Shown in pieces: positions 1 to 64,000 of a stretch of DNA of 64,000 nucleotides; the stretch's first letter is position 1, and each line of letters opens with the position of its first letter. The translations under genes and the position numbers were made by a program. The notes beneath the pieces are model-generated. The model worked only from the letters and a program-made list of their open reading frames with translations, did not search any database and had not been told where the DNA came from. The stretch covers positions 1 to 64,000 of the forward strand of contig NZ_JAKZKW010000006.1 in the NCBI RefSeq assembly GCF_022808695.1, in the 5' to 3' direction. Origin of the DNA: Fundidesulfovibrio soli (GTDB lineage: Bacteria > Desulfobacterota > Desulfovibrionia > Desulfovibrionales > Desulfovibrionaceae).

Positions 1-97
1 GGGGTACACCCGATCCCATTCCGAACTCGGAAGTTAAGCCCTCCATCGCCGATGATACTGCCAGGACCGCTGGTGGGAAAGTAGGTCGCTGCCAGGA
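1..97 (+). rRNA. rrf: 5S ribosomal RNA, 3' part (5' end outside window)
   Basis: The first ~97 bases match bacterial 5S rRNA: a CCGATCCCATTCCGAACTCGG segment early on, GAAGTTAAGCCC after it, and the typical GGGAAAGTAGGTCGCTGCCAGG tail. About 20 bases of the 5' end are missing because the window begins inside the gene. It is presumably the last gene of an rRNA operon lying upstream of the window, since a strong terminator follows at once. Confidence 0.93.
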
Positions 98-110
98 TCC
101 TTTTCCCAAA

Positions 111-142
111 CAGAAAGGCCCGTCTAACGACGGGCCTTTCTG
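111..142 (+). terminator. Intrinsic terminator of the rRNA operon
   Basis: A perfect 14-bp stem (111-124 paired with 129-142) with a TAAC loop lies 14 bases after the 5S gene. The descending arm contains CCTTTCTG, with no long T tract behind it. Its position makes it the rRNA operon terminator. Confidence 0.85.
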
Positions 143-574
143 CGTTGGGGATGGAAGGAGACCGCTTCCATTTCGCTGGGGAGTGTGGGAAATCAAGGCG
201 GATCGCTGAGACTGGCTCCAGCGGTCGAGAGGCTCCGCTCCCATGGCGCTTCGATGAGCGGGGCGGGTGAGGGCATGACGTGGCGCCCAGGATTCTGATT
301 CAATCCAGTGTTTGAGACATATCGTTTTGAGCCCCTATCGGCCTGAGAAAGCGCGCACGCATCCTGCATGAGTCCATTGAATTCGCCTGGTTGATGGAAA
401 TTCCAACTCGTATGCATTCAGGATTTACCAAGCGCTTTGTGTACGATTATGCTCCTTCTGGGCATTCCCGATCTAGGGTGGCTACGGTTTCTTACCGAAC
501 TGAAACCCGGAATCCCTGCAAACCACCTTGTAATCGCTGCCCCAATCAATACCTCTTGCGTGGAGGTCATTTCA
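143..574. other. Gene-free stretch after the rRNA operon
   Basis: About 430 bases without a convincing coding region. The short open frames here have no ribosome binding site and no protein-like composition. I see no clear promoter or repeat. Confidence 0.5.
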
Positions 575-955
575 ATGAACTTTGCCGCGATGGAACAGAG
601 CCTGAAGCTCAAACTGCTCGGGGTGTCCATCCTTGTAATAGGTGTGGGAATAGGGCTGGCCGTGTACCTGAATGCCGGGTCGCACGCAGGCCCTGTGTCT
701 GGCTACGAATTGACCGACAGTGGCGCATACCCCCTCAGCCCATTCGATTCCAAGCAGCAGATGCGCAGCATGGAGCTGTATGGCGGCAAGATGGGCGTGA
801 TGATGTACCAGTTCGCCATTTGGTTCGGCGGCCTCTGGCAGGGCAGGAACTTGGCCAGGATGATCTGGATTCTGTCGGCAGCCGCTGCCTGGGTCTGTTT
901 TTATCTGGCGCGGCGTTCCACCGCTACGGGGCAGGAGAGCGACGGGCCCCGGTAA
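575..955 (+). CDS. Small hypothetical membrane protein (126 aa)
   Basis: I do not recognise the family. The start is set at ATG 575 because GGAGG (562-566) sits 8 bases upstream; the same frame is open further upstream but without a binding site. The protein has a hydrophobic helix at about residues 11-32 (LGVSILVIGVGIGLAVYL), a polar middle part, and a second hydrophobic stretch near residues 95-112 (ILSAAAAWVCFYLA). This suggests two membrane helices with a soluble loop of ~55 residues between them. It stands alone, and converges on roo with a hairpin between the two genes. Confidence 0.6.
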   Translation: MNFAAMEQSLKLKLLGVSILVIGVGIGLAVYLNAGSHAGPVSGYELTDSGAYPLSPFDSKQQMRSMELYGGKMGVMMYQFAIWFGGLWQGRNLARMIWILSAAAAWVCFYLARRSTATGQESDGPR

Positions 956-1030
956 GGCGGGAATTCCATCCAAGCTGCCGCCCCATGCATCACCAGCCAA
1001 AGGGCGGGGGTATTCCGTCATGAGGTCCGG

Positions 1031-1090
1031 GGCGCAGCCATTCCCGTTGGAAAGTCATCAGCGCCGGGAATGGCCGCGCCCGACCGCCCC
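1031..1090. terminator. Long-loop hairpin between convergent genes
   Basis: GCCATTCCCG (1037-1046) pairs perfectly with CGGGAATGGC (1075-1084), extended by GGCGC (1031-1035) with GCGCC (1086-1090) past a small bulge. The loop is 28 bases. It lies between the small membrane protein gene and roo, which point at each other, so it may end transcription from both sides. There is no T tract, so this role is inferred from position. Confidence 0.45.
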
Positions 1091-1093
1091 ACT

Positions 1094-2290
1094 TCAGCCT
1101 GCCAGCATCGCCCCCAGCGCCTCGCCGTAGGCCACGCACTGCCGCTCACCTTCGGCGTCGGGCTGCCAAAGCATCTTGAGCCCCGGCTGCATCACCTCGA
1201 ATCCGCACCCCCCGAGCGCCTCCTCGATATGCTTCACGGATTCACCGCTCCAGCCGTAGGAACCGAACGCCGCGGCCTTCTTGTTCTTGAAGGCCAAGCC
1301 GCGCATCTCTTCCAGGAGCGCCGCGACCGAACTGAGGATGCCTCTGTTGATGGTTGAGGAGCCCACGAGCACGGCCTTGGACTTGAAAACCTCGGTTATG
1401 GCGTCGTTCTTGTCGCTTTTGCCGATGTTCACGCACTTCACGGCCAGCCCGGGGGCGGCGGCTTTGACGCCCTGCGCGATAAGCTCCGCCATGCGCCTGG
1501 TGGCGTTCCACATGGTGTCATAGAGGATGACGACCTGCTCCTCCTGGTAGTCGCTGGCCCATTTGAGGTACGCCTCGGCGATCTGCATGGGGTTGTCGCG
1601 CCAGATGACGCCGTGGCTCGGGCAGATCATCTTCAATGGCAGGTTCAGCCCGACGAACTCCTGTATCTTCCTGGTTACCAGTTTGCTGAAGGGCGTCAGG
1701 ATGTTGGCGTAGTATTTCATGGCCTCCTGGAACAGCTCGCAGGTGTCCACGGTGTCGTTGTAGAGTCCTTCGCTGGCCAGGTGCTGCCCGAAGGCGTCGT
1801 TGCTGAAGAGGATGGCCTCACCTGTGAGATAGGACATCATGGTGTCCGGCCAATGCAGCATCGGTGCTTCAACGAACACGAGATCCAGGCCCTGGCCGAT
1901 GTTCAACGTGTCCCCGGTCTTCACCGGGTGGAAGTTCCAGTCCCTATGGTACATGCCGCGCATGGATTTCACGCCGTTGGCCGTACAGTAGATCGGCACG
2001 TCCGGGATGTGCCGCATCACCTCGCACAAGGCCCCGCTGTGGTCCGGCTCGGCATGGTTCATCACCACATAGTCGATGCTGTCCAGATCCACTTCGGCAG
2101 CGAGGGAGGCCACATATTCATGTGAGAAGGGCGACCACACCGTGTCCATGAGCACGGTCTTCTCCGCGCGGAGCAGATAGGAATTGTAGGAGGAGCCCCT
2201 GTGCGTGCTGTACTCCTCGCCGTGGAATTTCCTCAGTTCCCAGTCGGTCTTGCCGACCCAGGTGACGACGTCGCTGATCCGGACGGGCAT
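1094..2290 (-). CDS. roo: Rubredoxin:oxygen oxidoreductase (flavodiiron protein)
   Basis: Flavodiiron proteins take electrons, usually from rubredoxin, and reduce O2 to water (or NO to N2O) in the cytoplasm of anaerobes. At 398 residues the length is normal. The N-terminal ~250 residues are a metallo-beta-lactamase-like domain with the diiron signature NHAEPDHSG (H-x-E-x-D-H, about residues 78-84) and further ligands in SNDAFGQH and CPSHG. The C-terminal ~145 residues are flavodoxin-like, with VILYDTMWNATRRMA as the FMN phosphate loop and FGSYGWSGES further on. The start has AGGAGAG just upstream. No rubredoxin gene is adjacent, and no rubredoxin domain is fused on. Assignment to oxygen rather than NO reduction follows the Desulfovibrio relatives. 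Confidence 0.93.
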   Translation of the reverse strand: MPVRISDVVTWVGKTDWELRKFHGEEYSTHRGSSYNSYLLRAEKTVLMDTVWSPFSHEYVASLAAEVDLDSIDYVVMNHAEPDHSGALCEVMRHIPDVPIYCTANGVKSMRGMYHRDWNFHPVKTGDTLNIGQGLDLVFVEAPMLHWPDTMMSYLTGEAILFSNDAFGQHLASEGLYNDTVDTCELFQEAMKYYANILTPFSKLVTRKIQEFVGLNLPLKMICPSHGVIWRDNPMQIAEAYLKWASDYQEEQVVILYDTMWNATRRMAELIAQGVKAAAPGLAVKCVNIGKSDKNDAITEVFKSKAVLVGSSTINRGILSSVAALLEEMRGLAFKNKKAAAFGSYGWSGESVKHIEEALGGCGFEVMQPGLKMLWQPDAEGERQCVAYGEALGAMLAG

Positions 2291-2397
2291 AGTTCTCTCC
2301 TCGCGGGTTGCGGCGGGCTCCGCCCTGCCGTTGTGTATTCAGGCGGTTGTTGCGCGCTTGGCAATGGCCCGGCGCATGAACCGCCCCGTGTCGGCAA

Positions 2398-3360
2398 TCA
2401 ATAGTAGTTGCGCAGCTTGAGCTCCACGGGGTGCGGCCTGAGGTAGGCCTGCTCCGCCAGGTAGGCCACGCAGTGCTTGCGGACGTGGTGGTTGATGAGT
2501 GTCAGCGGCACGATCAGGGGCGTGAGGCCTTGGCGGTACTCCTCGATGACCTCCGCAAGTTCCTGGCGCTCGTCGGGCGATGTGAGCTTCTTGAAGTATC
2601 CGGCCATGTGCTGCAGCACGTTCACGTGCTTGCGTACGGTGGCCAGGATGGAGGTGGTTTTCAGCAAGAGTATCTCGTACTCCTCCAGGGTGTTGGCGAG
2701 GTTCTCCCGCGTGACGGCGGCCACGAGCTTGCCCATGAGCCGCGCGTTTTCCGGGCTGTGGGCCATGAGCAGCAGCTTGTGGCTGGCCTGGAAGGCGATC
2801 AGGGACTTCACGCCCGCCCCCTCGCGGATGGCCCGGACCGTCTCGCGCCAGCGGCGCAGCACGAAGATGCGCTCGATGAAGTTCTCGCGCAGCCGAGCGT
2901 CATTGAGGCGGCCGTCCTCCTCCACGGGGAGCATGGGGAAGCGCTTCATGAAGGCCGCGGCGAAGATGCCGACCCCCTTGTTCGCCGCCGCGCCGCCCTT
3001 CTCGGGATAGACCTTCACGCGCTCCATGCCCGATGACGGCGAACGGCTTTTGAAAATGAATCCGCACAAGTCCTGACCGGCCAGGTCATCCAGACGCTTG
3101 GCGGCCCAATCCTTCATGGCCCCGGTCATGTCGCGGCCGGTTTGAATAGTGACCAGCCTGGGGTCGTCGGGGTCGCCCACCAGGCGCATGGCCTCGCGGG
3201 GGATGCCGAAGCCTGCCTCGGCCTCGGGGCACACGGGTACGAAGGACACATGCCTGCCCAGTTCGCCGGTGATCCAGCGGTCGTGCTTGTGGCCGCCGTC
3301 ATAGCGGACGGGATGGCCGAGCAGGCAGGCGCTCACGCCGATGCGCAGGGGTGATTCCAT
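2398..3360 (-). CDS. DUF523-DUF1722 fusion protein
   Basis: Residues ~5-155 are a DUF523 domain (VSACLLGHPVRYDGG near the start, VPVCPE, then FKSRSPSSGMERVKVY), and residues ~190-315 are a DUF1722 domain (ENFIERIFVLRRWRE, FQASHKLLLMAHSPE, HYVRKH-like end). The fused form of about 320 residues is common in bacteria; its biochemical role is not established. The conserved cysteines near the N-terminus suggest metal or sulfur chemistry, but that is inference. The ATG is preceded by AAGGAG eight bases away. It is co-directional with roo and upstream of it by ~107 bases, so the two may share a transcript. Confidence 0.85.
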   Translation of the reverse strand: MESPLRIGVSACLLGHPVRYDGGHKHDRWITGELGRHVSFVPVCPEAEAGFGIPREAMRLVGDPDDPRLVTIQTGRDMTGAMKDWAAKRLDDLAGQDLCGFIFKSRSPSSGMERVKVYPEKGGAAANKGVGIFAAAFMKRFPMLPVEEDGRLNDARLRENFIERIFVLRRWRETVRAIREGAGVKSLIAFQASHKLLLMAHSPENARLMGKLVAAVTRENLANTLEEYEILLLKTTSILATVRKHVNVLQHMAGYFKKLTSPDERQELAEVIEEYRQGLTPLIVPLTLINHHVRKHCVAYLAEQAYLRPHPVELKLRNYY

Positions 3361-3490
3361 TGGGGGCGCTCCTTTGGCCGGCGGATGGCCGTTCCGGGGC
3401 GGGATAACGCGCTCCGCGCTCCTTGCAATAGGGCGCGGAAGAACGTAGAGACCCCTTCCTACCCAATTATCGCCGGAAGTGGAACTCTCG

Positions 3491-4111
3491 ATGCCTGATT
3501 GCCAAATTGAAGCCGTCCTGCTCGATTTCGGCGGCGTGATCGCCGAGGAAGGATTCGCCGGGGGCGTGAAGGCCCTGGCGGCCCGTCACGGCCAGGAGCC
3601 GCACGCGCTCTGGCAGGCCGGGCTCAAAGCCGTGTGGGACAGCGGCTATGTGTTCGGGCGCGCCGACGAGGCCGCGTTCTGGACCCTGTTCAAAGAGCGT
3701 ACAGGCATCGAGGGCGACAGCGACATGTGGCGTGAAGACATCCTCTCCCGCTTCGTGCTGCGGCCCTGGATGCTGGAGCTGGCCGACCGCCTGCGCGGCA
3801 TGGGCTTGCGCACGGCCATCCTCTCCGATCAGACGGATTGGCTGGCCCTCATGGACGAGCGCCACGGGTTTTTCAAGCATTTCGACAAGGTGTACAACAG
3901 CTACAACCACGCCATGACCAAGCTGGAGCCGCGCTTCTTCCTCATGGCCCTGGCAGACCTGGGTGTTCGCCCCGAACACGCCCTGTTTGTGGACGACAAC
4001 TCCGGCAACGTGGCCCGGGCCCGCGAGCTGGGCCTCAAGGCCATACTCTATGAAACCCGGTCCGGCTTCGAGCGGGAGCTTCGGGCCATCTGCCCCGAAG
4101 CCCTGAGCTAG
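3491..4111 (+). CDS. HAD-superfamily hydrolase
   Basis: A 206-residue haloacid-dehalogenase-like phosphatase. Motif I is LLDFGGVIAEEG (nucleophile Asp; the usual second Asp is Gly here, as in several HAD-IA members), motif II is AILSDQTD, and motif IV is ALFVDDNSGNVARARELG. The cap-like insertion follows motif I, as in HAD-IA phosphatases such as YihX and epoxide-hydrolase-like proteins. ATG 3491 is used; a GTG in frame at 3479 is a possible alternative. The gene is followed closely by psd and could be its operon leader. The substrate cannot be told from sequence. Confidence 0.82.
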   Translation: MPDCQIEAVLLDFGGVIAEEGFAGGVKALAARHGQEPHALWQAGLKAVWDSGYVFGRADEAAFWTLFKERTGIEGDSDMWREDILSRFVLRPWMLELADRLRGMGLRTAILSDQTDWLALMDERHGFFKHFDKVYNSYNHAMTKLEPRFFLMALADLGVRPEHALFVDDNSGNVARARELGLKAILYETRSGFERELRAICPEALS

Positions 4112-4165
4112 ACCCGCGTGACTCGGCACAATAATCAGGCACAATCATCAGGAAGGATAGCCCCG

Positions 4166-4810
4166 ATGCGTAAACCCTCGATCTCCATGACTCCCGAAGG
4201 CTGGCCTTCCATCTTCCTGGCCACCACGGCCACCATTGTGTTCGCCGTGCTTGGCTGGTGCTGGGCCGCGCTGGCTGGCCTTGCCGTCGTGGCCCTGCTG
4301 GTGAACTTCTTCCGCGACCCCGAGCGCTTCGTGCCCTCCGAGCCCGGGCTGGCCGTGGCCCCGGCCGACGGCAGGGTCATCAAGGTCGGCCCCGCCATGG
4401 ACCCCATCTCCGGCGAGGAGCGCACCGTGGTCTGCATCTTCATGAACGTGTTCAACGTGCACGTGAACAGGGCCTGCGTGACCGGGCGCGTGAGCGCCAT
4501 GCGCTACTGGGAAGGCAAATACTTCAACGCCAGCTTCGACAAGGCCTCTGAGCACAACGAGCGCATGGCCCTGCAGCTGACCGGCGAGGAGGGCGACACC
4601 TGGACCATGGTGCAGATCGCTGGCCTCATCGCCCGGCGCATCATCCCCTGGGCCCAGATGGGCGACCACCTGGAGCGCGGCCAGCGCTATGGCATGATCA
4701 AGTTCGGTTCGCGGGTTGACGTCTATTTGCCGAGAGACTATCATCCTGCTGTAACAGTCGGGACGCGCACAGCGGCCGGACAGACCGTGATCGCCACGCG
4801 CCAGGGGTAA
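4166..4810 (+). CDS. psd: Phosphatidylserine decarboxylase
   Basis: It converts phosphatidylserine to phosphatidylethanolamine at the inner membrane. This is the short (~214 residue) form. It has an N-terminal double hydrophobic segment (about residues 10-45), then the FFRDPERFVP, APADGRV and NVFNVHVNR motifs. Near the end is KFGSRVDVYLP, where the Gly-Ser bond is the expected self-cleavage site giving the pyruvoyl cofactor. Start at ATG 4166 is supported by GGAAGG eight bases upstream; an upstream GTG at 4118 has no such site. It is followed after 30 bases by pssA, the enzyme that makes its substrate. Confidence 0.93.
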   Translation: MRKPSISMTPEGWPSIFLATTATIVFAVLGWCWAALAGLAVVALLVNFFRDPERFVPSEPGLAVAPADGRVIKVGPAMDPISGEERTVVCIFMNVFNVHVNRACVTGRVSAMRYWEGKYFNASFDKASEHNERMALQLTGEEGDTWTMVQIAGLIARRIIPWAQMGDHLERGQRYGMIKFGSRVDVYLPRDYHPAVTVGTRTAAGQTVIATRQG

Positions 4811-4840
4811 GGCCCGGCCAGCGGACACGATGAAGGCATA

Positions 4841-5602
4841 ATGGAACAACCCGTCAAGAAGACACCCGCCCGGGGGGTGTACATCCTCCCCAACCTGCTC
4901 ACCACCGCGAGCCTGTTCTCCGGCTTCATGGGCATGTTGTGGGCTATTTCAGGCCAGTTCGAGCATACGGCCGTCGCCATTCTGGTCAGCTGCGTGTTCG
5001 ACGGGCTGGACGGCAAGGTCGCCCGGTTGACCGGCACCAGCTCCGACTTCGGCGTCCAGTACGACTCCCTTGCCGACCTGGTGGCCTTCGGCGTCACTCC
5101 CGCCATCATGGTCTACCAGTGGGAGCTTTCCCGCTTCGGGCACCTGGGACTCATGGCCTCCTTCCTGCTGGTGGCCTGCGGGGCGCTGCGCCTTGCCCGC
5201 TTCAACGTGATCACCAAGACGGCCAACAAGAAGTTCTTCCTGGGCCTGCCCATCCCGGCGCAGGCCTGCACCGTGGCCACCTTCTACCTCTTCGCCCAGT
5301 ATCTCCCGTCGGAGTGGAACTCCTTCATGCCCAAGTTCTGCCTGGGCCTGGTGTATCTGCTCTCCTTCCTGATGGTCAGCCGCGTCCGCTACGCCTCCTT
5401 CAAGGAGTACGGGCTCATCAAAGCCCACCCCTTCTCCATGATGGTCACGGCCATCCTCATCTTCGTGCTCGTCGCCTCGCAGCCCAAGCTGCTGGGCTTC
5501 ATCCTCTTCGCCGGGTACATCCTCTCCGGCATCTTCTACACTTACGTGATCCTGCCCCGCCGCGCCTCGCTACGAGAGCCTTCCGAAGAGCTCTCATCCT
5601 AA
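4841..5602 (+). CDS. pssA: CDP-diacylglycerol--serine O-phosphatidyltransferase
   Basis: It makes phosphatidylserine from CDP-diacylglycerol and serine. It carries the CDP-alcohol phosphatidyltransferase signature D-G-x2-D-G-x2-A-R-x8-G-x3-D-x3-D, visible as DGLDGKVARLTGTSSDFG followed by QYDSLAD. Around it are several hydrophobic helices typical of the type II PssA, and its length (253 residues) is normal. It sits directly downstream of psd, so the two consecutive steps of phosphatidylethanolamine synthesis are made together. leuA follows after ~110 bases. Confidence 0.94.
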   Translation: MEQPVKKTPARGVYILPNLLTTASLFSGFMGMLWAISGQFEHTAVAILVSCVFDGLDGKVARLTGTSSDFGVQYDSLADLVAFGVTPAIMVYQWELSRFGHLGLMASFLLVACGALRLARFNVITKTANKKFFLGLPIPAQACTVATFYLFAQYLPSEWNSFMPKFCLGLVYLLSFLMVSRVRYASFKEYGLIKAHPFSMMVTAILIFVLVASQPKLLGFILFAGYILSGIFYTYVILPRRASLREPSEELSS

Positions 5603-5633
5603 CAGAACACCCTCTTTTTTGCGATTTAGGCAA

Positions 5634-5662
5634 TTGTCAACCGGAAGCGAGTCAGCTAGTAA
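5634..5662 (+). promoter_or_regulatory. Possible sigma-70-like promoter upstream of leuA
   Basis: TTGTCA (5634-5639) and TAGTAA (5657-5662) are separated by 17 bases. The -35 box is good and the -10 box is weak. The pssA-leuA gap is long enough for a separate promoter, but read-through from pssA is also possible. I see no T-box or leader-peptide attenuator here. Confidence 0.3.
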
Positions 5663-5713
5663 AGCCTTCCGGCCCGGTTCCTTACCTCGTTTCCTCTAAT
5701 GTGGAGAAACAGT

Positions 5714-7249
5714 ATGTCCAATCGTGTCATCATTTTCGACACAACCCTGCGTGACGGCGAGCAGTCTCCTGGCGCGACCATGAACCAGGGCGAGAAGATC
5801 CGGCTTGCCCAGCAGCTTGAAATCCTCGGGGTGGACGTCATCGAGGCCGGATTCCCGGCCGCCAGCGAGGGTGATTTCCAGGCCGTGCAGGCCATCGCCT
5901 CCACCGTGAAGAACGTCACCGTAGCCGGATTGTGCCGCGCGCTGACCTCCGACATCCAGCGCTGCCACGACGCCATCAAGGGCGCCAAACGGCCGCGCAT
6001 CCACACCTTCCTGGCCACCTCGCCCCTGCACATGCAGCACAAGCTGGGCAAGAGCCCCGAACAGGTGCTGGAGATGATCGAGAAGGCCGTGAGCTTCGCC
6101 GCCTCCCTGACGCCTGACGTGGAGTTCTCCTGCGAGGACGCCTCCCGCTCGGAGCGGCCCTTCCTGGCCGTGGCCGTCGAGAAGGCCATCGCCGCAGGCG
6201 CCACCACCATCAACATTCCGGACACCGTGGGCTACGCCCAGCCGCAGGAGTTCCACGAGCTCATCAAGTTCCTGCTGGCGACGGTGCCCAACGCCTCCAA
6301 GGCGATATTCAGCGTGCACTGCCACAACGACCTGGGTCTGGCCGCCGCCAACACCCTGGCGGCCCTCTCCGCCGGAGCGCGCCAGGCCGAGGTGACCCTG
6401 TGCGGCATCGGCGAGCGCGCGGGCAACGCCTCCATCGAGGAGGTGTCCATGGCCCTCAAGACGCGCGCCTGCTACTACAACCTGGAGACGGGCATCAAGA
6501 GCGAGCAGATCTACCCCTCCTCTCGCCTGCTCTCCATGATCATCGGCCAGCCCATCCCGCCCTACAAGCCTATCATCGGCGGCAACGCCTTCGCCCACGA
6601 ATCGGGCATCCACCAGGCGGGCGTGCTCAAGTGCGCCGAGACCTACGAGATCATGACCCCTCAGTCCGTTGGCCGCGCCGGCAACGAGATGGTGCTGGGC
6701 AAGCACTCCGGGCGCAACGCCGTGAAGGCCCGCCTGGACGAGTTGGGCTTCACCCTCACGGATGAGCAGGTCAACCAGGTCACCGAGGCGGTGAAGGAAC
6801 TGGCGGACAAGAAGAAGAACATCTTCTCCGAGGACGTGGAAGCCCTCGTCCTGGAGAAGATCTACCGCATGCCGGACAAGTACAGATTCAAGCACCTCTC
6901 CGTGCTCTCGGGCAACATGGCTATGCCCCCCACGGCAGCCCTGTCCATCGAGGTGGACGGCGAGGAGCGTAAGCTCGCGGCTTTCGGCGTCGGACCCATC
7001 GACGCCGTGTTCAACACAATCAGCCAACTTACGGGGCGCAACCCCGTGCTCAAACAGTACGCGGTCAACGCCGTCACCGGCGGCACCGACGCCCAGGGCG
7101 AGGTGACCGTGCGACTGGAAGAGGGCGGCCACAAGTCAGTCGGCCGAAGCTCGGACAGCGACGTGATCGTCGCCAGCGCCAAAGCTTTCATCAATGCCCT
7201 CAACCGGTTGGCCAAAAAGGAGGAAGAAAGGGAATGCGCCAAACTTTAG
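5714..7249 (+). CDS. leuA: 2-isopropylmalate synthase
   Basis: First committed step of leucine synthesis: acetyl-CoA plus 2-oxoisovalerate gives 2-isopropylmalate. The protein has 511 residues. The HMGL-like TIM barrel starts with FDTTLRDGEQSPGATM and carries the metal-binding VHCHNDLGLA (H-x-H-N). The C-terminal ~120 residues form the LeuA allosteric domain, the usual site of leucine feedback. ATG 5714 is preceded by GGAG; the frame extends five codons further upstream without better support. leuC begins inside its last codons, so the two are translationally linked. Confidence 0.97.
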   Translation: MSNRVIIFDTTLRDGEQSPGATMNQGEKIRLAQQLEILGVDVIEAGFPAASEGDFQAVQAIASTVKNVTVAGLCRALTSDIQRCHDAIKGAKRPRIHTFLATSPLHMQHKLGKSPEQVLEMIEKAVSFAASLTPDVEFSCEDASRSERPFLAVAVEKAIAAGATTINIPDTVGYAQPQEFHELIKFLLATVPNASKAIFSVHCHNDLGLAAANTLAALSAGARQAEVTLCGIGERAGNASIEEVSMALKTRACYYNLETGIKSEQIYPSSRLLSMIIGQPIPPYKPIIGGNAFAHESGIHQAGVLKCAETYEIMTPQSVGRAGNEMVLGKHSGRNAVKARLDELGFTLTDEQVNQVTEAVKELADKKKNIFSEDVEALVLEKIYRMPDKYRFKHLSVLSGNMAMPPTAALSIEVDGEERKLAAFGVGPIDAVFNTISQLTGRNPVLKQYAVNAVTGGTDAQGEVTVRLEEGGHKSVGRSSDSDVIVASAKAFINALNRLAKKEEERECAKL

Positions 7250-8493
7250 CCCAGAAGATTCTGCAGCGTCATACGGATGAAACCGTCAGCCAGGACGGCC
7301 AGATCGTCCGTTGCCGCGTAAGCCTCGTGCTGGCCAACGACATCACCGCCCCCCTGGCCATCAAGAGCTTCAACAAGATGGGCGCCGCCGAAGTGTTCGA
7401 CAAGGACAAGATCGCCCTCGTATGCGACCACTTCACCCCCAACAAGGACATCGACTCCGCCGAGCAGGTCAAGGTGGTGCGCGAGTTCGCCATGGCCAAG
7501 GGCATCACCCACTACTACGAGGGCGGCGACTGCGGCGTGGAGCACGCCCTGCTGCCCGAACTGGGCCTGGTGGGCCCCGGCGACGTAGTGATCGGCGCTG
7601 ACTCCCACACCTGCACGTACGGCGGCTTGGGCGCCTTCGCCACGGGCATGGGCTCCACGGACATCGCCGCGGCCATGGTCATGGGCGAGACCTGGTTCAA
7701 GGTTCCCCCCACCATCCGCGTGGTGCTCGAAGGCACCCTCCCCAAGTGGATCGGCGGCAAGGACATCATTCTGGAGCTCATCGGCATGATCGGCGTGTCC
7801 GGCGCGCTGTACAAGGCCCTGGAGTTCGCGGGCCCCGTGGTGGAGCAGCTCTCCATCGAGCAGCGCATGACCATGTCCAACATGGCCATCGAGGCGGGCG
7901 GCAAGGTCGGCCTGTTCCCCGTGGACGCCAAGACCCTGGCCTACGCCAAGGCCGCTGGCCGCACCGGCGACACCGAGCTGTACGCCGACGAGGGCGCGCA
8001 CTACGAGCGCGAGGTGGTCATCGACTGCTCCAAGCTCACCCCCCGCGTGGCCTGCCCGCACCTGCCTGACAACGTGAAGCCCGTGGACGAGTGCGCCGGC
8101 ATCCGCATCGACCAGTCCATCATCGGTTCCTGCACCAACGGCCGCATCGAGGACATGCGCGAAGCCGCCGCCGTGCTCAAGGGCCGCAAGGTGGCCAAAC
8201 ACGTGCGCTGCATCGTGCTGCCCGCCACCCCCACGATCTGGAAGCAGGCCCTCAAGGAAGGGCTGCTGGAGATCTTCATGGACTCCGGTTGCGTAGTCGG
8301 CCCGCCGACCTGCGGCCCCTGCCTGGGCGGCCACATGGGCATTCTGGCGGCCGGTGAGCGCTCCATCGCCACCACCAACCGCAACTTCAAGGGGCGCATG
8401 GGCTCGCTGCAGAGCGAAGTCTACCTCTCCGGTCCGGCCGTGGCCGCCGCTTCGGCCATCGCGGGCGAGATCGTCCATCCCGAGAAGATTTAA
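7234..8493 (+). CDS. leuC: 3-isopropylmalate dehydratase large subunit
   Basis: Together with LeuD it isomerises 2- to 3-isopropylmalate using a [4Fe-4S] cluster. At 419 residues it is the shorter LeuC2/homoaconitase-like type. The cluster cysteines are in GSCTNGR and in VVGPPTCGPCLGG. It overlaps leuA by 16 bases and has AAGGAGG (7218-7224) inside the end of leuA. Unlike most leuCD pairs, it is separated from leuD by ~220 bases filled with palindromic DNA. Confidence 0.96.
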   Translation: MRQTLAQKILQRHTDETVSQDGQIVRCRVSLVLANDITAPLAIKSFNKMGAAEVFDKDKIALVCDHFTPNKDIDSAEQVKVVREFAMAKGITHYYEGGDCGVEHALLPELGLVGPGDVVIGADSHTCTYGGLGAFATGMGSTDIAAAMVMGETWFKVPPTIRVVLEGTLPKWIGGKDIILELIGMIGVSGALYKALEFAGPVVEQLSIEQRMTMSNMAIEAGGKVGLFPVDAKTLAYAKAAGRTGDTELYADEGAHYEREVVIDCSKLTPRVACPHLPDNVKPVDECAGIRIDQSIIGSCTNGRIEDMREAAAVLKGRKVAKHVRCIVLPATPTIWKQALKEGLLEIFMDSGCVVGPPTCGPCLGGHMGILAAGERSIATTNRNFKGRMGSLQSEVYLSGPAVAAASAIAGEIVHPEKI

Positions 8494-8510
8494 GAGGAAG
8501 ATTTGGAAGA

Positions 8511-8700
8511 CCGGGGGAAACCTTTTGTGAACAAAAGGTTCTCCCCCGGACCCCCTTCCAAAAAACTTCAATGGGCTTCGCTGATTGAACCGGCGGGGCG
8601 TCGAATGAACGACCAACACCCCTATTGAGGGTCCAGGGGGATCATCCCCCTGGCAGGTCCAGGGCAGCGCCCTGGCGGGGGTGTGGGGGCAGCGCCCCCA
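8511..8700. repeat. Composite palindromic intergenic element between leuC and leuD
   Basis: Four hairpins lie in a row. At 8511-8549 two blocks of 7 and 9 bp pair around a small internal loop, with an A-rich turn. CCAGGGGGAT/ATCCCCCTGG lies at 8633-8653 (10 bp, one-base centre). CCAGGGC-AGC-GCCCTGG lies at 8659-8675, and TGGGGGC-AGC-GCCCCCA at 8684-8700. The last two share an AGC loop, as expected for a repeated palindrome family. The style resembles dispersed palindromes I associate with Desulfovibrio-type intergenic DNA; that cannot be confirmed from one window. No gene is visible in this gap. Confidence 0.75.
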
Positions 8701-8715
8701 CCCAAGGAGAATCAC

Positions 8716-9213
8716 ATGTACAAAGGACGCGCTCACAAAGTCGGCGCTCACATCGATACGGACGCCATCATCCCGGCCCGCTTCCTGGTGACCACCGACA
8801 CCGAGGAGCTTGGCAGGAACTGCATGGAAGGCCTGGAGGCCGGCTGGGTCAAGCGGGTGAAGAAGGGCGACATCATGGTCGCGGGCGAGAACTTCGGCTG
8901 CGGCTCCTCGCGCGAGCATGCGCCGCTGGCCATCATCGGCGCGGGCATCCCGGTGGTCATCGCCCACAGCTTCGCGCGCATCTTCTACCGCAACGGCTTC
9001 AACATGGGCCTGATCCTGCTGGAAGTGGGCGACGCGGTGAAGAAGATCGAGGACGGCGACGACCTGATCATCGACCCCCTCAACGGCACCATCAAGAACG
9101 AGACCTCCGGCGACGTCATCAAGACATCCCCGGTGCCCCCCTTCATGCAGCAGATCCTGGATAAGGGCGGCCTGGTCAACTACGTGAAGGACCGCAAGGC
9201 GGCCCAGGCGTAA
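8716..9213 (+). CDS. leuD: 3-isopropylmalate dehydratase small subunit
   Basis: Swivelling-domain partner of LeuC. It has 165 residues, the LeuD2 length. Typical motifs are [13 protein letters not shown] at the N-terminus and [13 protein letters not shown] in the middle, followed by [24 protein letters not shown] 8716 has AAGGAG close upstream. The gene ends in an intrinsic terminator before leuB. Confidence 0.96.
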
Positions 9214-9224
9214 GACAGCGCGAG

Positions 9225-9253
9225 AAGGCCGCCCGGCAGGGCGGCCTTTTTTT
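9225..9253 (+). terminator. Intrinsic terminator between leuD and leuB
   Basis: AAGGCCGCCC (9225-9234) pairs with GGGCGGCCTT (9239-9248) around a GGCA loop, followed by a run of T to 9253. This is a strong rho-independent terminator placed inside the leucine cluster. Confidence 0.88.
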
Positions 9254-9276
9254 GAATACAAGGAGACTCCAAGACA

Positions 9277-10350
9277 ATGATCAAGAACATCGTCATCCTG
9301 CCCGGCGACGGCATCGGCCCGGAGATCATGGCCCAGGCCGAGAAGGTTCTGGCGGCGATCGGCAAGAAGTTCGGCCACGAGTTCAAGACCAGCTACCACC
9401 TGATCGGCGGCGCGGCCATCGACGCCGAGAACAACCCCCTGCCCAAGGCCACCGTGGACGCCTGCAAGGCCGCCGACGCGGTGCTGCTGGGCGCGGTGGG
9501 CGGCCCCAAGTGGGACACCATCGAGAAGTCCATCCGCCCCGAGCGCGGGCTGCTCGGCATCCGCAAGGAGCTGGGCCTGTTCGCCAACCTGCGCCCGGCC
9601 AAGCTCTTCGACGAGCTCAAGCACGCCTGCTGCCTGCGCCCCGACATCATCGGCAAGGGCCTGGACGTGATGGTCATCCGCGAGCTCACCGGCGGGGCCT
9701 ACTTCGGCACCCCTCGCGGCGAGGAAGTCCGCGACGGCGAGCGCGTGGCCTTCAACAACATGATCTACTCCGAGTCCGAGATCAGGCGCATCGCCAAGGT
9801 CGGCTTCGAGGTGGCCCGCAAGCGCGGCAAGAAGCTCTGCTCGGTGGACAAGGCCAACGTGCTCGACGTCTCCCAGCTGTGGCGCGAGGTGGTTCTCGAG
9901 GTCGCCAAGGACTACCCCGACGTGGAGCTCTCCCACCTCTACGTGGACAACGCCGCCATGCAGCTGGTGCGCGACCCCGGCCAGTTCGACACCATCGTCA
10001 CCGAGAACCTCTTCGGCGACATCCTCTCTGACGAGGCCGCGGTGATCACCGGCTCCATCGGCATGCTGCCCTCGGCCTCCCTGGGCGCTTCCGGCCCGGG
10101 CCTCTACGAGCCCATCCACGGCTCCGCCCCGGACATCGCCGGGCAGGACAAGGCCAACCCCCTGGCCACGATCCTCTCCGTGGCCATGATGGTGCGCTAC
10201 CAGTTCGCCATGGCCGCCGAGGCCGACAGCATCGAGGCCGCCGTGACCAAGGTGCTCCAGGACGGCTTCCGCACCGGCGACATCATGGAGCCCGGCAAGA
10301 CCCTGGTGGGCTGTCAGAAGATGGGCGACCTGGTGCTGGAACGCCTGTAG
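9277..10350 (+). CDS. leuB: 3-isopropylmalate dehydrogenase
   Basis: Oxidises 3-isopropylmalate with NAD+ to the 2-oxoisocaproate precursor, the third leucine-specific step. It has 357 residues, the normal length. [11 protein letters not shown] is at the N-terminus, [10 protein letters not shown] mid-protein, and the NAD-binding [11 protein letters not shown] in the C-terminal part. The start has AAGGAGA upstream. It follows a strong terminator after leuD by only 24 bases, so it must depend on read-through or on a promoter not obvious to me. A second terminator closes the cluster. Confidence 0.97.
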
Positions 10351-10370
10351 GCTTTCGCCGCGACACAACG

Positions 10371-10399
10371 AAAAGGGGGCCTCGCGGCCCCCTTTTTTT
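10371..10399 (+). terminator. Intrinsic terminator after leuB
   Basis: AAAAGGGGGCC (10371-10381) pairs with GGCCCCCTTTT (10386-10396) around a TCGC loop, with T to 10399. The A-rich left side means it could also work on the opposite strand for the convergent acid phosphatase gene. Confidence 0.9.
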
Positions 10400-10422
10400 A
10401 TGCTGTGCCTGAAGAGGCGGCC

Positions 10423-11151
10423 TCAGGGCGTCAGCCCCAGAACCCGGCGGGTCTGGGCCTTGGCCTCCTGGAACGCCTTCTTGAACTCAGGGTTTTCGAA
10501 CAGCGCCTTGGCGATGATCTTCGCCGCCTCCGCGCCAGCTGCCACGTCGCTGGGGTAGTGCACTCCGCCGATCAGCCTGTTGCGGGCGAACGCCTCACCG
10601 CGCTTGGCCAGCGCCTCGGCCTTCTCCGGCACCATGGCCGAGAGCACGATGGCCGCCAGGTGCCCGAAGGCTGAATGCCCGCTGGGGTAGGAGGCGCTGG
10701 CGGGTTGTGGCAGGCACGGTTCGATCATCGGGTCGAGCAGGAAGGGCCGGAGCCTGTTCCAGTGCTGTTTCGGCGGATCGACCTGGAGGCTGACGTCCTC
10801 CAGTACAGCCACGAAAAACTCCTCGACGCCGGGCAGGTTCTGCTTGTTGAACTCGGGGCCCAGCACGTCCGCAAAGCGGAAGGGCGAGCGCGTGACGTCC
10901 TCCAGCGCAAACGCGATCATGGCTGGGGTGCGGGTGCGCTGCAGGTGCAGCAGTTCCTTGAGCTCGGCCTTGTTCCGGGGGGAACCGTCGGCCGGGGGCG
11001 GCGGCAGCACGGCCACCAGGTCCAGCGAACCGGCCGGCAGAAAGTGCGGCTTGGCGGCGAGGCCATTGCCGGCCAGGAGTCCGGACAGAAGGCCGCACAG
11101 CAGTACGGCCAGACCCAGGAAACGCATCAGGGGGCGGATGTGGTGTTTCAT
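10423..11151 (-). CDS. Class A non-specific acid phosphatase (PAP2 family)
   Basis: Predicted secreted phosphomonoesterase of about 242 residues. The N-terminal ~32 residues are a signal peptide (RFLGLAVLLCGLLSGLLAG then an Ala-rich cleavage region). The three phosphatase motifs are all present: KQHWNRLRP, ASYPSGHSAFG and ARNRLIGGVHYPSD, with the catalytic His residues in PSGH and in GVHYPSD. It probably releases phosphate from organic phosphates in the periplasm. ATG 11151 is chosen so the signal peptide begins properly; the frame continues 18 bases upstream into the end of the DUF2325 gene. It may be cotranscribed with that gene, which would place it downstream of the Fur-box promoter. Confidence 0.87.
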   Translation of the reverse strand: MKHHIRPLMRFLGLAVLLCGLLSGLLAGNGLAAKPHFLPAGSLDLVAVLPPPPADGSPRNKAELKELLHLQRTRTPAMIAFALEDVTRSPFRFADVLGPEFNKQNLPGVEEFFVAVLEDVSLQVDPPKQHWNRLRPFLLDPMIEPCLPQPASASYPSGHSAFGHLAAIVLSAMVPEKAEALAKRGEAFARNRLIGGVHYPSDVAAGAEAAKIIAKALFENPEFKKAFQEAKAQTRRVLGLTP

Positions 11152-11165
11152 GGCCCGCTCTAGCA

Positions 11166-12371
11166 TCAATTCACGCAGGCCGCCAACTGGTCAAGGGAGC
11201 GGGCCAGGGCCGAGAGGCCGGAGCTGCGCAGCATCATGAAGGGCTTCATGCAGTGCTTGCAGGCCTTCTTCACGGCCTGGCAGGCGTCGTGGCTGACGCA
11301 ATCAACGGGGCAGAGCACCACGTCGGCCGAGGCCAGCTTGCCGTACAGCTCGCCAGGGGAGTGCTCCACGCCGCCGTCATGGTGATGGAAGCGGCAGCCC
11401 GCGCGCTCCACCAACTGGCGGTAGTGGCGCACCAGGCTGCACCGTCCGCCCACGTACAGCACGTTCTTGCCGCCAAGCTCCGGGCAGGGGCATTGGCCGG
11501 ACCCGGCGGCGCAGCCTTCTCCGCCGCAACCTTCCCCGGCGCAGGGCAGGGCGCAGGCCAGTTCATTGTCGGCGCGCTCCAGCTCGGCCGTCAGCTCGCC
11601 CACGTGTTGCCGCAGGGCCTGATTCTCCCGGTAGAGCTCCTCGATGATGGCGGCCTGGCGGCGGGCCTCCTCCCGCGCCGCGTCCGCCTCCTGGGCCGCG
11701 GCGAGGGCGGCGTCCCGGACCGGCGCGGGGTCGCTCCCTGAAGCGTGGACGGACTCGCGGAGCTTGCGCGCCAGTTTCAGCCGCTCGCCGCGTTCCGTTT
11801 CCAAACGGTCCTCCAGATCCTTGACGCGCACGGTCCACTCCAGCTTCTGGGAGCGCCTGGCGGCCTGCACCCTCGACAGGGCCTGGCCCAGCTCGTCCAG
11901 GCGGCGCTCCAGGGCGCTCACGCGCTTGATGTCCGCCCGGTTGGCCGCGCCCATCAGGTGTGAGAGCATGTGCACATCCCCGAAGACCTTGGCCCTGAGT
12001 CCGGCCCCGAGGCCCGGGTGGCTGAGCACCGCCCAGAACGGACCGGGTATGTCGCCGGACTTGAGCGAGAACTTCCACATGGCCTCAAGCGTGGCCGCAT
12101 CCTGGGCCTTGGCGAACTGCCGGATGTGCGTCCGGTATTTCTTGTCCAGATATTTGTTGAGATGGTGGGAGAGGGGGCTCTCCGCGCTGGCCTCGCGCAC
12201 GAAGCGGACGTGGATTTCGTAGTCCGTGGCACCGGGGGAGAAGGCTATGCCGAGTTTGCGGGCGAGCTTGCGCAGCTCGGCCATGCTCAGGCAGGTGCCC
12301 AGGATGGGGCACTGGAAATCCTGCTGTTGCCAGAGCTTTCTGCGGACGGGTGCTGTCGCGGCGGTTGTCAT
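11166..12371 (-). CDS. DUF2325 domain protein with central coiled coil, probably Fur-regulated
   Basis: A 401-residue soluble protein of unknown function. The N-terminal ~150 residues begin with a Cys pair (CPILGTC) and a conserved-looking helical part (AELRKLARKLGI, DIPGPFWAVLSHP). Residues ~150-280 are a long charged coiled coil. A Cys-rich hinge follows (CAGEGCGGEGC, QCPCP). The last ~100 residues are DUF2325: KNVLYVGGRCSLVRHYR, HHHDGGVEH and VLCPVDCVSHDACQAVKKAC. The many cysteines and histidines suggest a metal or redox role, which is inference. The start has GGAGG upstream, and the promoter (12399-12427) is covered by a near-consensus Fur box, which links the gene to iron supply. Confidence 0.82.
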   Translation of the reverse strand: MTTAATAPVRRKLWQQQDFQCPILGTCLSMAELRKLARKLGIAFSPGATDYEIHVRFVREASAESPLSHHLNKYLDKKYRTHIRQFAKAQDAATLEAMWKFSLKSGDIPGPFWAVLSHPGLGAGLRAKVFGDVHMLSHLMGAANRADIKRVSALERRLDELGQALSRVQAARRSQKLEWTVRVKDLEDRLETERGERLKLARKLRESVHASGSDPAPVRDAALAAAQEADAAREEARRQAAIIEELYRENQALRQHVGELTAELERADNELACALPCAGEGCGGEGCAAGSGQCPCPELGGKNVLYVGGRCSLVRHYRQLVERAGCRFHHHDGGVEHSPGELYGKLASADVVLCPVDCVSHDACQAVKKACKHCMKPFMMLRSSGLSALARSLDQLAACVN

Positions 12372-12398
12372 GGATGCCTCCGTGATCGGTATGGCCGG

Positions 12399-12427
12399 AT
12401 CTTAATGAAAATGAAAATCATTGTCAA
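12399..12427 (-). promoter_or_regulatory. Promoter with overlapping Fur box, driving the DUF2325 gene
   Basis: On the minus strand TTGACA (12422-12427) and TAAGAT (12399-12404) are exactly 17 bases apart. Between them, on the plus strand, GAAAATGAAAATCATTGTC (12407-12425) matches the classical 19-base Fur consensus GATAATGATAATCATTATC at 16 of 19 positions by my count. A repressor bound there would cover the -35 box and spacer. This is the clearest regulatory site in the window. Confidence 0.8.
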
Positions 12428-12437
12428 TAAGGCGCGT

Positions 12438-12466
12438 TTGACAACGGCCGCCCTCGGGCGCATAGT
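12438..12466 (+). promoter_or_regulatory. Promoter for the ABC-F gene
   Basis: TTGACA (12438-12443) and CATAGT (12461-12466) are 17 bases apart, pointing away from the Fur-box promoter. Transcription would begin near 12473, leaving a leader of only ~28 bases before ATG 12501 with no visible Shine-Dalgarno. The Fur box is 13 bases upstream of this -35 box, so effects on this promoter are possible. Confidence 0.55.
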
Positions 12467-12500
12467 CCCGCCGCAGATAATTCCTCCTTATTATTCCGCC

Positions 12501-14465
12501 ATGTCCAAGATAAGCATACAAAATCTCTCCAAGTCCCTGGGTGGCCGCGACCTGCTGGCCAGCTTCAGCCTCGAGGTCACGGGCGGAATGCGCCTGGCCG
12601 TCGTGGGCCCAAACGGCTGCGGCAAGTCCACGTTCCTGAAACTCCTGGCCGCCGAGGCCGAGCCTGACTCGGGGCGGGTGATCCTGCCTCCCGGGGTGCG
12701 ACTGGGTTATGTGGCCCAGGAGCTGGCGGGCTCCGAGCTGGACGAGCCCCTGCTGGCCTGGGTCATGTCCGCGCTGGCCTCCTGGAAGGAGTTCTGGCGG
12801 GAGTGGGAGCACGCCAGCCTGGAGCACGACGAGCGCCTCCTGGCCGAACTCTCCGCCCGCCAGGCTGAGATGGAGCACTCCCTGGGCTACAACCCTGAGC
12901 ACCGGGCCAAGGCCATCCTCTCCGGCCTGGGCTTCTCGGAGGAGAGCTGGCCCAAGCCCGTGCGCCTGCTCTCCGGCGGCTGGCGCGAGCGCGCCAAGCT
13001 GGCCCGGGTGCTGGTGGCCGGGGCCGACGTGCTCCTGCTGGACGAGCCCACCAACCACCTGGACATCGAGGCCGTGGAGTGGCTGGAGGAATACCTGCTC
13101 TGCTTCAAGGGCGTGCTGGTGTTCGTGGCTCACGACCGCATCTTCCTGGACCGGGTGGGCACCCACGTGCTCTTCCTGGGGGGCGACAAACCCGCCTTCC
13201 GGCCGGGCTCCTTCAGCGGCTTCCTGGAGTGGCGCGCCCAGAACCAGCTGCAGGTCGAGCAGAAGGCCGCGCAGCTCTCCCAGGCCATCAACCAGCAGAT
13301 GGCCTTCGTCAGCCGCTTCCGCTACAAGGCCACCAAGGCCCGCCAGGCCCAGAGCAAGCTCAAGGCCGTGGACAAGCTCCAGAAGGAGCTGGCCGGGGTG
13401 GCGGGCAACATCGAGCGCAAGCGCAAGACCCTGGACTTCAAGCTCCCCGAGCCCAGCCGCGCGGACAAGAACATCCTCTCCGCGGCCGAGCTGGAGTTCG
13501 CCTTCCCCGGGGGCCAGCCCCTGTGGCCCAAGCTGACCTTCAACCTGTACCGGGGCCAGAAGGTGGCCCTGGCCGGACCCAACGGCGCGGGCAAGACCAC
13601 GCTGCTCAAGTGCCTCACCGGCGACCTGAAGCCCACGGGCGGACTGGTGAAGTTCGGGTCGCTTGTGCGAATGGGCTACTTCAGCCAGCACTCCACCGAG
13701 ATCCTGCGGCCCAACGAGACCGTCATGTCCGAGATCAGGCGGCTCTCCGACCCCAAGGCCTCCACGGAGGAGCTGTGCTCCGTGCTGGGGCTGTTCATGC
13801 TCGGCGAAAACTATTTCGAGCGCTTCGTGCGCGACCTCTCCGGCGGCGAGAAGAGCCGCCTGGTGCTCTCCAGCCTGTTTTTGGCCCGGGCCAACCTGCT
13901 GGTGCTGGACGAGCCCACCAACCACCTGGACCTGGAGAGCCGCGAGGCCCTTGTCTCCGCGCTGGTGGACTACGAGGGCACCATCCTCTTCGTGGCCCAC
14001 GACCGCTACCTGCTCTCCGAGGTGGCGGAGGTGGTCTGGACCGTCGGCCCCGACGGCCTGGGCGAGTTCCTGGGCGGCTACGAGGCCTACGAGCGCCACC
14101 TGAAGGAGCAGGCCAAGGCCGCCTGTGAGCTGGACGCCGAGCCGCGCGCGAAGTCCGAGTCCCGCGAGAACAGGCAGGCCGAGAAGCGCCGCAAGGCCGA
14201 GGAGCGCAACGCCATCTCCCGCGAGCTCAAGCCCATGAAGGATCGCTACGAAAAACTCGAAGCGCGGCTTGAGGAAGTGATGCTCAACCAGACGATGGTG
14301 GAGCAGGAGATGGCCGACCCGGCCACCTACGCCGACGCAAGCCGTTTCTCCGAACTGTCCAAGGAGTACCACGCCCACAAGGAAGAGTGCGACCGCCTCG
14401 TTGCGGACCTGGCCGACCTGGAGGACAGGATCGCCGTGCTCGAAGAGCGGCGGGAGGCCCTGTGA
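12501..14465 (+). CDS. ABC-F family ATPase (Uup/EttA-like)
   Basis: A 654-residue protein with two ABC ATPase domains and no membrane segments, so a ribosome-associated ABC-F factor rather than a transporter. Domain 1 has Walker A GPNGCGKST near residue 37 and signature LSGGWRERAKLARVL. Domain 2 has GPNGAGKTT and LSGGEKSRLVLSSLF. The ~80-residue interdomain linker is the part that reaches the peptidyl-transferase centre or tRNA in this family. The C-terminal ~100 residues are a charged coiled coil, as in Uup. ATG 12501 is chosen because it directly precedes the conserved ISIQNLSKSLGG; no Shine-Dalgarno is visible. Subfamily assignment is uncertain. Confidence 0.9.
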   Translation: MSKISIQNLSKSLGGRDLLASFSLEVTGGMRLAVVGPNGCGKSTFLKLLAAEAEPDSGRVILPPGVRLGYVAQELAGSELDEPLLAWVMSALASWKEFWREWEHASLEHDERLLAELSARQAEMEHSLGYNPEHRAKAILSGLGFSEESWPKPVRLLSGGWRERAKLARVLVAGADVLLLDEPTNHLDIEAVEWLEEYLLCFKGVLVFVAHDRIFLDRVGTHVLFLGGDKPAFRPGSFSGFLEWRAQNQLQVEQKAAQLSQAINQQMAFVSRFRYKATKARQAQSKLKAVDKLQKELAGVAGNIERKRKTLDFKLPEPSRADKNILSAAELEFAFPGGQPLWPKLTFNLYRGQKVALAGPNGAGKTTLLKCLTGDLKPTGGLVKFGSLVRMGYFSQHSTEILRPNETVMSEIRRLSDPKASTEELCSVLGLFMLGENYFERFVRDLSGGEKSRLVLSSLFLARANLLVLDEPTNHLDLESREALVSALVDYEGTILFVAHDRYLLSEVAEVVWTVGPDGLGEFLGGYEAYERHLKEQAKAACELDAEPRAKSESRENRQAEKRRKAEERNAISRELKPMKDRYEKLEARLEEVMLNQTMVEQEMADPATYADASRFSELSKEYHAHKEECDRLVADLADLEDRIAVLEERREAL

Positions 14466-14875
14466 GCCCCAGGAAGGGGTCGCCGGTCATGCAGGTGGTG
14501 GCGGGCATCGTCTGGAGCGGCGGGCGCTACCTTGGCGTGCGGCGGCCCGAGGGCAAGCGCCACGCCGGGCTTTGGGAGTTTCCCGGCGGCAAGGTGGAGC
14601 CGGGGGAAACCACCCTGGAGGCCCTGGTACGCGAGCTGCGCGAGGAGCTGGCCATCGAGGTTCGGGAGGCGGACTTCTGGAAGGAAAAGACCCATACCTA
14701 TCCGGATTTCACGGTAAACTTGTCTTTTTTCCATATCCATGTTTTCAAGGGGTTTCCCCGTCCACTTGAAGGCCAAGGCCTTCGCTGGCTGGAGCCTTCC
14801 GAAGGCCCGGCCCTGCCGTTCCTGGCCGCGGACAGGGACATCGTCGAGGAATTAGCGGCGCTTCGCGGCGTCTGA
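14462..14875 (+). CDS. MutT-like Nudix hydrolase
   Basis: A ~137-residue Nudix hydrolase. The box is intact: GGKVEPGETTLEALVRELREEL (G-x5-E-x7-R-E-x2-E-E form, starting GGKVEPGET). VVAGIVW precedes it, and LRWLEPSEGPALPFLAADRDIVEEL at the end resembles MutT-type 8-oxo-dGTP or CTP pyrophosphohydrolases. The GTG at 14462 overlaps the ABC-F stop codon (GTGA) and has GGGAGG close upstream, suggesting translational coupling. ATG 14489 is an alternative with AGGAAGG further away. Confidence 0.87.
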   Translation: MSPRKGSPVMQVVAGIVWSGGRYLGVRRPEGKRHAGLWEFPGGKVEPGETTLEALVRELREELAIEVREADFWKEKTHTYPDFTVNLSFFHIHVFKGFPRPLEGQGLRWLEPSEGPALPFLAADRDIVEELAALRGV

Positions 14876-14907
14876 CCGCCCGAACCCACCCCCATACGGA
14901 GCCTTCC

Positions 14908-15780
14908 TTGCGCATCAACGACCTGCTTTCATCCGGCAAGAAATTCGTCTCCCTCGAGTTCTTCCCCCCCAAGGACAAGGCCGCCTGGCCCGCGTTCTTC
15001 TACGAGGTGGGCAAGCTCTCCACGCTCTCTCCGCTGTTCGTCTCCGTCACCTACGGGGCGGGCGGCTCCACCCAGGCCAACACCCTGGAGCTGGTGAGCC
15101 GCTTCAGCAAGGATTTCGGGCTCAACCCCATGGCCCATCTGACCTGCGTGGGCGCCTCCGAGGACTATCTGCGCGGCTTCCTGGACTCCCTTGTGGAAGC
15201 CGGGGTGGACAACGTGCTGGCCCTGCGCGGCGATCCGCCCCAGGGGCAGGAGGACTTCAAGCCCGAGGACGCCGCCTTCCAGCACGCCTCGGATCTTGCG
15301 GGCTTCATCAGCAAGGCCTACCCGGACATCTGCATCGGCGTGGCCGGCTACCCCGAGAAGCACCCCCAGGCCGAAAGCCTGGAGACGGACATCGACTACC
15401 TCAAGCTCAAGGTGGAGCAGGGCGGCAAGTTCGCCATCACCCAGCTCTTCTTCGATAACGACCACTATTTCGCTTTCGTCGAGAAATGCCGGGCCAGGGG
15501 CATCACCGTGCCCATCATCCCCGGCGTGCTGCCCATCATGAACCTGGCCTCCATCAAGCGCATCCTCGGGCTGTGCGGCGCGACCCTGCCGCCGAGCTAC
15601 CTGGAGCGCCTGGAGGCAGCCAACACGAAGGGCGGCGCGGACGCCGTGCGCGAGCTGGGCGTGGACTACGCCCGGACCCAATGCCAGGACCTGGTTGCGC
15701 GCGGCGCCCCGGGCGTGCACCTGTACACGCTCAACAAGGCCCAGGCCTGCCTGGATATTGTGAAGGGGCTTTCGCTTTAA
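14908..15780 (+). CDS. metF: Methylenetetrahydrofolate reductase
   Basis: Reduces 5,10-methylene-THF to 5-methyl-THF for methionine synthesis and one-carbon flow. It has 290 residues with the FAD-binding barrel features of MetF: VSLEFFPPKDKAAW near the N-terminus, VSVTYGAGGST, the DNVLALRGDPP segment, and KFAITQLFFDN. The start is a TTG (14908) with ACGGAG upstream, the only start that keeps the N-terminus at family length. It lies 32 bases after the Nudix gene and 64 bases before asd. Confidence 0.95.
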   Translation: MRINDLLSSGKKFVSLEFFPPKDKAAWPAFFYEVGKLSTLSPLFVSVTYGAGGSTQANTLELVSRFSKDFGLNPMAHLTCVGASEDYLRGFLDSLVEAGVDNVLALRGDPPQGQEDFKPEDAAFQHASDLAGFISKAYPDICIGVAGYPEKHPQAESLETDIDYLKLKVEQGGKFAITQLFFDNDHYFAFVEKCRARGITVPIIPGVLPIMNLASIKRILGLCGATLPPSYLERLEAANTKGGADAVRELGVDYARTQCQDLVARGAPGVHLYTLNKAQACLDIVKGLSL

Positions 15781-15844
15781 GAGTCTGACACCAACGCGTG
15801 GCCGGCAACGTTAGGCCGCGCTTTGCCACAAGGAGCAAGATACC

Positions 15845-16864
15845 ATGTCCAAGCTCGTCGTCGCCGTCGCAGGAGCAACCGGGGCCGTTGGCCGCGAGAT
15901 GCTCAAGACCCTGGAAGACCGCAATTTCCCCGCCACCGAGGTGCGCGCCCTGGCCTCCTCCCGTTCGGCGGGAACCACCGTGCCCTTCAAGGACGGCGAG
16001 CTCACCGTTGCCGAGATGACCGAGAAGAGCTTCGAGGGCGTGGACCTGGCCCTGTTCTCCGCAGGCGGCTCCACCTCCAAGACGTTCGCCCCGCACGCCG
16101 TGAAGTCCGGCTGCGTGGTGGTGGACAACTCCAGCGCCTGGCGCATGGACCCCAAGGTCCCGCTGGTGGTGCCCGAGGTCAACCCGGACGACGTGGACTG
16201 GCACACCGGCATCATCGCCAACCCCAACTGCTCCACCATCCAGATGGTGGTGGCGATGAAGCCCCTGCACGACCTCTACACCATCAAGCGCGTGGTGGTC
16301 TCCACCTACCAGGCCGTGTCCGGCACGGGCCAGAAGGCCATCACCGAGTTGGAGACCCAGGTGCGCCAGATGTTCAACGGCATCGACCCCGAAGTGAAGG
16401 TCTACCCGCACCAGATCGCCTTCAACTGCCTGCCCCAGATCGACGTGTTCTCCGAGGGTGACTACACCTACGAGGAGATCAAGATGATCAAGGAGACGGC
16501 CAAGATCATGGGTGACGACTCCATCAAGGTCACGGCCACCACGGTGCGCGTGCCCGTGTTCTACGGCCACTCCGAGTCCGTGAACCTGGAGTTCGAGAAG
16601 CCGGTCACCGCCGCGCAGGCCAGGGCCGCGCTGGCCGCCGCCCCCGGCGTGCAGGTCTACGACAACCCGGCCGAGAAGATGTACCCCATGCCCATCATGG
16701 CCGCCGGCGAGGACGAGGTCTTCGTGGGCCGCATCCGCCAGGACAACACCGTGGAGAACGGCCTGAACATGTGGATCGTGGCTGACAACATCCGCAAGGG
16801 CGCGGCGCTCAACGCCGTGCAGATCGCGGAACTGCTGCTGGCCAAGGGCAAGCTGAAGGTCTAG
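15845..16864 (+). CDS. asd: Aspartate-semialdehyde dehydrogenase
   Basis: Makes aspartate semialdehyde from aspartyl phosphate, feeding lysine, diaminopimelate, threonine and methionine synthesis. It has 339 residues. VAGATGAVGREMLKTL is the NADP-binding loop, the active-site Cys is in NPNCSTIQMV, and QIAFNCLPQI with ETAKIMGD follow in the catalytic domain. AAGGAG precedes the ATG. Its place after metF fits a methionine or aspartate-family grouping. Confidence 0.96.
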   Translation: MSKLVVAVAGATGAVGREMLKTLEDRNFPATEVRALASSRSAGTTVPFKDGELTVAEMTEKSFEGVDLALFSAGGSTSKTFAPHAVKSGCVVVDNSSAWRMDPKVPLVVPEVNPDDVDWHTGIIANPNCSTIQMVVAMKPLHDLYTIKRVVVSTYQAVSGTGQKAITELETQVRQMFNGIDPEVKVYPHQIAFNCLPQIDVFSEGDYTYEEIKMIKETAKIMGDDSIKVTATTVRVPVFYGHSESVNLEFEKPVTAAQARAALAAAPGVQVYDNPAEKMYPMPIMAAGEDEVFVGRIRQDNTVENGLNMWIVADNIRKGAALNAVQIAELLLAKGKLKV

Positions 16865-16870
16865 CCGAAC

Positions 16871-17809
16871 GTGGAAATCCTGGATTCCAAAGCCTATCTG
16901 GAACGCATGCTCGCCGCCCCGCGCCCCGGCGCGGGGCAGGTGCTTGCCTTTTACGAGCATCGCGTGGGCGCCATCTGCAAGGATGCGGCCCTGATGCTCA
17001 TGCCCTGGGACGACCACCTGGTGCACCGGGGCGACGGCGTGTTCGAGACCATCAAGTGGGTGGACGGGCGCGTCTGCCTGCTGGACGAGCATCTGGCGCG
17101 CATGGGCCGCTCCGGCAAGGCCATCGGGCTTACGCCGCCCTGCCCGTGGGAGCGCGTGCGCGAGATCGTGCTGGAGCTGGCCCGCAGCACCGGGCAGGCC
17201 AACGGCCTGCTGCGCATGCTGCTGGGGCGCGGCCCCGGCGGCTTCGGCATCGACCCCTGGGAGTGCCCTGAACCGAGCCTCTACGTGGCGGCCTACGCCT
17301 ACAAGCCCAAACCGGCGGAGTTCTACGAGAAGGGCGTCACCGCCTTCCGCACCTCCATCCCGGCCAAGCAGAGCTATCTGGCCACCATCAAGAGCATCGA
17401 CTACCTGCCCAACGTGCTCATGCGCCAGGAGGCCAAGGCCAAAGGCAAGGACTTCCCCATCTGCTTCGACCAGGAGGGCTACCTGGCCGAAGGCGCCACC
17501 GAGAACATCGCCCTGGTGGACGCCGAGGGCTGCATCACCGTGCCCAAGCTGCACAACGCGCTGTCGGGCACCACGCTGCTGCGCGCGCTGGAGCTGGCCA
17601 GCCCCGAACGGCCGCACTGCTACAAGTCCATCACCGAAGAGGACATCTACGCCGCCAAGGAGCTCTTGGTGCTGGGCACCACCTCCCAGTGCATCTCGGT
17701 GGTTGAGTACAACGGCAGGCCCGTGGGCGACGGCAAGGTCGGCCCGGTGAGCCGCCGGCTCAAGGAACTGCTGGCGCAGGACCTGCGGGAGAACGGCGTG
17801 CCGCTGTAG
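16871..17809 (+). CDS. Class IV PLP-dependent aminotransferase
   Basis: A 312-residue fold-type IV PLP enzyme, the group of branched-chain aminotransferase, D-alanine transaminase and aminodeoxychorismate lyase. HRGDGVFETIKWVDGRVCLLDEHLARM is the conserved N-terminal block. The PLP lysine is probably in TIKSIDYLPNVLMRQEAK, and EGATENIALVDAEG is the E-G-x-x-x-N block. Which of the three activities it has cannot be decided by eye; branched-chain substrates would suit the nearby leucine genes. The start is GTG 16871, six bases after asd, with no strong binding site, so the pair may be coupled. A terminator follows. Confidence 0.85.
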   Translation: MEILDSKAYLERMLAAPRPGAGQVLAFYEHRVGAICKDAALMLMPWDDHLVHRGDGVFETIKWVDGRVCLLDEHLARMGRSGKAIGLTPPCPWERVREIVLELARSTGQANGLLRMLLGRGPGGFGIDPWECPEPSLYVAAYAYKPKPAEFYEKGVTAFRTSIPAKQSYLATIKSIDYLPNVLMRQEAKAKGKDFPICFDQEGYLAEGATENIALVDAEGCITVPKLHNALSGTTLLRALELASPERPHCYKSITEEDIYAAKELLVLGTTSQCISVVEYNGRPVGDGKVGPVSRRLKELLAQDLRENGVPL

Positions 17810-17832
17810 ATGGGAAGATCGTCAGAAATACG

Positions 17833-17857
17833 AAAAGGGCCTTCGGGCCCTTTTTTT
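17833..17857 (+). terminator. Intrinsic terminator after the aminotransferase gene
   Basis: AAAAGGGCC (17833-17841), a TTCG tetraloop, then GGCCCTTTT (17846-17854) and T to 17857. The symmetric A/T flanks suit both directions, so it may also serve the convergent Tim44-like gene. Confidence 0.9.
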
Positions 17858-17885
17858 GCGTACAACCGTAATCGACAAGCTAGGC

Positions 17886-18626
17886 TTACTGCGCCTTCTC
17901 CATGCTCTCCAGCAGCCAGTGGCCGTCCACCACGGTGTCGTCGCGGGAGAACACCCACGTTTCGCTCACCTTGCGCGATGCCTGGGTCGCCGGGTCGTCC
18001 GAGAGGGTGGCCTCGTAGCCCACGCGCACCACGGTGCGCTTCTCCTCCTTCTTGACCTCCAGCACCTTGGCCTCAACCAGCAGCACGGCCACCTTTTCAT
18101 GCTCTGGGCTCTCGGAGTTCATGCGCTCGAACTCGCGCATCATGTCCGGGGCGGTGAACTGGCGCAGGTCCGCCATGTCCCGCCCGGCCCAGGATTGCCG
18201 CACGCGTCCGTACATCAGCTTGGCCCCGCGCAGGAAGTCCCGCTCGTCGAACCCGCCGTCGCCCGCGGGAATCGGCTTGTCATCCGGTCGGATGTCGGCT
18301 CCCTTCTCCCCGGTCAGGTATTCCCAGGCGGCCTGGGCGGCGCGGCTTCGGCGTTCCTGCGGGGAGATGTCCTTCTCGTCGTCGCGGGGGGTGACGTCAT
18401 AGGTGGGGGGCTCGTCGTCGTTGTCCTTGTCGCGGTTGGCCAAGCGGGAGATGAGCCGCCAAGCCAGGTAGCCCAGCAGGGCCAGAAGCAGGAAGTCCAA
18501 GATGTTGAAGGCCGCGCGCGAGGGGGTGGCCAGCGGGTCCGCCGCGGCGGCCAGGGCATCACCGGCTGCAAGAGCTGCGGCGGATGCCAGGGCCAGCATG
18601 GCCGGGAGTCCCGATACGCGTTTCAT
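17886..18626 (-). CDS. Tim44-like domain protein
   Basis: A 246-residue predicted inner-membrane-anchored protein. A signal-like N-terminus (GLPAMLALASAAALAAGDALA) is followed by a hydrophobic helix at about residues 40-60 (FNILDFLLLALLGYLAWRLI), then a charged Asp-rich linker. The last ~130 residues are a Tim44-like fold (FLRGAKLMYGRVRQSWAGRD, then DMADLRQFTAPDMMREFERM). Bacterial Tim44-like proteins are of unclear function; the domain belongs to the NTF2-like superfamily. It is 19 bases downstream of the CheY-like gene and may share its transcript. Confidence 0.82.
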   Translation of the reverse strand: MKRVSGLPAMLALASAAALAAGDALAAAADPLATPSRAAFNILDFLLLALLGYLAWRLISRLANRDKDNDDEPPTYDVTPRDDEKDISPQERRSRAAQAAWEYLTGEKGADIRPDDKPIPAGDGGFDERDFLRGAKLMYGRVRQSWAGRDMADLRQFTAPDMMREFERMNSESPEHEKVAVLLVEAKVLEVKKEEKRTVVRVGYEATLSDDPATQASRKVSETWVFSRDDTVVDGHWLLESMEKAQ

Positions 18627-18645
18627 GGCTGGATGCGGCCCGGCC

Positions 18646-19044
<399 letters not shown>

Positions 19045-19174
19045 TAACTTCCTCCAACGGGCGTGCTAGACTGAATTTCTACAGAGTTCGCTTTTGGGAC
19101 ACAAGGGTTATGTCTTGAAAATTCCGGGCGGATGATGCAGTGAACCCGGGCGATGGACCACGGCGAGGTGCTGA

Positions 19175-19936
19175 GTGCTTGAGAGGCATGTGGAATGGTT
19201 CAAGGGGTACGTATCGGAGTTCCATACCGGTATCCCCGAGGATGATGAACATATCGACCTGAAGCTGGAGCATTCGCTGGGCGTGCTGGAGGAGGCGCGG
19301 GCCATCACGCCCACGCTGGGCCTGCCCGCACGCCTGGAGGAAGCCTGCCTGCTCGGCGCCCTCTACCACGACACCGGGCGCTTTCCCCAATACAGAACCT
19401 ACAAGACCTTCCGCGACCCCGACTCCGACAACCACGCCTTCCTTGGGGTGCGCGCCCTGCGCGGCCAGGGACACATCCGGGCGCTGGACGCCGATGTGCG
19501 GGCGCTGGTGCTCGGGGCCGTGGTGCTGCACAACCGCAGGGCCATCCCCCGGGGGGCCGGTCCCGAGCTTGCCGCCGTGACCCGCCTCGTGCGCGACAGC
19601 GACAAGCTCGACATCGTGCGCATCATGCTCGAATACCTGCAGCCCGGGGGCAAACGCTCCGAGGTGGTCGTCCTGAACGTGCGGAACGAACCCGAGCGCT
19701 ACACTCAGGCCATCGTGGACCAGATCAGGGCCGGGTCCATCGGCGATTACGGGCTCATGCGCTACGAGAACGACTTCACCCTCCTGCTGCTCAGCTGGGT
19801 CTTCGACCTCACCAGCCGGGCCGCGCGGCGGGCCTTCCTGGAACGGGGGCATGTGGAGAGCCTTTTCGCCATCCTTCCGCGCGACCCCCAGTTGACGCAT
19901 TTGAAAGACGGGATTTATAGTCACCTCAGTCGGTAG
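19175..19936 (+). CDS. HD-domain phosphohydrolase
   Basis: A 253-residue soluble HD-superfamily protein. The metal-binding set is visible as LEHSLGVLEEAR (first His), GALYHDTGRFPQY (the HD pair), VLGAVVLHN, and VRDSDKLDIVRI (distal Asp). It resembles HD-hydrolases acting on nucleotides, and the substrate is unknown. It is not an HD-GYP protein, as the GYP block is missing. The start is a GTG (19175) with GAGG close upstream. The receiver-TPR gene follows after 39 bases in the same direction. Confidence 0.82.
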   Translation: MLERHVEWFKGYVSEFHTGIPEDDEHIDLKLEHSLGVLEEARAITPTLGLPARLEEACLLGALYHDTGRFPQYRTYKTFRDPDSDNHAFLGVRALRGQGHIRALDADVRALVLGAVVLHNRRAIPRGAGPELAAVTRLVRDSDKLDIVRIMLEYLQPGGKRSEVVVLNVRNEPERYTQAIVDQIRAGSIGDYGLMRYENDFTLLLLSWVFDLTSRAARRAFLERGHVESLFAILPRDPQLTHLKDGIYSHLSR

Positions 19937-19975
19937 TGTTTTTTCCAACAGTCCATCAATACAGCGGAGTCCCAG

Positions 19976-21076
19976 GTGCCGGAAAAGGTCTCTTCCCCCG
20001 TCAGGTTGGACGTCGTGATCACCGTCACCGGGGTGGAGGATCACGCACGCCGCGACAGGCAATGCCTCAAGCAGCTCAAGGCCGCGCTCATCGAGCATTT
20101 CGCCTCCGGTTCGGAGGCCATCGATTTCCTGGGCACGCAAAGCGCCGACCTGGTGGTGCTTGATTCCCAGCTTGCGGACATGGAAGGGCTCAAGTTCCTC
20201 AAACTCATGCGCCTGAACATGGACCTGCGCGACACCCCGGTGATCATGGTCACGCAGGAGGGGCAGAAGGACAAGGTGCTGGAGGCCATCGCCGCCGGGG
20301 TGGACGGCTACGTGCTGCGCCCCTACACGGCGGACACCTTCCAGAACCACATGCTGCGCGCCCTCAAGGTGGACCGCCTGGCGGACATCGAGCAGTCCCA
20401 GTTGCAGGAGGGCAAGCGGCTCCTGGCGGCGGGCAAGTTCGACGAGGCCATCGAGGCCTTCGAGGAGCTCGTCTCCGAGGAGAACCAGGCCCAGAAGTAC
20501 TACGACATGGGGTGCAAGTACCTCATCCGTCAGAAGTACGGCCAGGCCATCATCGCCTTCAAGAAGGCCGTGAAGATCAACGAGCTGTTCGCCGAAGCCT
20601 ACAAGGGCCTGGCCGAGGCCTACAGGGGCAAGGGCGATCTGGACGGCTACAAGTCCTACTTGCAGAAGGCCGCAGAGACCTTCGCCCAGTTCAACCGGCT
20701 GGAGGAGACCAAGGAGCTGTTCATCGAGGTGCTCAAGTACGACGCCGACAGCCCCAACCCCTTCAACACCCTGGGCGTCAAGCTGCGCAAGGCCGGGGAC
20801 CTGCCCGGGGCGCTGCACGCCTACCGCCAGGCCCTGGAGCTGACCCCCGACGACGAGAACATCCATTTCAACATGGCCAAGGCCATGTTCTTCATGGGCG
20901 ACCCCAAGGGCGCGCAGGAGGCTATCCTCAAGGCGCTGTGGATCAACCCCAACTTCACGGAAGGCCGCAAGCTGCACCTGAAGCTCTTCTCCCGCGAGTT
21001 CAAGCCGCCCAAGGGCGCGGGGATGAAGGGCGGCGCGCCGTCAAGCGGCACGCTGGACAGCGTGCAGGATATCTGA
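19976..21076 (+). CDS. Response regulator receiver-TPR protein
   Basis: A 366-residue protein with an N-terminal receiver-like domain (residues ~10-130) and four to five tetratricopeptide repeats (residues ~145-340; for example QKYYDMGCKYLIRQKYGQAI, NPFNTLGVKLRKAGDLPGAL and ENIHFNMAKAMFFMGDPKGAQ). Asp63 (VVLDSQLADMEG) fits the phosphoacceptor, but the usual acidic pair near the N-terminus is not obvious and the conserved Lys is Arg (VLRPYTADTF). The receiver may therefore be degenerate. The start is GTG 19976. The TPR part suggests a scaffold that brings partners together; these are unknown. A GC-rich hairpin closes the gene. Confidence 0.87.
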   Translation: MPEKVSSPVRLDVVITVTGVEDHARRDRQCLKQLKAALIEHFASGSEAIDFLGTQSADLVVLDSQLADMEGLKFLKLMRLNMDLRDTPVIMVTQEGQKDKVLEAIAAGVDGYVLRPYTADTFQNHMLRALKVDRLADIEQSQLQEGKRLLAAGKFDEAIEAFEELVSEENQAQKYYDMGCKYLIRQKYGQAIIAFKKAVKINELFAEAYKGLAEAYRGKGDLDGYKSYLQKAAETFAQFNRLEETKELFIEVLKYDADSPNPFNTLGVKLRKAGDLPGALHAYRQALELTPDDENIHFNMAKAMFFMGDPKGAQEAILKALWINPNFTEGRKLHLKLFSREFKPPKGAGMKGGAPSSGTLDSVQDI

Positions 21077-21080
21077 TCCC

Positions 21081-21104
21081 CCGCCCCGGGTCAGGCCGGG
21101 GCGG
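21081..21104. terminator. GC-rich hairpin between convergent genes
   Basis: CCGCCCCGG (21081-21089) pairs with CCGGGGCGG (21096-21104) around GTCAGG. Position right after the receiver-TPR stop and just before the end of the lipase gene suggests a shared terminator. No T tract follows. Confidence 0.5.
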
Positions 21105-21116
21105 TTCCCCGTGATT

Positions 21117-22328
21117 CTACCGCCCCATCAGGCTGTCGAACCACACCTTCTGGTCGTACACTCCGTACAGGAACGTGCCGCGATGGTCGGCACCGTCACC
21201 GGCATAAACGGCCTCGGCGGCCGCCCCGCCCAGGGCGCGCGCGTACTCCACCGGCAACGTTGCGATGGAGGGCGGCATGACCTCATCCGCCTTCCCGAAG
21301 TAATAGCGGCTGGGGGTGGCGTAGCGCCAGCGGTAGGCCTGGTTGTCCTGAAGCTGCCTGAAGAAGGGGCTCGCGGCCATCGAGCTGGCCGCCGCGAACT
21401 CCGGCTGCAGAAGGTCCGCCACGGTGGCGGGCAGCAGCTTGGCGGCCTCCTCCCAGCCGATCCTGTTCTCGTAAAAATCGTTCGCCGCTTGCCAATACTG
21501 CGGTTTTATGGCCGTACGGCTCAGGCCGCTCATCCCGTAATAACGCTCGTAGGAGTTGATGAACAAGGCGGGCAGCGCGACGAGGTAGCTCGCGTCCAGC
21601 GCGGTGGGATTGTTTATCCATCTGGTCATCAGCATGTACAGGTCGTTGGGGGTGCTCGCCGTGGCGGCGGCCTTCACGGGAATGCCCAGGCTCTCAAGCC
21701 TGTGGCGGAAAACCATGGTGCTCCACGCCCCCTGGGACCAGCCGCTCAGGAACAGGTCGCCCTGTTCGATCCGCAAGGCGCGGCACACCACCCTGGACGC
21801 AAACAACATGTCCAGGCAGGCCTGCGCGGTGGCATCCTTGACCATGTAGCTGTCAGGCTCTTCGGAGAGCCCCTTGCCGATGTAATCAGCCCCGATCACG
21901 ACATAGCCGTCCCCGGCGAAACGGGCCACCATCAGCCGCGTCTCCGTCGATTCCTCCGGGTTGGATGGGACCGCCGTCCCGGAGAACACCGTACCGTGCT
22001 GATACGAGAGGACCGGCAGCGTCCTCTTCGCCACCCGGGGGACGGCGATCAAGCCTGAAGCCCTGGTGGGGCGGTTGTTCTGCTCGGGTATCACTGTGTC
22101 GTAGCTGATCCGGTACAGGTCAACGCCGTTCTTCGCGGCGGGATAAGCGGTCTTGAACGAGCTGAATTCCGACAGTTCCTTGCTCATGATCCGATTCAAC
22201 CGTTCGACGGTGTAGGACCCGATGCGCTCGTAACGCACTCCGGCGCAGGCCGCTCCGGGGTCTGCGGCCATGGCGGGGAGCGACAACGCGATCATGGCCA
22301 CTGCGGCGAGAATCGAAATCCTGTTCAT
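21117..22328 (-). CDS. Secreted alpha/beta-hydrolase (secretory lipase-like)
   Basis: A 403-residue exported hydrolase. Residues 1-22 are a signal peptide (ISILAAVAMIALSLPAMAA). The nucleophile elbow is LSGWSQGAWST (G-x-S-x-G). VLSYQHGTVF is the oxyanion region, and the catalytic acid and His probably lie in GKADEVMPP and GDGADHRG. The layout resembles the secretory lipase (LIP) group, which hydrolyses esters of lipids or other acyl substrates; the natural substrate is unknown. It stands alone between two unrelated groups and converges on the receiver-TPR gene. Confidence 0.82.
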   Translation of the reverse strand: MNRISILAAVAMIALSLPAMAADPGAACAGVRYERIGSYTVERLNRIMSKELSEFSSFKTAYPAAKNGVDLYRISYDTVIPEQNNRPTRASGLIAVPRVAKRTLPVLSYQHGTVFSGTAVPSNPEESTETRLMVARFAGDGYVVIGADYIGKGLSEEPDSYMVKDATAQACLDMLFASRVVCRALRIEQGDLFLSGWSQGAWSTMVFRHRLESLGIPVKAAATASTPNDLYMLMTRWINNPTALDASYLVALPALFINSYERYYGMSGLSRTAIKPQYWQAANDFYENRIGWEEAAKLLPATVADLLQPEFAAASSMAASPFFRQLQDNQAYRWRYATPSRYYFGKADEVMPPSIATLPVEYARALGGAAAEAVYAGDGADHRGTFLYGVYDQKVWFDSLMGR

Positions 22329-22379
22329 GTGAAATCACACAACTCCTGCTTGTTGAGGTCTGATCCGCGGGCGCGGCTC

Positions 22380-23006
22380 CTAGAACTCCTTCGCCATCTC
22401 CCTCGCCTTCGCGATAGCCCGATTCCGGCTTTCTCCAGCCACAGCATCCGAAGCCAGCGTGGACTCCACCCGCACCGATCTGATGTCCTTGAGCCCGATG
22501 TAGCCCAGGATCAGCTCCAGGTAAGGCCTCTGGTGGTCCAGCGCGGCGGCCGCCGTGCCCGCCGGGTACTGCCCGCCGCTGGCGTAGGCCACGAACACCG
22601 GCTTGTCCGGGATGAGCCCGCGCACCCCGTCCCCGTCCGCCTCGAAGCTCAGGCCCGGCTGCACGATCAGGTCGATGTAGTGCTTGAGCCGGTAGGGCAG
22701 GCTGAAGTTCCACATGGGCACGGCCATGACCAGCCCGGTGCACATCTTGAGTTCCTCCACCATGCGCCGCACCGCCTCCCAGGCCCGGAACTGCTCCGGG
22801 TCGTGGGTCAGTCCGTGCAGCACGTTGTACTTGGCCTGCAGGGTAGGGCCGTCGAAGGCCGGGAGATCGTCCTCGAAGAGGTTGCGTGTCCTGATGATGA
22901 TCTCGGGGTCGCGCTCGGCCAGGGCTTCCAGAAAGGCGTCGGCCACGGCGATGGAATGGGAGCGGGGGCCACGGGGTGAGGCCTTGATGTAGAGAATGGT
23001 GGACAT
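22380..23006 (-). CDS. azoR: FMN-dependent NADH-azoreductase
   Basis: A 208-residue flavodoxin-fold NAD(P)H-quinone/azo reductase. ILYIKASPRGPRSHS binds FMN phosphate, VMAVPMWNFSLPYRLKHYID is the conserved central block, and VAYASGGQYP follows. The ATG at 23006 has AAGGAG upstream; the open frame runs further upstream without support. Such enzymes reduce quinones in two-electron steps and may protect against electrophiles. No regulator is adjacent. Confidence 0.92.
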   Translation of the reverse strand: MSTILYIKASPRGPRSHSIAVADAFLEALAERDPEIIIRTRNLFEDDLPAFDGPTLQAKYNVLHGLTHDPEQFRAWEAVRRMVEELKMCTGLVMAVPMWNFSLPYRLKHYIDLIVQPGLSFEADGDGVRGLIPDKPVFVAYASGGQYPAGTAAAALDHQRPYLELILGYIGLKDIRSVRVESTLASDAVAGESRNRAIAKAREMAKEF

Positions 23007-23115
23007 GGGGGCTCCTTGCGGCGTTGCAACCGGGTATGATGAAGGGCCACGCCGCGAGCATAGTCCGTTGAGAGCGAAAATGGCAAGACGGGCGCGAGGA
23101 AAGCGCCCAGGCGGA

Positions 23116-23928
23116 TCAATCCTCCAGCAGAGACCCGAACTCGCTGCGCTTGAGCGCCATGCGCTGGAAATACTCCCGCAGCTCGGGCTTCTGGGGCAGG
23201 ATCTCGTGCTTCTGCAAGTAGGCCAGGAAGGCCAGGACTTCCCTGAAGTTGGGGTCAAGTTCCAGGCAGATGCGAAGCTCCGTGAAGGCCATCTCCGTGT
23301 CGCCCTTCTCGAACCAGGCCCGCGCGATGTTCAGGCGCAGGTGCTCGTCGTCGTCGCAGAGCTCGCGGGCGCGGTGGTAGAAGGCCAGGGCCTCGTCGAA
23401 GAGGCCGCGTTTGCGCAGGGCGATGCCGAAATCGTTGAACAGGTGCTTGTGCTCCGCGCTGAAGCTTTCGTCCAGGCGCACCAGCTTCTCGAAGGCGTAG
23501 CGACCCTTTTCCAGCTGATTGAGCGCAAGATAGGCCAGGCCAAGGCCGAAGTTGCCGCGGATGTTCTCCTCGTCCACACGGAGCACCTTCTGGTACTCGA
23601 TCTTGGCCTCAACGTTCATGCCCTGGTTGCGGTAGTAGTCGCCCATGAGCACGCGCTGCGTGAGCAGCCTGTAGCCCAGGTCCGGCTCCAGGGTGAAATC
23701 CCGCAGGAATTCGTCCTTGGGAACCTGGATCTTGCGCTGCGTGGGCAGCTGATGCTCATCGAGCAGCTGGATGGTCACCACGCCGGGCACGCTCTCGCGC
23801 GCGAACCAGAAATGCTTGGCCACGGCCGGGTCGGGCTCCTGCCCGGGCAGCGCAGCGGAGGAGAACACGCCCTTGAGCTTGGGCTGGGCCGTGTCCGGCC
23901 CGATATCGAGGGTGTCGGTGCCGTTCAT
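23116..23928 (-). CDS. TPR protein of the stator operon
   Basis: A 270-residue soluble protein. After ~90 residues of unrecognised sequence there are about four tetratricopeptide repeats (residues ~95-240; for example IRGNFGLGLAYLALNQLEKGRYAF, KHLFNDFGIALRKRGLFDEAL and EHLRLNIARAWFEKGDTEMAF). Its ATG overlaps the motB stop codon by four bases, so it is translated with the stator genes. A role in assembling or regulating the motor is an inference from that coupling. Confidence 0.8.
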   Translation of the reverse strand: MNGTDTLDIGPDTAQPKLKGVFSSAALPGQEPDPAVAKHFWFARESVPGVVTIQLLDEHQLPTQRKIQVPKDEFLRDFTLEPDLGYRLLTQRVLMGDYYRNQGMNVEAKIEYQKVLRVDEENIRGNFGLGLAYLALNQLEKGRYAFEKLVRLDESFSAEHKHLFNDFGIALRKRGLFDEALAFYHRARELCDDDEHLRLNIARAWFEKGDTEMAFTELRICLELDPNFREVLAFLAYLQKHEILPQKPELREYFQRMALKRSEFGSLLED

Positions 23929-24737
23929 GGATTGATGAGCACGACCACGCGGCGGTTGCGGGCCTGGTTTTCGGGGATGGGCTGCCCCTGCGGGGTGTCG
24001 TTGGCGGCCACGGGGCGGGTGTCGGCATAGCCGGTCACGTGGATGCGCTCCTTGGGCACGCCCCGGTCGATGAGGTGCCGCGCCACGCGGGATGCCCGGG
24101 CCGCCGAGAGCTCCCAGTTGGAGGGATAAACGAAGGACTGGATGGGCAGGTTGTCCGTGTGTCCCTCCACGGTGACGGCGTAGGGCGTGCCGCGCAGCGA
24201 GGCGGCGATGGAGTCGAGATAGGGGATGGAGGCGGCGGTCAGGTCCGCGCTGGCCTTGTCGAACAGCACCGCGCCCTTGAGGGTGATGGCGAAGCCGCCC
24301 TCGCGCTGCTCGATCTGCACCCCGGCGGGGTCCTGGGCGAAGCGCAGGCCCAGCTCGTTGCGCACCTCGTCGATGGACTTGCCGGGCTTGGGCTGCCCGG
24401 TCTGCGCGGGCGGGTTCAGGCCTCCGGCCGGGACCTTGCTGTCATAGACCTGCGGGGGCAGGGCGGGGGGCACCACGGGGTAGAGCTGACCGCCCAGGTT
24501 GATGTCCTGCTTGACGGCCACGCCCTGGGGCAGGGCCGAACGCTTGGCCTTCTCGGCCTTCAGGGAGTCTTCCAGGGCGCTGGCCACCTTCTTGTAGCGG
24601 TCCTGGTCCAGCTGGGAGACCGAGAGCATGAGCACGAAGAAGCAGAGCAGCAGGGTGAGCAGGTCCGCCAGGGAGATGAACCAGGTACCCTCGTCCTCGT
24701 CCTTCTGGCGGCCGCGCAGTTTGCTGAGGTTGAGCAT
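23925..24737 (-). CDS. motB: Flagellar stator protein MotB
   Basis: A 270-residue inner-membrane protein with one helix near residues 20-42 (SLADLLTLLLCFFVLMLS) holding the proton-carrying Asp25. A plug and linker region follows, and then an OmpA-like peptidoglycan-binding domain (residues ~145-268; VEGHTDNLPI, NWELSAARASRVARHLIDRG, GYADTRPVA). It anchors the stator to the cell wall. It lies between motA and the TPR gene on the same strand. Confidence 0.93.
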   Translation of the reverse strand: MLNLSKLRGRQKDEDEGTWFISLADLLTLLLCFFVLMLSVSQLDQDRYKKVASALEDSLKAEKAKRSALPQGVAVKQDINLGGQLYPVVPPALPPQVYDSKVPAGGLNPPAQTGQPKPGKSIDEVRNELGLRFAQDPAGVQIEQREGGFAITLKGAVLFDKASADLTAASIPYLDSIAASLRGTPYAVTVEGHTDNLPIQSFVYPSNWELSAARASRVARHLIDRGVPKERIHVTGYADTRPVAANDTPQGQPIPENQARNRRVVVLINP

Positions 24738-24746
24738 GTGCGTAGC

Positions 24747-25526
24747 CTAGGGGCGCTTGCCGATGGAGGCCCAGCGTCTGGGGGGCAGGTAGGCCTTGAG
24801 CTTGTCGTACACGATGGCCGCGGGGGTCTTGTCCTTGATGAAGAGCACGCCGTCTCGGATCACGCACATGAGCAGCACGCGCTCCTCGATGCGTTTTTCC
24901 ACCTTCACCGCGATGGGCAGGAAGATCAGGTTGGAGAGCAGGATGCCGTAGAGCGTGGTGGTCAGGGCCACGGCCATGTGCTGGCCCAGGGTGGAGAGCC
25001 CGCCACCGCCCATGACCTGCATGAGCCCGATGAAGCCGATGAGCGTGCCGATGAGCCCGTAAGCCGGGGAGAGCTTGGCCATGGTGCGGTAGATTCCCGC
25101 CGAGGAGATCTCCTGCTGGTAGGTCTGCTCGATGCGCGTCTCCAGGATTTCCTTGATCTCCTCGCGGGAGTAGCCGTCCACGAGCATCTGGATGGCGTTC
25201 TGCAGGAACTCGTTCTCGATGCCGGGCAGGGCGCTCTCCAGGTGGACCTTGCCGCGCGCCGAGGCCTCGCGGGCGATGTGGACGATGGCCTCGATGTAGT
25301 TGCCGATGGGCAGCTCCTCGCGCTTGAGGGCCGTGAGGAAGATGCTCAACACCCGGGTGACTTCCTTGAGCGGGAAGCAGATGAAGGTGGAGGCCAGGGT
25401 GCCGCCCAGCACGATGGCCAGGCCCGGAAAGTTGATGAAGACGCGGACGGAGTCCGTGGCGAAGAACGTGGCCGTCCCCAGGATGATGATGCCCGCCGTG
25501 AAGCCGATGACTGTGGCTATGTTCAC
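24747..25526 (-). CDS. motA: Flagellar stator protein MotA
   Basis: A 259-residue protein with four membrane helices typical of MotA (for example IATVIGFTAGIIILGTATFFA at the start, and AYGLIGTLIGFIGLMQVMGGGGLSTLGQHMAVALTTTLYGILLSNLIFLP as the third and fourth helices). The cytoplasmic loop has charged residues (RIEQTYQQEI) that contact FliG in the motor. The GTG start overlaps the stop codon of the upstream cyclic-nucleotide-binding gene (GTGA), and motB follows after nine bases. Desulfovibrio-type genomes usually carry several motAB pairs, so this may be an accessory set. Confidence 0.92.
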   Translation of the reverse strand: MNIATVIGFTAGIIILGTATFFATDSVRVFINFPGLAIVLGGTLASTFICFPLKEVTRVLSIFLTALKREELPIGNYIEAIVHIAREASARGKVHLESALPGIENEFLQNAIQMLVDGYSREEIKEILETRIEQTYQQEISSAGIYRTMAKLSPAYGLIGTLIGFIGLMQVMGGGGLSTLGQHMAVALTTTLYGILLSNLIFLPIAVKVEKRIEERVLLMCVIRDGVLFIKDKTPAAIVYDKLKAYLPPRRWASIGKRP

Positions 25527-26746
25527 CCGTTAAGCCCCTTCATGTTCTTGATGAGCGCCAGGAGTTCGTCCTCGATGTCCGAGGCCTCGTCGGGGTCCAC
25601 CGCGCCCAGGCGTCCGATCTCCTCGGTGACCACGGCCGCGATTTTCTTGGAGAGGTTGGCCATGATCTTCTGCCGGGCTTCGGGCCCGGCCAGGGAGGCC
25701 AGCACGGAAACCTTGTAGAACCCCAGCTGGGAGAGCGCCTCGCCCAAGGTGGCGTTGTCCACGGCCACGATGTCCTGCACGGTGGCCAGATCTTCGGTTT
25801 TGAGGCGGGGGCGCTTGGCGCGCTGGAAGTATTCGCCGCCCACCTGCTCCGCGTAATCCATGATGGAGCGTTTGTGGAAGAAGAAGGAGGTGGGGGGCAT
25901 CTCTCCGTAGGAAATCTTTTTCAGGATTGTTTCCGGTTGAGCCTGCACCAGGGCGGCGAAGTCGTCAAGGTCGATGAACTCCAGGTCGCAGGCGGCATCG
26001 TCCTGGTTGTCCTTGGCCAGGTTGCGCGTAACGCTGGCGAAACGGTCCAGGTCGGGCACGGAGAGAAGTCGCTCGCGCACGAACTCGCCGGTCTTCTTCC
26101 TGGTGCCCAGCAGCGGGTCCTGCCGGTAGTGGGAGCCCTTGACGTCGGTGATGTCCACCACGTGCAGCTTGGCAAGCTTCTCCAGGATGTCGTCGATCTC
26201 CACCTGGGAGATGAGCAGGATGTCCTTGATGGTGCGGGAGAGCTCCACCGTGGAGAGCTGCGCGGCCTCGGCCTTGACCCCGGGCTTTGCCGCGGGCCTG
26301 GGCAGGCCCTTCCAGGCCAGCTGGATGATGTTGCAGACCGAGGAGAAGGTGTTGGAGCAGCTGCGCTCCGTCACGCGGGCGTTGAGGGCCCGGATGCGCT
26401 CCACGAGATAGGTGGTGATGATCTGCACGGGGCGGGGGCACTTGAGCAGCAGGGTGTGCAGGAGGTTCTGGTCCAGCACGATGACTTCGGTGTACTCCAG
26501 CGCTTCGGCCGAGGCGGTGCGCTTCTCTTCGCTGATCACGCCCATCTCGCCGAAAATCTGGCCCGGGCGCATGATGCCCAGGGTGATGCGCTTGTTGCCC
26601 GAGAGGCGGTAGACGCCCACCGCGCCCTGCTTGATGATGTAGGCTTCGTTGCTGGACTGGCCCTCCTTGTAGATGACCTGACCCTTGTGGAAACTCTTGG
26701 TCTTGTCTCCCACTTCGGGCGTCCTTGTTTCGGATTTCCGCTCCAC
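25523..26746 (-). CDS. Cyclic-nucleotide-binding protein with FliG-like C-terminal domain
   Basis: A 407-residue protein. Residues ~15-120 are a cNMP-binding barrel (FHKGQVIYKEGQSSNEAYII, VYRLSGN, RPGQIFGEMGVISEEKRTASAEA). A winged-helix-like part follows near residues 165-205 (TVELSRTIKDILLISQVEID). The last ~85 residues resemble the C-terminal domain of the rotor protein FliG: VQDIVAVDNATLGEALSQL, LASLAGPEARQKIMANLSKK and VVTEEIGRLGAVDPDEASD follow FliG's order of motifs. The GTG start at 26746 has GGAGG six bases upstream. It is the first gene of the stator operon and is coupled to motA by a four-base overlap. A rotor-like or stator-gating protein that responds to a nucleotide is a reasonable inference. 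Confidence 0.78.
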   Translation of the reverse strand: MERKSETRTPEVGDKTKSFHKGQVIYKEGQSSNEAYIIKQGAVGVYRLSGNKRITLGIMRPGQIFGEMGVISEEKRTASAEALEYTEVIVLDQNLLHTLLLKCPRPVQIITTYLVERIRALNARVTERSCSNTFSSVCNIIQLAWKGLPRPAAKPGVKAEAAQLSTVELSRTIKDILLISQVEIDDILEKLAKLHVVDITDVKGSHYRQDPLLGTRKKTGEFVRERLLSVPDLDRFASVTRNLAKDNQDDAACDLEFIDLDDFAALVQAQPETILKKISYGEMPPTSFFFHKRSIMDYAEQVGGEYFQRAKRPRLKTEDLATVQDIVAVDNATLGEALSQLGFYKVSVLASLAGPEARQKIMANLSKKIAAVVTEEIGRLGAVDPDEASDIEDELLALIKNMKGLNG

Positions 26747-26959
26747 TGCGCGCCTCCGGCGTTCTGGTCGATGCGTATGGGGTCTGTGTGAGGCCGGCGG
26801 CCCGCTTCGCGGGTCGCAAGCGCCGGGGAGCTGTGCGCTCCAGGATTCGGCACACACGACAGAATAGCTGCAACGCGTCCAGAATTCAAGACAATGGGGC
26901 TCCGGCGAAAATATTTACTAAGACGTGACATGCGGGTAGAATCACCGCAGGAGCGCGAA

Positions 26960-27739
26960 ATGCCGAAACCGACCTGTCACGACGTATCCGTCCTGAGAAT
27001 CACCCCGCACGGCCCGGAAGGCCTGAGCCACGGGCTGTGGCTCATCGAACTGGAAAATCCCGGCTGGCAGACCGTACGCCCCGGGCAGTTCGCCATGCTC
27101 AGGCCCACGGCCTGGGGCTTTGAACCGCTCTGGGCCAGGCCTTTCTCCATCTGCCGGGCCACTCCGGAGCGGCTGGCGTTCCTGATCCAGGCGGTGGGGC
27201 GCGGCACCAGGCTGCTCACCGGGCTCAGGCAGGGCGACACCGTGACTGTCTGGGGTCCCCTGGGCCACGCCTTCAACACGGAGCCGGGCGTGCGCACCCT
27301 GATGCTGGCCGGAGGCGTGGGCATCGCCCCCTTCGTGGAGTACACCGCCGCCCACCCGACCCCCTCGGCCCTGAGCCTGCTCTTCGGGCACAGGCCCCCG
27401 CTTTCCTGCTACCCCTATGAAGACATCACCCGGCTTGTGACCGCCTCCGCCTTCAGGGAGACCTCCCCGCAGGACATCCCCCTGTTCGTGGCCCGCATCG
27501 AGGAGGCCATGGCCGACCACGCCGGCGGTCTGGCCCTGGCCTGCGGCCCCACGCCGTTCCTGCGCACGGTGCAGAAGGCCGCGCTGAAGCTCGGCGTGCG
27601 CTGCCAGCTCTCGCTTGAGAACCGCATGGCCTGCGGCATCGGGGCCTGCCTCGGCTGCGTGGCCACCGACACCGAAGGGCGCCACGTCCAGAGCTGCACG
27701 CGCGGGCCTGTCTTCTGGGCCAACGAAATTACCCTCTAG
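26960..27739 (+). CDS. pyrK: Dihydroorotate dehydrogenase electron transfer subunit
   Basis: Iron-sulfur flavoprotein that passes electrons from dihydroorotate dehydrogenase B to NAD+. It has ~259 residues. RPGQFAMLRP and WARPFSICR bind FAD, and MLAGGVGIAPFVEY binds NAD. The C-terminal MACGIGACLGCVATDTEGRHVQSC supplies the four [2Fe-2S] cysteines. ATG 26960 has CAGGAG upstream. pyrD follows after nine bases. It is divergent from the stator operon. Confidence 0.94.
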   Translation: MPKPTCHDVSVLRITPHGPEGLSHGLWLIELENPGWQTVRPGQFAMLRPTAWGFEPLWARPFSICRATPERLAFLIQAVGRGTRLLTGLRQGDTVTVWGPLGHAFNTEPGVRTLMLAGGVGIAPFVEYTAAHPTPSALSLLFGHRPPLSCYPYEDITRLVTASAFRETSPQDIPLFVARIEEAMADHAGGLALACGPTPFLRTVQKAALKLGVRCQLSLENRMACGIGACLGCVATDTEGRHVQSCTRGPVFWANEITL

Positions 27740-27748
27740 GAAGCAATC

Positions 27749-28663
27749 ATGGACCAAAGCGTCAGTCTGGCCGGTTTGAACCTCAAGAACCCGGTGATGA
27801 CCGCCTCAGGCACCTTCGGTTACGGCCTGGAGTTCACCCCGTATGGCGACCTCACCGCCCTGGGCGGTATCGTGGTCAAGGGCCTCTCCCTCAAGCCGCG
27901 CGAGGGCAACCCCATGCCGCGCATCGCCGAGACTCCGTCCGGGATGCTCAACGCCATCGGGCTCCAGAACTGCGGGGTGGAGCGCTTCCTGAGCGACAAG
28001 CTGCCCAGGCTGCCCTGGAAAGAGACCCCCATCCTGGCCAACCTCTACGCCTGCGACCCCGAAGAGTTCGGGCGGCTGGCCGAGTTGCTTGCCGCCGAGG
28101 AGGGCGTGGCCGCGCTGGAGGTGAACATCTCCTGCCCCAACGTGAAGGAGGGCGGCGTGCTCTTCGGGCAGGACCCCGCCCAGGCCGCCAAAGTCACCGA
28201 GGCGGTCAAGAAGCGCTGCGGCACCAAGCCGGTGATGGTCAAGCTCTCGCCCAACGTGGCGGACATAGTGGCCATCGCCAGGGCCGTGGAGGCCGCCGGG
28301 GCCGACAGCCTCTCGCTCATCAACACGCTCACCGGCATGGCCGTGGACGTGCGCACCCGCAAACCCCGCCTGGCCAACGTGGTGGGCGGCCTCTCCGGCC
28401 CCGCCGTGAAGCCCGTGGCCCTGCGCTGCGTCTGGCAGGTGAGCCGGGCGGTGAACATCCCGGTGGTGGGCATGGGGGGGATCAGCTCGGCCATGGACGT
28501 GCTGGAGTTCATCATGGTGGGGGCGCACGCCGTCCAGGTGGGCACCGCCAATTTCACCCGCCCCGACTTCGCTTTCAGGCTCGTGGAGGATTTGCCCAAG
28601 GTGGCCGCCAGCATGGGCGTCACCAGTTGGGAGAGTTTCAGAGGGAGCCTGGATGTGGGCTGA
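27749..28663 (+). CDS. pyrD: Dihydroorotate dehydrogenase B, catalytic subunit
   Basis: Oxidises dihydroorotate to orotate in pyrimidine synthesis; with PyrK it forms the class 1B enzyme. It has 304 residues. GLNLKNPVMTASGTFGYG is at the N-terminus. NISCPNVKEGG holds the catalytic Cys characteristic of class 1 enzymes, and VVGMGGISSAMDVLEFI is the phosphate-binding loop for FMN. Its last codons overlap the start of the following binding-protein gene. Confidence 0.96.
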   Translation: MDQSVSLAGLNLKNPVMTASGTFGYGLEFTPYGDLTALGGIVVKGLSLKPREGNPMPRIAETPSGMLNAIGLQNCGVERFLSDKLPRLPWKETPILANLYACDPEEFGRLAELLAAEEGVAALEVNISCPNVKEGGVLFGQDPAQAAKVTEAVKKRCGTKPVMVKLSPNVADIVAIARAVEAAGADSLSLINTLTGMAVDVRTRKPRLANVVGGLSGPAVKPVALRCVWQVSRAVNIPVVGMGGISSAMDVLEFIMVGAHAVQVGTANFTRPDFAFRLVEDLPKVAASMGVTSWESFRGSLDVG

Positions 28664-29741
28664 AGAGCCGCCCCGTAGTCAATCCGCCCGGGCATCGGGC
28701 TTCGGGCAGGGGCTGGCCGCCGTGGGGCTGGCCGCCCTGTGCGCCGTGCTGTGGGCCACCCTGGCCGCCTTTCCGGGGCTCCTCCGGGCCCAGGGGACGG
28801 GGGCGCCCTTGCGCGTATGCATCGTGCACAGCTACCACCCCGGCTACAGCTGGACCCAGGAGATCAACAAGGGCGTTTACGAAGCCCTGGGCGGGCTCAA
28901 CGTCAGCTATTCGGTCCTCTACCTTGACGCCAAGCGCCAGCACGAGCTGCAGCGCCTCCAACTGGCCGGGCGGGATATGGCCCGGACCATTGCGGAGATG
29001 GAGCCCGATGCCGTGGTGGCCGCGGACGACGCCGTGCAGGAATACGTGATTTCGCCCCACCTCAAGGGCGGCATCACCCCCCAGGTGATTTTCTGCGGCG
29101 TCAACGGTCCGCCGGATCGCTACGGCTACCCGGCGGCAAACGTGTCCGGCGTGAGGGAGCGTTTCCATTTCCGTGAGGGCGTGGCACTTGCCAAGCGCAT
29201 CCTGCCTCAGGCCGCCAACATCGCCTACCTGTTCGACGCCTCCGAGACCTCCCTGTTCCTGCGGCAGGACATGGCCCGGGACGTGGCCGAGGGAGGCCCC
29301 TTCGCGCTGACGCAGCAGTCGCTCAACTGCGCCGTCACCTTCCAGCAGTGGCAGCGCAGGGTGCTGGATCTGCAATCCCAGGCCGACGTGCTTGGCATGG
29401 CCCTCTATCACAGTCTCAAGGACGAGCAGACCGGCGAGGCGGTCCCCGCGGCGGAAGTGGCTGAATGGACCCGCACGGTCAACACCAAGCCCACCCTGGG
29501 ATTCGCGGATTTCTCCGTGGACCACCATGTGCTTTGTGGAGTACTTGAGTCGGGCTTCGAGCAGGGCTTCCTGGCCGGGCAGATGGTCAGGGAGGTGCTG
29601 GTCGGGCGCATCGCGGCCGGGGCGCTCCCCATGCGCGTCAACGAGTCCGGGATGGTGATGGTCAACCTCAAAACCGCCGAGAACCTGGGGCTGGACATCC
29701 CCTATGACGTTATCGAAGCGGCTTCCGTCGTCGTGCATTGA
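28653..29741 (+). CDS. Periplasmic binding protein (ABC_sub_bind-like)
   Basis: A 362-residue exported protein. A charged N-terminus and a hydrophobic stretch at residues ~18-42 (LAAVGLAALCAVLWATLAAF) serve as signal or anchor. The mature part reads as a two-lobed substrate-binding protein: VCIVHSYHPGYSWTQEINKG, VVAADDAVQEYV, VIFCGVNGPP and GFADFSVDHHVLCGVLESGFEQG. No permease or ATPase genes are near, and a sensor kinase gene follows by ~120 bases, so it probably presents a ligand to the kinase. It overlaps pyrD by 11 bases. Confidence 0.8.
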   Translation: MWAEEPPRSQSARASGFGQGLAAVGLAALCAVLWATLAAFPGLLRAQGTGAPLRVCIVHSYHPGYSWTQEINKGVYEALGGLNVSYSVLYLDAKRQHELQRLQLAGRDMARTIAEMEPDAVVAADDAVQEYVISPHLKGGITPQVIFCGVNGPPDRYGYPAANVSGVRERFHFREGVALAKRILPQAANIAYLFDASETSLFLRQDMARDVAEGGPFALTQQSLNCAVTFQQWQRRVLDLQSQADVLGMALYHSLKDEQTGEAVPAAEVAEWTRTVNTKPTLGFADFSVDHHVLCGVLESGFEQGFLAGQMVREVLVGRIAAGALPMRVNESGMVMVNLKTAENLGLDIPYDVIEAASVVVH

Positions 29742-29864
29742 GGCCGGCACGGGTCACCCAGGCGTGAAAGGCATGCACATGGCTTGGCAACGCGGGACAT
29801 ACGGTACGCTCCGGGCCGGCGAATCGGCCGGGCGCCAGGCCGTCCCCGGCCAGGGGGCGCGTGA

Positions 29865-32084
29865 ATGACCATCAATCCCGCCCGGCCGTACCTCGTCCCC
29901 ATCCTGTTTCTGGTTTTTCTGGGGATGCTCCTCACCACCGCCATTTCCTACTTCCACACCAAGCAGACCGCCGAGGACATGGCCGTGGGCCAGATGACCC
30001 AAGCGCTGGACTCTCTCAACCGGGATGTCTCGGGCAAGGTCCAGTCGTTGCGGGGCAACCTGGCTCTGTGGTCCCAGGAGGACGTTTTCCGGCTGGCTTT
30101 GTCCGACACGTACCTGGGCCGCTCCGCGCGCCAGGCCGCCGAAAAGCGCCTGGCCGGGCGCCTGGTGCACGCCTATTATGACCGGGCCATACTGGCCAGG
30201 CCCGACGGGCTGGTGGTGGCCTCGTCCGACCCGGCGGGGATGGCGTCGGTGAAGGTGTTGGAGCGCGATTACTTCAAGCGCTCCTTGAAGAACGAGGTGG
30301 TCACCTCCACGGTCCTGAAGAGTTATTACACGGGCAAGCCCGTGATGGTTGTCTCCAGCCCGGTTCAGGGGCAGGACAAGCAAGCTGCGGGCGTCCTGGC
30401 CCTCGTGGTGGACATCGGCAGGATATCCCACGAAATCCTGGACAGCATCCGCATCGGCAAGAGCGGCGGAGCCTACCTGCTCGACGATGCCAACCAACTG
30501 CTGGGCGTGCCCTCCTGGAGCCGCTCCGGGCAGTTCCATCCCGGGGAGGAGGCGGCCCGCAAGCTGCGCGCCGCCAACGGAACGGCCGTGGTGCGTTATC
30601 AGAACGCGCAGACGGAGCGCATGGCCGTGGCCACCATCAACCCCGACACGGACTGGGTGCTGGTGGTTGAGGCCGACGCGGACGAACTCCTGCGCCCCGC
30701 CTCCCGGCTGGCGGCCGTCAACGCCCTGGTCTCCCTGTGCGTTCTCGCGCTGGTTGCCGTGGCGCTCTACGCGCTCAGGAACGCCATCGCCCGGCTGCGC
30801 TTCTCCGAGGGCAGGTACAGGGCGCTCACCGAAACCACCCCGGTGGGCATCGCCACCTTCGATGCGGCCGGAAGGCCGGACTACCTCAACGAGCGCGCCC
30901 AGCAGATCTTCGAACTGGCCCCCACCGAAGAGAATTCCAGGCCAAAGAACTGGACGGAGCTCTTCGAGGACAAGGAGGGCGCGTCGCTGAGCCTCTCCGA
31001 GTTGCCTCCCGGGCAGGCCCTGGCCACCCAGAGGCCCGTGCTGGGAATGAACGTGTGGTTCCGCCTGGGCTCGGGCAACCGCAAGGCCCTGATGTTTAAC
31101 GCGGCGCCTTTGCTGGGCGAGAACGGGCAGGTCACCGGGGTGGTGGCCGCCTTCGAGGACATCACCGAGCGCTCCCGCATCCAGGAGATCATGGTCCAGA
31201 CCGAGAAGATGATGTCCGTGGGCGGCCTGGCCGCCGGCATGGCCCATGAGATCAACAACCCCCTGGCCTCCATCCTGCAGGCCCTGCAGGTGATCACCCG
31301 CAGGATGGACCCGGCGCAGCCTGCCAACATCAGGGTGGCCCAGGAGGCAGGTCTAGATCTGGAGGCCCTGCGCGCCTACATGCGCCTGAGGGGGCTCGAC
31401 CAGTTCCTGGAGGGCATTCGCGAGGGCGGAGTGCGCGCCTCCAGGATCGTGAGCAACATGCTGGGGTTCGCCCGCAAGTCGGGCAGGGACTATGCCGTCT
31501 GCGACCCGGGCGACCTGCTGGAGAAGGCGCTGGAGCTGGCCGGGGGCGACTACGACCTCAAGAAGCATTACGACTTCCGGCACGTCAGGATCGTGCGGGA
31601 CTTCAGCACCTACATGCCCAAGGTCGAATGCCAGCCCATGGAGATCGAACAGGTCTTCTTCAACATCATCAAGAACGCGGCCCAGGCCATGAAGTCCAAG
31701 GATTATTCACCGCCCCGGACCGCTCCCGCGCGTGAAGGACGCAAGGGCCTGCCCGCGCCGGAGGGGGCGCCACAGGAATTGGAGAACGACGCGCTCCCGG
31801 CAGTGTCCCTGGCCTCGCCCCTGCTGACCCTGCGCACCCAGCCGGAGAAGAACGCGGCCCTGGTGATCATCGAGGACAACGGCCCAGGCATGAGCGAGGA
31901 GGTGCGCCGCCGCATCTTCGAGCCGTTCTACACCACCAAGTCCATCGGCGAAGGCACCGGGCTGGGGCTTTCAGTGGCCTATTTCATCGTGGTGGAGAAC
32001 CACAAGGGCAGCATCGACGTGGAGACCACGCCCGGCCAGGGCACCCGCTTCCTGATCCGCCTCCCGTATCGCCGGGGGCTGTAG
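29865..32084 (+). CDS. Membrane sensor histidine kinase (Cache-PAS-HisKA-HATPase)
   Basis: A 739-residue kinase. There are membrane helices at residues ~8-30 and ~285-305, with a Cache-like periplasmic sensor between them. A PAS domain spans ~318-440 (RYRALTETTPVGIATFDAAG). The H-box is GMAHEINNPLAS near residue 460, with the N-box near 600 (FFNIIKNAAQAMKS), then DNGPGM and GEGTGLGLS. About 30 extra residues follow the H-box helix, and ~50 Pro/Ala-rich residues lie between the N-box and the G1 box. No response regulator is adjacent. It is preceded by a binding-protein gene and ends at an inverted repeat. Confidence 0.9.
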   Translation: MTINPARPYLVPILFLVFLGMLLTTAISYFHTKQTAEDMAVGQMTQALDSLNRDVSGKVQSLRGNLALWSQEDVFRLALSDTYLGRSARQAAEKRLAGRLVHAYYDRAILARPDGLVVASSDPAGMASVKVLERDYFKRSLKNEVVTSTVLKSYYTGKPVMVVSSPVQGQDKQAAGVLALVVDIGRISHEILDSIRIGKSGGAYLLDDANQLLGVPSWSRSGQFHPGEEAARKLRAANGTAVVRYQNAQTERMAVATINPDTDWVLVVEADADELLRPASRLAAVNALVSLCVLALVAVALYALRNAIARLRFSEGRYRALTETTPVGIATFDAAGRPDYLNERAQQIFELAPTEENSRPKNWTELFEDKEGASLSLSELPPGQALATQRPVLGMNVWFRLGSGNRKALMFNAAPLLGENGQVTGVVAAFEDITERSRIQEIMVQTEKMMSVGGLAAGMAHEINNPLASILQALQVITRRMDPAQPANIRVAQEAGLDLEALRAYMRLRGLDQFLEGIREGGVRASRIVSNMLGFARKSGRDYAVCDPGDLLEKALELAGGDYDLKKHYDFRHVRIVRDFSTYMPKVECQPMEIEQVFFNIIKNAAQAMKSKDYSPPRTAPAREGRKGLPAPEGAPQELENDALPAVSLASPLLTLRTQPEKNAALVIIEDNGPGMSEEVRRRIFEPFYTTKSIGEGTGLGLSVAYFIVVENHKGSIDVETTPGQGTRFLIRLPYRRGL

Positions 32085-32173
32085 GGCCGCTTTCCGGCTC
32101 ACCGGTCCGGCTCGCCGCCCGGGCGCGGATTGTTCATCCTTCACTTTCACTTCTTGGGGGCCGGAAAGCGGCC
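32085..32173. repeat. 14-bp inverted repeat between convergent genes
   Basis: GGCCGCTTTCCGGC (32085-32098) and its exact complement GCCGGAAAGCGGCC (32160-32173) enclose 61 bases. It lies between the kinase and mutY, which converge. It could act as a two-way terminator stem, or be a palindromic repeat split by an insertion. There is no T tract. Confidence 0.6.
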
Positions 32174-32197
32174 ATGCTGCCGGCCGTGGAGCGGGGC

Positions 32198-33289
32198 TCA
32201 GGCCAGGCGCGGGTCGCGGGCGATGGTCTCGGCCAGCTTGCGCATGGCCGTGGGGAAGGCCAGGGCCTCAAGCTTCGGCAGGGGCAGCCAGCGGTAGGCG
32301 CTGGCCGCCGTGAGCACGGGCTCGGGCGGCGCGGCCCCCTCGGGGAAGCCCGTCAGGTAGGCGTGCATGGTCACCCTGTAGCGGGTGTAGGAATGCTTGA
32401 TCACCGCCAGCTTGCCCAGGCTGCGCACCTCGAAGCCGGTCTCCTCCCGCACTTCGCGCAGGGCCGCCTGTTCGGGCTCCTCCCCGGGCTCTATCTGACC
32501 GCCGGGGAACTCCCACAATCCGCCCCAAACGCCGCCGGGCAGGCGCTTCTGCACGTAGATCAGCCCTTGGTGCAGGATCACCGCCGTGGCCATGGCGATG
32601 GGCACTGCGGGCTTGCCGGGGGGCAGGGCCGGGCGCAGGTCCACGGTGTCGGCGGCCAGGGCGCTGCAGATGGAGGCCAGCGGGCAGCGCGGGCAGTCCG
32701 GGTCGCGCGGGGTGCAGACCAGCGCGCCCAGTTCCATGAGCGCTTGGTTGAAGTCCCGGGCCTGGCCCTGCGGAATCAGCGAGAGGGCCAGCCCGGCGAA
32801 GCGCCTGCGTCCCACGGGCTCCTTGGGGGAGAGGGCGATGTCGAACACGCGGGCCAGCACGCGCTCCACGTTGGCGTCCACTGCGGCCACGTCCTGCTTG
32901 TAGGCGATGGAGAGCACCGCCCCGGTGGTGTAGGCCCCGACGCCGGGCAGGGCGGCCAGCTCGGAGGCGGAGGAGGGCACCGCGCCGCCGTGGCGCTCCA
33001 CGATGGCCCTGGCGGCCTTGAGCAGGTTGCGGGCGCGGCCGTAGTAGCCCAGGCCCTCCCAGAGCCGCAGCACCTCCTCCTCGCTGGCCCGGGCCAGGCT
33101 GAACACGTCCGGGAAGCGGGCCAGGAAGCGGTTGAAATACTCCACGGCCCGGTCCATCTGGGTCTGCTGGAGCATGACCTCCGAGAGCCAGACCTGATAG
33201 GGGTCGTAGCCGTCGCGCCAGGGAAGGGGGCGTTTGGCCTGCCGGAACCAGTCCAGCAGGAGGGAAGAAAAGCGGGATGCGTCAGGCAT
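32198..33289 (-). CDS. mutY: Adenine DNA glycosylase
   Basis: Removes A mispaired with 8-oxoguanine. It has ~363 residues. The HhH motif is LAALPGVGAYTTGAVLSIAY, the catalytic Asp is in AAVDANVERVLAR, and the [4Fe-4S] cysteines are in CTPRDPDCPRCPLASIC. The C-terminal third is the Nudix-like 8-oxoG-recognition domain (LWEFPGGQIEPGEEPEQAALREVREETG). ATG 33289 is preferred; a TTG four codons upstream is possible. It is divergent from the following large gene. Confidence 0.95.
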   Translation of the reverse strand: MPDASRFSSLLLDWFRQAKRPLPWRDGYDPYQVWLSEVMLQQTQMDRAVEYFNRFLARFPDVFSLARASEEEVLRLWEGLGYYGRARNLLKAARAIVERHGGAVPSSASELAALPGVGAYTTGAVLSIAYKQDVAAVDANVERVLARVFDIALSPKEPVGRRRFAGLALSLIPQGQARDFNQALMELGALVCTPRDPDCPRCPLASICSALAADTVDLRPALPPGKPAVPIAMATAVILHQGLIYVQKRLPGGVWGGLWEFPGGQIEPGEEPEQAALREVREETGFEVRSLGKLAVIKHSYTRYRVTMHAYLTGFPEGAAPPEPVLTAASAYRWLPLPKLEALAFPTAMRKLAETIARDPRLA

Positions 33290-33358
33290 GTTCGTTTCCA
33301 ATTCGGGCGGGCTGGGCTATAGCATAGGGCAAGGACGCCGTCGATAGAAGGAGAGGCC

Positions 33359-36300
33359 ATGCCGAGACCGACCGTCGCCATCGCTCTGTGCCTGCTGCTG
33401 CAGGCCGCCTCAGCACTGTTCAGCCCGCAGTCCGCCCCCGCGCAGGACAAGCCTTGGCTGCCCCCGGACCTCGCCCCCTGGGCCGGCTGGACGCTCTACG
33501 GGCAGGACGCCGCCCAGTGCCCGCCCCAGTCCCAGGACCCGGCCCAGCGGCAATGCGCGTATCCCACCCGGCTGCGACTGGCCGTGGCGGCGGACGGCGC
33601 ATCCTTCAAGCAGAACTTCAGGGTTTTCGCCCCCCAGACCGTGCCCCTGCCGTGGGCGCAGGGCCTCTGGCCCACCGCCGTGACCCTGGGCGGCAAACCC
33701 GCCGCCGTGGTGGACATGAACGGCAGGCCCGGGCTGAGGCTCCAGCCCGGCGAATGGCAGGTGGAGGGGCAGCTGCCCTGGAAGCGCAGGCCGCAGGCCG
33801 TGCGGATCGCCGCGCAGACCGGGCTGATCGAGCTGACCGTGGACGGCAAGTCCATCGAGAACCCCCGCCTGACCCCCGACGGAGCGCTGGACGTCTCCGG
33901 CGCGGACACTGGCCGGGCCCAGACCGACGCGCTGGGCGTGACGGTCACGCGCCTGCTGCGCGACGGCCAGCCCATGACGCTCACCACCATGGCCCGCCTT
34001 GAGGTCTCAGGGCGCTCCCGGACCATGACCCTGGACGGGCTGCTGCTGCCCGGCTCCGAGCCGCTGGGCGTCAATTCGCCCATCCCCGTGGGCTTCGGGC
34101 CGGACGGCCGGGTGCTGGTGCAGGCCGGGGCGGGCAGGTACGATGTGGAGATCACCAGCCGCCTGCCCGGCGGGATAATGTCCGTGGGGCCGGTGGCGGC
34201 TCCTTTCGGGCGGGAGACCTGGGCCTTCCAGGCCGACAAGGCCCTGCGGGAGGTGAAGCTCTCCGGGCCGCCCTCCACAGACCCCCAGACCGCTGACCTG
34301 CCCCAGGACTGGAAGCGTTTCCCGGCCTACGTGCTGGAAAAGGGGGCCACCCTGGCCTTGCAGCTGGTACGGCGCGGGGAATCCCTGCCGCCGGGGGACG
34401 ACCTGAAGGTAGGGCGCGAACTCTGGCTCGATTTCGACGGCAAGGGCCTTACCGCCCAGGACACCATCTCGGGGCCGCTGCGCCGCTCGCCCGTGCTGGC
34501 CATGCGCGAGCCCGGCGAGCTGGGGCGGGTGAGCTCTGGCGGGCGGGACCTGCCCGTGGTGCTGCTCGGGCCGGAGAAGCGGCGCGGCGTGGAGCTGCGC
34601 CAGTCCCCCCTGGCGGTCACGGCCGAGGCCCGCTACCCGGACGCTTCCACCGCCATCCCGGCCACGGGCTGGGAGGCGGGCGTCTCCTCCCTGTCGGCGG
34701 TGCTGCACCTACCGCCGGGCTGGACCCTGCTGGACGCCTCCGGGCCGGACGCCCTGAGCGAATCCTGGGCCGGGCGCTGGAACCTGCTGGACATCTTCAT
34801 CACTCTGCTGGCCGCGCTCGGGGCCTGGAAGCTGCGCGGAGTTGCCGCCGGGGCGGCGGTGCTGGCCTTCCTGGTTCTGGCCCAGCACGAACCCGGCGCG
34901 CCCGTGGACACCTGGCTCGTGCTGCTGGCGGTGCTGGGCGTGTCGCGAGCCTTCGAATCAAGCTCCAAGGCCGGGGACTGGCCCCGCGTGGCCGGGGCGT
35001 TGCGCATCCTGCGGGCGGGCGCCATGCTTGCGCTGTGCCTCGCCGCCCTGGCCTTCGCGGCGGACCAGATTCGCACCGGGCTGCATCCGCAGTTCACACC
35101 TTCCTTTTTTTCCCCAGGACCAGCTTCAGTGAAGAGGGTGGAGATGTCGCCCATGCAGGCAATGGATCAGGCGGATGCCCCGGAAGCATCCGCCGTGCCC
35201 AAACCGCAGACTGCGCCGCCCGCGCTCCCGTCTGGGTCTGTGGAGAGACTGGCCAAGGAAAAGCTTCCCCGAACCCAGGCTGAAGGCGGGGCGGTCTTCC
35301 TCGGGTCTGACCCCTCCAGCCTGGTGCAGACCGGCCCAGGCATCCCCGCCTGGAAGTGGCACAGTGTCCGCCTGACCTGGAACGGCCCTGTGGACGCCAA
35401 TCAAACCCTGCGCCTGATGCTCATGCCGCCCGCGGGCAATACGGCCCTCTGCTTCGTCCGGGTCGCGCTGCTGCTGGCGGGCATCTGGCTGGTGGCCGGG
35501 GGCATGATCGGCTCCACCCTGCGCGCTGGCAAGGCCCTGGCGGCCGTGCTGGCCTGTCTCGCCGCACTGGCCTCGGCCGGGACGTCCCTGGCCGGGCAGG
35601 TTCCGCCCAAGGAGGTGCTGGACGAGCTGCGCACGCGCCTGCTGGCCCCTGCCGAGTGCTTCCCCACCTGCGCGGGCGTATCCTCCATGGCGGTAACTCT
35701 TGACGCCAAGGGGCTCACCCTCACGCTGGAGGCCGGTGCGGCCACGCAGCTGGCCATGCCCCTGCCCGTGGTCAGCGGCTGGCGGCCCGCGTCCGTGAAT
35801 GCGGACGGCAAGCCCGTCCCCCTGTACGCCACCGAGGCCGGGCTCTGGGCGCTGCTGGACGAGGGCGCGCACAAGGTCGTCATGAGCGGCCCCGTCCCGG
35901 CGGACGTGGCGGTAACGATCTCCGCGCCGCTCCAGCCCAGAACCTGCCGTGTTGAGGCCCCGGGCTGGGCCGTGCTGGGCATCGACCAGGACGGCGTGTT
36001 CCAGGGCTCCCTGCGCCTCACGCGCCAAGGTGAGGCGGGGCGGAAGGAGCAGGCCTCGCTCACGCCCGTGTACCCGCCGTTCCTGGAGGTCCGGCGCACG
36101 CTGGAGCTCGGGCTCTCCTGGCAGGCGCGGACCACCGTGCGGCGCATGACCCCGGCGGACCAGCCCGTGCTGGTCCATGTGGGGCTCATGCCTGGCGAAT
36201 CCGTGCTGGAGGGCGGCGTGCCCGTGGAGAAGGGCAAGGCCGTTGTCTCCCTGGCGGCCGGGCGGCAGGAGCTTTCCTGGCGCTCCCGCCTGAACATATC

Positions 36301-37555
36301 CCCCGAATTGACCCTCGAAGCCCCGGCGGACGCACCCTGGGTGGAGACCTGGCGGCTGAAGGCCTCCCCGGTGTGGGACGTGACCCTCTCCGGAATCCCG
36401 GTCACGGCCAGCCTGGATGACTCCGGGGCCTGGAGCCCCATGTGGCGGCCCTGGCCCGGCGAGAAGGCCTCCATCAAGCTCACGAGGCCGGAGGCCGCAC
36501 CCGGCGAGAGCCTGACTATCGACCGCGCCCGCCTGCGCTCCGCCTTGGGCGCGCGGCAGGACGAGGTGCGCCTGAACCTGCGCCTGCGCTCCTCCCTTGG
36601 GGGGCGGCACACCCTCACGCTGCCCGCCGACGCGCAGCTCACCGGGTTGCAGATCGGTGGGCAGCCCGCGCCCTGGTCCTCGGACAAGCCCGGCGAAGTG
36701 GGCATCGCCCTCTCGCCCGGGGTGCAGGAAGTCACGGTGAACTGGCGGCAGCCCAGGGACGGCTTCTTCGCCGGGGCCAGCCCCTCCGTTGACGTGGGGC
36801 ACCCGGCGGTGAACGCCGAGGTCACCCTCGACCTGCCTCGGGACCGCTGGGTGCTCTGGGTCTCCGGGGCCACGCCCATGGGCCCGGCCGTGGTGTTCTG
36901 GGGCACGCTGTGCGTGGTGCTGATCGTGGCGGCGCTGTTCTCCCGCCTGCCGTGGACGCCGCTCGGCTTCGTGCAGTGGATGCTCTTGGGGCTGGGTCTG
37001 GTGCAGCCCGGAGGCATCGTGGCCCTGGGCGCGGCGGCCTGGCTCGTGGCCCTGGGCCTGCGCCGGGTCTACCAGGTGCGCGAGGGCTGGTTCGCCTTCA
37101 ATGCGGTGCAGGTGCTGCTGGTCTGCCTGGTGCTGGCCGGTCTGAGCTGCCTGTTCGAGGCAGTGCGCGACGGTCTGCTGGGCGCGGCGGTGGGCATGGT
37201 GCAGGGCAACGGCTCCAACCCGCACCACCTGGTCTGGCTGTTCGACCGCACGCCCTCGGCCCTACCCGTGGCCAAGGTCTGGTCCGTCTCCGTGTGGTGG
37301 TACCGTGCGCTGATGCTGGCCTGGTCCCTGTGGCTGGCCTTCTCCTTGGTGGGCTGGCTGCGCTGGGCCTGGGACTGCTTCTGTACCGGCGGCGCCTGGC
37401 GCAAGCCCGATCTCAAGCTCAAGCCTTTGAAGCCCCTTGCGCCTTCCAAGGGTGGCAAGTCGGAAGCGCCCGACGCTGCCGTCGAAACAGGGCAGGGCGG
37501 TCAGGAAGGGCAGGCCGTTCCCACGGAAGAAGGCGGGAAGGGCGGGGGAGCGTAG
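33359..37555 (+). CDS. Very large membrane protein of unknown function (1398 aa)
   Basis: I do not recognise the family. A signal peptide (residues ~1-29, IALCLLLQAASALFSPQSAPAQD) is followed by ~440 residues of beta-rich, Gly/Pro-rich extracytoplasmic sequence. Hydrophobic helices come next at residues ~475-570, and again at ~700-745. A second beta-rich part follows, starting with the Cys pair block VLDELRTRLLAPAECFPTCAG (about residue 750-770), with repeated-looking MSGPVPADVAVTIS and GLMPGESVLEGG modules. At least five helices lie at ~1175-1345, before a charged tail. RBS AAGGAG precedes the ATG. Alone in its transcript, between mutY and a two-way terminator. A cell-envelope role is all the sequence supports. 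Confidence 0.8.
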   Translation: MPRPTVAIALCLLLQAASALFSPQSAPAQDKPWLPPDLAPWAGWTLYGQDAAQCPPQSQDPAQRQCAYPTRLRLAVAADGASFKQNFRVFAPQTVPLPWAQGLWPTAVTLGGKPAAVVDMNGRPGLRLQPGEWQVEGQLPWKRRPQAVRIAAQTGLIELTVDGKSIENPRLTPDGALDVSGADTGRAQTDALGVTVTRLLRDGQPMTLTTMARLEVSGRSRTMTLDGLLLPGSEPLGVNSPIPVGFGPDGRVLVQAGAGRYDVEITSRLPGGIMSVGPVAAPFGRETWAFQADKALREVKLSGPPSTDPQTADLPQDWKRFPAYVLEKGATLALQLVRRGESLPPGDDLKVGRELWLDFDGKGLTAQDTISGPLRRSPVLAMREPGELGRVSSGGRDLPVVLLGPEKRRGVELRQSPLAVTAEARYPDASTAIPATGWEAGVSSLSAVLHLPPGWTLLDASGPDALSESWAGRWNLLDIFITLLAALGAWKLRGVAAGAAVLAFLVLAQHEPGAPVDTWLVLLAVLGVSRAFESSSKAGDWPRVAGALRILRAGAMLALCLAALAFAADQIRTGLHPQFTPSFFSPGPASVKRVEMSPMQAMDQADAPEASAVPKPQTAPPALPSGSVERLAKEKLPRTQAEGGAVFLGSDPSSLVQTGPGIPAWKWHSVRLTWNGPVDANQTLRLMLMPPAGNTALCFVRVALLLAGIWLVAGGMIGSTLRAGKALAAVLACLAALASAGTSLAGQVPPKEVLDELRTRLLAPAECFPTCAGVSSMAVTLDAKGLTLTLEAGAATQLAMPLPVVSGWRPASVNADGKPVPLYATEAGLWALLDEGAHKVVMSGPVPADVAVTISAPLQPRTCRVEAPGWAVLGIDQDGVFQGSLRLTRQGEAGRKEQASLTPVYPPFLEVRRTLELGLSWQARTTVRRMTPADQPVLVHVGLMPGESVLEGGVPVEKGKAVVSLAAGRQELSWRSRLNISPELTLEAPADAPWVETWRLKASPVWDVTLSGIPVTASLDDSGAWSPMWRPWPGEKASIKLTRPEAAPGESLTIDRARLRSALGARQDEVRLNLRLRSSLGGRHTLTLPADAQLTGLQIGGQPAPWSSDKPGEVGIALSPGVQEVTVNWRQPRDGFFAGASPSVDVGHPAVNAEVTLDLPRDRWVLWVSGATPMGPAVVFWGTLCVVLIVAALFSRLPWTPLGFVQWMLLGLGLVQPGGIVALGAAAWLVALGLRRVYQVREGWFAFNAVQVLLVCLVLAGLSCLFEAVRDGLLGAAVGMVQGNGSNPHHLVWLFDRTPSALPVAKVWSVSVWWYRALMLAWSLWLAFSLVGWLRWAWDCFCTGGAWRKPDLKLKPLKPLAPSKGGKSEAPDAAVETGQGGQEGQAVPTEEGGKGGGA

Positions 37556-37588
37556 CCCCGCGCTGTCCCTCACCTTATCAACAAAAAC

Positions 37589-37617
37589 GGGCCGGTGGAG
37601 CATCGCTCCACCGGCCC
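37589..37617. terminator. Bidirectional terminator between the large gene and gpmA
   Basis: GGGCCGGTGGAGC (37589-37601) pairs perfectly with GCTCCACCGGCCC (37605-37617) around ATC. Read on the minus strand it is followed by GTTTTTGTTG, so it suits gpmA best; on the plus strand the T content is weaker. Confidence 0.8.
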
Positions 37618-37642
37618 TCATTCTCTTCACTCGTTCTGGCGT

Positions 37643-38389
37643 CTACTTGGCCTTGCCCTGGCTGGCCACGGCCTCGATCTGCCGGGCGATCTCGTCAGGG
37701 TCGCCAAGGTAGTAATGCTTGACGGGCTTGAGGGCCTCGTCCAGCTCGTACACCAGGGGCACCCCGGTGGGAATGTTCAGCTTGGGGATTGCCTCGTCGG
37801 CCACGCCGTCCAGGTATTTCACCAGGGCCCGCAGCGAATTGCCGTGCGCCGCGATGAGCACGCGCTTGCCTGCCAGCACCTGCGGGGCCACGACCTCGTG
37901 CCAGTAGGGCAGCACGCGGGCCACAGTATCTTTGAGGCACTCCACGCCGGGCAGCTCGTCCGGGGTGAGGGCGGCGTAGCGCGGGTCGAAGCGCGGGTGG
38001 CGCGGGTCGTCCTGCTCCAGCGCCGGGGGCCGCACGTCGTAGCTGCGCCGCCAGATGAAGACCTGCTCCTCGCCGAACTTCTCGGCCATCTCGGTTTTAT
38101 TGAGGCCCTGCAAGGCCCCGTAGTGGCGTTCGTTGAGCCTCCAGGACTTGTGCACAGGCAGCCACATCAGGTCCATGGCTTCCAGGACGATGTCCAGGGT
38201 CTTCACCGCGCGCTTGAGGTAGGACGTATAGCACACGTCGAACCCCAGCCCCGCATCCAGGAGCGCCTTGGCCCCGGCGGCGGCTTCGGCCTCCCCCAGG
38301 GGGGAGAGGGGCACGTCCGTCCAGCCGGTGAAGCGGTTTTCGAGGTTCCACTGGCTCTGGCCGTGGCGCACGAGCACGAGCTTGAACAT
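37643..38389 (-). CDS. gpmA: 2,3-bisphosphoglycerate-dependent phosphoglycerate mutase
   Basis: Interconverts 3- and 2-phosphoglycerate. It has 248 residues. [19 protein letters not shown] holds the phosphohistidine, followed by [28 protein letters not shown] and [13 protein letters not shown] with the second active-site His. AAGGAGG precedes the ATG. It is monocistronic, with hairpins on both sides. Confidence 0.96.
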
Positions 38390-38442
38390 GGCTGCCTCCT
38401 TGCGGACTTTTCACCCGAGAAACCAGGCTAGGTGCGATCCGA

Positions 38443-38494
38443 AAAAAAGCCAAGCCCTCACATATGGCAACTATGCTTCGGACCTGGCTTTTTT
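38443..38494. terminator. Hairpin with A/T tracts between thiC and gpmA
   Basis: AAAAAAGCCA (38443-38452) pairs with TGGCTTTTTT (38485-38494), with a 32-base loop that itself contains CATA/TATG. Read on the minus strand it follows thiC and precedes gpmA and ends in a T run, so it fits a thiC terminator; its symmetry would allow function in both directions. Confidence 0.6.
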
Positions 38495-38549
38495 CTCAAT
38501 CGTACCGGCCTGTGTCCAGGCGGGCCGCTGACTTGGATTCCGTGGGCGG

Positions 38550-39851
38550 CTAGGACTTCTTGCAGCCGCCTTCGGGCTCCAGGCCTTCTAACATGCGGAT
38601 GGCGCAAAAGGAACCGCACATGGCGCATTCCTTTTCCTTATGGAAGTCCTTGCGGCGCTTGGCCAGGGTGTGGGGGTCCAGGGCGTTGGCGGCCATGGCA
38701 TCCCAGTCCAGGGCGGCGCGGGCCTTGGAGATGGCCAGGTCGCGCTCCACGGCCCAGGGGCGGCCCAGGGCGGTCTCGGCGCTCTGCGCGGCGATCAGGC
38801 TGGCCTTCACGCCGTCCCAGACGTCCTCGGGTCCGGGCAGGGTCACGTGCTCGGCCGGGGTCAGGTAGCAGAGGAAGTCGGCGCCGAAGTAGGCGGCCTG
38901 CGCGCCGCCGATGGCGCCGGCGATGTGGTCGTACCCTGCGGCCGCGTCGGTGGTCAGGGGCCCGAGCACGTAGAGGGGGGCGTTGTTGGTCAGGCGCTTG
39001 ATGCCCTGGATCTGGCTCTGCACCAGGTGCAGGGGCACGTGGCCGGGGCCTTCGATCATGGCCTGCACGCCGTACTCCAGGGCCTGGCGGGCCAGGTCGC
39101 CCAGCACGGAGACTTCCTCCCACTGGGCGGCGTCGCCAGCGTCCGCGCCCGCGCCGGGGCGCAGGCCGTCGCCCAGGCTGATGGTCACGTTGTGCTTGAG
39201 GCAGATCTTGAGCAGCTCGTCATAGTGCTCGAGCATGGGGTTTTCCTTGCCGTGGCGCTTCATCCAGCGCGCCAGCAGGGAGCCGCCGCGCGAGACGATG
39301 CCCAGGACGCGCCTGCCGTCGGAGCCCAGGCGGGCGGCCTTGGCCGTGACGCCGCAGTGCAGGGTCATGAAGTCCACGCCCTGTTCGGCTTCCTTCTCGA
39401 TTTCCTCCAAGAGCTCGGCCGTGCTGAAGTCGCTGGGGTCCTCGCCGCGGGCCACGTAGGGCTGGGCCACGGAGTAGAGCGGCACGGTGCCCAGGGGCAG
39501 GGGGGATTCCGCCAGGATGCGCACGCGCACCTCGTCCAGGTCGCCCGCGGTGGAGAGGTCCATCACGGTGTGCGCGCCGGCCTTCTCGGCCAGGCGCAGC
39601 TTCTGCAGCTCCATCTCCACGTTGTTGATCATGGGGGAGGTGCCGATGTTGGCGTTTACCTTGACCCGGCCGGGTTGACCGATCAGGGTGACGGACACAT
39701 TCTTATGGGCGGGGTTGCCCAGCAGGACCATGGTGCCGCCGTCCAGCCCGGAGCGCATCTGCTCGACGCTTACGTGCTCGTGGGTGGCCAGGGATGGCCC
39801 GTGCATTTTCAAATAGCTGGAAACGATACTATTTTTTTGGGTCAGAGACAT
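38550..39851 (-). CDS. thiC: Phosphomethylpyrimidine synthase
   Basis: Radical-SAM enzyme that rearranges aminoimidazole ribotide to the thiamine pyrimidine HMP-P. It has 433 residues, the shorter bacterial/archaeal form. The C-terminal cluster motif is ECAMCGSFCAIRM (C-x2-C-x4-C). NANIGTSPMINNVEMELQK and SLGDGLRPGAGADAGDAAQ are characteristic. I looked for a TPP riboswitch upstream and found no CTGAGA-type core in the ~150 bases before the ATG. No other thi gene is adjacent. Confidence 0.96.
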   Translation of the reverse strand: MSLTQKNSIVSSYLKMHGPSLATHEHVSVEQMRSGLDGGTMVLLGNPAHKNVSVTLIGQPGRVKVNANIGTSPMINNVEMELQKLRLAEKAGAHTVMDLSTAGDLDEVRVRILAESPLPLGTVPLYSVAQPYVARGEDPSDFSTAELLEEIEKEAEQGVDFMTLHCGVTAKAARLGSDGRRVLGIVSRGGSLLARWMKRHGKENPMLEHYDELLKICLKHNVTISLGDGLRPGAGADAGDAAQWEEVSVLGDLARQALEYGVQAMIEGPGHVPLHLVQSQIQGIKRLTNNAPLYVLGPLTTDAAAGYDHIAGAIGGAQAAYFGADFLCYLTPAEHVTLPGPEDVWDGVKASLIAAQSAETALGRPWAVERDLAISKARAALDWDAMAANALDPHTLAKRRKDFHKEKECAMCGSFCAIRMLEGLEPEGGCKKS

Positions 39852-39939
39852 ATTGGGTGATCCTTAAGGTGGGGGTAGTGACGTGACGTGCGCCATTGCC
39901 TACCACGACAACATCGCGTGGAAAAGGGGCTGATTGCGC

Positions 39940-39968
39940 TTGCCAAGTGGCATGACAGGGTGTATAGA
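39940..39968 (+). promoter_or_regulatory. Promoter for rpmE
   Basis: TTGCCA (39940-39945) and TATAGA (39963-39968) are separated by 17 bases and lie ~32 bases before the rpmE start. This is a good sigma-70-type match, divergent from thiC. Confidence 0.6.
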
Positions 39969-39999
39969 GCCCCTCTTCGATTAGATCAAGGAGCTTCTG

Positions 40000-40218
40000 A
40001 TGAAGAGCGACATCCATCCCAAGACGTTCAAGGCCAAGGTCGTGTGCAACTGCGGCTATCAGTCCGAAGTGCTTTCCACCAAGGGTGAGACGGTTTCCGT
40101 GGAAATCTGTTCCAACTGCCACCCCTTCTACACCGGTAAGCAGCGCCTGATCGACACCGCCGGTCGCATCGACCGTTTCCGTAAGAAATACGCCAAGTTC
40201 GAAGAGAAGACGGCCTAG
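40000..40218 (+). CDS. rpmE: 50S ribosomal protein L31
   Basis: A 72-residue ribosomal protein. [19 protein letters not shown] is at the start and [14 protein letters not shown] later. The cysteines (C-x-C and C-x2-C) mark the zinc-binding form of L31. AAGGAG precedes the ATG. A terminator follows, then the DUF1385 gene and prfA in the same direction, a translation-related grouping. Confidence 0.97.
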
Positions 40219-40231
40219 GCCAGCAAGCACG

Positions 40232-40257
40232 AAGCGGCGCCTGGTGCGCCGCTTTTT
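40232..40257 (+). terminator. Intrinsic terminator after rpmE
   Basis: AAGCGGCGC (40232-40240) pairs with GCGCCGCTT (40246-40254) around CTGGT, followed by TTTC. It separates rpmE from the DUF1385 gene, though some read-through is likely as no clear promoter follows. Confidence 0.82.
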
Positions 40258-40266
40258 CTTTCCAGT

Positions 40267-41196
40267 ATGCCCATGCCCAATGCGCTTGGCGCCAACGAGA
40301 CCGTAGGAGGGCAGGCAGTCATGGAGGGGGTCATGATCCGCTCCAAGAATTGCCTGGCCATTGCGGTTCGCCGTCCCGACGGCGAGATCCTCGTTGAGAC
40401 GCGCCCCTGGTTCAGCCTTACCGACGCGAAGTGGCTCAAAAAGCCCTTCCTGCGCGGCTTTCCCGTATTGCTGGAGACCCTGGTCAACGGCATCAAGGCC
40501 CTGAACTTCTCCGCCCAGCAGGCGCTGGACGAGGAGGAGGGGGAGATTTCCCCCTGGGCCATGACGCTGACCATGGTTTCCGCCATCGGGTTCGCGCTGC
40601 TGCTCTTCGTGGTGGCTCCGCACATGTTCTCGGTGGGCATGAATTGGCTGGGGCTCTCCGGCGGGGCCGAGGCCCTCTCCTTCCACATGTGGGACGGCCT
40701 GTTCAAGCTCCTGATGTTCGTGGGCTACATCCTGTGCATCTCCTTCATCCCGGACATCCGGCGGGTGTTCCAGTACCACGGGGCGGAGCACAAGGTGATC
40801 TGGGCCTTCGAGAACAACGTGACCCTCTCTCCAGAGGCCGTCAGGGACTTCTCCCGCCTGCATCCGCGCTGCGGCACGACCTTCCTGCTGTTCGTGCTGG
40901 CGGTCTCCATTGTGCTCTACACCTTCCTGGTGCCCCTGCTGCTGCAGTTCTGGGCTCCTGAGAACGGGGTGCTCAAGCAGGCCTACATCATCGGCGTGAA
41001 GTTCGTGCTCATGGTGCCCATCAGCGCCATTTCCTACGAGATCATCAAGTTCTCCGGGAAGTTCCACAAGAACATCCTCTGCAAGGCCCTCGCCTGCCCA
41101 GGGCTGGCCATGCAGATGCTCACCACCCACGAGCCCGACGACGCCCAGATCGAGGTGGCCATCGCGGCCCTCAACGGGGCGCTCGGGCGCAAATAA
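40267..41196 (+). CDS. DUF1385 family membrane protein
   Basis: A 309-residue predicted membrane protein. The family signature [15 protein letters not shown] is at the N-terminus, with [16 protein letters not shown] after it. There are four to five helices (residues ~98-122, ~140-160, ~200-225, ~240-265), and [14 protein letters not shown] and [10 protein letters not shown] motifs between them. No function is established for the family; some members have been discussed as metal-dependent enzymes. It sits between rpmE and prfA, an arrangement that also occurs elsewhere in bacteria to my knowledge. A strong GGAGG site before an internal ATG (40321) would cut off the signature, so ATG 40267 is used. 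Confidence 0.87.
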
Positions 41197-41210
41197 TCCG
41201 GAAGCAGGTC

Positions 41211-42284
41211 ATGTTCGCCAAGCTCGAAAGCATCGAAACCAGGTTCGTCGAACTCGAAAGGGAGCTGTCCTCCCCCGAGGTCCTGGGCGACCAGGAGCGC
41301 TACCGCAAGCTCACCAAGACCCACTCGGACCTGGGTGGCGTGGTCTCCGTGTTCCGGCGCTACAAGAAGCTCCGGGAGGACCTGGAGGAGAACAAGCTTC
41401 TCCTGGAGGATTCCGACCCCGAAATGCGGGAAATGGCCGCCGCCGAGATCAAGGCCCTCCAGGAAGAGATCCCCAACCTGGAAGCGGAACTCAAGATCCT
41501 GCTGCTGCCCAAGGACCCCCTGGACGACAAGAACATCCTCCTGGAAATCCGCGCGGGCACCGGCGGCGAGGAAGCCGCGCTCTTCGCCGCGGACCTCTTC
41601 CGCATGTACATGCGCTACGCCGAGCGTCAGCGCTGGAAGCTGGAAGTGCTGAGCGAATCCCCCTCCGACACGGGCGGCTTCAAGGAAATCATCGCCAACA
41701 TCTCCGGCGAGAAGGTCTACAGCCGCCTGAAGTACGAGTCCGGAACGCACCGCGTGCAGCGCGTACCCGCCACCGAAACCCAGGGCCGCATCCACACCTC
41801 CGCAGCCACCGTGGCCATCCTTCCCGAAGCCGACGAGGTGGACGTGAAGCTCGACCCCAACGAGCTGCGCATCGACGTGTACCGCTCCGGCGGCCCCGGC
41901 GGCCAGAGCGTGAACACCACGGACTCGGCCGTGCGCGTGACCCACATCCCCTCCGGGCTGGTGGTCATCTGCCAGGACGAGAAGAGCCAGCACAAGAACA
42001 AGGCCAAGGCCATGAAGGTGCTGCTCTCCCGCCTGTTGCACCAGGAACAGGAAAAGCAGCGCATGGAGGTGGAGGCCACCCGCCGCCAGCAGGTCGGCTC
42101 CGGCGACCGCTCCGAGCGCATCCGCACCTACAACTACCCCCAGGGGCGCATGACCGATCACCGCATCGGCTTCACCATGCACAACCTGGACAAGATCATG
42201 GACGGCGACATCGACGACATGATGAACGCCCTGATCAACCACTACCAGACCGAGGCGCTCAAGGCCCAGGCCGACAACGCCTAG
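41211..42284 (+). CDS. prfA: Peptide chain release factor 1
   Basis: Reads UAA and UAG stop codons. It has 357 residues. [17 protein letters not shown] and [19 protein letters not shown] are visible; the latter contains the catalytic GGQ, whose Gln is the target of PrmC methylation. The stop-recognition region lies at [24 protein letters not shown] 41211 follows the DUF1385 stop after 14 bases. The modifying enzyme gene prmC lies ~7 kb downstream rather than adjacent. Confidence 0.96.
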
Positions 42285-42310
42285 CACGCCCGGCTGGAAT
42301 CCGAATCAGG

Positions 42311-42347
42311 ACGCCCGCGCACGCACAGTGCGCGGGCGTTTTCTTTT
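42311..42347 (+). terminator. Intrinsic terminator after prfA
   Basis: ACGCCCGCGCAC (42311-42322) pairs with GTGCGCGGGCGT (42328-42339) around GCACA, then TTTCTTTT. A strong rho-independent terminator. Confidence 0.9.
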
Positions 42348-42377
42348 GGTGGACAAGAGGGGAGGGGCCTCCGGCGG

Positions 42378-42400
42378 GCAAAGGGAGTTCCTCCCTTTGC
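42378..42400. repeat. Perfect 10-bp palindrome after prfA
   Basis: GCAAAGGGAG (42378-42387), loop TTC, CTCCCTTTGC (42391-42400). It is similar in style to the leuC-leuD element and probably belongs to a dispersed intergenic palindrome family. Confidence 0.6.
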
Positions 42401-43074
42401 AATCCCTTGAGAGCTTCGCGTCCAGTTTCGGTTCCGCGTCTTGGAATGCGCAGTCCACTGATAACCGATAGCAAAATGCGGCGGATCATTCTGGGAAAGC
42501 CTCGGATCGCATGCTGCCGCCGTGAACCGCATCGTCTTCCGGGTGGGGCCGCGAGCGGCGGCGCATGGCGATATTCTTCCGATATATCGGCTTGCGCCGC
42601 AGCTCACGGCCCCCCCCCGCAGAGGCAAACAGACGATTCAATACCTGGTTCCGATGGGCGCAGCCCAGTGGGCGTCCAGGGGCGATGCCGGATCAGGTCA
42701 CGCATCTGGGCATGGCTGCTTGGCACGACCACGCAGGACCCTCACCGTCGCTTCGCTCGGGCGACCAGCCCCTGGCATGCGGCTGCGATGCCCACGGCCC
42801 CGGATTGTCCAAACGCACGGCGACCGTACGGCCAGCCCAACCGTCCCTGGCCGTGTGCCCCTCGCAGCGGCGAAACTCTGAAGGCCTTGCTTCCGCAATG
42901 TATTCAGCTCCCTCTGTCGAGGGAATGGTGTGCAAATCGTTTTGCATCCCATACTGAAACAGTTCTTGCGCAGGTGCATGAATATTTTGGCAGGCACCCT
43001 GATTTTACCCCTTGAAATGTAGACAGAAAGGCGTAGCTTCGGACCGTTTTGGAAGAAGAAGCATCTCACTCATG

Positions 43075-43099
43075 ATTCAAGTGCTTCAAATGCTTGAAT
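43075..43099. promoter_or_regulatory. Possible operator upstream of the SulP gene
   Basis: ATTCAAG (43075-43081) and CTTGAAT (43093-43099) form a spaced palindrome with 11 bases between, and CTTCAA recurs inside. The site ends 27 bases before the start codon. It could bind a dimeric regulator; none is identifiable. Confidence 0.35.
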
Positions 43100-43126
43100 A
43101 ATTTTTCAATTGTTGTTGGAGGGGGT

Positions 43127-44902
43127 ATGTCTGAAGCTGATGACACATTCGGGGGGTCGGACAGGCGTTTTCCGATCCCCAAATTGATCGAAGCGCTGCG
43201 CTGCGGCTACAACGCCCGCGACGCCCTGAAGGATCTCGGCGCGGGCGTCACCGTGGGCGTGGTGGCCCTCCCCCTGGCCATGGCCTTCGCCATCGCCTCG
43301 CACGTCACCCCGGAACGCGGGCTCTTCACCGCCATCGTGGCGGGCTTCCTCATCTCCCTGCTGGGCGGCTCCCGCTACGCCGTGGGCGGACCGACCGGCG
43401 CCTTCGTGGTGATCATCGCCGGCATCGTGGACCGCCACGGCTACGAGGGCTTGGTGCTCACGACCCTGATGGCCGGTGTGATCCTGCTGGTCATGGGCGC
43501 GGCCAAGCTCGGCAAGCTCATCAAGTTCATCCCCTATCCGGTGATCACCGGGTTCACCAGCGGCATCGCCGTTTTGATATTCTCCAGCCAGATCAGTGAT
43601 TTCCTCGGCATGGGCCTCAAAAATGTGCCGGCGGAGTTCGGGCCAAAAGTCGCGGTCCTCTTCGAATCCCTGCATCTTACTGACGCCCCCACGGCGATCA
43701 TCGGCTTCGGCTCCCTGCTGGCCATCCTGGCCGCGAGGCGCTTCTTCCCCAAGATCCCCGGCCCGGTGTTCGGCGTCACCCTGGGGGCTGTGCTGGTATC
43801 GGCCATGGACCTGCCCGTGGAGACCATCGGCACGCGCTTCGGCGGCATCCCGGAGAGCCTGCCCGCCTTCACGCCCGTCGCGCTGGACTGGAGCTCGCTC
43901 AAGGCTCTGCTGCCCGACGCCCTGACCATCGCCCTGCTGGCGGGCATCGAATCCCTGCTGTGCTGCGTGGTGGCCGACGGCATGACCGGCGACAGGCACG
44001 ACTCCTCCATGGAACTGCTGGCCCAGGGCTCCGCCAACATCGCCTCGGTGTTCTTCGGCGGCATCCCTGCCACCGGGGCCGTGGCCCGCACCGTGACCAA
44101 CATCAAGTCCGGGGCGGTTTCGCCCGTGGCGGGCTGCATCCACGCCCTGGTGCTGGTCGCCTTCGTGCTCTTCGCCGCGCCCCTGGCCTCGGCCATTCCG
44201 CTTTCCAGCCTGGCGGCGGTGCTCCTGGTGGTCGCCTTCGACATGAGCGAATACCGCAAGTTCGGCCGCCTGCTGCGCGCCCCGCGCTCCGACGTGGCGG
44301 TGCTCCTGAGCACCTTCGCCCTCACCGTGTTCGTGGACCTCACCGTGGCCGTGTATGTTGGCGTGCTGCTGGCGTCCCTCCTGTTCATGCGCCGCATGAG
44401 CGAGATGACCGACATCTGCGCCTGCAGGCTCAAGGACGGGGAGGACTCCTCCCTGGCGGTGGCAGACCTGGCAGGCGGCGGCTCCGACGTTGATCTTGGC
44501 GGGGACCTGTGCCCCCTGCCCGGGGGCAAGTGGCGGGTGATCCCCGAGGGCGTGCAGGTCTACGAGATCGACGGCCCCTTCTTCTTCGGCATCGCGGACA
44601 GGTTCCAGGACATCCTCGACGTGGTCAGCGGCTCCCCGAAGGCTTTCGTCCTCGACGTGACGCACACGCCGACCATCGACTCCACCGGCGTGAACGCCCT
44701 GGAGAACTTCCTGAAAAAGTGCCGCCGCCGGGGCATCCGCGTCCTGTTCGTGGGGATGCGCCCTCATTTCATTCGCACGTTGCACCGTTTTGGTACGGAC
44801 GACGCCATAGGAAGCGAAAACATATTTGCCCGCCTCAGCGACGCCCTGGCCGCTGCGGCCGGGCCGACGCAAAGGAACGCCGCGGGGCATTATGTGACAT
44901 AG
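43127..44902 (+). CDS. SulP family anion permease with STAS domain
   Basis: A 591-residue inner-membrane transporter of the SLC26/SulP family, which moves sulfate, bicarbonate, nitrate or dicarboxylates. The membrane part has SulP motifs such as GVTVGVVALPLAMAFAIA, GGSRYAVGGPTGAFVVI, IPYPVITGFTSGIAVLIF and GIESLLCCVVADGMTG. The C-terminal ~130 residues are a STAS domain (VQVYEIDGPFFFGIADRF, VLDVTHTPTIDSTGVNALENF). GGAGG lies directly before ATG 43127. In a sulfate reducer sulfate is an obvious candidate substrate, but the family is too broad to be sure. No carbonic anhydrase or sulfate-activation gene is adjacent. Confidence 0.9.
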   Translation: MSEADDTFGGSDRRFPIPKLIEALRCGYNARDALKDLGAGVTVGVVALPLAMAFAIASHVTPERGLFTAIVAGFLISLLGGSRYAVGGPTGAFVVIIAGIVDRHGYEGLVLTTLMAGVILLVMGAAKLGKLIKFIPYPVITGFTSGIAVLIFSSQISDFLGMGLKNVPAEFGPKVAVLFESLHLTDAPTAIIGFGSLLAILAARRFFPKIPGPVFGVTLGAVLVSAMDLPVETIGTRFGGIPESLPAFTPVALDWSSLKALLPDALTIALLAGIESLLCCVVADGMTGDRHDSSMELLAQGSANIASVFFGGIPATGAVARTVTNIKSGAVSPVAGCIHALVLVAFVLFAAPLASAIPLSSLAAVLLVVAFDMSEYRKFGRLLRAPRSDVAVLLSTFALTVFVDLTVAVYVGVLLASLLFMRRMSEMTDICACRLKDGEDSSLAVADLAGGGSDVDLGGDLCPLPGGKWRVIPEGVQVYEIDGPFFFGIADRFQDILDVVSGSPKAFVLDVTHTPTIDSTGVNALENFLKKCRRRGIRVLFVGMRPHFIRTLHRFGTDDAIGSENIFARLSDALAAAAGPTQRNAAGHYVT

Positions 44903-45009
44903 TACTATTGAACGCCCAACCGCATTTACATCTCGACACGAACTGATTATGTGTCGGCGTCTGGGTTTGCGTCCAGGCGACAGTCCGTTTCAGAGGGGGC
45001 GCAGCCCGA

Positions 45010-48000
45010 ATGCGTTTCGTCGTCGGCCGGAAGAGGGAACACACAGGCTCAATCCTGACGGGGCTGCTCCTGGCGGCTGCCGCGCTCTCGTGCCTGTGGC
45101 TTCATCCGGCCCGGGCCCTGGCCGCGCAGGAAGGCTACGTGCCCCGCTTCCAGCATTTCGGCGTGGAGGACGGGCTGGCCCAGTCCTCCGCCGTGTGCCT
45201 GGCCCAGGACTCGCAGGGCTTTCTCTGGGTGGGCACGTATGCCGGGCTTTCCCGCTTCGACGGCTACGGGTTCAGGAACTTCACCGCCGGCCCCGACGGC
45301 CGCAGCGGGCTGGCCGACAACAACATCCGATCCCTGACGGTCTCCCGCGACGGCACGCTCTGGGTCGGCACGCGCAGCGGAGGACTCTCCCGCTATGACG
45401 GGGCTTCCCAGACCTTCTCCAGTTATCTGAACAACCCCTCCGACTTGGGCTCCGTTCCCTCCAACGAGATCCACGCCATCCACGAAGCCCCAAACGGCAT
45501 CATGCTTCTGGGCACATCCCTGGGGCTTGCCGAGTGGTCCCCCCTCCTGAATCGCTGCCTGGCCCGGGCGGGTGGGGAACTGCCCAAGGGTGCCAGAGAC
45601 GTGGTGAGCATCGCCCAGACCCCCTCGGGCGTGATCTGGGTGGCCTCCCGCAAGCAGGTCTCCCGCTACGACCTCGACGCGCATGCTCTGCATCCGCTTG
45701 AAAACAAGGAACTCTCCAAGGTGTTGTCCAGATCGGGCGCGAGCGCGCTCTTCGCCGATGGCGAAGGCACGCTCTGGGTGGGCACCGAAACCGCAGGGCT
45801 GCTGCGGGTGGACCTGGGTTCCGGCAAAGTGGAATCCTTCCTGCCGGATGCCTACATCTACCGAATGCTGCGCGACAGCCGAGGGGATCTCTGGGCCGCC
45901 AGCGACAAGGGGCTGGCCCGCTACCGCGTCGGGGACGGCGTAGAGGGCTTCGAGTTGTTCGCATCCAACCCCTTCGATCCCGACTCGCTCAGCCAGAACG
46001 ACGCCATGTCCCTGCTGGAGGACGCCTCCGGCATCCTTTGGGTGGGCACCTATTCGGGCGGCCTGAACAAGCTTGTGCCGGGGGCGCGCTATTTCTCCTC
46101 CTACAGGAAAATCCCGGGCGATTCCAACAGCCTGCCCGGGCGCGAGGTCAGCGCCGTGCTGCGGGACCGGGAAGGGCTGGTCTGGGTGGGCACCCGCTAC
46201 GACGGGCTGGCCTGCATGGGCGGGGGGGACGCGCCGGGGCGCCGCAAGGTGCTCAAGGTCTACCGGCATGACCCCAAGACCCCGGACAGCCTGGCCGAGG
46301 ATTCCATCAATTGCCTCATGGAGGATTCCAAAGGCCGCATCTGGGTGGGCACGGTGGATTCCGGCCTCAGCGTGCTGGACAAGAAGACGGGCCGGTTCAC
46401 CACGTACAGCCACAACCCTGCCGATCCGAACAGCCTGAGCCAGGACAAGATATGGTGCCTGCTCGAGGACACCGACGGCATCATCTGGGTGGGCACCAGC
46501 AAGGCCGGGCTCAACCGGCTGAATCCCGCCACCGGGAAGGTGACGCGCTACATGCACGACGCCTCCGACCCCTGCAGCATCAGCCACGACCGCGTGCGCC
46601 GCATCGTCCAGGCGAGGGATGGATCGCTTCTCATCGGCACCAACGCCGGGCTCAACCGCATGGATCGCGGCACGGGCAAGTTCACCCATTGGAGCAACGA
46701 ACCCGGAAACCCGGGCAGCCTCTCAAACGACCGGGTGACGCCCATCCTGGAGGATCCCTCCGGTACGCTCTGGATCGGCACGGACAACGGGCTTAACCGC
46801 TACAACCCCGATACCGGCCTGTTCACGCGCTACGGCGTGGCGCAGGGCCTGGCTGACGACGGCATCCAGGGCCTTGCGATGGACGGCGCGGGCGAGGTCT
46901 GGATGAGCACCTTCAAGGGAATCTCCAGGCTGAACCCGGAAATGGGCGATGTGCGCAACTATTCCCGCCGCGACGGCCTGGTGGGGCTTGAGTTCACCAT
47001 GAACGCCTACTACCAGGCGGCCGACGGGGAGCTGTTCTTCGGGGGATTTTCCGGCCTGAACTCCTTCTACCCCAGCCAGGTGGAAGCCAACGTCCACGCC
47101 CCGCCGGTGGCCATCTGCGAGTTGCGGGTGAACAACCGGCCCCGCCCGCTTCCGGGATATCCGAAGGCCGGCGAGGTGCGGCTCGAACCTGGCGACCACA
47201 GCCTGGGCATCGACTTCTCCGGCATGGACTTCGCCAACACGGGGCGCAACCGCTACGCTTACATGCTGGAGGGCTTCGACGCCTCCTGGGTGGATAGCGG
47301 ACAGGTCCACAGCGCCACCTACACCAACCTGGACCCAGGGAGCTACCGCTTCCTGGTCAAGGCGGCCAACAACGAAGGCTTCTGGGGGGGCGAGACCGAG
47401 ATCCTCTCCGCGGTGGTGGTGCCGCCGTACTGGCGCACGCTGTGGTTCAAATCGTTGCTTGGGCTCATGGCGCTGGGAGTGGCCTACTCGGGATATGCCT
47501 GGCGCCTGGGCAGCCTCAAGGCGCGGAGGCTTGAGCTCGAGCAGACGGTGGCCCGCCAGACGGCCTCCCTGCGCCACGAGATCGATGAACGCGTGAAGGC
47601 CGAGGCCGAACTGCGCGAGAGCCAGCAGAGCTTCCAGGCCATCTTCCAATACAGCCCCGTGGCTGTGATCATCAGCTCCATGGCGGACGGCCGCCTCATC
47701 CAGGTGAACAATGCCTTCTGCAGCCTGATGGGCCAGCCCGTGGAGGAGCTGCTGGGCCGCACCGGCCTGGAGATCGGTCTCTGGGAGGGGCCGGAGCAGC
47801 GCAGGGATGTGGTGGAGAAGCTCAGGGAGCGGCGCCTGCTCCTGAACATGGAACTCGGGACCATCACCCGCGGCGGAAGAAGAATCTACACGCTCTGCTC
47901 CGTGGCAGTGGTGGACCTCTTCAAGGAACCCTGCGCCCTGTGGCTCATCTCCGACATCAGCGACCGCAAGACCCTCGAAGAGGAGATCATCGCCGCGCGC

Positions 48001-49149
48001 GAACGGGCCGAGGCGGCCAACCAGGCCAAGAGCGACTTTCTGGCCAACGTCAGCCACGAGATCCGCTCCCCCCTCAACGCCATCCTGGGGCTCACGGAGC
48101 TGGCCATCAACCGCGGGCCTGAGCCGGAGCTGCGCTCCCTGCTGGAGAAGGTCACCTCCGCGAGCCACGTGCTGCTGGGCGTCATCAACGATCTGCTGGA
48201 CATCTCCAAGATCGAGGCCGGCAGGATGGAGCTGTGCCCCGCGCCGTTCTCCCTGCGCGCGGTGCTCACGCGACTGCGCGACATCTTCGAGCACAAGGCG
48301 CAGGAGAAGGGGGTTGGCTTCAGCGTGGAGATCGGGCCTGACATCCCCGAATCGGTGCTGGGCGACAGCCTGCGCCTGGAGCAGGTGCTCATCAACCTGG
48401 TGGGCAACGCCGTGAAGTTCACCGAGAAGGGCGGGGTGTCCGTGTCGGCCGGTTGCGAACAGGAGCCCGACGGCTCCGTCCTGTTGCGCTGCACCGTGCG
48501 GGACAGCGGCATCGGCTTGACCCCGGAGCAGCTGGAAAAGGTGTTCCAGCCCTTCGTGCAGGCCGAGGGCTCCACATCCAGGCGCTTCGGCGGCACCGGC
48601 CTGGGGCTTTCCATCGTGAGCCGCCTGGTGGCAATGATGGGCGGCGAGGTCACGGTGCAGAGCGAGCCCGGGCAGGGCAGCGCCTTCACCTTTACGGCCC
48701 GCTTCGCCCCGGACGCTGGGGCCGGGGCCACCGAAGCCGCGAACGCTCGCGCGCTGGCCTCGCTGCAGGGCCTGAGGGTGCTGGTCGTGGACGACAACGA
48801 CCTCAACCGGGAGCTCACCACCGAGCTCGTGCGCATGGCCGGCATGGAGCCAACGCCCGCCGCCGGGGGCCGGGAGGCGTTGGAGTTGCTGGAGAATAAT
48901 TCCTTCGATATCGCCCTGCTGGACGTGCAGATGCCCGTCATGGACGGCTACCAGCTGGCGCGCGCCATCCGCGACAGGCACGACGGGCGGCGGATGCTGC
49001 TGCTGGCCCTCACGGCCCACGCCATGTCCGGCGACAGGGAAAAGTGCGTGGCCGCGGGCATGGACGACTACCTGACCAAACCTGTGATGCCGGACGTTCT
49101 CTTCTCCACCATCGGGCGGCTTGTACGGCCGCAGGCCTGCCAATCCTGA
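45010..49149 (+). CDS. Hybrid sensor kinase with two-component-regulator propellers
   Basis: A 1379-residue hybrid kinase. A signal or anchor segment (residues ~17-40) is followed by about 14 Reg_prop repeats (the motif x-D-x-x-G-x-x-W-V-G-T, for example DSQGFLWVGTYAGLSRFDG) that build two periplasmic propellers to residue ~690, then a Y_Y_Y domain (~715-800; YMLEGFDASW). A membrane helix lies at ~815-835. PAS (~870-990), HisKA with FLANVSHEIRSPLN near 1015 and HATPase (GGTGLGLSIV) follow, and the C-terminal receiver has Asp near 1306 (IALLDVQMPVMDGY). No AraC-type DNA-binding domain and no Hpt domain is present, so a separate phosphotransfer partner is expected. Such propellers often sense polysaccharides or surface cues. 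Confidence 0.92.
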   Translation: MRFVVGRKREHTGSILTGLLLAAAALSCLWLHPARALAAQEGYVPRFQHFGVEDGLAQSSAVCLAQDSQGFLWVGTYAGLSRFDGYGFRNFTAGPDGRSGLADNNIRSLTVSRDGTLWVGTRSGGLSRYDGASQTFSSYLNNPSDLGSVPSNEIHAIHEAPNGIMLLGTSLGLAEWSPLLNRCLARAGGELPKGARDVVSIAQTPSGVIWVASRKQVSRYDLDAHALHPLENKELSKVLSRSGASALFADGEGTLWVGTETAGLLRVDLGSGKVESFLPDAYIYRMLRDSRGDLWAASDKGLARYRVGDGVEGFELFASNPFDPDSLSQNDAMSLLEDASGILWVGTYSGGLNKLVPGARYFSSYRKIPGDSNSLPGREVSAVLRDREGLVWVGTRYDGLACMGGGDAPGRRKVLKVYRHDPKTPDSLAEDSINCLMEDSKGRIWVGTVDSGLSVLDKKTGRFTTYSHNPADPNSLSQDKIWCLLEDTDGIIWVGTSKAGLNRLNPATGKVTRYMHDASDPCSISHDRVRRIVQARDGSLLIGTNAGLNRMDRGTGKFTHWSNEPGNPGSLSNDRVTPILEDPSGTLWIGTDNGLNRYNPDTGLFTRYGVAQGLADDGIQGLAMDGAGEVWMSTFKGISRLNPEMGDVRNYSRRDGLVGLEFTMNAYYQAADGELFFGGFSGLNSFYPSQVEANVHAPPVAICELRVNNRPRPLPGYPKAGEVRLEPGDHSLGIDFSGMDFANTGRNRYAYMLEGFDASWVDSGQVHSATYTNLDPGSYRFLVKAANNEGFWGGETEILSAVVVPPYWRTLWFKSLLGLMALGVAYSGYAWRLGSLKARRLELEQTVARQTASLRHEIDERVKAEAELRESQQSFQAIFQYSPVAVIISSMADGRLIQVNNAFCSLMGQPVEELLGRTGLEIGLWEGPEQRRDVVEKLRERRLLLNMELGTITRGGRRIYTLCSVAVVDLFKEPCALWLISDISDRKTLEEEIIAARERAEAANQAKSDFLANVSHEIRSPLNAILGLTELAINRGPEPELRSLLEKVTSASHVLLGVINDLLDISKIEAGRMELCPAPFSLRAVLTRLRDIFEHKAQEKGVGFSVEIGPDIPESVLGDSLRLEQVLINLVGNAVKFTEKGGVSVSAGCEQEPDGSVLLRCTVRDSGIGLTPEQLEKVFQPFVQAEGSTSRRFGGTGLGLSIVSRLVAMMGGEVTVQSEPGQGSAFTFTARFAPDAGAGATEAANARALASLQGLRVLVVDDNDLNRELTTELVRMAGMEPTPAAGGREALELLENNSFDIALLDVQMPVMDGYQLARAIRDRHDGRRMLLLALTAHAMSGDREKCVAAGMDDYLTKPVMPDVLFSTIGRLVRPQACQS

Positions 49150-49197
49150 AAAATGCCTTGGAATCCGGCCGGGCCCTGGATATGAATCGGCCCATCC

Positions 49198-50082
49198 ATG
49201 AGCAGACAGCCCACCCTCCGCGACATCCTGGCCAAGACGGAAAACTATTTCCGCGAAAAGAACGTGGACTCCCCGCGCCTCTCCGCCCAGCTCATCCTGG
49301 GCAAGGGCCTGGGAGTGGACCGCATGGGCCTCTTCCTGAACCTGGACCGGCCCATGCTGCCCGCCGAGCTGGACGCCTTGCGCCCCCTGGTGGCCCGGCG
49401 GGGCAGGGGCGAGCCCGTGGCCTACATTACCGGGGAGCGCGAATTCTTCAGCATGGCCTTCGCTGTGGATTCCAACGTGCTGATCCCCAGGCCCGAGACC
49501 GAACAGATCGTCGAGGAGGCCCTGCGGGCCTTCCCGCGCGAGACGGAGCTGGTCTTCGCCGACCTGGGCTGCGGCTCCGGCTGCCTGGCCGTGACCCTCG
49601 CCGCCCAGTTCACGGCCTCGCGTGGCGTGGCCCTGGACGTGAGCCCCGGAGCGCTGGCCGTGGCCCGCGCCAACGCCGCCCGGCACAACGTGGAAGGCAG
49701 GCTGGAGTTCGTGCAGGGCACCTTCGCGGACCTGCCCGCCCAGCCCTGCGGCTACACCCTCGTCGTCTCCAACCCGCCCTACGTCAGCGAGGCCGAATAC
49801 GGCGAGCTCTCCCCCGAGGTGGCCGCGTTCGAGCCGCGCGGCGCCCTTGTCCCGGATACCGGAGCGCCCGGCGCGAACGGGCTGGAGGCCTACCCCGAGG
49901 TGGCCCGCGTGGCCCGCGAGCGGCTGGCCCCCGGCGGAGTGCTCATCCTGGAGATCGGCTGGAAGCAGGGGCAGGCCGTCAAAGAGCTGCTGGAATCCCA
50001 GGAGTTCGGCTTCGAAGGGGTAGGGGTGCTCAAGGACCTTGCCGGGCTGGACCGCGTGGTCATCGGCCGCAGGCCCTGCTGA
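49198..50082 (+). CDS. prmC: Release factor glutamine methyltransferase
   Basis: Methylates the GGQ glutamine of release factors 1 and 2. It has 294 residues. The N-terminal helical domain (LAKTENYFREKNVDSPRLSAQLIL) is followed by the SAM-binding FADLGCGSGCLAVTLA and the catalytic NPPYV motif. LIPRPETEQIVEEAL is also characteristic. ATG 49198 lies 48 bases after the hybrid kinase. Confidence 0.95.
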   Translation: MSRQPTLRDILAKTENYFREKNVDSPRLSAQLILGKGLGVDRMGLFLNLDRPMLPAELDALRPLVARRGRGEPVAYITGEREFFSMAFAVDSNVLIPRPETEQIVEEALRAFPRETELVFADLGCGSGCLAVTLAAQFTASRGVALDVSPGALAVARANAARHNVEGRLEFVQGTFADLPAQPCGYTLVVSNPPYVSEAEYGELSPEVAAFEPRGALVPDTGAPGANGLEAYPEVARVARERLAPGGVLILEIGWKQGQAVKELLESQEFGFEGVGVLKDLAGLDRVVIGRRPC

Positions 50083-50125
50083 ACGGTTCGCCGCCCCGGC
50101 GGCCTGAGAAATGCCTGGAGGAATC

Positions 50126-51595
50126 ATGCTTGAAGTGGCGGTGTTCCTGTGCGGCGCGGTGGTCATGGTCATGGAGTTGGCCGCCTCCCGGGTGCTTGCG
50201 CCCTTTCTGGGCACCTCCACCGTGGTCTGGACCAGCATCATCGGCGTGATCCTGGGGGCCATGTCCCTGGGCTACTGGTGGGGCGGCAGGCTGGCGGACA
50301 AGAGCCCCAAACCATCCACGCTCGCCCTGGTCATCCTGGGGGCCTCGGGCTTCACCGCCCTGATCGGCTTCTCCCGCTCCTTCATCGTGGAGATGATTCA
50401 ATATTCCGGCAGCGGGCTGCATCTGGGCTCGCTCCAGGCGGCCATGCTGCTCTTCGCGCCCCCGGCGACGCTGCTGGGCATGGTGGCCCCCTTCGCGGCG
50501 CGCATCCGGCTGAGCGATTGCGCCCACGCGGGCCGCACAGTGGGCAGGCTCTACGCCCTCTCCACCCTGGGCAGCATCGTGGGCACCTTCGCCGGGGGGT
50601 TCTTCCTGATCTCCTGGTTCGGCAGCGCGGCGATCCAGTTCCTGCTGGCGGCGGTGCTGGTGCTGGCCTCCCTGCTGTGCCACGCGGGGCGCTGGCAGCC
50701 CAAGGCCTGTCTGGCCGCCGCCTACGTCGGCCTCTACCTGCTGGCCGCCTTCGACGCCGAGGCCTACGCCGCCCGTAACATCCACGACGTGGACACCCCC
50801 TATCAGCGCGTGCTGGTCTACCCCTCGCGCGATTTCACGACGGGCAAGAGCACCCTGGCCATGAGCACCGGTCCGGAGGGGGTACAGGGGGCCGTCTACC
50901 CCGACGAACCTGGGGGGTTGGCCCTCAATTACACCCGCTTCCTCACCCTGGCCGGGCATTTCGCGCCGGATTTCCGCTCCGTGCTCGTGCTGGGCGGCGG
51001 GGCCTACGCCTTCCCCAAGTACGTTCTGGAGCATCACCCGCAGGCCCGAGTGGACGTGGTGGAGCTGGACCCCGGCGTGACCCGGCTGGCGCGCGAGCAC
51101 TTCTTCCTGCGGGACGACCCCAGGATGCGCCTGATCCAGGAGGACGCCCGCACCTTCCTCAACGCCAACAAGGCCCGCTACGACGTCATCGTGGAGGACG
51201 TCTTCAACTCCCACGCGTCCATCCCTTTCCACCTCACCACGGTGGAAACCGCGCGCCGCCTGAGCGACGCCCTGGAGGACCGGGGAGTGCTGCTGGTGAA
51301 CAGCATATGCGCCCTGGAAGGGCCGGTCTCCCGCCTGTATACCTCGCTGTACGCCACGCTGCGGGCCGTATTTCCCCAGGTGCACGTGATTCGGGCCTGG
51401 ACCTCCGGCGACCCTGCGGCTATGCAGAACGTCCTTTTCGTGTGCTTCAAGGACGCGGAGGAACGCCCCTGGACCAGCGGAGACGAGGAACGCCAGGCCC
51501 GGCTGGACCGGCGCATCGAGCCACCCTCCCTGGCCGGGGCCCTTGTGCTGACTGACGACTTCGCTCCAGTAGAACGCTTCATAACCGGTTGGTGA
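50126..51595 (+). CDS. Fused membrane/spermidine-synthase-like protein
   Basis: A 489-residue protein. The first ~215 residues hold about seven membrane helices ([26 protein letters not shown], then [15 protein letters not shown] and others), the layout of the membrane-bound aminopropyltransferase-like group. Residues ~270-450 form a spermidine-synthase-like Rossmann domain: [38 protein letters not shown] and [16 protein letters not shown]. Polyamine synthesis is suggested but not assured, as many such fusions are uncharacterised. ATG 50126 has TGGAGG close upstream; an ATG 15 bases earlier is unsupported. It overlaps the region before the SEC-C gene by only a few bases of spacing. Confidence 0.85.
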
Positions 51596-51600
51596 AAAAC

Positions 51601-52110
51601 ATGACCAAGCAATTGGCCCTCGACGACCCCTGTCCCTGCTGCTCCGGGCAGCCCTACGGCGAATGCTGCGCGCCCATCATCACGGGCGACCTGGCCGCCC
51701 CCACCGCCCTGGCCCTGATGCGCTCGCGCTACACGGCCTACGCCCTGGGCCACATCGACTACCTCAAAACCTCGCTGGACACGCGCTGGCAGGCCTCCTT
51801 CGACGAGCAGAGCACCCGCGAGTGGTCCGAAAAGGCCGTCTGGAAGGGCCTGGAGATCATCGGCTGCAAGGAAGGCGGAGCCGACGACGATGAGGGCGAG
51901 GTGGAGTTCACCGCGACCTTCGAAATGGACGGCGAGGAGCAGCTGCTGCGCGAGCGCGCCAAGTTTCGCAAACGCGCCGGGCAGTGGCGCTACATCGACG
52001 GCCGGGTCAAGTCCGCCCAGGAGCCTGTGGTCACCAAGGGTTCCAAGGTCGGCCGCAACGATCCCTGCCCCTGCGGCAGCGGCAAGAAGTTCAAGAAGTG
52101 CTGCGGCTGA
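51601..52110 (+). CDS. YchJ-like protein with two SEC-C motifs
   Basis: A 169-residue protein of the YchJ family. An N-terminal SEC-C-like zinc motif ([15 protein letters not shown]) is followed by the YchJ middle domain ([22 protein letters not shown]). A second SEC-C motif closes the protein ([17 protein letters not shown]). SEC-C motifs bind zinc and often contact SecB or the ribosome; the function of YchJ is not known. ATG 51601 is used; the frame opens slightly earlier over the preceding stop codon. The gene closes the run of plus-strand genes that begins with SulP. Confidence 0.9.
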
Positions 52111-52139
52111 GGAATCTTTGCAGAATTTTCAATTAATCG

Positions 52140-52168
52140 TTGACACATCCGATGGAGGAGCATAAACC
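52140..52168 (+). promoter_or_regulatory. Promoter for the initiator tRNA gene
   Basis: A perfect TTGACA (52140-52145) is followed after 17 bases by TAAACC (52163-52168), a weak -10; CATAAA two bases earlier is an alternative. Transcription would start 8-10 bases before the tRNA. Confidence 0.55.
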
Positions 52169-52184
52169 TCTCCTTCTGCAGTGA

Positions 52185-52261
52185 CGCGGGGTGGAGCAGA
52201 CCGGTAGCTCATCGGGCTCATAACCCGAAGATCGTGGGTTCAAATCCCACCCCCGCAACCA
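52185..52261 (+). tRNA. Initiator tRNA-Met (CAU)
   Basis: A 77-base tRNA with a full cloverleaf. It has the CAT anticodon in a GGGCTCATAACCC arm, with the three G:C pairs of initiator tRNAs. The T-loop GTTCAAATC is standard, and CCA is encoded. The first base C1 opposes A at position 72, the unpaired end that marks bacterial tRNA-fMet. Confidence 0.96.
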
Positions 52262-52268
52262 GGAAGTC

Positions 52269-52309
52269 AGGGCCTTACGGAGATTATCCGCAAGGCCCTT
52301 TTCCTTTTT
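52269..52309 (+). terminator. Intrinsic terminator after tRNA-fMet
   Basis: AGGGCCTT (52269-52276) pairs with AAGGCCCT (52292-52299), extended by CGGA/TCCG inside past one A-C mismatch, followed by a T-rich stretch to 52309. Confidence 0.85.
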
Positions 52310-52516
52310 GATACCCTCTTGGTACCCAAGTCCGTAAGCTGGGGTAATGTGGTGGTCTGTTTGGCAGCATTTCCCGGGCTTGAGCACCCCCACAGGATTG
52401 CCCCCCAGCCAGGCCGTCTCCAGGTGTGAGGTGGCGGTCAATTTGAGACGCACTTTCACGCAATTTGATACGGAACCAACGCCACGTCCGGGCAGGAGGA
52501 GCAAAGCAAAAAGGAG
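52310..52516. other. Gene-free stretch between tRNA terminator and the tandem structured element
   Basis: No convincing gene on either strand. Antisense open frames that run through the tRNA are artefacts. Confidence 0.45.
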
Positions 52517-52618
52517 GGTGGACGGCGAGGCCCCTTTCCACGTTCGTGGCAACCTCGCATGGCGTTCCAGGCTTCCGCCCGTGCCACGGCCAGGGGATTT
52601 GCACCGTGTCCGTCCACC
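52517..52618. ncRNA. Candidate structured RNA element, copy A
   Basis: A ~100-base unit closed by a perfect 9-bp stem, GGTGGACGG (52517-52525) with CCGTCCACC (52610-52618). Inside are a two-level hairpin, (C)GAGG with CCTCG (52526-52530/52553-52557) topped by CCAC/GTGG (52538-52541/52546-52549). A small GGC/GCC hairpin follows (52570-52579), then CACGG with CCGTG (52585-52589/52604-52608). A second copy lies 176 bases further on, and its stems have different bases but still pair. I know no named RNA family with this layout. The strand is undecided: on the minus strand copy B has a GAAA tetraloop and a G-U in place of A-C, and on the plus strand the element would lie upstream of tamA. Confidence 0.55.
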
Positions 52619-52640
52619 AGGAACCACGCTTGAACGAAGA

Positions 52641-52684
52641 GCCCGGCAGAATCAACGCCGTCACTGTACGTGATCCTGCCGGGC
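52641..52684. repeat. Hairpin between the two structured copies
   Basis: GCCCGGCAG (52641-52649) pairs perfectly with CTGCCGGGC (52676-52684). A small inner TCAC/GTGA stem (52661-52664/52670-52673) sits in the loop. Confidence 0.6.
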
Positions 52685-52686
52685 GG

Positions 52687-52801
52687 AAGATGGCAGACGG
52701 TGGGGCCTCCCCTCCGCTTTCGCGGAAACCCCACATGGCGCTCCAGGCGTCAGCCCGTGCTACGGCAGAGAGAATGTCACCGTGTCGCGCCCGCCGATCT
52801 T
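52687..52801. ncRNA. Candidate structured RNA element, copy B
   Basis: Closed by AAGAT with ATCTT (52687-52691/52797-52801) and GGC with GCC (52692-52694/52793-52795), an outer stem unrelated in sequence to that of copy A. The internal hairpin is GTGGGG with CCCCAC (52700-52705/52729-52734) topped by CCGC/GCGG (52714-52717/52722-52725), and ACGG pairs with CCGT (52762-52765/52780-52783). In the core, 52729-52786 versus 52553-52610, I count about 45 of 58 identical bases without gaps. At least three stem pairs differ in both partners: C-G to T-A and A-T to G-C in the lower stem, and A-T to G-C in the upper stem. Confidence 0.55.
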
Positions 52802-52893
52802 TCCATATCAATTCGTTCGCCTTTTTGTACAGTGCGGAAAGTCCATTAAGTGCTCGAAGATACGCTAAAAATGCCCCAGAAAGCCAGGTCCGC

Positions 52894-52965
52894 CCACTGG
52901 GGCTACATTGACCTACCCGGCCCTTTTCGGGCCGGTGGGAAAATTGGGCAGCCGGTGTCCAGTGG
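52894..52965. repeat. Nested hairpin upstream of tamA
   Basis: CCACTGG (52894-52900) pairs with CCAGTGG (52959-52965) and encloses a strong inner hairpin, CCGGCCC (52918-52924 approximately) with GGGCCGG after a TTTTC loop. It may be part of a long leader of the following genes. No T tract follows. Confidence 0.5.
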
Positions 52966-52978
52966 ATAAGGAGAAGAG

Positions 52979-53242
52979 GTGCGCCGGTCGACGTTGCTTC
53001 GCCAGCGCATTCCGAGTAATATCCATGGAACTGTCGGGAACTCGCAGCGCGCGGCTCCCGGAATGTCTAGGGGCCCTGGCCGAGGGCGAATGCCGCCGCA
53101 GGGATGCCATGCCAGGGGGTGTTCCGGCCCCGCTGGCCGCCCCGGGCAACACACAACAGGTGAAGGCGAGACCCCAATGGCGGACAATGCACGCGTATCG
53201 ATTGTTTCCCGGATGCCGGTTCGCGCTGGGAGGGCGTGTTGA
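52979..53242 (+). CDS. Doubtful small ORF (87 codons) overlapping the tamA start
   Basis: A GTG at 52979 has AAGGAGAAGAGG right before it, one of the better binding sites in the area, and the frame ends at TGA 53240-53242, overlapping the first codons of tamA. The product is Arg/Gly/Pro-rich with no recognised motif and low protein-likeness. It may be a leader whose translation is coupled to tamA, or simply an open frame in GC-rich DNA. Confidence 0.25.
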   Translation: MRRSTLLRQRIPSNIHGTVGNSQRAAPGMSRGPGRGRMPPQGCHARGCSGPAGRPGQHTTGEGETPMADNARVSIVSRMPVRAGRAC

Positions 53243-55197
53243 AACGCCTGGTGCTTCTTGCGGCCCTCGTGTGCCTGCTTTGTTCCGCCGAGCTGCTCTG
53301 TCCCCTGTCGAAACCGCGCGCCCAGCCCGGTGTTGCGTCCGATACCCAGCCCAGTCCCCATGCCAACCCTTCCCCTCCCGCACCGGGCGAGCCCCAGGCC
53401 CTAGCGCCGCAACCGGCCCCGCAATCGACGCAGGAGGTTGACCAGGAACCGGTACAGAGCCCGGCCGGCCCACAGCGGCTACGCTATCAGGTCTCGTTTT
53501 CCGGTCTGACCGACAAGGCCCTCCTGGACCTGCTGCGGTCCGTGTCCGACACTGCCTCCAAGGCGGACAAACCCCCGGCCAGCCTGTTCCTCCTGAAGGG
53601 GCGCGCGCGGGGCGACCTGAAAAAGCTCAAAGACGCCATGGCCTCGCGGGGCTACTTCGCGGCCCAGGTCAGCTATTCGATCGATGACTCGACTACGCCC
53701 GTGCAAGTACGGTTCACGGTGGACCCCGGCGGCGCGTTCCTTCTGAAATGGGTGGATGTGGAATTGAGCGAGGGCAGCGAACCCGTGCGCTTCACCTTGC
53801 CGGAGGCATCCGAACTGGGCCTGGCTTTGGAAGCTCCGGCGGTGTCCAAGGACATCGTCAACGCCGACGACAAAGTCGTCAGCATATTCAAGAACCGGGG
53901 CCATCCTTTCGCCAGCCTCTCCCGCCGCAAGGCCGTGGCCGATCCGCAGGCGCTCACCCTGCACGTCACCTACGTCGTCACTCCCGGACCCTACTGCGTC
54001 TTCGGCCCCACGGCGCTCACAGGGCTCAAGGACGTGAAGGAGCGTCTCCTCCTGCCGCTCATCCCCTGGAAGGAGGGTGACGAGTACAACCAGGAAAAGG
54101 TCGATCTCTTCCAGCAGCGCCTCGCGGATCTGGGGCTCTTCGCCAAGGCCACGGCAGCCCCTAAGATTCTTCCCAAAGAGCCGGGGCGCGTCGAAGTGGA
54201 GGCCCAGGTCACCGAACGCAAGCCGCGCACCTTCAAGGGCGGCGTGACCTACAACACGGATGACGGGCCCGGGGCGCAGGTTAACTGGGAGCACCGCAAC
54301 CTCTTCGGCAACGGCGAACGCCTGAAGCTCCATCTGGCGGTGTCGCAGGTCAGCAAGGTGTTCGAGGCCAACTTCGAGAACCCCTTCTTCCTGGACCAGC
54401 GCCAGCGCCTGCTGGCCGGGGTAAGGGCCGCCGACGAGAACACGAAGGCCTACCACGGCCAGAACGCCACCGGGGAGCTCAAAATCTCGCGCAAGCTGGG
54501 CGAACAGGTCTCGGCCCAGGTCGGCCTGGGCTACCGGTCCAGTCTGGTCTACGACGACGCCGCCAATCCGAGTGCGGTCAACACCCGCTACAATCTGGCC
54601 TCCGTCCCGCTGGGGCTCTCGGCCGACACGCGCGACGACCCGCTCAACCCATCGAGAGGCTGGATGTTCGCCGTGAATGCCACGCCCTGGGTGGACGCGC
54701 AGGGTACGAACCTCAACTTCGTGAAGGCGGTCGCCGCCGGTTCGCACTACCTGCGCCTGCTGGAGAAACCGTCGCTTATATTGGCCACGCGGGCCTCGCT
54801 GGGCACCATCTCCGGCGTCTCGGCCTCGCGGCTTCTGCCGCCGGACATCCGTTTCTACGCGGGCGGCAGCGGGTCCATCCGGGGCTACGCCTATCAGAGC
54901 GCGGGGCCGCTGCGCGGGGACAAACCGCTCGGCGGGCGCTCCATTTTCGATTTCGGCACCGAGCTGCGGATTCGCCTGACCGAGATGTTCGGGCTGGTTT
55001 TCTTCATGGACGGCGGTAACGCCTTTGAGGCCGAGTATCCCGAACCGGGCAAGGGCCTGTTGCTGGGGGCGGGCACGGGGTTGCGGGTGTTCACGCCCAT
55101 CGGGCCGTTCCGGGTGGACGTAGCCACGCCGCTCAACCGCCGGAGGAACGTGGACGACGTGTTCCAGCTTTATATCAGCCTGGGCCAGGCCTTCTAG
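53236..55197 (+). CDS. tamA: Omp85-family outer-membrane assembly protein TamA
   Basis: A 653-residue outer-membrane protein. Signal peptide residues 1-~25 (LKRLVLLAALVCLLCSAELL) are followed by an unusual Pro/Gln/Ala-rich linker to residue ~80. POTRA-like repeats come next (residues ~85-340; LKDAMASRGYFAAQVSYSID, KNRGHPFASLSRRKAV, FQQRLADLGLFAKA), then a C-terminal beta-barrel with the Omp85 motif GSIRGYAYQS. It ends in a beta-strand with terminal Phe (LYISLGQAF). With TamB it helps insert outer-membrane proteins or move lipids to the outer membrane. GTG 53236 has GGGAGG just upstream; the adjacent TTG is an alternative. tamB follows after 65 bases. Confidence 0.9.
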   Translation: MLKRLVLLAALVCLLCSAELLCPLSKPRAQPGVASDTQPSPHANPSPPAPGEPQALAPQPAPQSTQEVDQEPVQSPAGPQRLRYQVSFSGLTDKALLDLLRSVSDTASKADKPPASLFLLKGRARGDLKKLKDAMASRGYFAAQVSYSIDDSTTPVQVRFTVDPGGAFLLKWVDVELSEGSEPVRFTLPEASELGLALEAPAVSKDIVNADDKVVSIFKNRGHPFASLSRRKAVADPQALTLHVTYVVTPGPYCVFGPTALTGLKDVKERLLLPLIPWKEGDEYNQEKVDLFQQRLADLGLFAKATAAPKILPKEPGRVEVEAQVTERKPRTFKGGVTYNTDDGPGAQVNWEHRNLFGNGERLKLHLAVSQVSKVFEANFENPFFLDQRQRLLAGVRAADENTKAYHGQNATGELKISRKLGEQVSAQVGLGYRSSLVYDDAANPSAVNTRYNLASVPLGLSADTRDDPLNPSRGWMFAVNATPWVDAQGTNLNFVKAVAAGSHYLRLLEKPSLILATRASLGTISGVSASRLLPPDIRFYAGGSGSIRGYAYQSAGPLRGDKPLGGRSIFDFGTELRIRLTEMFGLVFFMDGGNAFEAEYPEPGKGLLLGAGTGLRVFTPIGPFRVDVATPLNRRRNVDDVFQLYISLGQAF

Positions 55198-55262
55198 CGT
55201 GGCAGTTTCGGGATACGTCATGCTGCTTCGTCAAGATCGCGGACCGGCAGGGTAGGTAAAAC

Positions 55263-58200
55263 ATGGGGTTCGGACTTTCGCGCGAGACGCTCAAGATTGC
55301 GGGCAAATGGGCGGCCTGGCTGTCGGCAGGTTGCCTGGCGTTTGTCCTCGCGGCGTACGCGGCCGCCCAGACCCCCTGGGCCAAGCGCCTCCTGGCCGAT
55401 GCCGCCGTGGAGTACTGCGAGCGCGAGCTGGGCTGGAAGCTCGTACTGTCAACTCCGGAGGGGGCGTTGCCCTTCACCGTGAGGATCGCCTCGCTACGCA
55501 TCGCCGACAAGGACGGGGAATGGCTGGCCGTCTCGGACACGGCCCTATCGCTCTCGCCCTGGCCCTTTGGCCGGGGGCTGGCCTCCCTCCGGCTGGCGGC
55601 CGGCCAGGCGGCCCTGCGCCGGACCCCTGTGCTGCCGCCGGACCGGGGGCCAGACCAGGGACCGGGCGAGCCCCCTTCGCCCCCGCTGGCCTTCCTGGAC
55701 GCTCTGAAGCCCATCCCCGTGACCGCCGAGGTCCAGGTGGATGTGGACAGGCTGAGCCTGGGCGCCCAACTGGCCGGGCGGGCGCTCGCCGGGCGGGCCT
55801 CCTTGCACGCTCTGGCCGCGGGCGGAGCCGTGGACGCCGAGATATCCGCCGCGGTGTGGGAGAGCGGTGACGGCTCGTCCGCATCCGCGCCCACCAACAT
55901 CGCATTCGAAAGCCGCCTTGATCCCGGCGCGCGAACCGCCCGGCTGAAGCTGTCGCTCACGGAGGGCCCGGGCGGCATGGCCGCCGCCCTGGCGGGACTC
56001 GCGCCCGACGTATCACTGGCGGCCTCCCTGAACGGCGAGGGCCCGCTGTCCGGCTGGCAGGCCAGGCTCGCGGCGCGGGCTGGCCAGGACGAAATCCTCT
56101 CCGGTACGCTCTCGGCGAATCTCGGCCGCAGCTCGACAGACGACGCCAGGCTGGGGCTCAACCTTGGCCTCAACCCCTTCTTTCTGCCTGTATCCGCCCG
56201 GCTCCGCGACGCGCTGGGCTCCCGGGTGGAGCTGGCCTTTGCGGGAGTGATGACCTCCGCCGGGCTCCAGGCGCCGCAATGGCGAGTCCTTGTGGAGGAT
56301 TTGTCCGTCACAACCGAAAGCGCCAAGGCCGTCGTGCGCGGCGACAGCGGGCCCATGGGGCTGGCTCCGAGGCTGAACTTCGCGCTGAACGTCGCCGACC
56401 CGGCGGCGTTCGGCGTCACTGCCGGGGCGTTGGCCGTGGAAGGCGGCCTGGATGCTGACGTGGACCCTGGCGGACCGCTCGCGGCCGGACTCAGGCTCTC
56501 CTCACCTGACCTCGCCTCCGTTCTGGCTCCGTTTGGCGTCGGGCTCGGTGGAAAAACGGCCCTCGCAGCCAAGCTTACGGGCGATCTCCGCACGGAGGAT
56601 TTCGTGGTGAGCCTGGATGCGGGGCTCACGGAGCTTGCGCCGCACACGGGGAGCAGGGAGGGCAAGGATGACCTGGGGCCAAAGCTCGCGGCGGCCCTGG
56701 GGCGCGAACTGAACCTGCGCGTGGAAGCGAGCCTCGCCGGGGGGAAACGCGTCACGCTCAAGGAGTTGCGTGTCGCCTCGCTGGCGCTGCGGGCCGAGGC
56801 GTCCGGCTCCTACGACCTGGCCGAGCGCACGGCGGATCTGCGGGCCACTGCCAACGCCCCGGAGCTCGCCGCGTTGGCCCCCCTGGCCGGGATGAAGCTT
56901 GGCGGCTCGGCCACGCTCACGGCCAAGGTCTCGGGAGTCACGGATGCTCCTCAGGTTAAGCTCGATGTGGAAGGCAAGGCGCTCGTCCTGGACAGCACGC
57001 GGCTCGACCAGGCCGCGCTGCGCCTCGAAGCCGCGCCCGCGAAGGACGGGGTGAGCGGGACATTCGAGCTGCGGGCGGACAAAGGCAAGGGCAGGCTGGC
57101 CGCGTCCACGGGCTTCCTCCTCGCGGGGCAGAGGCTTTCGCTGACAAATCTTCAGGCCACGGGTCCGGGGCTCACCCTCTCGGGCAACCTGGACGCCGCC
57201 CTGGAGCACAGGACCGCCTCGGGCAAGCTCAAGGCTTCGGCGGAGCTTGCCCCGCTGGGGGCATTCCTGAACAGGAAAATGGCTGGACGCGTGCTGGCCG
57301 ACGCCTCCCTGGCTTCTTCAGGCCCGCGCCAGGACGCCGCCGCCCGCCTGAATGCCTCTGGTCTGGCCGCCGAGGGCCTTGGCTTGAAAAAGGCCGAGCT
57401 CTCCTGCTCCTTCACGGATGTTCTGCGCACGCCGCAAGGCGACCTGACGCTCGTCATGACCGGACTGACGGCCGCTGACGCGGCGGTGGAGAGCCTCCAG
57501 GCCGAAGCCCACGGCGGGGGGAGGATCGTCGATTTCAGCATCGCGGCCAAGGGTTCGCTCCCCGAGCGTTTCGAGATGGCCATGGGCGGGTCGTTTGCGC
57601 CCGCGCCGGGCGGGGGCACGCTCCGCCTTGACAAGCTCGAAGCCTCGGCCAGGGAGCTGAAGCTCGTTCTGACCCGGCCTGCCACCGCCGGCTTCGGCCC
57701 GGGCGTGCTGAACCTGGACGGGCTGCACCTCTCGCTGGCCGGGGCGGCCGTAACAGCGTCCGGCGCCCTCAAGCCCGGCAAGGTCGATTTTTCGGCGGAC
57801 GTGGCCGCACTGCCCCTCAGCGTGCTGGAGAAAGCTGGGCTGCCCGCGTTGTCCGGCACGGCCTCGGCCGCGCTCCGGGTCAGCGGTACACCCTCGGCTC
57901 CACGAGTCTCAGCCGAAGTGAATATGGATCAGCTCTCGCTCAAGGGCGTTCAAGGACGGGACGTCCCGCCCGCGAAGCTGACCGCCGAAGCGCTCGTCGG
58001 GGGGGGACGCCTGGCCGCAACCTGCCGTGTTTCGGCCGGGCCCGGCGCGGCGTTCGAGTGCAAGGCCTCCCTGCCCGCCAGGCTGAGTCTCGACCCCTTC
58101 GTCTTCGCCGTCCCGCGCGACGCCGCCCTGGAGGCATCCCTGGCCGGCGACGTGGATTTGGGCCAATTGGCAGCCTTGAGCGGCGACGAGGCGCTCAGCC

Positions 58201-59414
58201 TCAAGGGCACGCTCAAGGCCGACTTCAGCGTCGCGGGCCGGCTTTCCGCCCCCCTGGTTTCAGGGCGGGCCACACTCGCGGGCGGTCAGGCGGACTACGT
58301 CACCACCGGGACGAGGCTGCGGGACATCTCCCTCGACCTGGAGGCCGAAGGCACGAAATTGGCCATCAAGACCTTTACGGCCCGTGACGCGGGGCAGGGC
58401 AGCCTTACGGTCTCCGGCAAGGCCGACCTCTACCCTCAGGGCGGCTTCCCTTTCGAAGCCTCGGTGGTGCTGGACAAGCTCACACCGGTGCGCATGGATA
58501 TGGCCACGGCAATGCTCTCCGCCAAAGTTGCCGCCAAGGGCAATTCGGGCGGGGCCAAGGTCGCGGGCAGCGTGAACGTAGGCCCGGTGGAGGTGAACAT
58601 CCCCGACCGCATCCCGCCGAGCGCCGTCCCCATCCCGGTGGAGATGGCCGGGCGCCCGGGCCCAGCGGGGGCCAAGCCCGCGGCGGCGTCCAAGCCGTAC
58701 CCGGTGGACCTGGACGTGTCCGTGGACTTCCCCGGCAGAATATTCGTGCGGGGGATGGGGCTCGACTCCATGTGGGCCGGAAACCTGCGTGTGAAGGGAA
58801 CGCCGGGCGAGCCCGAAATCGAAGGCGACATCCGCATCGTGAAGGGGCAACTGGACTTCTTCGGCAAGAATTTCGATCTCGCCCGTGGTGAGGTGACTTT
58901 TACCGGTACCAATCCTCCGGTGCCCATGCTCGACATGGAGGCCAAAACACAGGCGGGGGACATCACCGCCAGCATCCTCGTGAGCGGGAGCGCGACCCGT
59001 CCGAAGATCGAGTTCACCTCCGACCCGGCGGTGCCCCGCGACGAGATTCTGGCCAGGGTGCTCTTCGGGCAGAGCGTCTCCTCGCTGACCCCGCCGCAGG
59101 CCCTGCAATTGGCCCAGGCCGTGGCCTCCATGAGCGGGGCGGGCGGGTCACTGGACTTTCTGGGCGCGACGCGCAAACTGGCCGGGCTCGACTATCTGGG
59201 GGTCAAGTCCACGGGCAAGAGCCTCGGGCAGAGCACCGTGGCGGCGGGCAAGTACGTGGCCGATGGAGTCTACGTGGAGGCCAGCCAAGGCTTGGCGGGC
59301 AGCAGCGGGGCGGTCTCCGTGGAGGTTGACGTGACCAAGAACATCACCGTGGAGAGTAGGATTGGCCTGGATTCCAAAACGGGAGTGGGGGTCAACTGGA
59401 AATTCGATTACTGA
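55263..59414 (+). CDS. tamB: Translocation and assembly module protein TamB
   Basis: A 1383-residue AsmA-like protein. One N-terminal membrane helix (residues ~15-38; WAAWLSAGCLAFVLAAYAAAQ) anchors it in the inner membrane. The long middle consists of repetitive, beta-rich, Ala/Leu/Gly-rich sequence expected to form a groove-like helix across the periplasm. The last ~330 residues are the TamB/DUF490 domain (GNLRVKGTPGEPEIEGDIRI, VTFTGTNPPVPMLDMEAKT, DPAVPRDEILARVLFGQS), which contacts TamA. It ends with a barrel-like SRIGLDSKTGVGVNWKFDY strand. Members of this family are now widely viewed as lipid-transport bridges. Confidence 0.93.
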   Translation: MGFGLSRETLKIAGKWAAWLSAGCLAFVLAAYAAAQTPWAKRLLADAAVEYCERELGWKLVLSTPEGALPFTVRIASLRIADKDGEWLAVSDTALSLSPWPFGRGLASLRLAAGQAALRRTPVLPPDRGPDQGPGEPPSPPLAFLDALKPIPVTAEVQVDVDRLSLGAQLAGRALAGRASLHALAAGGAVDAEISAAVWESGDGSSASAPTNIAFESRLDPGARTARLKLSLTEGPGGMAAALAGLAPDVSLAASLNGEGPLSGWQARLAARAGQDEILSGTLSANLGRSSTDDARLGLNLGLNPFFLPVSARLRDALGSRVELAFAGVMTSAGLQAPQWRVLVEDLSVTTESAKAVVRGDSGPMGLAPRLNFALNVADPAAFGVTAGALAVEGGLDADVDPGGPLAAGLRLSSPDLASVLAPFGVGLGGKTALAAKLTGDLRTEDFVVSLDAGLTELAPHTGSREGKDDLGPKLAAALGRELNLRVEASLAGGKRVTLKELRVASLALRAEASGSYDLAERTADLRATANAPELAALAPLAGMKLGGSATLTAKVSGVTDAPQVKLDVEGKALVLDSTRLDQAALRLEAAPAKDGVSGTFELRADKGKGRLAASTGFLLAGQRLSLTNLQATGPGLTLSGNLDAALEHRTASGKLKASAELAPLGAFLNRKMAGRVLADASLASSGPRQDAAARLNASGLAAEGLGLKKAELSCSFTDVLRTPQGDLTLVMTGLTAADAAVESLQAEAHGGGRIVDFSIAAKGSLPERFEMAMGGSFAPAPGGGTLRLDKLEASARELKLVLTRPATAGFGPGVLNLDGLHLSLAGAAVTASGALKPGKVDFSADVAALPLSVLEKAGLPALSGTASAALRVSGTPSAPRVSAEVNMDQLSLKGVQGRDVPPAKLTAEALVGGGRLAATCRVSAGPGAAFECKASLPARLSLDPFVFAVPRDAALEASLAGDVDLGQLAALSGDEALSLKGTLKADFSVAGRLSAPLVSGRATLAGGQADYVTTGTRLRDISLDLEAEGTKLAIKTFTARDAGQGSLTVSGKADLYPQGGFPFEASVVLDKLTPVRMDMATAMLSAKVAAKGNSGGAKVAGSVNVGPVEVNIPDRIPPSAVPIPVEMAGRPGPAGAKPAAASKPYPVDLDVSVDFPGRIFVRGMGLDSMWAGNLRVKGTPGEPEIEGDIRIVKGQLDFFGKNFDLARGEVTFTGTNPPVPMLDMEAKTQAGDITASILVSGSATRPKIEFTSDPAVPRDEILARVLFGQSVSSLTPPQALQLAQAVASMSGAGGSLDFLGATRKLAGLDYLGVKSTGKSLGQSTVAAGKYVADGVYVEASQGLAGSSGAVSVEVDVTKNITVESRIGLDSKTGVGVNWKFDY

Positions 59415-59516
59415 GAAGGTGACCTGCTCGGCACTGTTCCAAGTATCCTGCCCCCGCTTTGGTGAGCGTTTGCGCCAACTGAATTTCCGTGGCTGACTCC
59501 GAGGAGGAGATCGGCC

Positions 59517-59730
59517 ATGAAACGACGGAAATGGACCACAGAGCATAAGGCGCTCATCGTCCTCAAAGGGCTTCGAGGACGGCCAGTCGGTGGGCTGTGC
59601 AATGAGCACGGCATTCCCAGGCGCAGTATTACCGGTGGCGAGACCGGTTCCTGGGCAACGCCCGACTGGTGTTCGAGACAGCCAGTGTGGGCAAGCGTTC
59701 CCGGCGGCGTCGTAGCTTTAAGCCTTGGCC
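59517..59730 (+). pseudogene. IS3-type transposase orfA remnant, frameshifted
   Basis: The reading starts with MKRRKWTTEHKALIVLKGL and GRPVGGLCNEHGI, very like the N-terminal helix-turn-helix protein of IS3/IS2-type elements. At ~59615 one base is missing: after it, the expected QAQYYRWRDRFLGNARLVFE continues in another frame. The GGAGGAG site before the ATG survives. No orfB (DDE) part follows and no inverted repeats are obvious, so this is a decayed fragment. Confidence 0.8.
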
Positions 59731-59930
59731 ATGCCGCCGCTGCTGAAGGCCGTCCCTCCAACTGCGTGTTGCGGGAAACCCAGAAGTCAGGATAAATGAT
59801 CAGGGTGGGCTTCCTGCTGTTGAAGGGAGTCTTTCGGGTGGTTTCGAAGTAGGCAATTCTGCAGATAAAGATAGATATTACTAGTAGTTGCCTGGGTTGA
59901 ACAATCTCGCTCAGGTGGTTAAGAATACTC
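59731..59930. other. AT-richer intergenic stretch
   Basis: About 200 bases with no gene between the IS fragment and the DUF2062 gene, visibly richer in A and T (for example GATAAAGATAGATATTACTAG at 59863-59883). It probably holds the promoter of the DUF2062 gene, which I cannot place with confidence. Confidence 0.4.
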
Positions 59931-60437
59931 ATGCGGACAAATGACAAATTCCACTGCCTTCGACTGCTGAAACGGAAATGGCTGACGGTTCTTCGCATCA
60001 AGAAAACGCCGAAGGAGATCGCTCTGGGCTTGGCGTTCGGTGTTTTCGTAGGCTTCATTCCAATCATACCGTTCCAATCCATCTGGGCCATAGGGCTGTG
60101 CTGGGTATTCGGGGGGAGCAAGTTGGCCGCCTTCGCCGGAGCATGGGTGTCGAACCCAGTGACGGTCCCGCCGCTCTTTGCGGCATTCTATTATGTCGGT
60201 AAACGCGCGTTCCCTGGCATAGACATCAATCCATTGAGTTTCTATACCAATCTGGATTGGTTCAGCACTGAGTTCATCTTCGATACAGGGTGGAAGATAG
60301 CCTTGATTCTCAACGCGGGCGGTGTGATAGTGGGTATACCTACTGCTGTGGTGTCCTATTTCGTCACATTGAATCTTGCCAGGCAATATCAGGCGCGAAA
60401 GATGAGGCGACAGTTGGATGCCAAAGGCCTATCCTAA
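59931..60437 (+). CDS. DUF2062 domain membrane protein
   Basis: A 168-residue membrane protein. The DUF2062 signature reads KTPKEIALGLAFGVFVGFIPI near residue 25, then FQSIWAIGLCWVFGGSKLAAFAGAWVSNP with the conserved N-P pair, and a last hydrophobic helix near residues 125-150 (ALILNAGGVIVGIPTAVVSYFV). The family's function is unknown. Codon use is less GC-rich than in the neighbours, which with the IS fragment upstream suggests recent acquisition. The P-type ATPase gene starts ~78 bases downstream. Confidence 0.85.
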   Translation: MRTNDKFHCLRLLKRKWLTVLRIKKTPKEIALGLAFGVFVGFIPIIPFQSIWAIGLCWVFGGSKLAAFAGAWVSNPVTVPPLFAAFYYVGKRAFPGIDINPLSFYTNLDWFSTEFIFDTGWKIALILNAGGVIVGIPTAVVSYFVTLNLARQYQARKMRRQLDAKGLS

Positions 60438-60514
60438 TATGCAGTCCCTCTCATGAAACGTGTCATGGGGGCCATGCCCTCGTGGCCACGCAACAAGGCA
60501 TCGGAGTCATCCGC

Positions 60515-63241
60515 ATGGACCAATTGAAGGGCCAGGCTTGGCATAGTCTCACGGCGGCCGAAGTCACCAGCCTGTTGGGCACCAACCCTGACCGGGGCTT
60601 GAGCCCGTCCGATATTCAGGCCCGCCTCAAAACGTTCGGAACCAATGCGCTGGAGCCACGAAAGGGCAAGTCGCCCCTGCGGCGTTTTTTGCTCCAGTTC
60701 CATCAGCCGCTCGTCTATATCCTGCTGGGCGCCGGAGCCGTCACGGCCCTTCTTGGCAGTCCGGTCGATTCGCTGGTCATCATTGGCGTCGTGTTGCTGA
60801 ACGCCATAGTGGGCTATGTCCAGGAGGCGAAGGCCGTCGACGCCCTGGAGGCGTTGGCCAAGTCGATGAAGACCGAGGCCGTGGTGCTGCGGGAGGCGAA
60901 AACCCAGCGGATTTCCGCCGAGGAGCTGGTGCCTGGCGACGTGGTCATCCTGCGCTCTGGAGACAAGGTCCCTGCGGACTTGCGGCTGATCGCATCCAAG
61001 AACCTCATGACGGACGAATCCGCGCTGACCGGTGAATCGCTCCCGGTTGAGAAGGACCCCGGCGTCGTCCCCCTGGAGAGCGTTCTGGGAGACAGGCGGA
61101 ACATGGCCTACGCCACGACGCTCGTCACCTACGGCCAGGCCCTCTGCCTGGTTGTCGCTACCGGGCAGGGCACGGAGGTGGGGAAGGTCTCGACGCTGGT
61201 GTCTGAAGCCGACGATCTGGCTACCCCTCTGACGCGAAAAATCGAGGCATTCAGCACTTTTCTGCTGTGGGCGATCCTGGGGCTCGCGGCGTTGACCTTC
61301 CTGGCGGGCGTCATCAGGGGGGAGCCGGCCGCCGAGATGTTCATGGCCTCGGTCGCGCTGGCGGTGGGGGCCATACCGGAAGGCTTGCCCGCCGCGGTGA
61401 CGGTGATCCTCGCCATCGGCGTTTCCCGGATGGCGGCCAGAGGCGCGGTCGTGCGCAAACTGCCCGCCGTGGAGACTCTCGGCGGCGCGACGGTCATTTG
61501 CTCCGACAAGACTGGCACGCTCACCCAGAACCAGATGACCGTGACGGAAATATACTCCGGAGGAACGACACATCCGGTCAGCGGGTCCGGGTACGAGGCG
61601 GCCGGCGCCGTGGAGAACGCCGACCCGGCCGACAAGTCGTTGTCCGGCACGCTGCTGGCTGGCGTCCTCTGCAACGACACGCGGCTGGAGCCGGGCGAGG
61701 CCGGCCTGACCGTCATAGGCGACCCCACCGAGGCGGCGTTGCTGGTGGCCGCCGCCAAGGCGGGGTTCGATGCGCTGGTTTCGTCCGTGCTGCATCCGCG
61801 TCTGGACGCCTTGCCGTTCGAATCGCAGCATCAATACATGGCGACCCTTCACGGCCGGGAGGGGGAGGCCCCGATCGCTTTCGTCAAGGGCGCGGTGGAG
61901 ATCGTGCTGGGCAGGGCGTCGTCGCAGGTGAATCCGGACGGATCCGTATCCACCCTCGAGGCAACGGCTGTAAAGGCGGAGGCCGAGCGCATGGCCGCCC
62001 AAGGGATGCGGGTGCTGGCCATTGCCAGGAAGATCATGCCCGCCGGGGTCCAGACGTTGCATCACGAGAACCTGTCGGAGGGCCTCGAATTCCTCGGCCT
62101 GCAGGGCATGATCGACCCGCCAAGGCCCGAGGCGATACAGGCCGTGGCCTCCTTCAAGAAGGCTGGCGTCCAGGTGAAGATGATCACGGGAGACCACGCC
62201 CTGACTGCGGCCGCGATCGGCGGCGTCTTCGGGTTGGGCGGCGATTCCTGCAGCAACCCCGCCACCTGCGACTATCTCACTGGGGCGCAGATGGCGAAGC
62301 TGTCTGACGCGGAGCTCGAAGAGAAGGCCCGCTCCATCGGCATATTCGCCCGCGTGGACCCGGATCAGAAGCTCCGGCTTGTGACGGCGCTCCAGAAGAG
62401 GGACGAGATCGTGGCCATGACAGGGGACGGGGTCAACGACGCTCCGGCGCTCCGCCAGGCCGACATCGGCGTGGCCATGGGGCGGGGCGGGACCGAGGCC
62501 GCCAAGGAGGCCGCGGACATCGTCCTCACCGACGACAACTTCGCGACGATCGAGGCCGCTGTGGAGGAGGGCAGGGGCGTCTACGACAACCTCTTGAAGT
62601 TCATCGTCTGGACCCTGCCCACGAACCTTGGCGAAGGGCTTGTCATCCTCGTGGCCGTGCTTCTGGGGGGAGCGTTGCCGATCCTGCCGGTGCAGATACT
62701 GTGGATCAACATGACGACCGCCGTGTTTCTCGGCATGACGCTCGCCTTCGAGCCCAAGGAGCCGGGACTCATGGACAGGCCCCCGCGCAAGGCCGACCAT
62801 CCGATCCTCGACCGCGAGCTTTTCCAAAGAATCGTCCTGGTGGGCGGCATCCTGCTGCTTGCCGCCTTCGGGCTGTTCAAATGGGAGCTGGCCGCCAGCG
62901 GCAGCGAGGCTCAGGCCAGGACTGTGGCCGTGAACGTCTTCGTGATCGTCGAGACGTTTTACCTCTTCAACAGTCGCTCATTCAGGAGATCCCCTTTCGC
63001 CCTCGGCTTCTGGAGCAACCCCTGGGTTCTCGGGGGAACGGCGCTGATGATGGCGCTGCAGGCGTTGTTCACCTATGCTCCGGTCATGAACGTCATGTTC
63101 CATTCGGCGCCCGTCGGCCTTGCGAGTTGGGCCAAGGCCGGAGCCGTGGGGCTGATCGCCTATTTCGTGGTCGAAATCGACAAGGGCGTCCGGTTCAAGC
63201 GGCAACGGCAGGACGGCTTCCAGTCGGGCTTCAGAAGGTAG
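60515..63241 (+). CDS. Cation-transporting P-type ATPase (P2 type)
   Basis: A 908-residue ion pump. The N-terminal cation-ATPase domain (WHSLTAAEVTSLLGTNPDRGLS) is followed by the actuator motif LMTDESALTGESLPVEKDP. TM4 carries AIPEGLPAAVTVILA, as in Ca2+/Na+-type P2 pumps, and the phosphorylated Asp331 is in CSDKTGTLTQNQ. The hinge motif is TGDGVNDAPALRQADIG. TM6 reads ILWINMTTAVFLGMTLAFEP rather than the N-x3-D pattern of SERCA, so the ion cannot be named. ATG 60515 has GGAG upstream, while the frame stays open further 5'. The ferric-reductase-like gene follows after 14 bases, probably in one transcript. Confidence 0.9.
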   Translation: MDQLKGQAWHSLTAAEVTSLLGTNPDRGLSPSDIQARLKTFGTNALEPRKGKSPLRRFLLQFHQPLVYILLGAGAVTALLGSPVDSLVIIGVVLLNAIVGYVQEAKAVDALEALAKSMKTEAVVLREAKTQRISAEELVPGDVVILRSGDKVPADLRLIASKNLMTDESALTGESLPVEKDPGVVPLESVLGDRRNMAYATTLVTYGQALCLVVATGQGTEVGKVSTLVSEADDLATPLTRKIEAFSTFLLWAILGLAALTFLAGVIRGEPAAEMFMASVALAVGAIPEGLPAAVTVILAIGVSRMAARGAVVRKLPAVETLGGATVICSDKTGTLTQNQMTVTEIYSGGTTHPVSGSGYEAAGAVENADPADKSLSGTLLAGVLCNDTRLEPGEAGLTVIGDPTEAALLVAAAKAGFDALVSSVLHPRLDALPFESQHQYMATLHGREGEAPIAFVKGAVEIVLGRASSQVNPDGSVSTLEATAVKAEAERMAAQGMRVLAIARKIMPAGVQTLHHENLSEGLEFLGLQGMIDPPRPEAIQAVASFKKAGVQVKMITGDHALTAAAIGGVFGLGGDSCSNPATCDYLTGAQMAKLSDAELEEKARSIGIFARVDPDQKLRLVTALQKRDEIVAMTGDGVNDAPALRQADIGVAMGRGGTEAAKEAADIVLTDDNFATIEAAVEEGRGVYDNLLKFIVWTLPTNLGEGLVILVAVLLGGALPILPVQILWINMTTAVFLGMTLAFEPKEPGLMDRPPRKADHPILDRELFQRIVLVGGILLLAAFGLFKWELAASGSEAQARTVAVNVFVIVETFYLFNSRSFRRSPFALGFWSNPWVLGGTALMMALQALFTYAPVMNVMFHSAPVGLASWAKAGAVGLIAYFVVEIDKGVRFKRQRQDGFQSGFRR

Positions 63242-63255
63242 GGGGGAGTTCTCCA

Positions 63256-64000
63256 GTGCTGACGACCTCACGGTTCCACCTGCGCATGTGGCCCGTTTGG
63301 GTGTCGACCGGGGCGCTGCTGCTGCTCTGGCTGGGTTGCAAGTGGGCCTATGACGACTGGTTCGACGACGGGTACAAGTACGTCGCCAAGGCCGCCTCCC
63401 TGAGCGCCACGGCGTTGATGTGCTGGTGCGTCGTCCTTTCCGCCAGGTTCAGAGTCATGGAGGATCATTTCGGCGGCCTGGACAAGGTCTATCAGGTCCA
63501 CAAGCGGCTCGGCAAAGCGCTCTGCCTGGTGATCGCGCTGCATCCCGCCTTCCTCGCGGCGCACAGGCTCCCGGATCCGGTGGCTTTTCTCTCCTATTTC
63601 ACGCCGGCCTTGAATCCTGCCGACTCCTATTCACTCGGCCTGTACGCCGGGACCGCGGCGATGATCCTGCTGTACGCCCTGGTCGGGATATCGCTGCGGC
63701 TCTTCATGCGATACGACCAATGGAAGCGCCTGCATGAGCTTCTCGGGCCTGTGTTCGTGGTCGTCATGGTCCATGTGTATCTGGTCCATGCGGATGTGGC
63801 CCGCTACGCCCCCTTGCGCGTCACCTTCTGGGCCATGCTCCTGGTGTCTGCCGCGTCATGGGTGTACATCCGCTTTCTATACGGGCGGTTCGGCCCCCGC
63901 CATGCGTATGAGATCGAGCGGATCGAATCCATAGGCGAAGTCCGGGAGCTGACACTTCGCCCCCTGGGCAGCCCAATGAACTTCAAGGCCAGTCAGTTCG
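63256..64000 (+). CDS. Ferric-reductase-like membrane flavocytochrome, 5' part
   Basis: Reads open from GTG 63256 to the window end (248 codons), so the C-terminus is missing. Translation gives about six membrane helices with paired histidines for heme: KVYQVHKRLGKALCLVIALHP and WKRLHELLGPVFVVVMVHVYLVHAD. This is the ferric reductase/NADPH-oxidase transmembrane layout. The last visible residues (VRELTLRPLGSP, then NFKASQF) look like the start of an FAD-binding domain. It probably moves electrons from a cytoplasmic nicotinamide nucleotide across the membrane. Its pairing with the P-type ATPase is notable; the rest of the gene is needed to judge the NAD-binding part. Confidence 0.8.
   Translation, partial: MLTTSRFHLRMWPVWVSTGALLLLWLGCKWAYDDWFDDGYKYVAKAASLSATALMCWCVVLSARFRVMEDHFGGLDKVYQVHKRLGKALCLVIALHPAFLAAHRLPDPVAFLSYFTPALNPADSYSLGLYAGTAAMILLYALVGISLRLFMRYDQWKRLHELLGPVFVVVMVHVYLVHADVARYAPLRVTFWAMLLVSAASWVYIRFLYGRFGPRHAYEIERIESIGEVRELTLRPLGSPMNFKASQF

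Follow-up and report, generated by a model that had tools for sequence, protein, structure and literature searches.

Two tandem RNA copies in the window

The window, a stretch of 64,000 nucleotides from Fundidesulfovibrio soli (contig NZ_JAKZKW010000006.1), carries two tandem copies of an RNA element on its plus strand, copy A at 52514-52622 and copy B at 52689-52799, both of the class that we call type A. They lie between a tRNA-Met (CAT) gene (52185-52261, plus strand; ARAGORN on locus L001, and Rfam) and a 653-codon frame from the ORF list (53236-55197, plus strand), which the original prediction labelled tamA. We built a covariance model, R1, from 13 sequences (alignment A2); it scored copy A at 100 bits (E 1.3e-18) and copy B at 113.9 bits (E 1.8e-21), values that are partly so by construction because both copies are among the 13 sequences, and it returned only one further match in the window (18.3 bits, E 0.066). 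A pattern derived from the family had a single match in the window, copy B, and no match in 100 shuffles.

The fold is compact and pseudoknotted, with many conserved unpaired bases. Its helices are the closing stem P1, P2, which encloses an inner hairpin of variable form, a P3 hairpin that also varies, and the 5-bp hairpin P4; the loops of P2 (CUCCC) and P4 (GGGAG) form a kissing pseudoknot. According to the alignment and the pair listing, the 5' strand of P1 in copy A (52517-52524, plus strand, as are all parts given here) pairs with 52611-52618, and the 5' strand of the pseudoknot, CCCTT (52532-52536), pairs with AGGGG at 52592-52596, which lies in the loop of hairpin P4 (CACGG/CCGTG, 52585-52608); this pseudoknot helix covaries in both homologue sets described below. 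In copy B, P1 (52692-52699 with 52788-52795) contains two A-C mismatches, the pseudoknot (CTCCC at 52707-52711 with GAGAG at 52768-52772) contains one, and P4 (TACGG/CCGTG) spans 52761-52784. The original prediction, which placed a tandem structured element at 52517-52801, had seen P1, P2 and the inner hairpin and overlooked P4 and the pseudoknot. The compensatory changes that it reported in the lower stem (GCGAGG/CCTCGC in copy A, GTGGGG/CCCCAC in copy B) and in the inner stem were recovered in the alignment, but the closing stems that it took to be unrelated are one and the same helix, with GGTGGACG on the 5' side of P1 in copy A and GGCAGACG in copy B, the latter having an additional AAGAT/ATCTT outside P1.

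A further hairpin (GCCCGGCAG..CTGCCGGGC, 52641-52684, plus strand) stands between the copies; the segment around it (52622-52690) folds with a z score of -2.35 on the plus strand and -3.93 on the minus strand, and L002, a locus with tandem copies of its own, has a counterpart between them in the alignment. The window (about 52438-52471) and L002 (about 1384-1416), which represent two genera, also have a stretch in common upstream of the tandem RNA pair (TCAATTTGAGACGC..TTTC.CGC.ATTTGATAC). No sigma-70-like promoter was found in 52250-53000, and the window sequence had no match in nucleotide searches of phages and plasmids. Locus L011, with a 29-base match in the upstream flank only, was dropped. 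Folded alone and compared with dinucleotide shuffles, the plus strands of copies A and B had no extra stability (z 0.03 and -0.36) and the minus strands folded better (z -1.26 and -2.14); such stand-alone folding was rejected as evidence, being uninformative in DNA so rich in G+C. The case for a structured RNA is comparative, not energetic.

A broad family of structured RNAs

The search pattern CTACGGCNRRGRGAN{3,6}ACCGYGTC retrieved at least 120 stretches from viral contigs and 110 from genome contigs. R1 matched all 99 loci of a first batch (11 from the window's own genome and relatives, 88 of the at least 120 viral loci; 101 matches) and 86 of the 99 loci of a second one (99 of the 110 bacterial-genome loci; 90 matches), so that every viral locus scanned (88 of 88) and 86 of the 99 scanned from bacterial genomes were confirmed. 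Twelve of the 13 pattern loci without an R1 match looked by eye like coding or chance matches, and the other one (L134) appears to be a 3' fragment of a real element.

In set 1 (89 distinct homologues), 96.3% of the cells pair, against 79.8% after shuffling, and the covariation score is 0.405, against 0.113 for shuffled and at most 0.088 for slid alignments; the figures for set 2 (90 rows) are 96.1% paired and a score of 0.379, against 0.110 shuffled and at most 0.081 slid. The pseudoknot alone is paired in 97.9% (set 1) and 97.7% (set 2), with two and three doubly changed pairs, although the conservation of P4 and of the pseudoknot's 3' strand is partly built in, because the search pattern fixes P4 and part of that strand; P1, P2, P3 and the 5' strand of the pseudoknot are free of this constraint. 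The lengths of the 165 distinct elements are spread over the three remainders (49, 59 and 57), and no reading frame is open in more than 114 of them. At the element, Rfam 15 gave no match at gathering level in the window and no credible one in 11 loci scanned at E up to 5, its ribozyme and riboswitch classes giving no match there at all. An 18.3-bit match to a viral frameshift element in L007 (gathering threshold 40), on the opposite strand and touching the element, was judged to be due to chance, and weak Rfam matches elsewhere in L007 were disregarded.

Most of what the original prediction had said about the element as such is borne out by these results: it had proposed selection on RNA structure, no gene and no named riboswitch or sRNA, had called for a covariance-model search, and had named stems lost in homologues or a conserved protein across the element as possible refutations. 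The search with the 13-sequence model recovered a large family in which the stems are kept, and a conserved protein was looked for and not found. Within the homologues compared, the element is a broad structured-RNA family with strong covariation, absent from Rfam 15 where tested.

Association with the C-terminal domain of gpF

In 118 of the 191 matches the RNA is preceded on its own strand by a Mu gpF-like gene, a median of 2 b separating the end of that frame from the model start. In 76 of the 191 it is followed by gpG, the matched part of which begins 10-66 b from the RNA (10th-90th percentile of the 76 matches). The domain at the C-terminus of gpF was found in 117 of the 118 gpF-linked matches (L176 with a partial domain only), and its match ends between 120 b before and 60 b after the RNA start in 112 of them; L053 has RNA and gpF with no domain found. 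Because 117 of the 118 have this domain upstream on the same strand, the plus strand of the window is by this measure the sense strand. A single copy is usual, and same-strand tandem copies were seen only in orphan loci (the window, L002, L192 and L195; see below). The original reading as a tamA leader or tandem riboswitch is thus not upheld by the homologues, most of which lie 3' of a phage gpF as single copies, and the features of glycine-type tandem riboswitches are missing as well, with no riboswitch match and varying genes downstream of the orphans. In L047, L205, L010, L215 and L067 the distance between the gpF stop and the RNA is 295-2140 b. In L047 and L205, type A RNA begins 0.93-0.98 kb after the gpF stop, an extra DNA adenine methylase-like gene (by eye) stands between the two, and a common stretch, GTGCCGCCCGGCTC, follows soon after gpF.

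The gpF C-terminal domain of RNA-bearing phages comprises about 140 residues. Among 83 members compared with Pfam at E up to 1, PBECR3 was matched in 26 (best 6.3e-5), LPD13 in 17, MuF_C in 12 (best 0.0045) and PBECR2 in two. Full-length gpFs matched Phage_Mu_F in 18 of 18 cases and no other family at E up to 0.01, and the minor head protein PHROG 220 in three of three; an N-terminal MuF domain in a phage head protein, as known from MuF toxins, is therefore present. NCBIfam gave the SPP1 gp7 domain only, and a PDB sequence search with the domain profile gave two matches, both irrelevant. The AlphaFold2 model of the domain has a mean pLDDT of 95.4. Foldseek matches were weak, with RelE first (E 0.028) and unrelated proteins in the next rows; after re-alignment, the rows shown were mainly BECR RNases or toxins (BrnT and CdiA-NC101 with Z 5.6, RelE and 1tfk, presumably colicin D, with Z 4.2), every Z being under 8. 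The ToxN/AbiQ fold was not among the re-aligned structures shown, an absence that excludes nothing.

Four residues, K71, H76, Y84 and S130, are present in 82, 82, 83 and 82 of 83 rows, all from RNA-bearing loci; in the 34 loci with a strong domain match that were found by gpF seeding (see below), Ser is present in 34 and His in 31. Iyer et al. (2017, PMC5512222) assign the C-terminus of Mu gpF to the PBECR domains and regard the Mu version as inactive; active orthologues, in their prediction, are RNases, and the usual active site is His plus Ser/Thr, with Arg for His in one family. The conserved residues correspond to this His plus Ser/Thr layout, and the domain is predicted, with the help of the structural model, to be of PBECR/MuF-C type, a ribonuclease of BECR fold.

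The converse search used gpF seeds chosen independently of the RNA (one seed set included C-terminal peptides) and yielded 180 viral loci: 34 with a strong domain match, 128 others (62 with another tail, 61 short, five with a weak domain match), 17 that were cut off and set aside, and L327, set aside with the RNA present and the N-terminal segment absent. All 34 loci with a strong match carry an RNA, which is type A by R1 in 32 and belongs to a second class, type B, in two; none of the 128 carries one. With N-terminal gpF seeds alone, the numbers are 18 of 18 against 0 of 91, and when each 75% cluster is represented by a single locus they become 6 of 6 and 0 of 42 (Fisher p 8e-8, a value that ignores phage relatedness); the locus counts are not independent, because phages are related. 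A gpF in L300 (from 2501) has a different C-terminal domain with an HEFAH motif, metallopeptidase-like by eye, and no RNA. Among 59 relatives, a strong domain match occurs in seven genomes, and in every one of them the RNA adjoins the domain or, in G020, lies 0.4 kb from it; in G029 the domain match is weak (6.9e-6) and the RNA is absent. A sample of 297 genomes of the phylum contained four domain-bearing genomes, two with R1 matches beside the domain and two (L472, L474) with type B or A-like copies recognized by eye or at 33.6 bits. Of the four domain copies, two are interrupted by a stop (G174, G158) and a third is a short frame (G326).

Isolated phages complicate the picture. R1 found no RNA in 14 isolated-phage gpF loci, the sole weak match (MMP7, 23 bits, opposite strand) being dismissed; in seven of the 14, none with RNA, the next annotated gene overlaps the gpF end or lies within 4 b of it. 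Two of these phages, B23 (E 9.5e-23) and SuMu (4.3e-19), match the domain profile strongly and have neither type A nor type B; JBD18 matches weakly and has no RNA by R1; Mu_3F6 and JBD88a have a tail of similar length with no profile match and no aligned His; ThpS-P1, Vibrio 1.159, YPCBV-1 and PhiKM have short gpFs. The domain of B23 is without Lys, His and Ser, and that of SuMu keeps Lys, Tyr and Ser and has no His. L443 shows the same residue pattern and has the RNA, so that a lost His alone does not explain a missing RNA. Since L443 (Gly) as well as L351 and L355 (Arg) have the RNA without an aligned His, the RNA seems to be linked to the domain rather than strictly to its His, and SuMu and L443 together blur the link to an intact active site. 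The partnership of RNA and domain is nevertheless well supported by these comparisons.

Type B RNA (...CAGC....GCCGGGAGAYTTTGCCGC...) is related to type A yet distinct and was first recognized by eye in L472, L357 and L359, contigs that also supplied L496 (that of L357) and L485 (that of L359). It was identified by pattern and eye, the covariation figures above concerning type A alone. A pattern scan gave 22 loci, of which 17 were genuine by eye and the other five without the domain; in 16 of the 17, type B follows shortly after the same gpF domain (split over two frames in L476), and L480 has a copy without it. R1 at E up to 0.1 found no type A in the 17 loci, and Rfam gave no match at the type B places in L475, L479, L481, L486, L472 and L214. 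Because two RNA classes share the place after one domain, the RNA would belong with the domain, as its partner, more than with the gpF-gpG junction. On the domain tree, supported branches force at least two changes of RNA type, which makes types A and B look interspersed, in a thin sample (five type B and 42 type A rows, every second row of A7) whose count is hardly below that of shuffles. In the Haemophilus phage SuMu (L263, about 4290-4390), a different folded stretch closed by CCGCTAG/CTAGCGG stands right after the gpF stop; its fold has a z score of -2.91, with 3 of 200 shuffles equally good, and it is possibly a third RNA class for a variant domain.

Orphan copies and the proposed role of the RNA

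We call a copy an orphan when at least 400 b lie upstream of it and neither gpF nor the domain is on the locus. This applies to 57 of the 191 matches (55 distinct); reading six frames through stops revealed no remnants of gpF or domain on the 57 loci, which measure about 8 kb, so that a distant gpF could be missed, and one orphan (L016) has gpG downstream. The 55 distinct orphans pair about as well as 98 distinct linked copies (P1 95.0 against 93.3%, P2 97.9 against 98.8%, P3 90.9 against 92.6%, pseudoknot 97.1 against 98.2%), a comparison in which decayed orphans are under-counted because the search pattern fixes P4 and part of the pseudoknot. Four of 11 RNA-bearing genomes in the set of relatives (the window's own, G008, G010 and G025) and six of eight in the 297-genome phylum sample (the own genome included) have no domain match. 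The window's tandem copies count as orphans, since their genome has neither a domain nor a Phage_Mu_F match. L192 has a doubly compensated pseudoknot (CUGUC/GACAG), and L214 carries an A-B-A array (type B at about 6775-6900) with no toxin on the locus.

Thirty chosen orphan neighbours were compared with Pfam: 12 had no match, and the others included restriction-modification proteins, integrases, a recombinase, an antirepressor, a CI-like repressor, a phage tail protein, a Mu-like protease and ordinary chromosomal genes. PADLOC, run on eight neighbours, recognized three restriction-modification proteins and gave no match for five. One frame in L156 (5094-6590) fuses a MuB C-terminal domain to a Mu-like protease I, with an orphan RNA 41 b downstream, and probably remains from a prophage that suffered a deletion.

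The link to a nuclease-type domain, the position of an immunity gene, the second RNA class and the orphans are together best explained if the RNA is the antitoxin of a phage-delivered, RNase-like gpF domain and the window pair is an orphan immunity cassette, a reading with inhibition as an inferred step that we hold to be somewhat better than an even bet. On this reading gpF would enter the next host together with the phage DNA, its C-terminal domain would act as an RNase cutting host or rival RNA, and the RNA, supplied by prophage or host, would bind and block the domain so that its carrier is not poisoned; the tandem pair of the window, in a genome where no gpF gene was found, would protect against such phages. 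Orphan immunity genes kept without a toxin, sometimes in arrays of different kinds, are familiar from contact-dependent and type VI systems, from which the present case differs in that the putative immunity would be conferred by RNA instead of protein.

In type III toxin-antitoxin systems, the RNA usually stands upstream of the toxin as tandem repeats and the toxins have a ToxN/AbiQ fold. Like ToxIN, CptIN and TenpIN, the present loci have a predicted RNase-like protein part adjoining a pseudoknotted RNA, and tandem RNA copies occur, although here in orphans only. Unlike in those systems, the toxin-like part is a phage head protein domain of predicted BECR fold, and the RNA is downstream of the gene and single in gpF-linked loci. 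The proposed antitoxin would work like type III, but as neither order nor repeats agree there and the toxin fold is a prediction, it is not classed as one. Other close counterparts are the MuF polymorphic toxins, defined by Jamet et al. (2017, PMC5576092), who sought immunity in small ORFs after the gene. Those toxins and the PBECR proteins of PMC5512222 share with our loci a MuF protein with a C-terminal domain that is predicted here to be PBECR/MuF-C-like, and the RNA occupies the expected place of the immunity gene; the published candidates are, however, small proteins, whereas in most linked loci a structured RNA fills the slot and no small immunity ORF directly follows the putative toxin gene. 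The consulted parts of both papers mention no such RNA partner, and none is described in the titles and abstract openings listed, mainly open-access, on PBECR, MuF, type III, and RNA or orphan immunity.

Adjacency alone would also fit an RNA that is a substrate or a cofactor of the domain. If the domain cut the gpF-gpG message at the fold and so set late gene expression, the same co-occurrence and position would be expected, and RegB, a phage BECR protein, is described in PMC5512222 as cutting early phage messages; nevertheless, a self-regulatory target of this kind is unlikely in view of orphans with intact folds in genomes without a domain match, of the five loci in which the RNA lies far from the gpF stop, and of a kissing fold that is conserved as a whole, beyond what a cut site would usually need. 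A structural cofactor, for example one that is packaged into virions or that helps to assemble the head, would suit gpF as a head protein, and RNA binding has been suggested for the inactive Mu domain (Iyer et al., PMC5512222), but isolated phages without the RNA exist with the domain present or absent, the Lys, Tyr and Ser that hardly vary and a His kept in most cases speak for catalysis, and the 57 orphan loci have no gpF remnant, which together make this role quite improbable. We give as little credence to a new class of self-cleaving ribozyme that would cut phage messages between genes, as proposed for prophage hammerheads. The strongest association reported for hammerhead and twister is with Mu-like phage genes (PMC10085705), and hammerheads are described as flanking prophage genes (PMC3088659), so that the neighbourhood and the compact pseudoknotted fold with its conserved unpaired bases are shared with these and other ribozymes of Mu-like phages; yet the present RNA has no Rfam match and tracks a nuclease-type domain rather than the phage region or the gpF-gpG junction, being absent from all 128 gpF loci without a strong domain, and Rfam gave no match at gathering level in the 14 isolated-phage gpF loci and in 20 of the 128. 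A leader or riboswitch of the next gene (tamA in the window, gpG in the phages) would account for an RNA that often stands shortly before the matched part of gpG, but several isolated phages have an annotated gpG-like gene and no RNA, and the scanned orphan neighbours are of many kinds, and we regard this as the remotest of the explanations.

For the window alone, and not for the family, the copies might be debris of a dead prophage, as is conceivable for an RNA that is phage-linked elsewhere, with a copy B carrying two mismatches in P1 and one in the pseudoknot, and with no promoter found. This has perhaps a small chance of being correct, since two diverged tandem copies both keep nearly all pairs, orphans in general pair almost like linked copies, the pseudoknot of L192 is doubly compensated, and the same tandem layout recurs in another genus (L002). 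Returning to the antitoxin reading, the window copies are probably RNA antidotes, left over or recruited, against a toxin brought by Mu-like viruses. A wider proposal, which we advance tentatively and would rate slightly below an even chance, is that Mu-like phages carry an RNA-immunised RNase with at least two interchangeable RNA classes, and that bacteria as well as rival mobile elements keep orphan, sometimes mixed arrays (A-A in the window, A-B-A in L214) as anti-phage immunity.

Because the family is large and has no Rfam 15 match where tested, the annotation of genomes is affected. An antidote to a phage or polymorphic toxin is pictured as a protein, and an RNA in the immunity slot would, if the antitoxin reading is true, extend this arsenal and explain the role of the C-terminal part of gpF.
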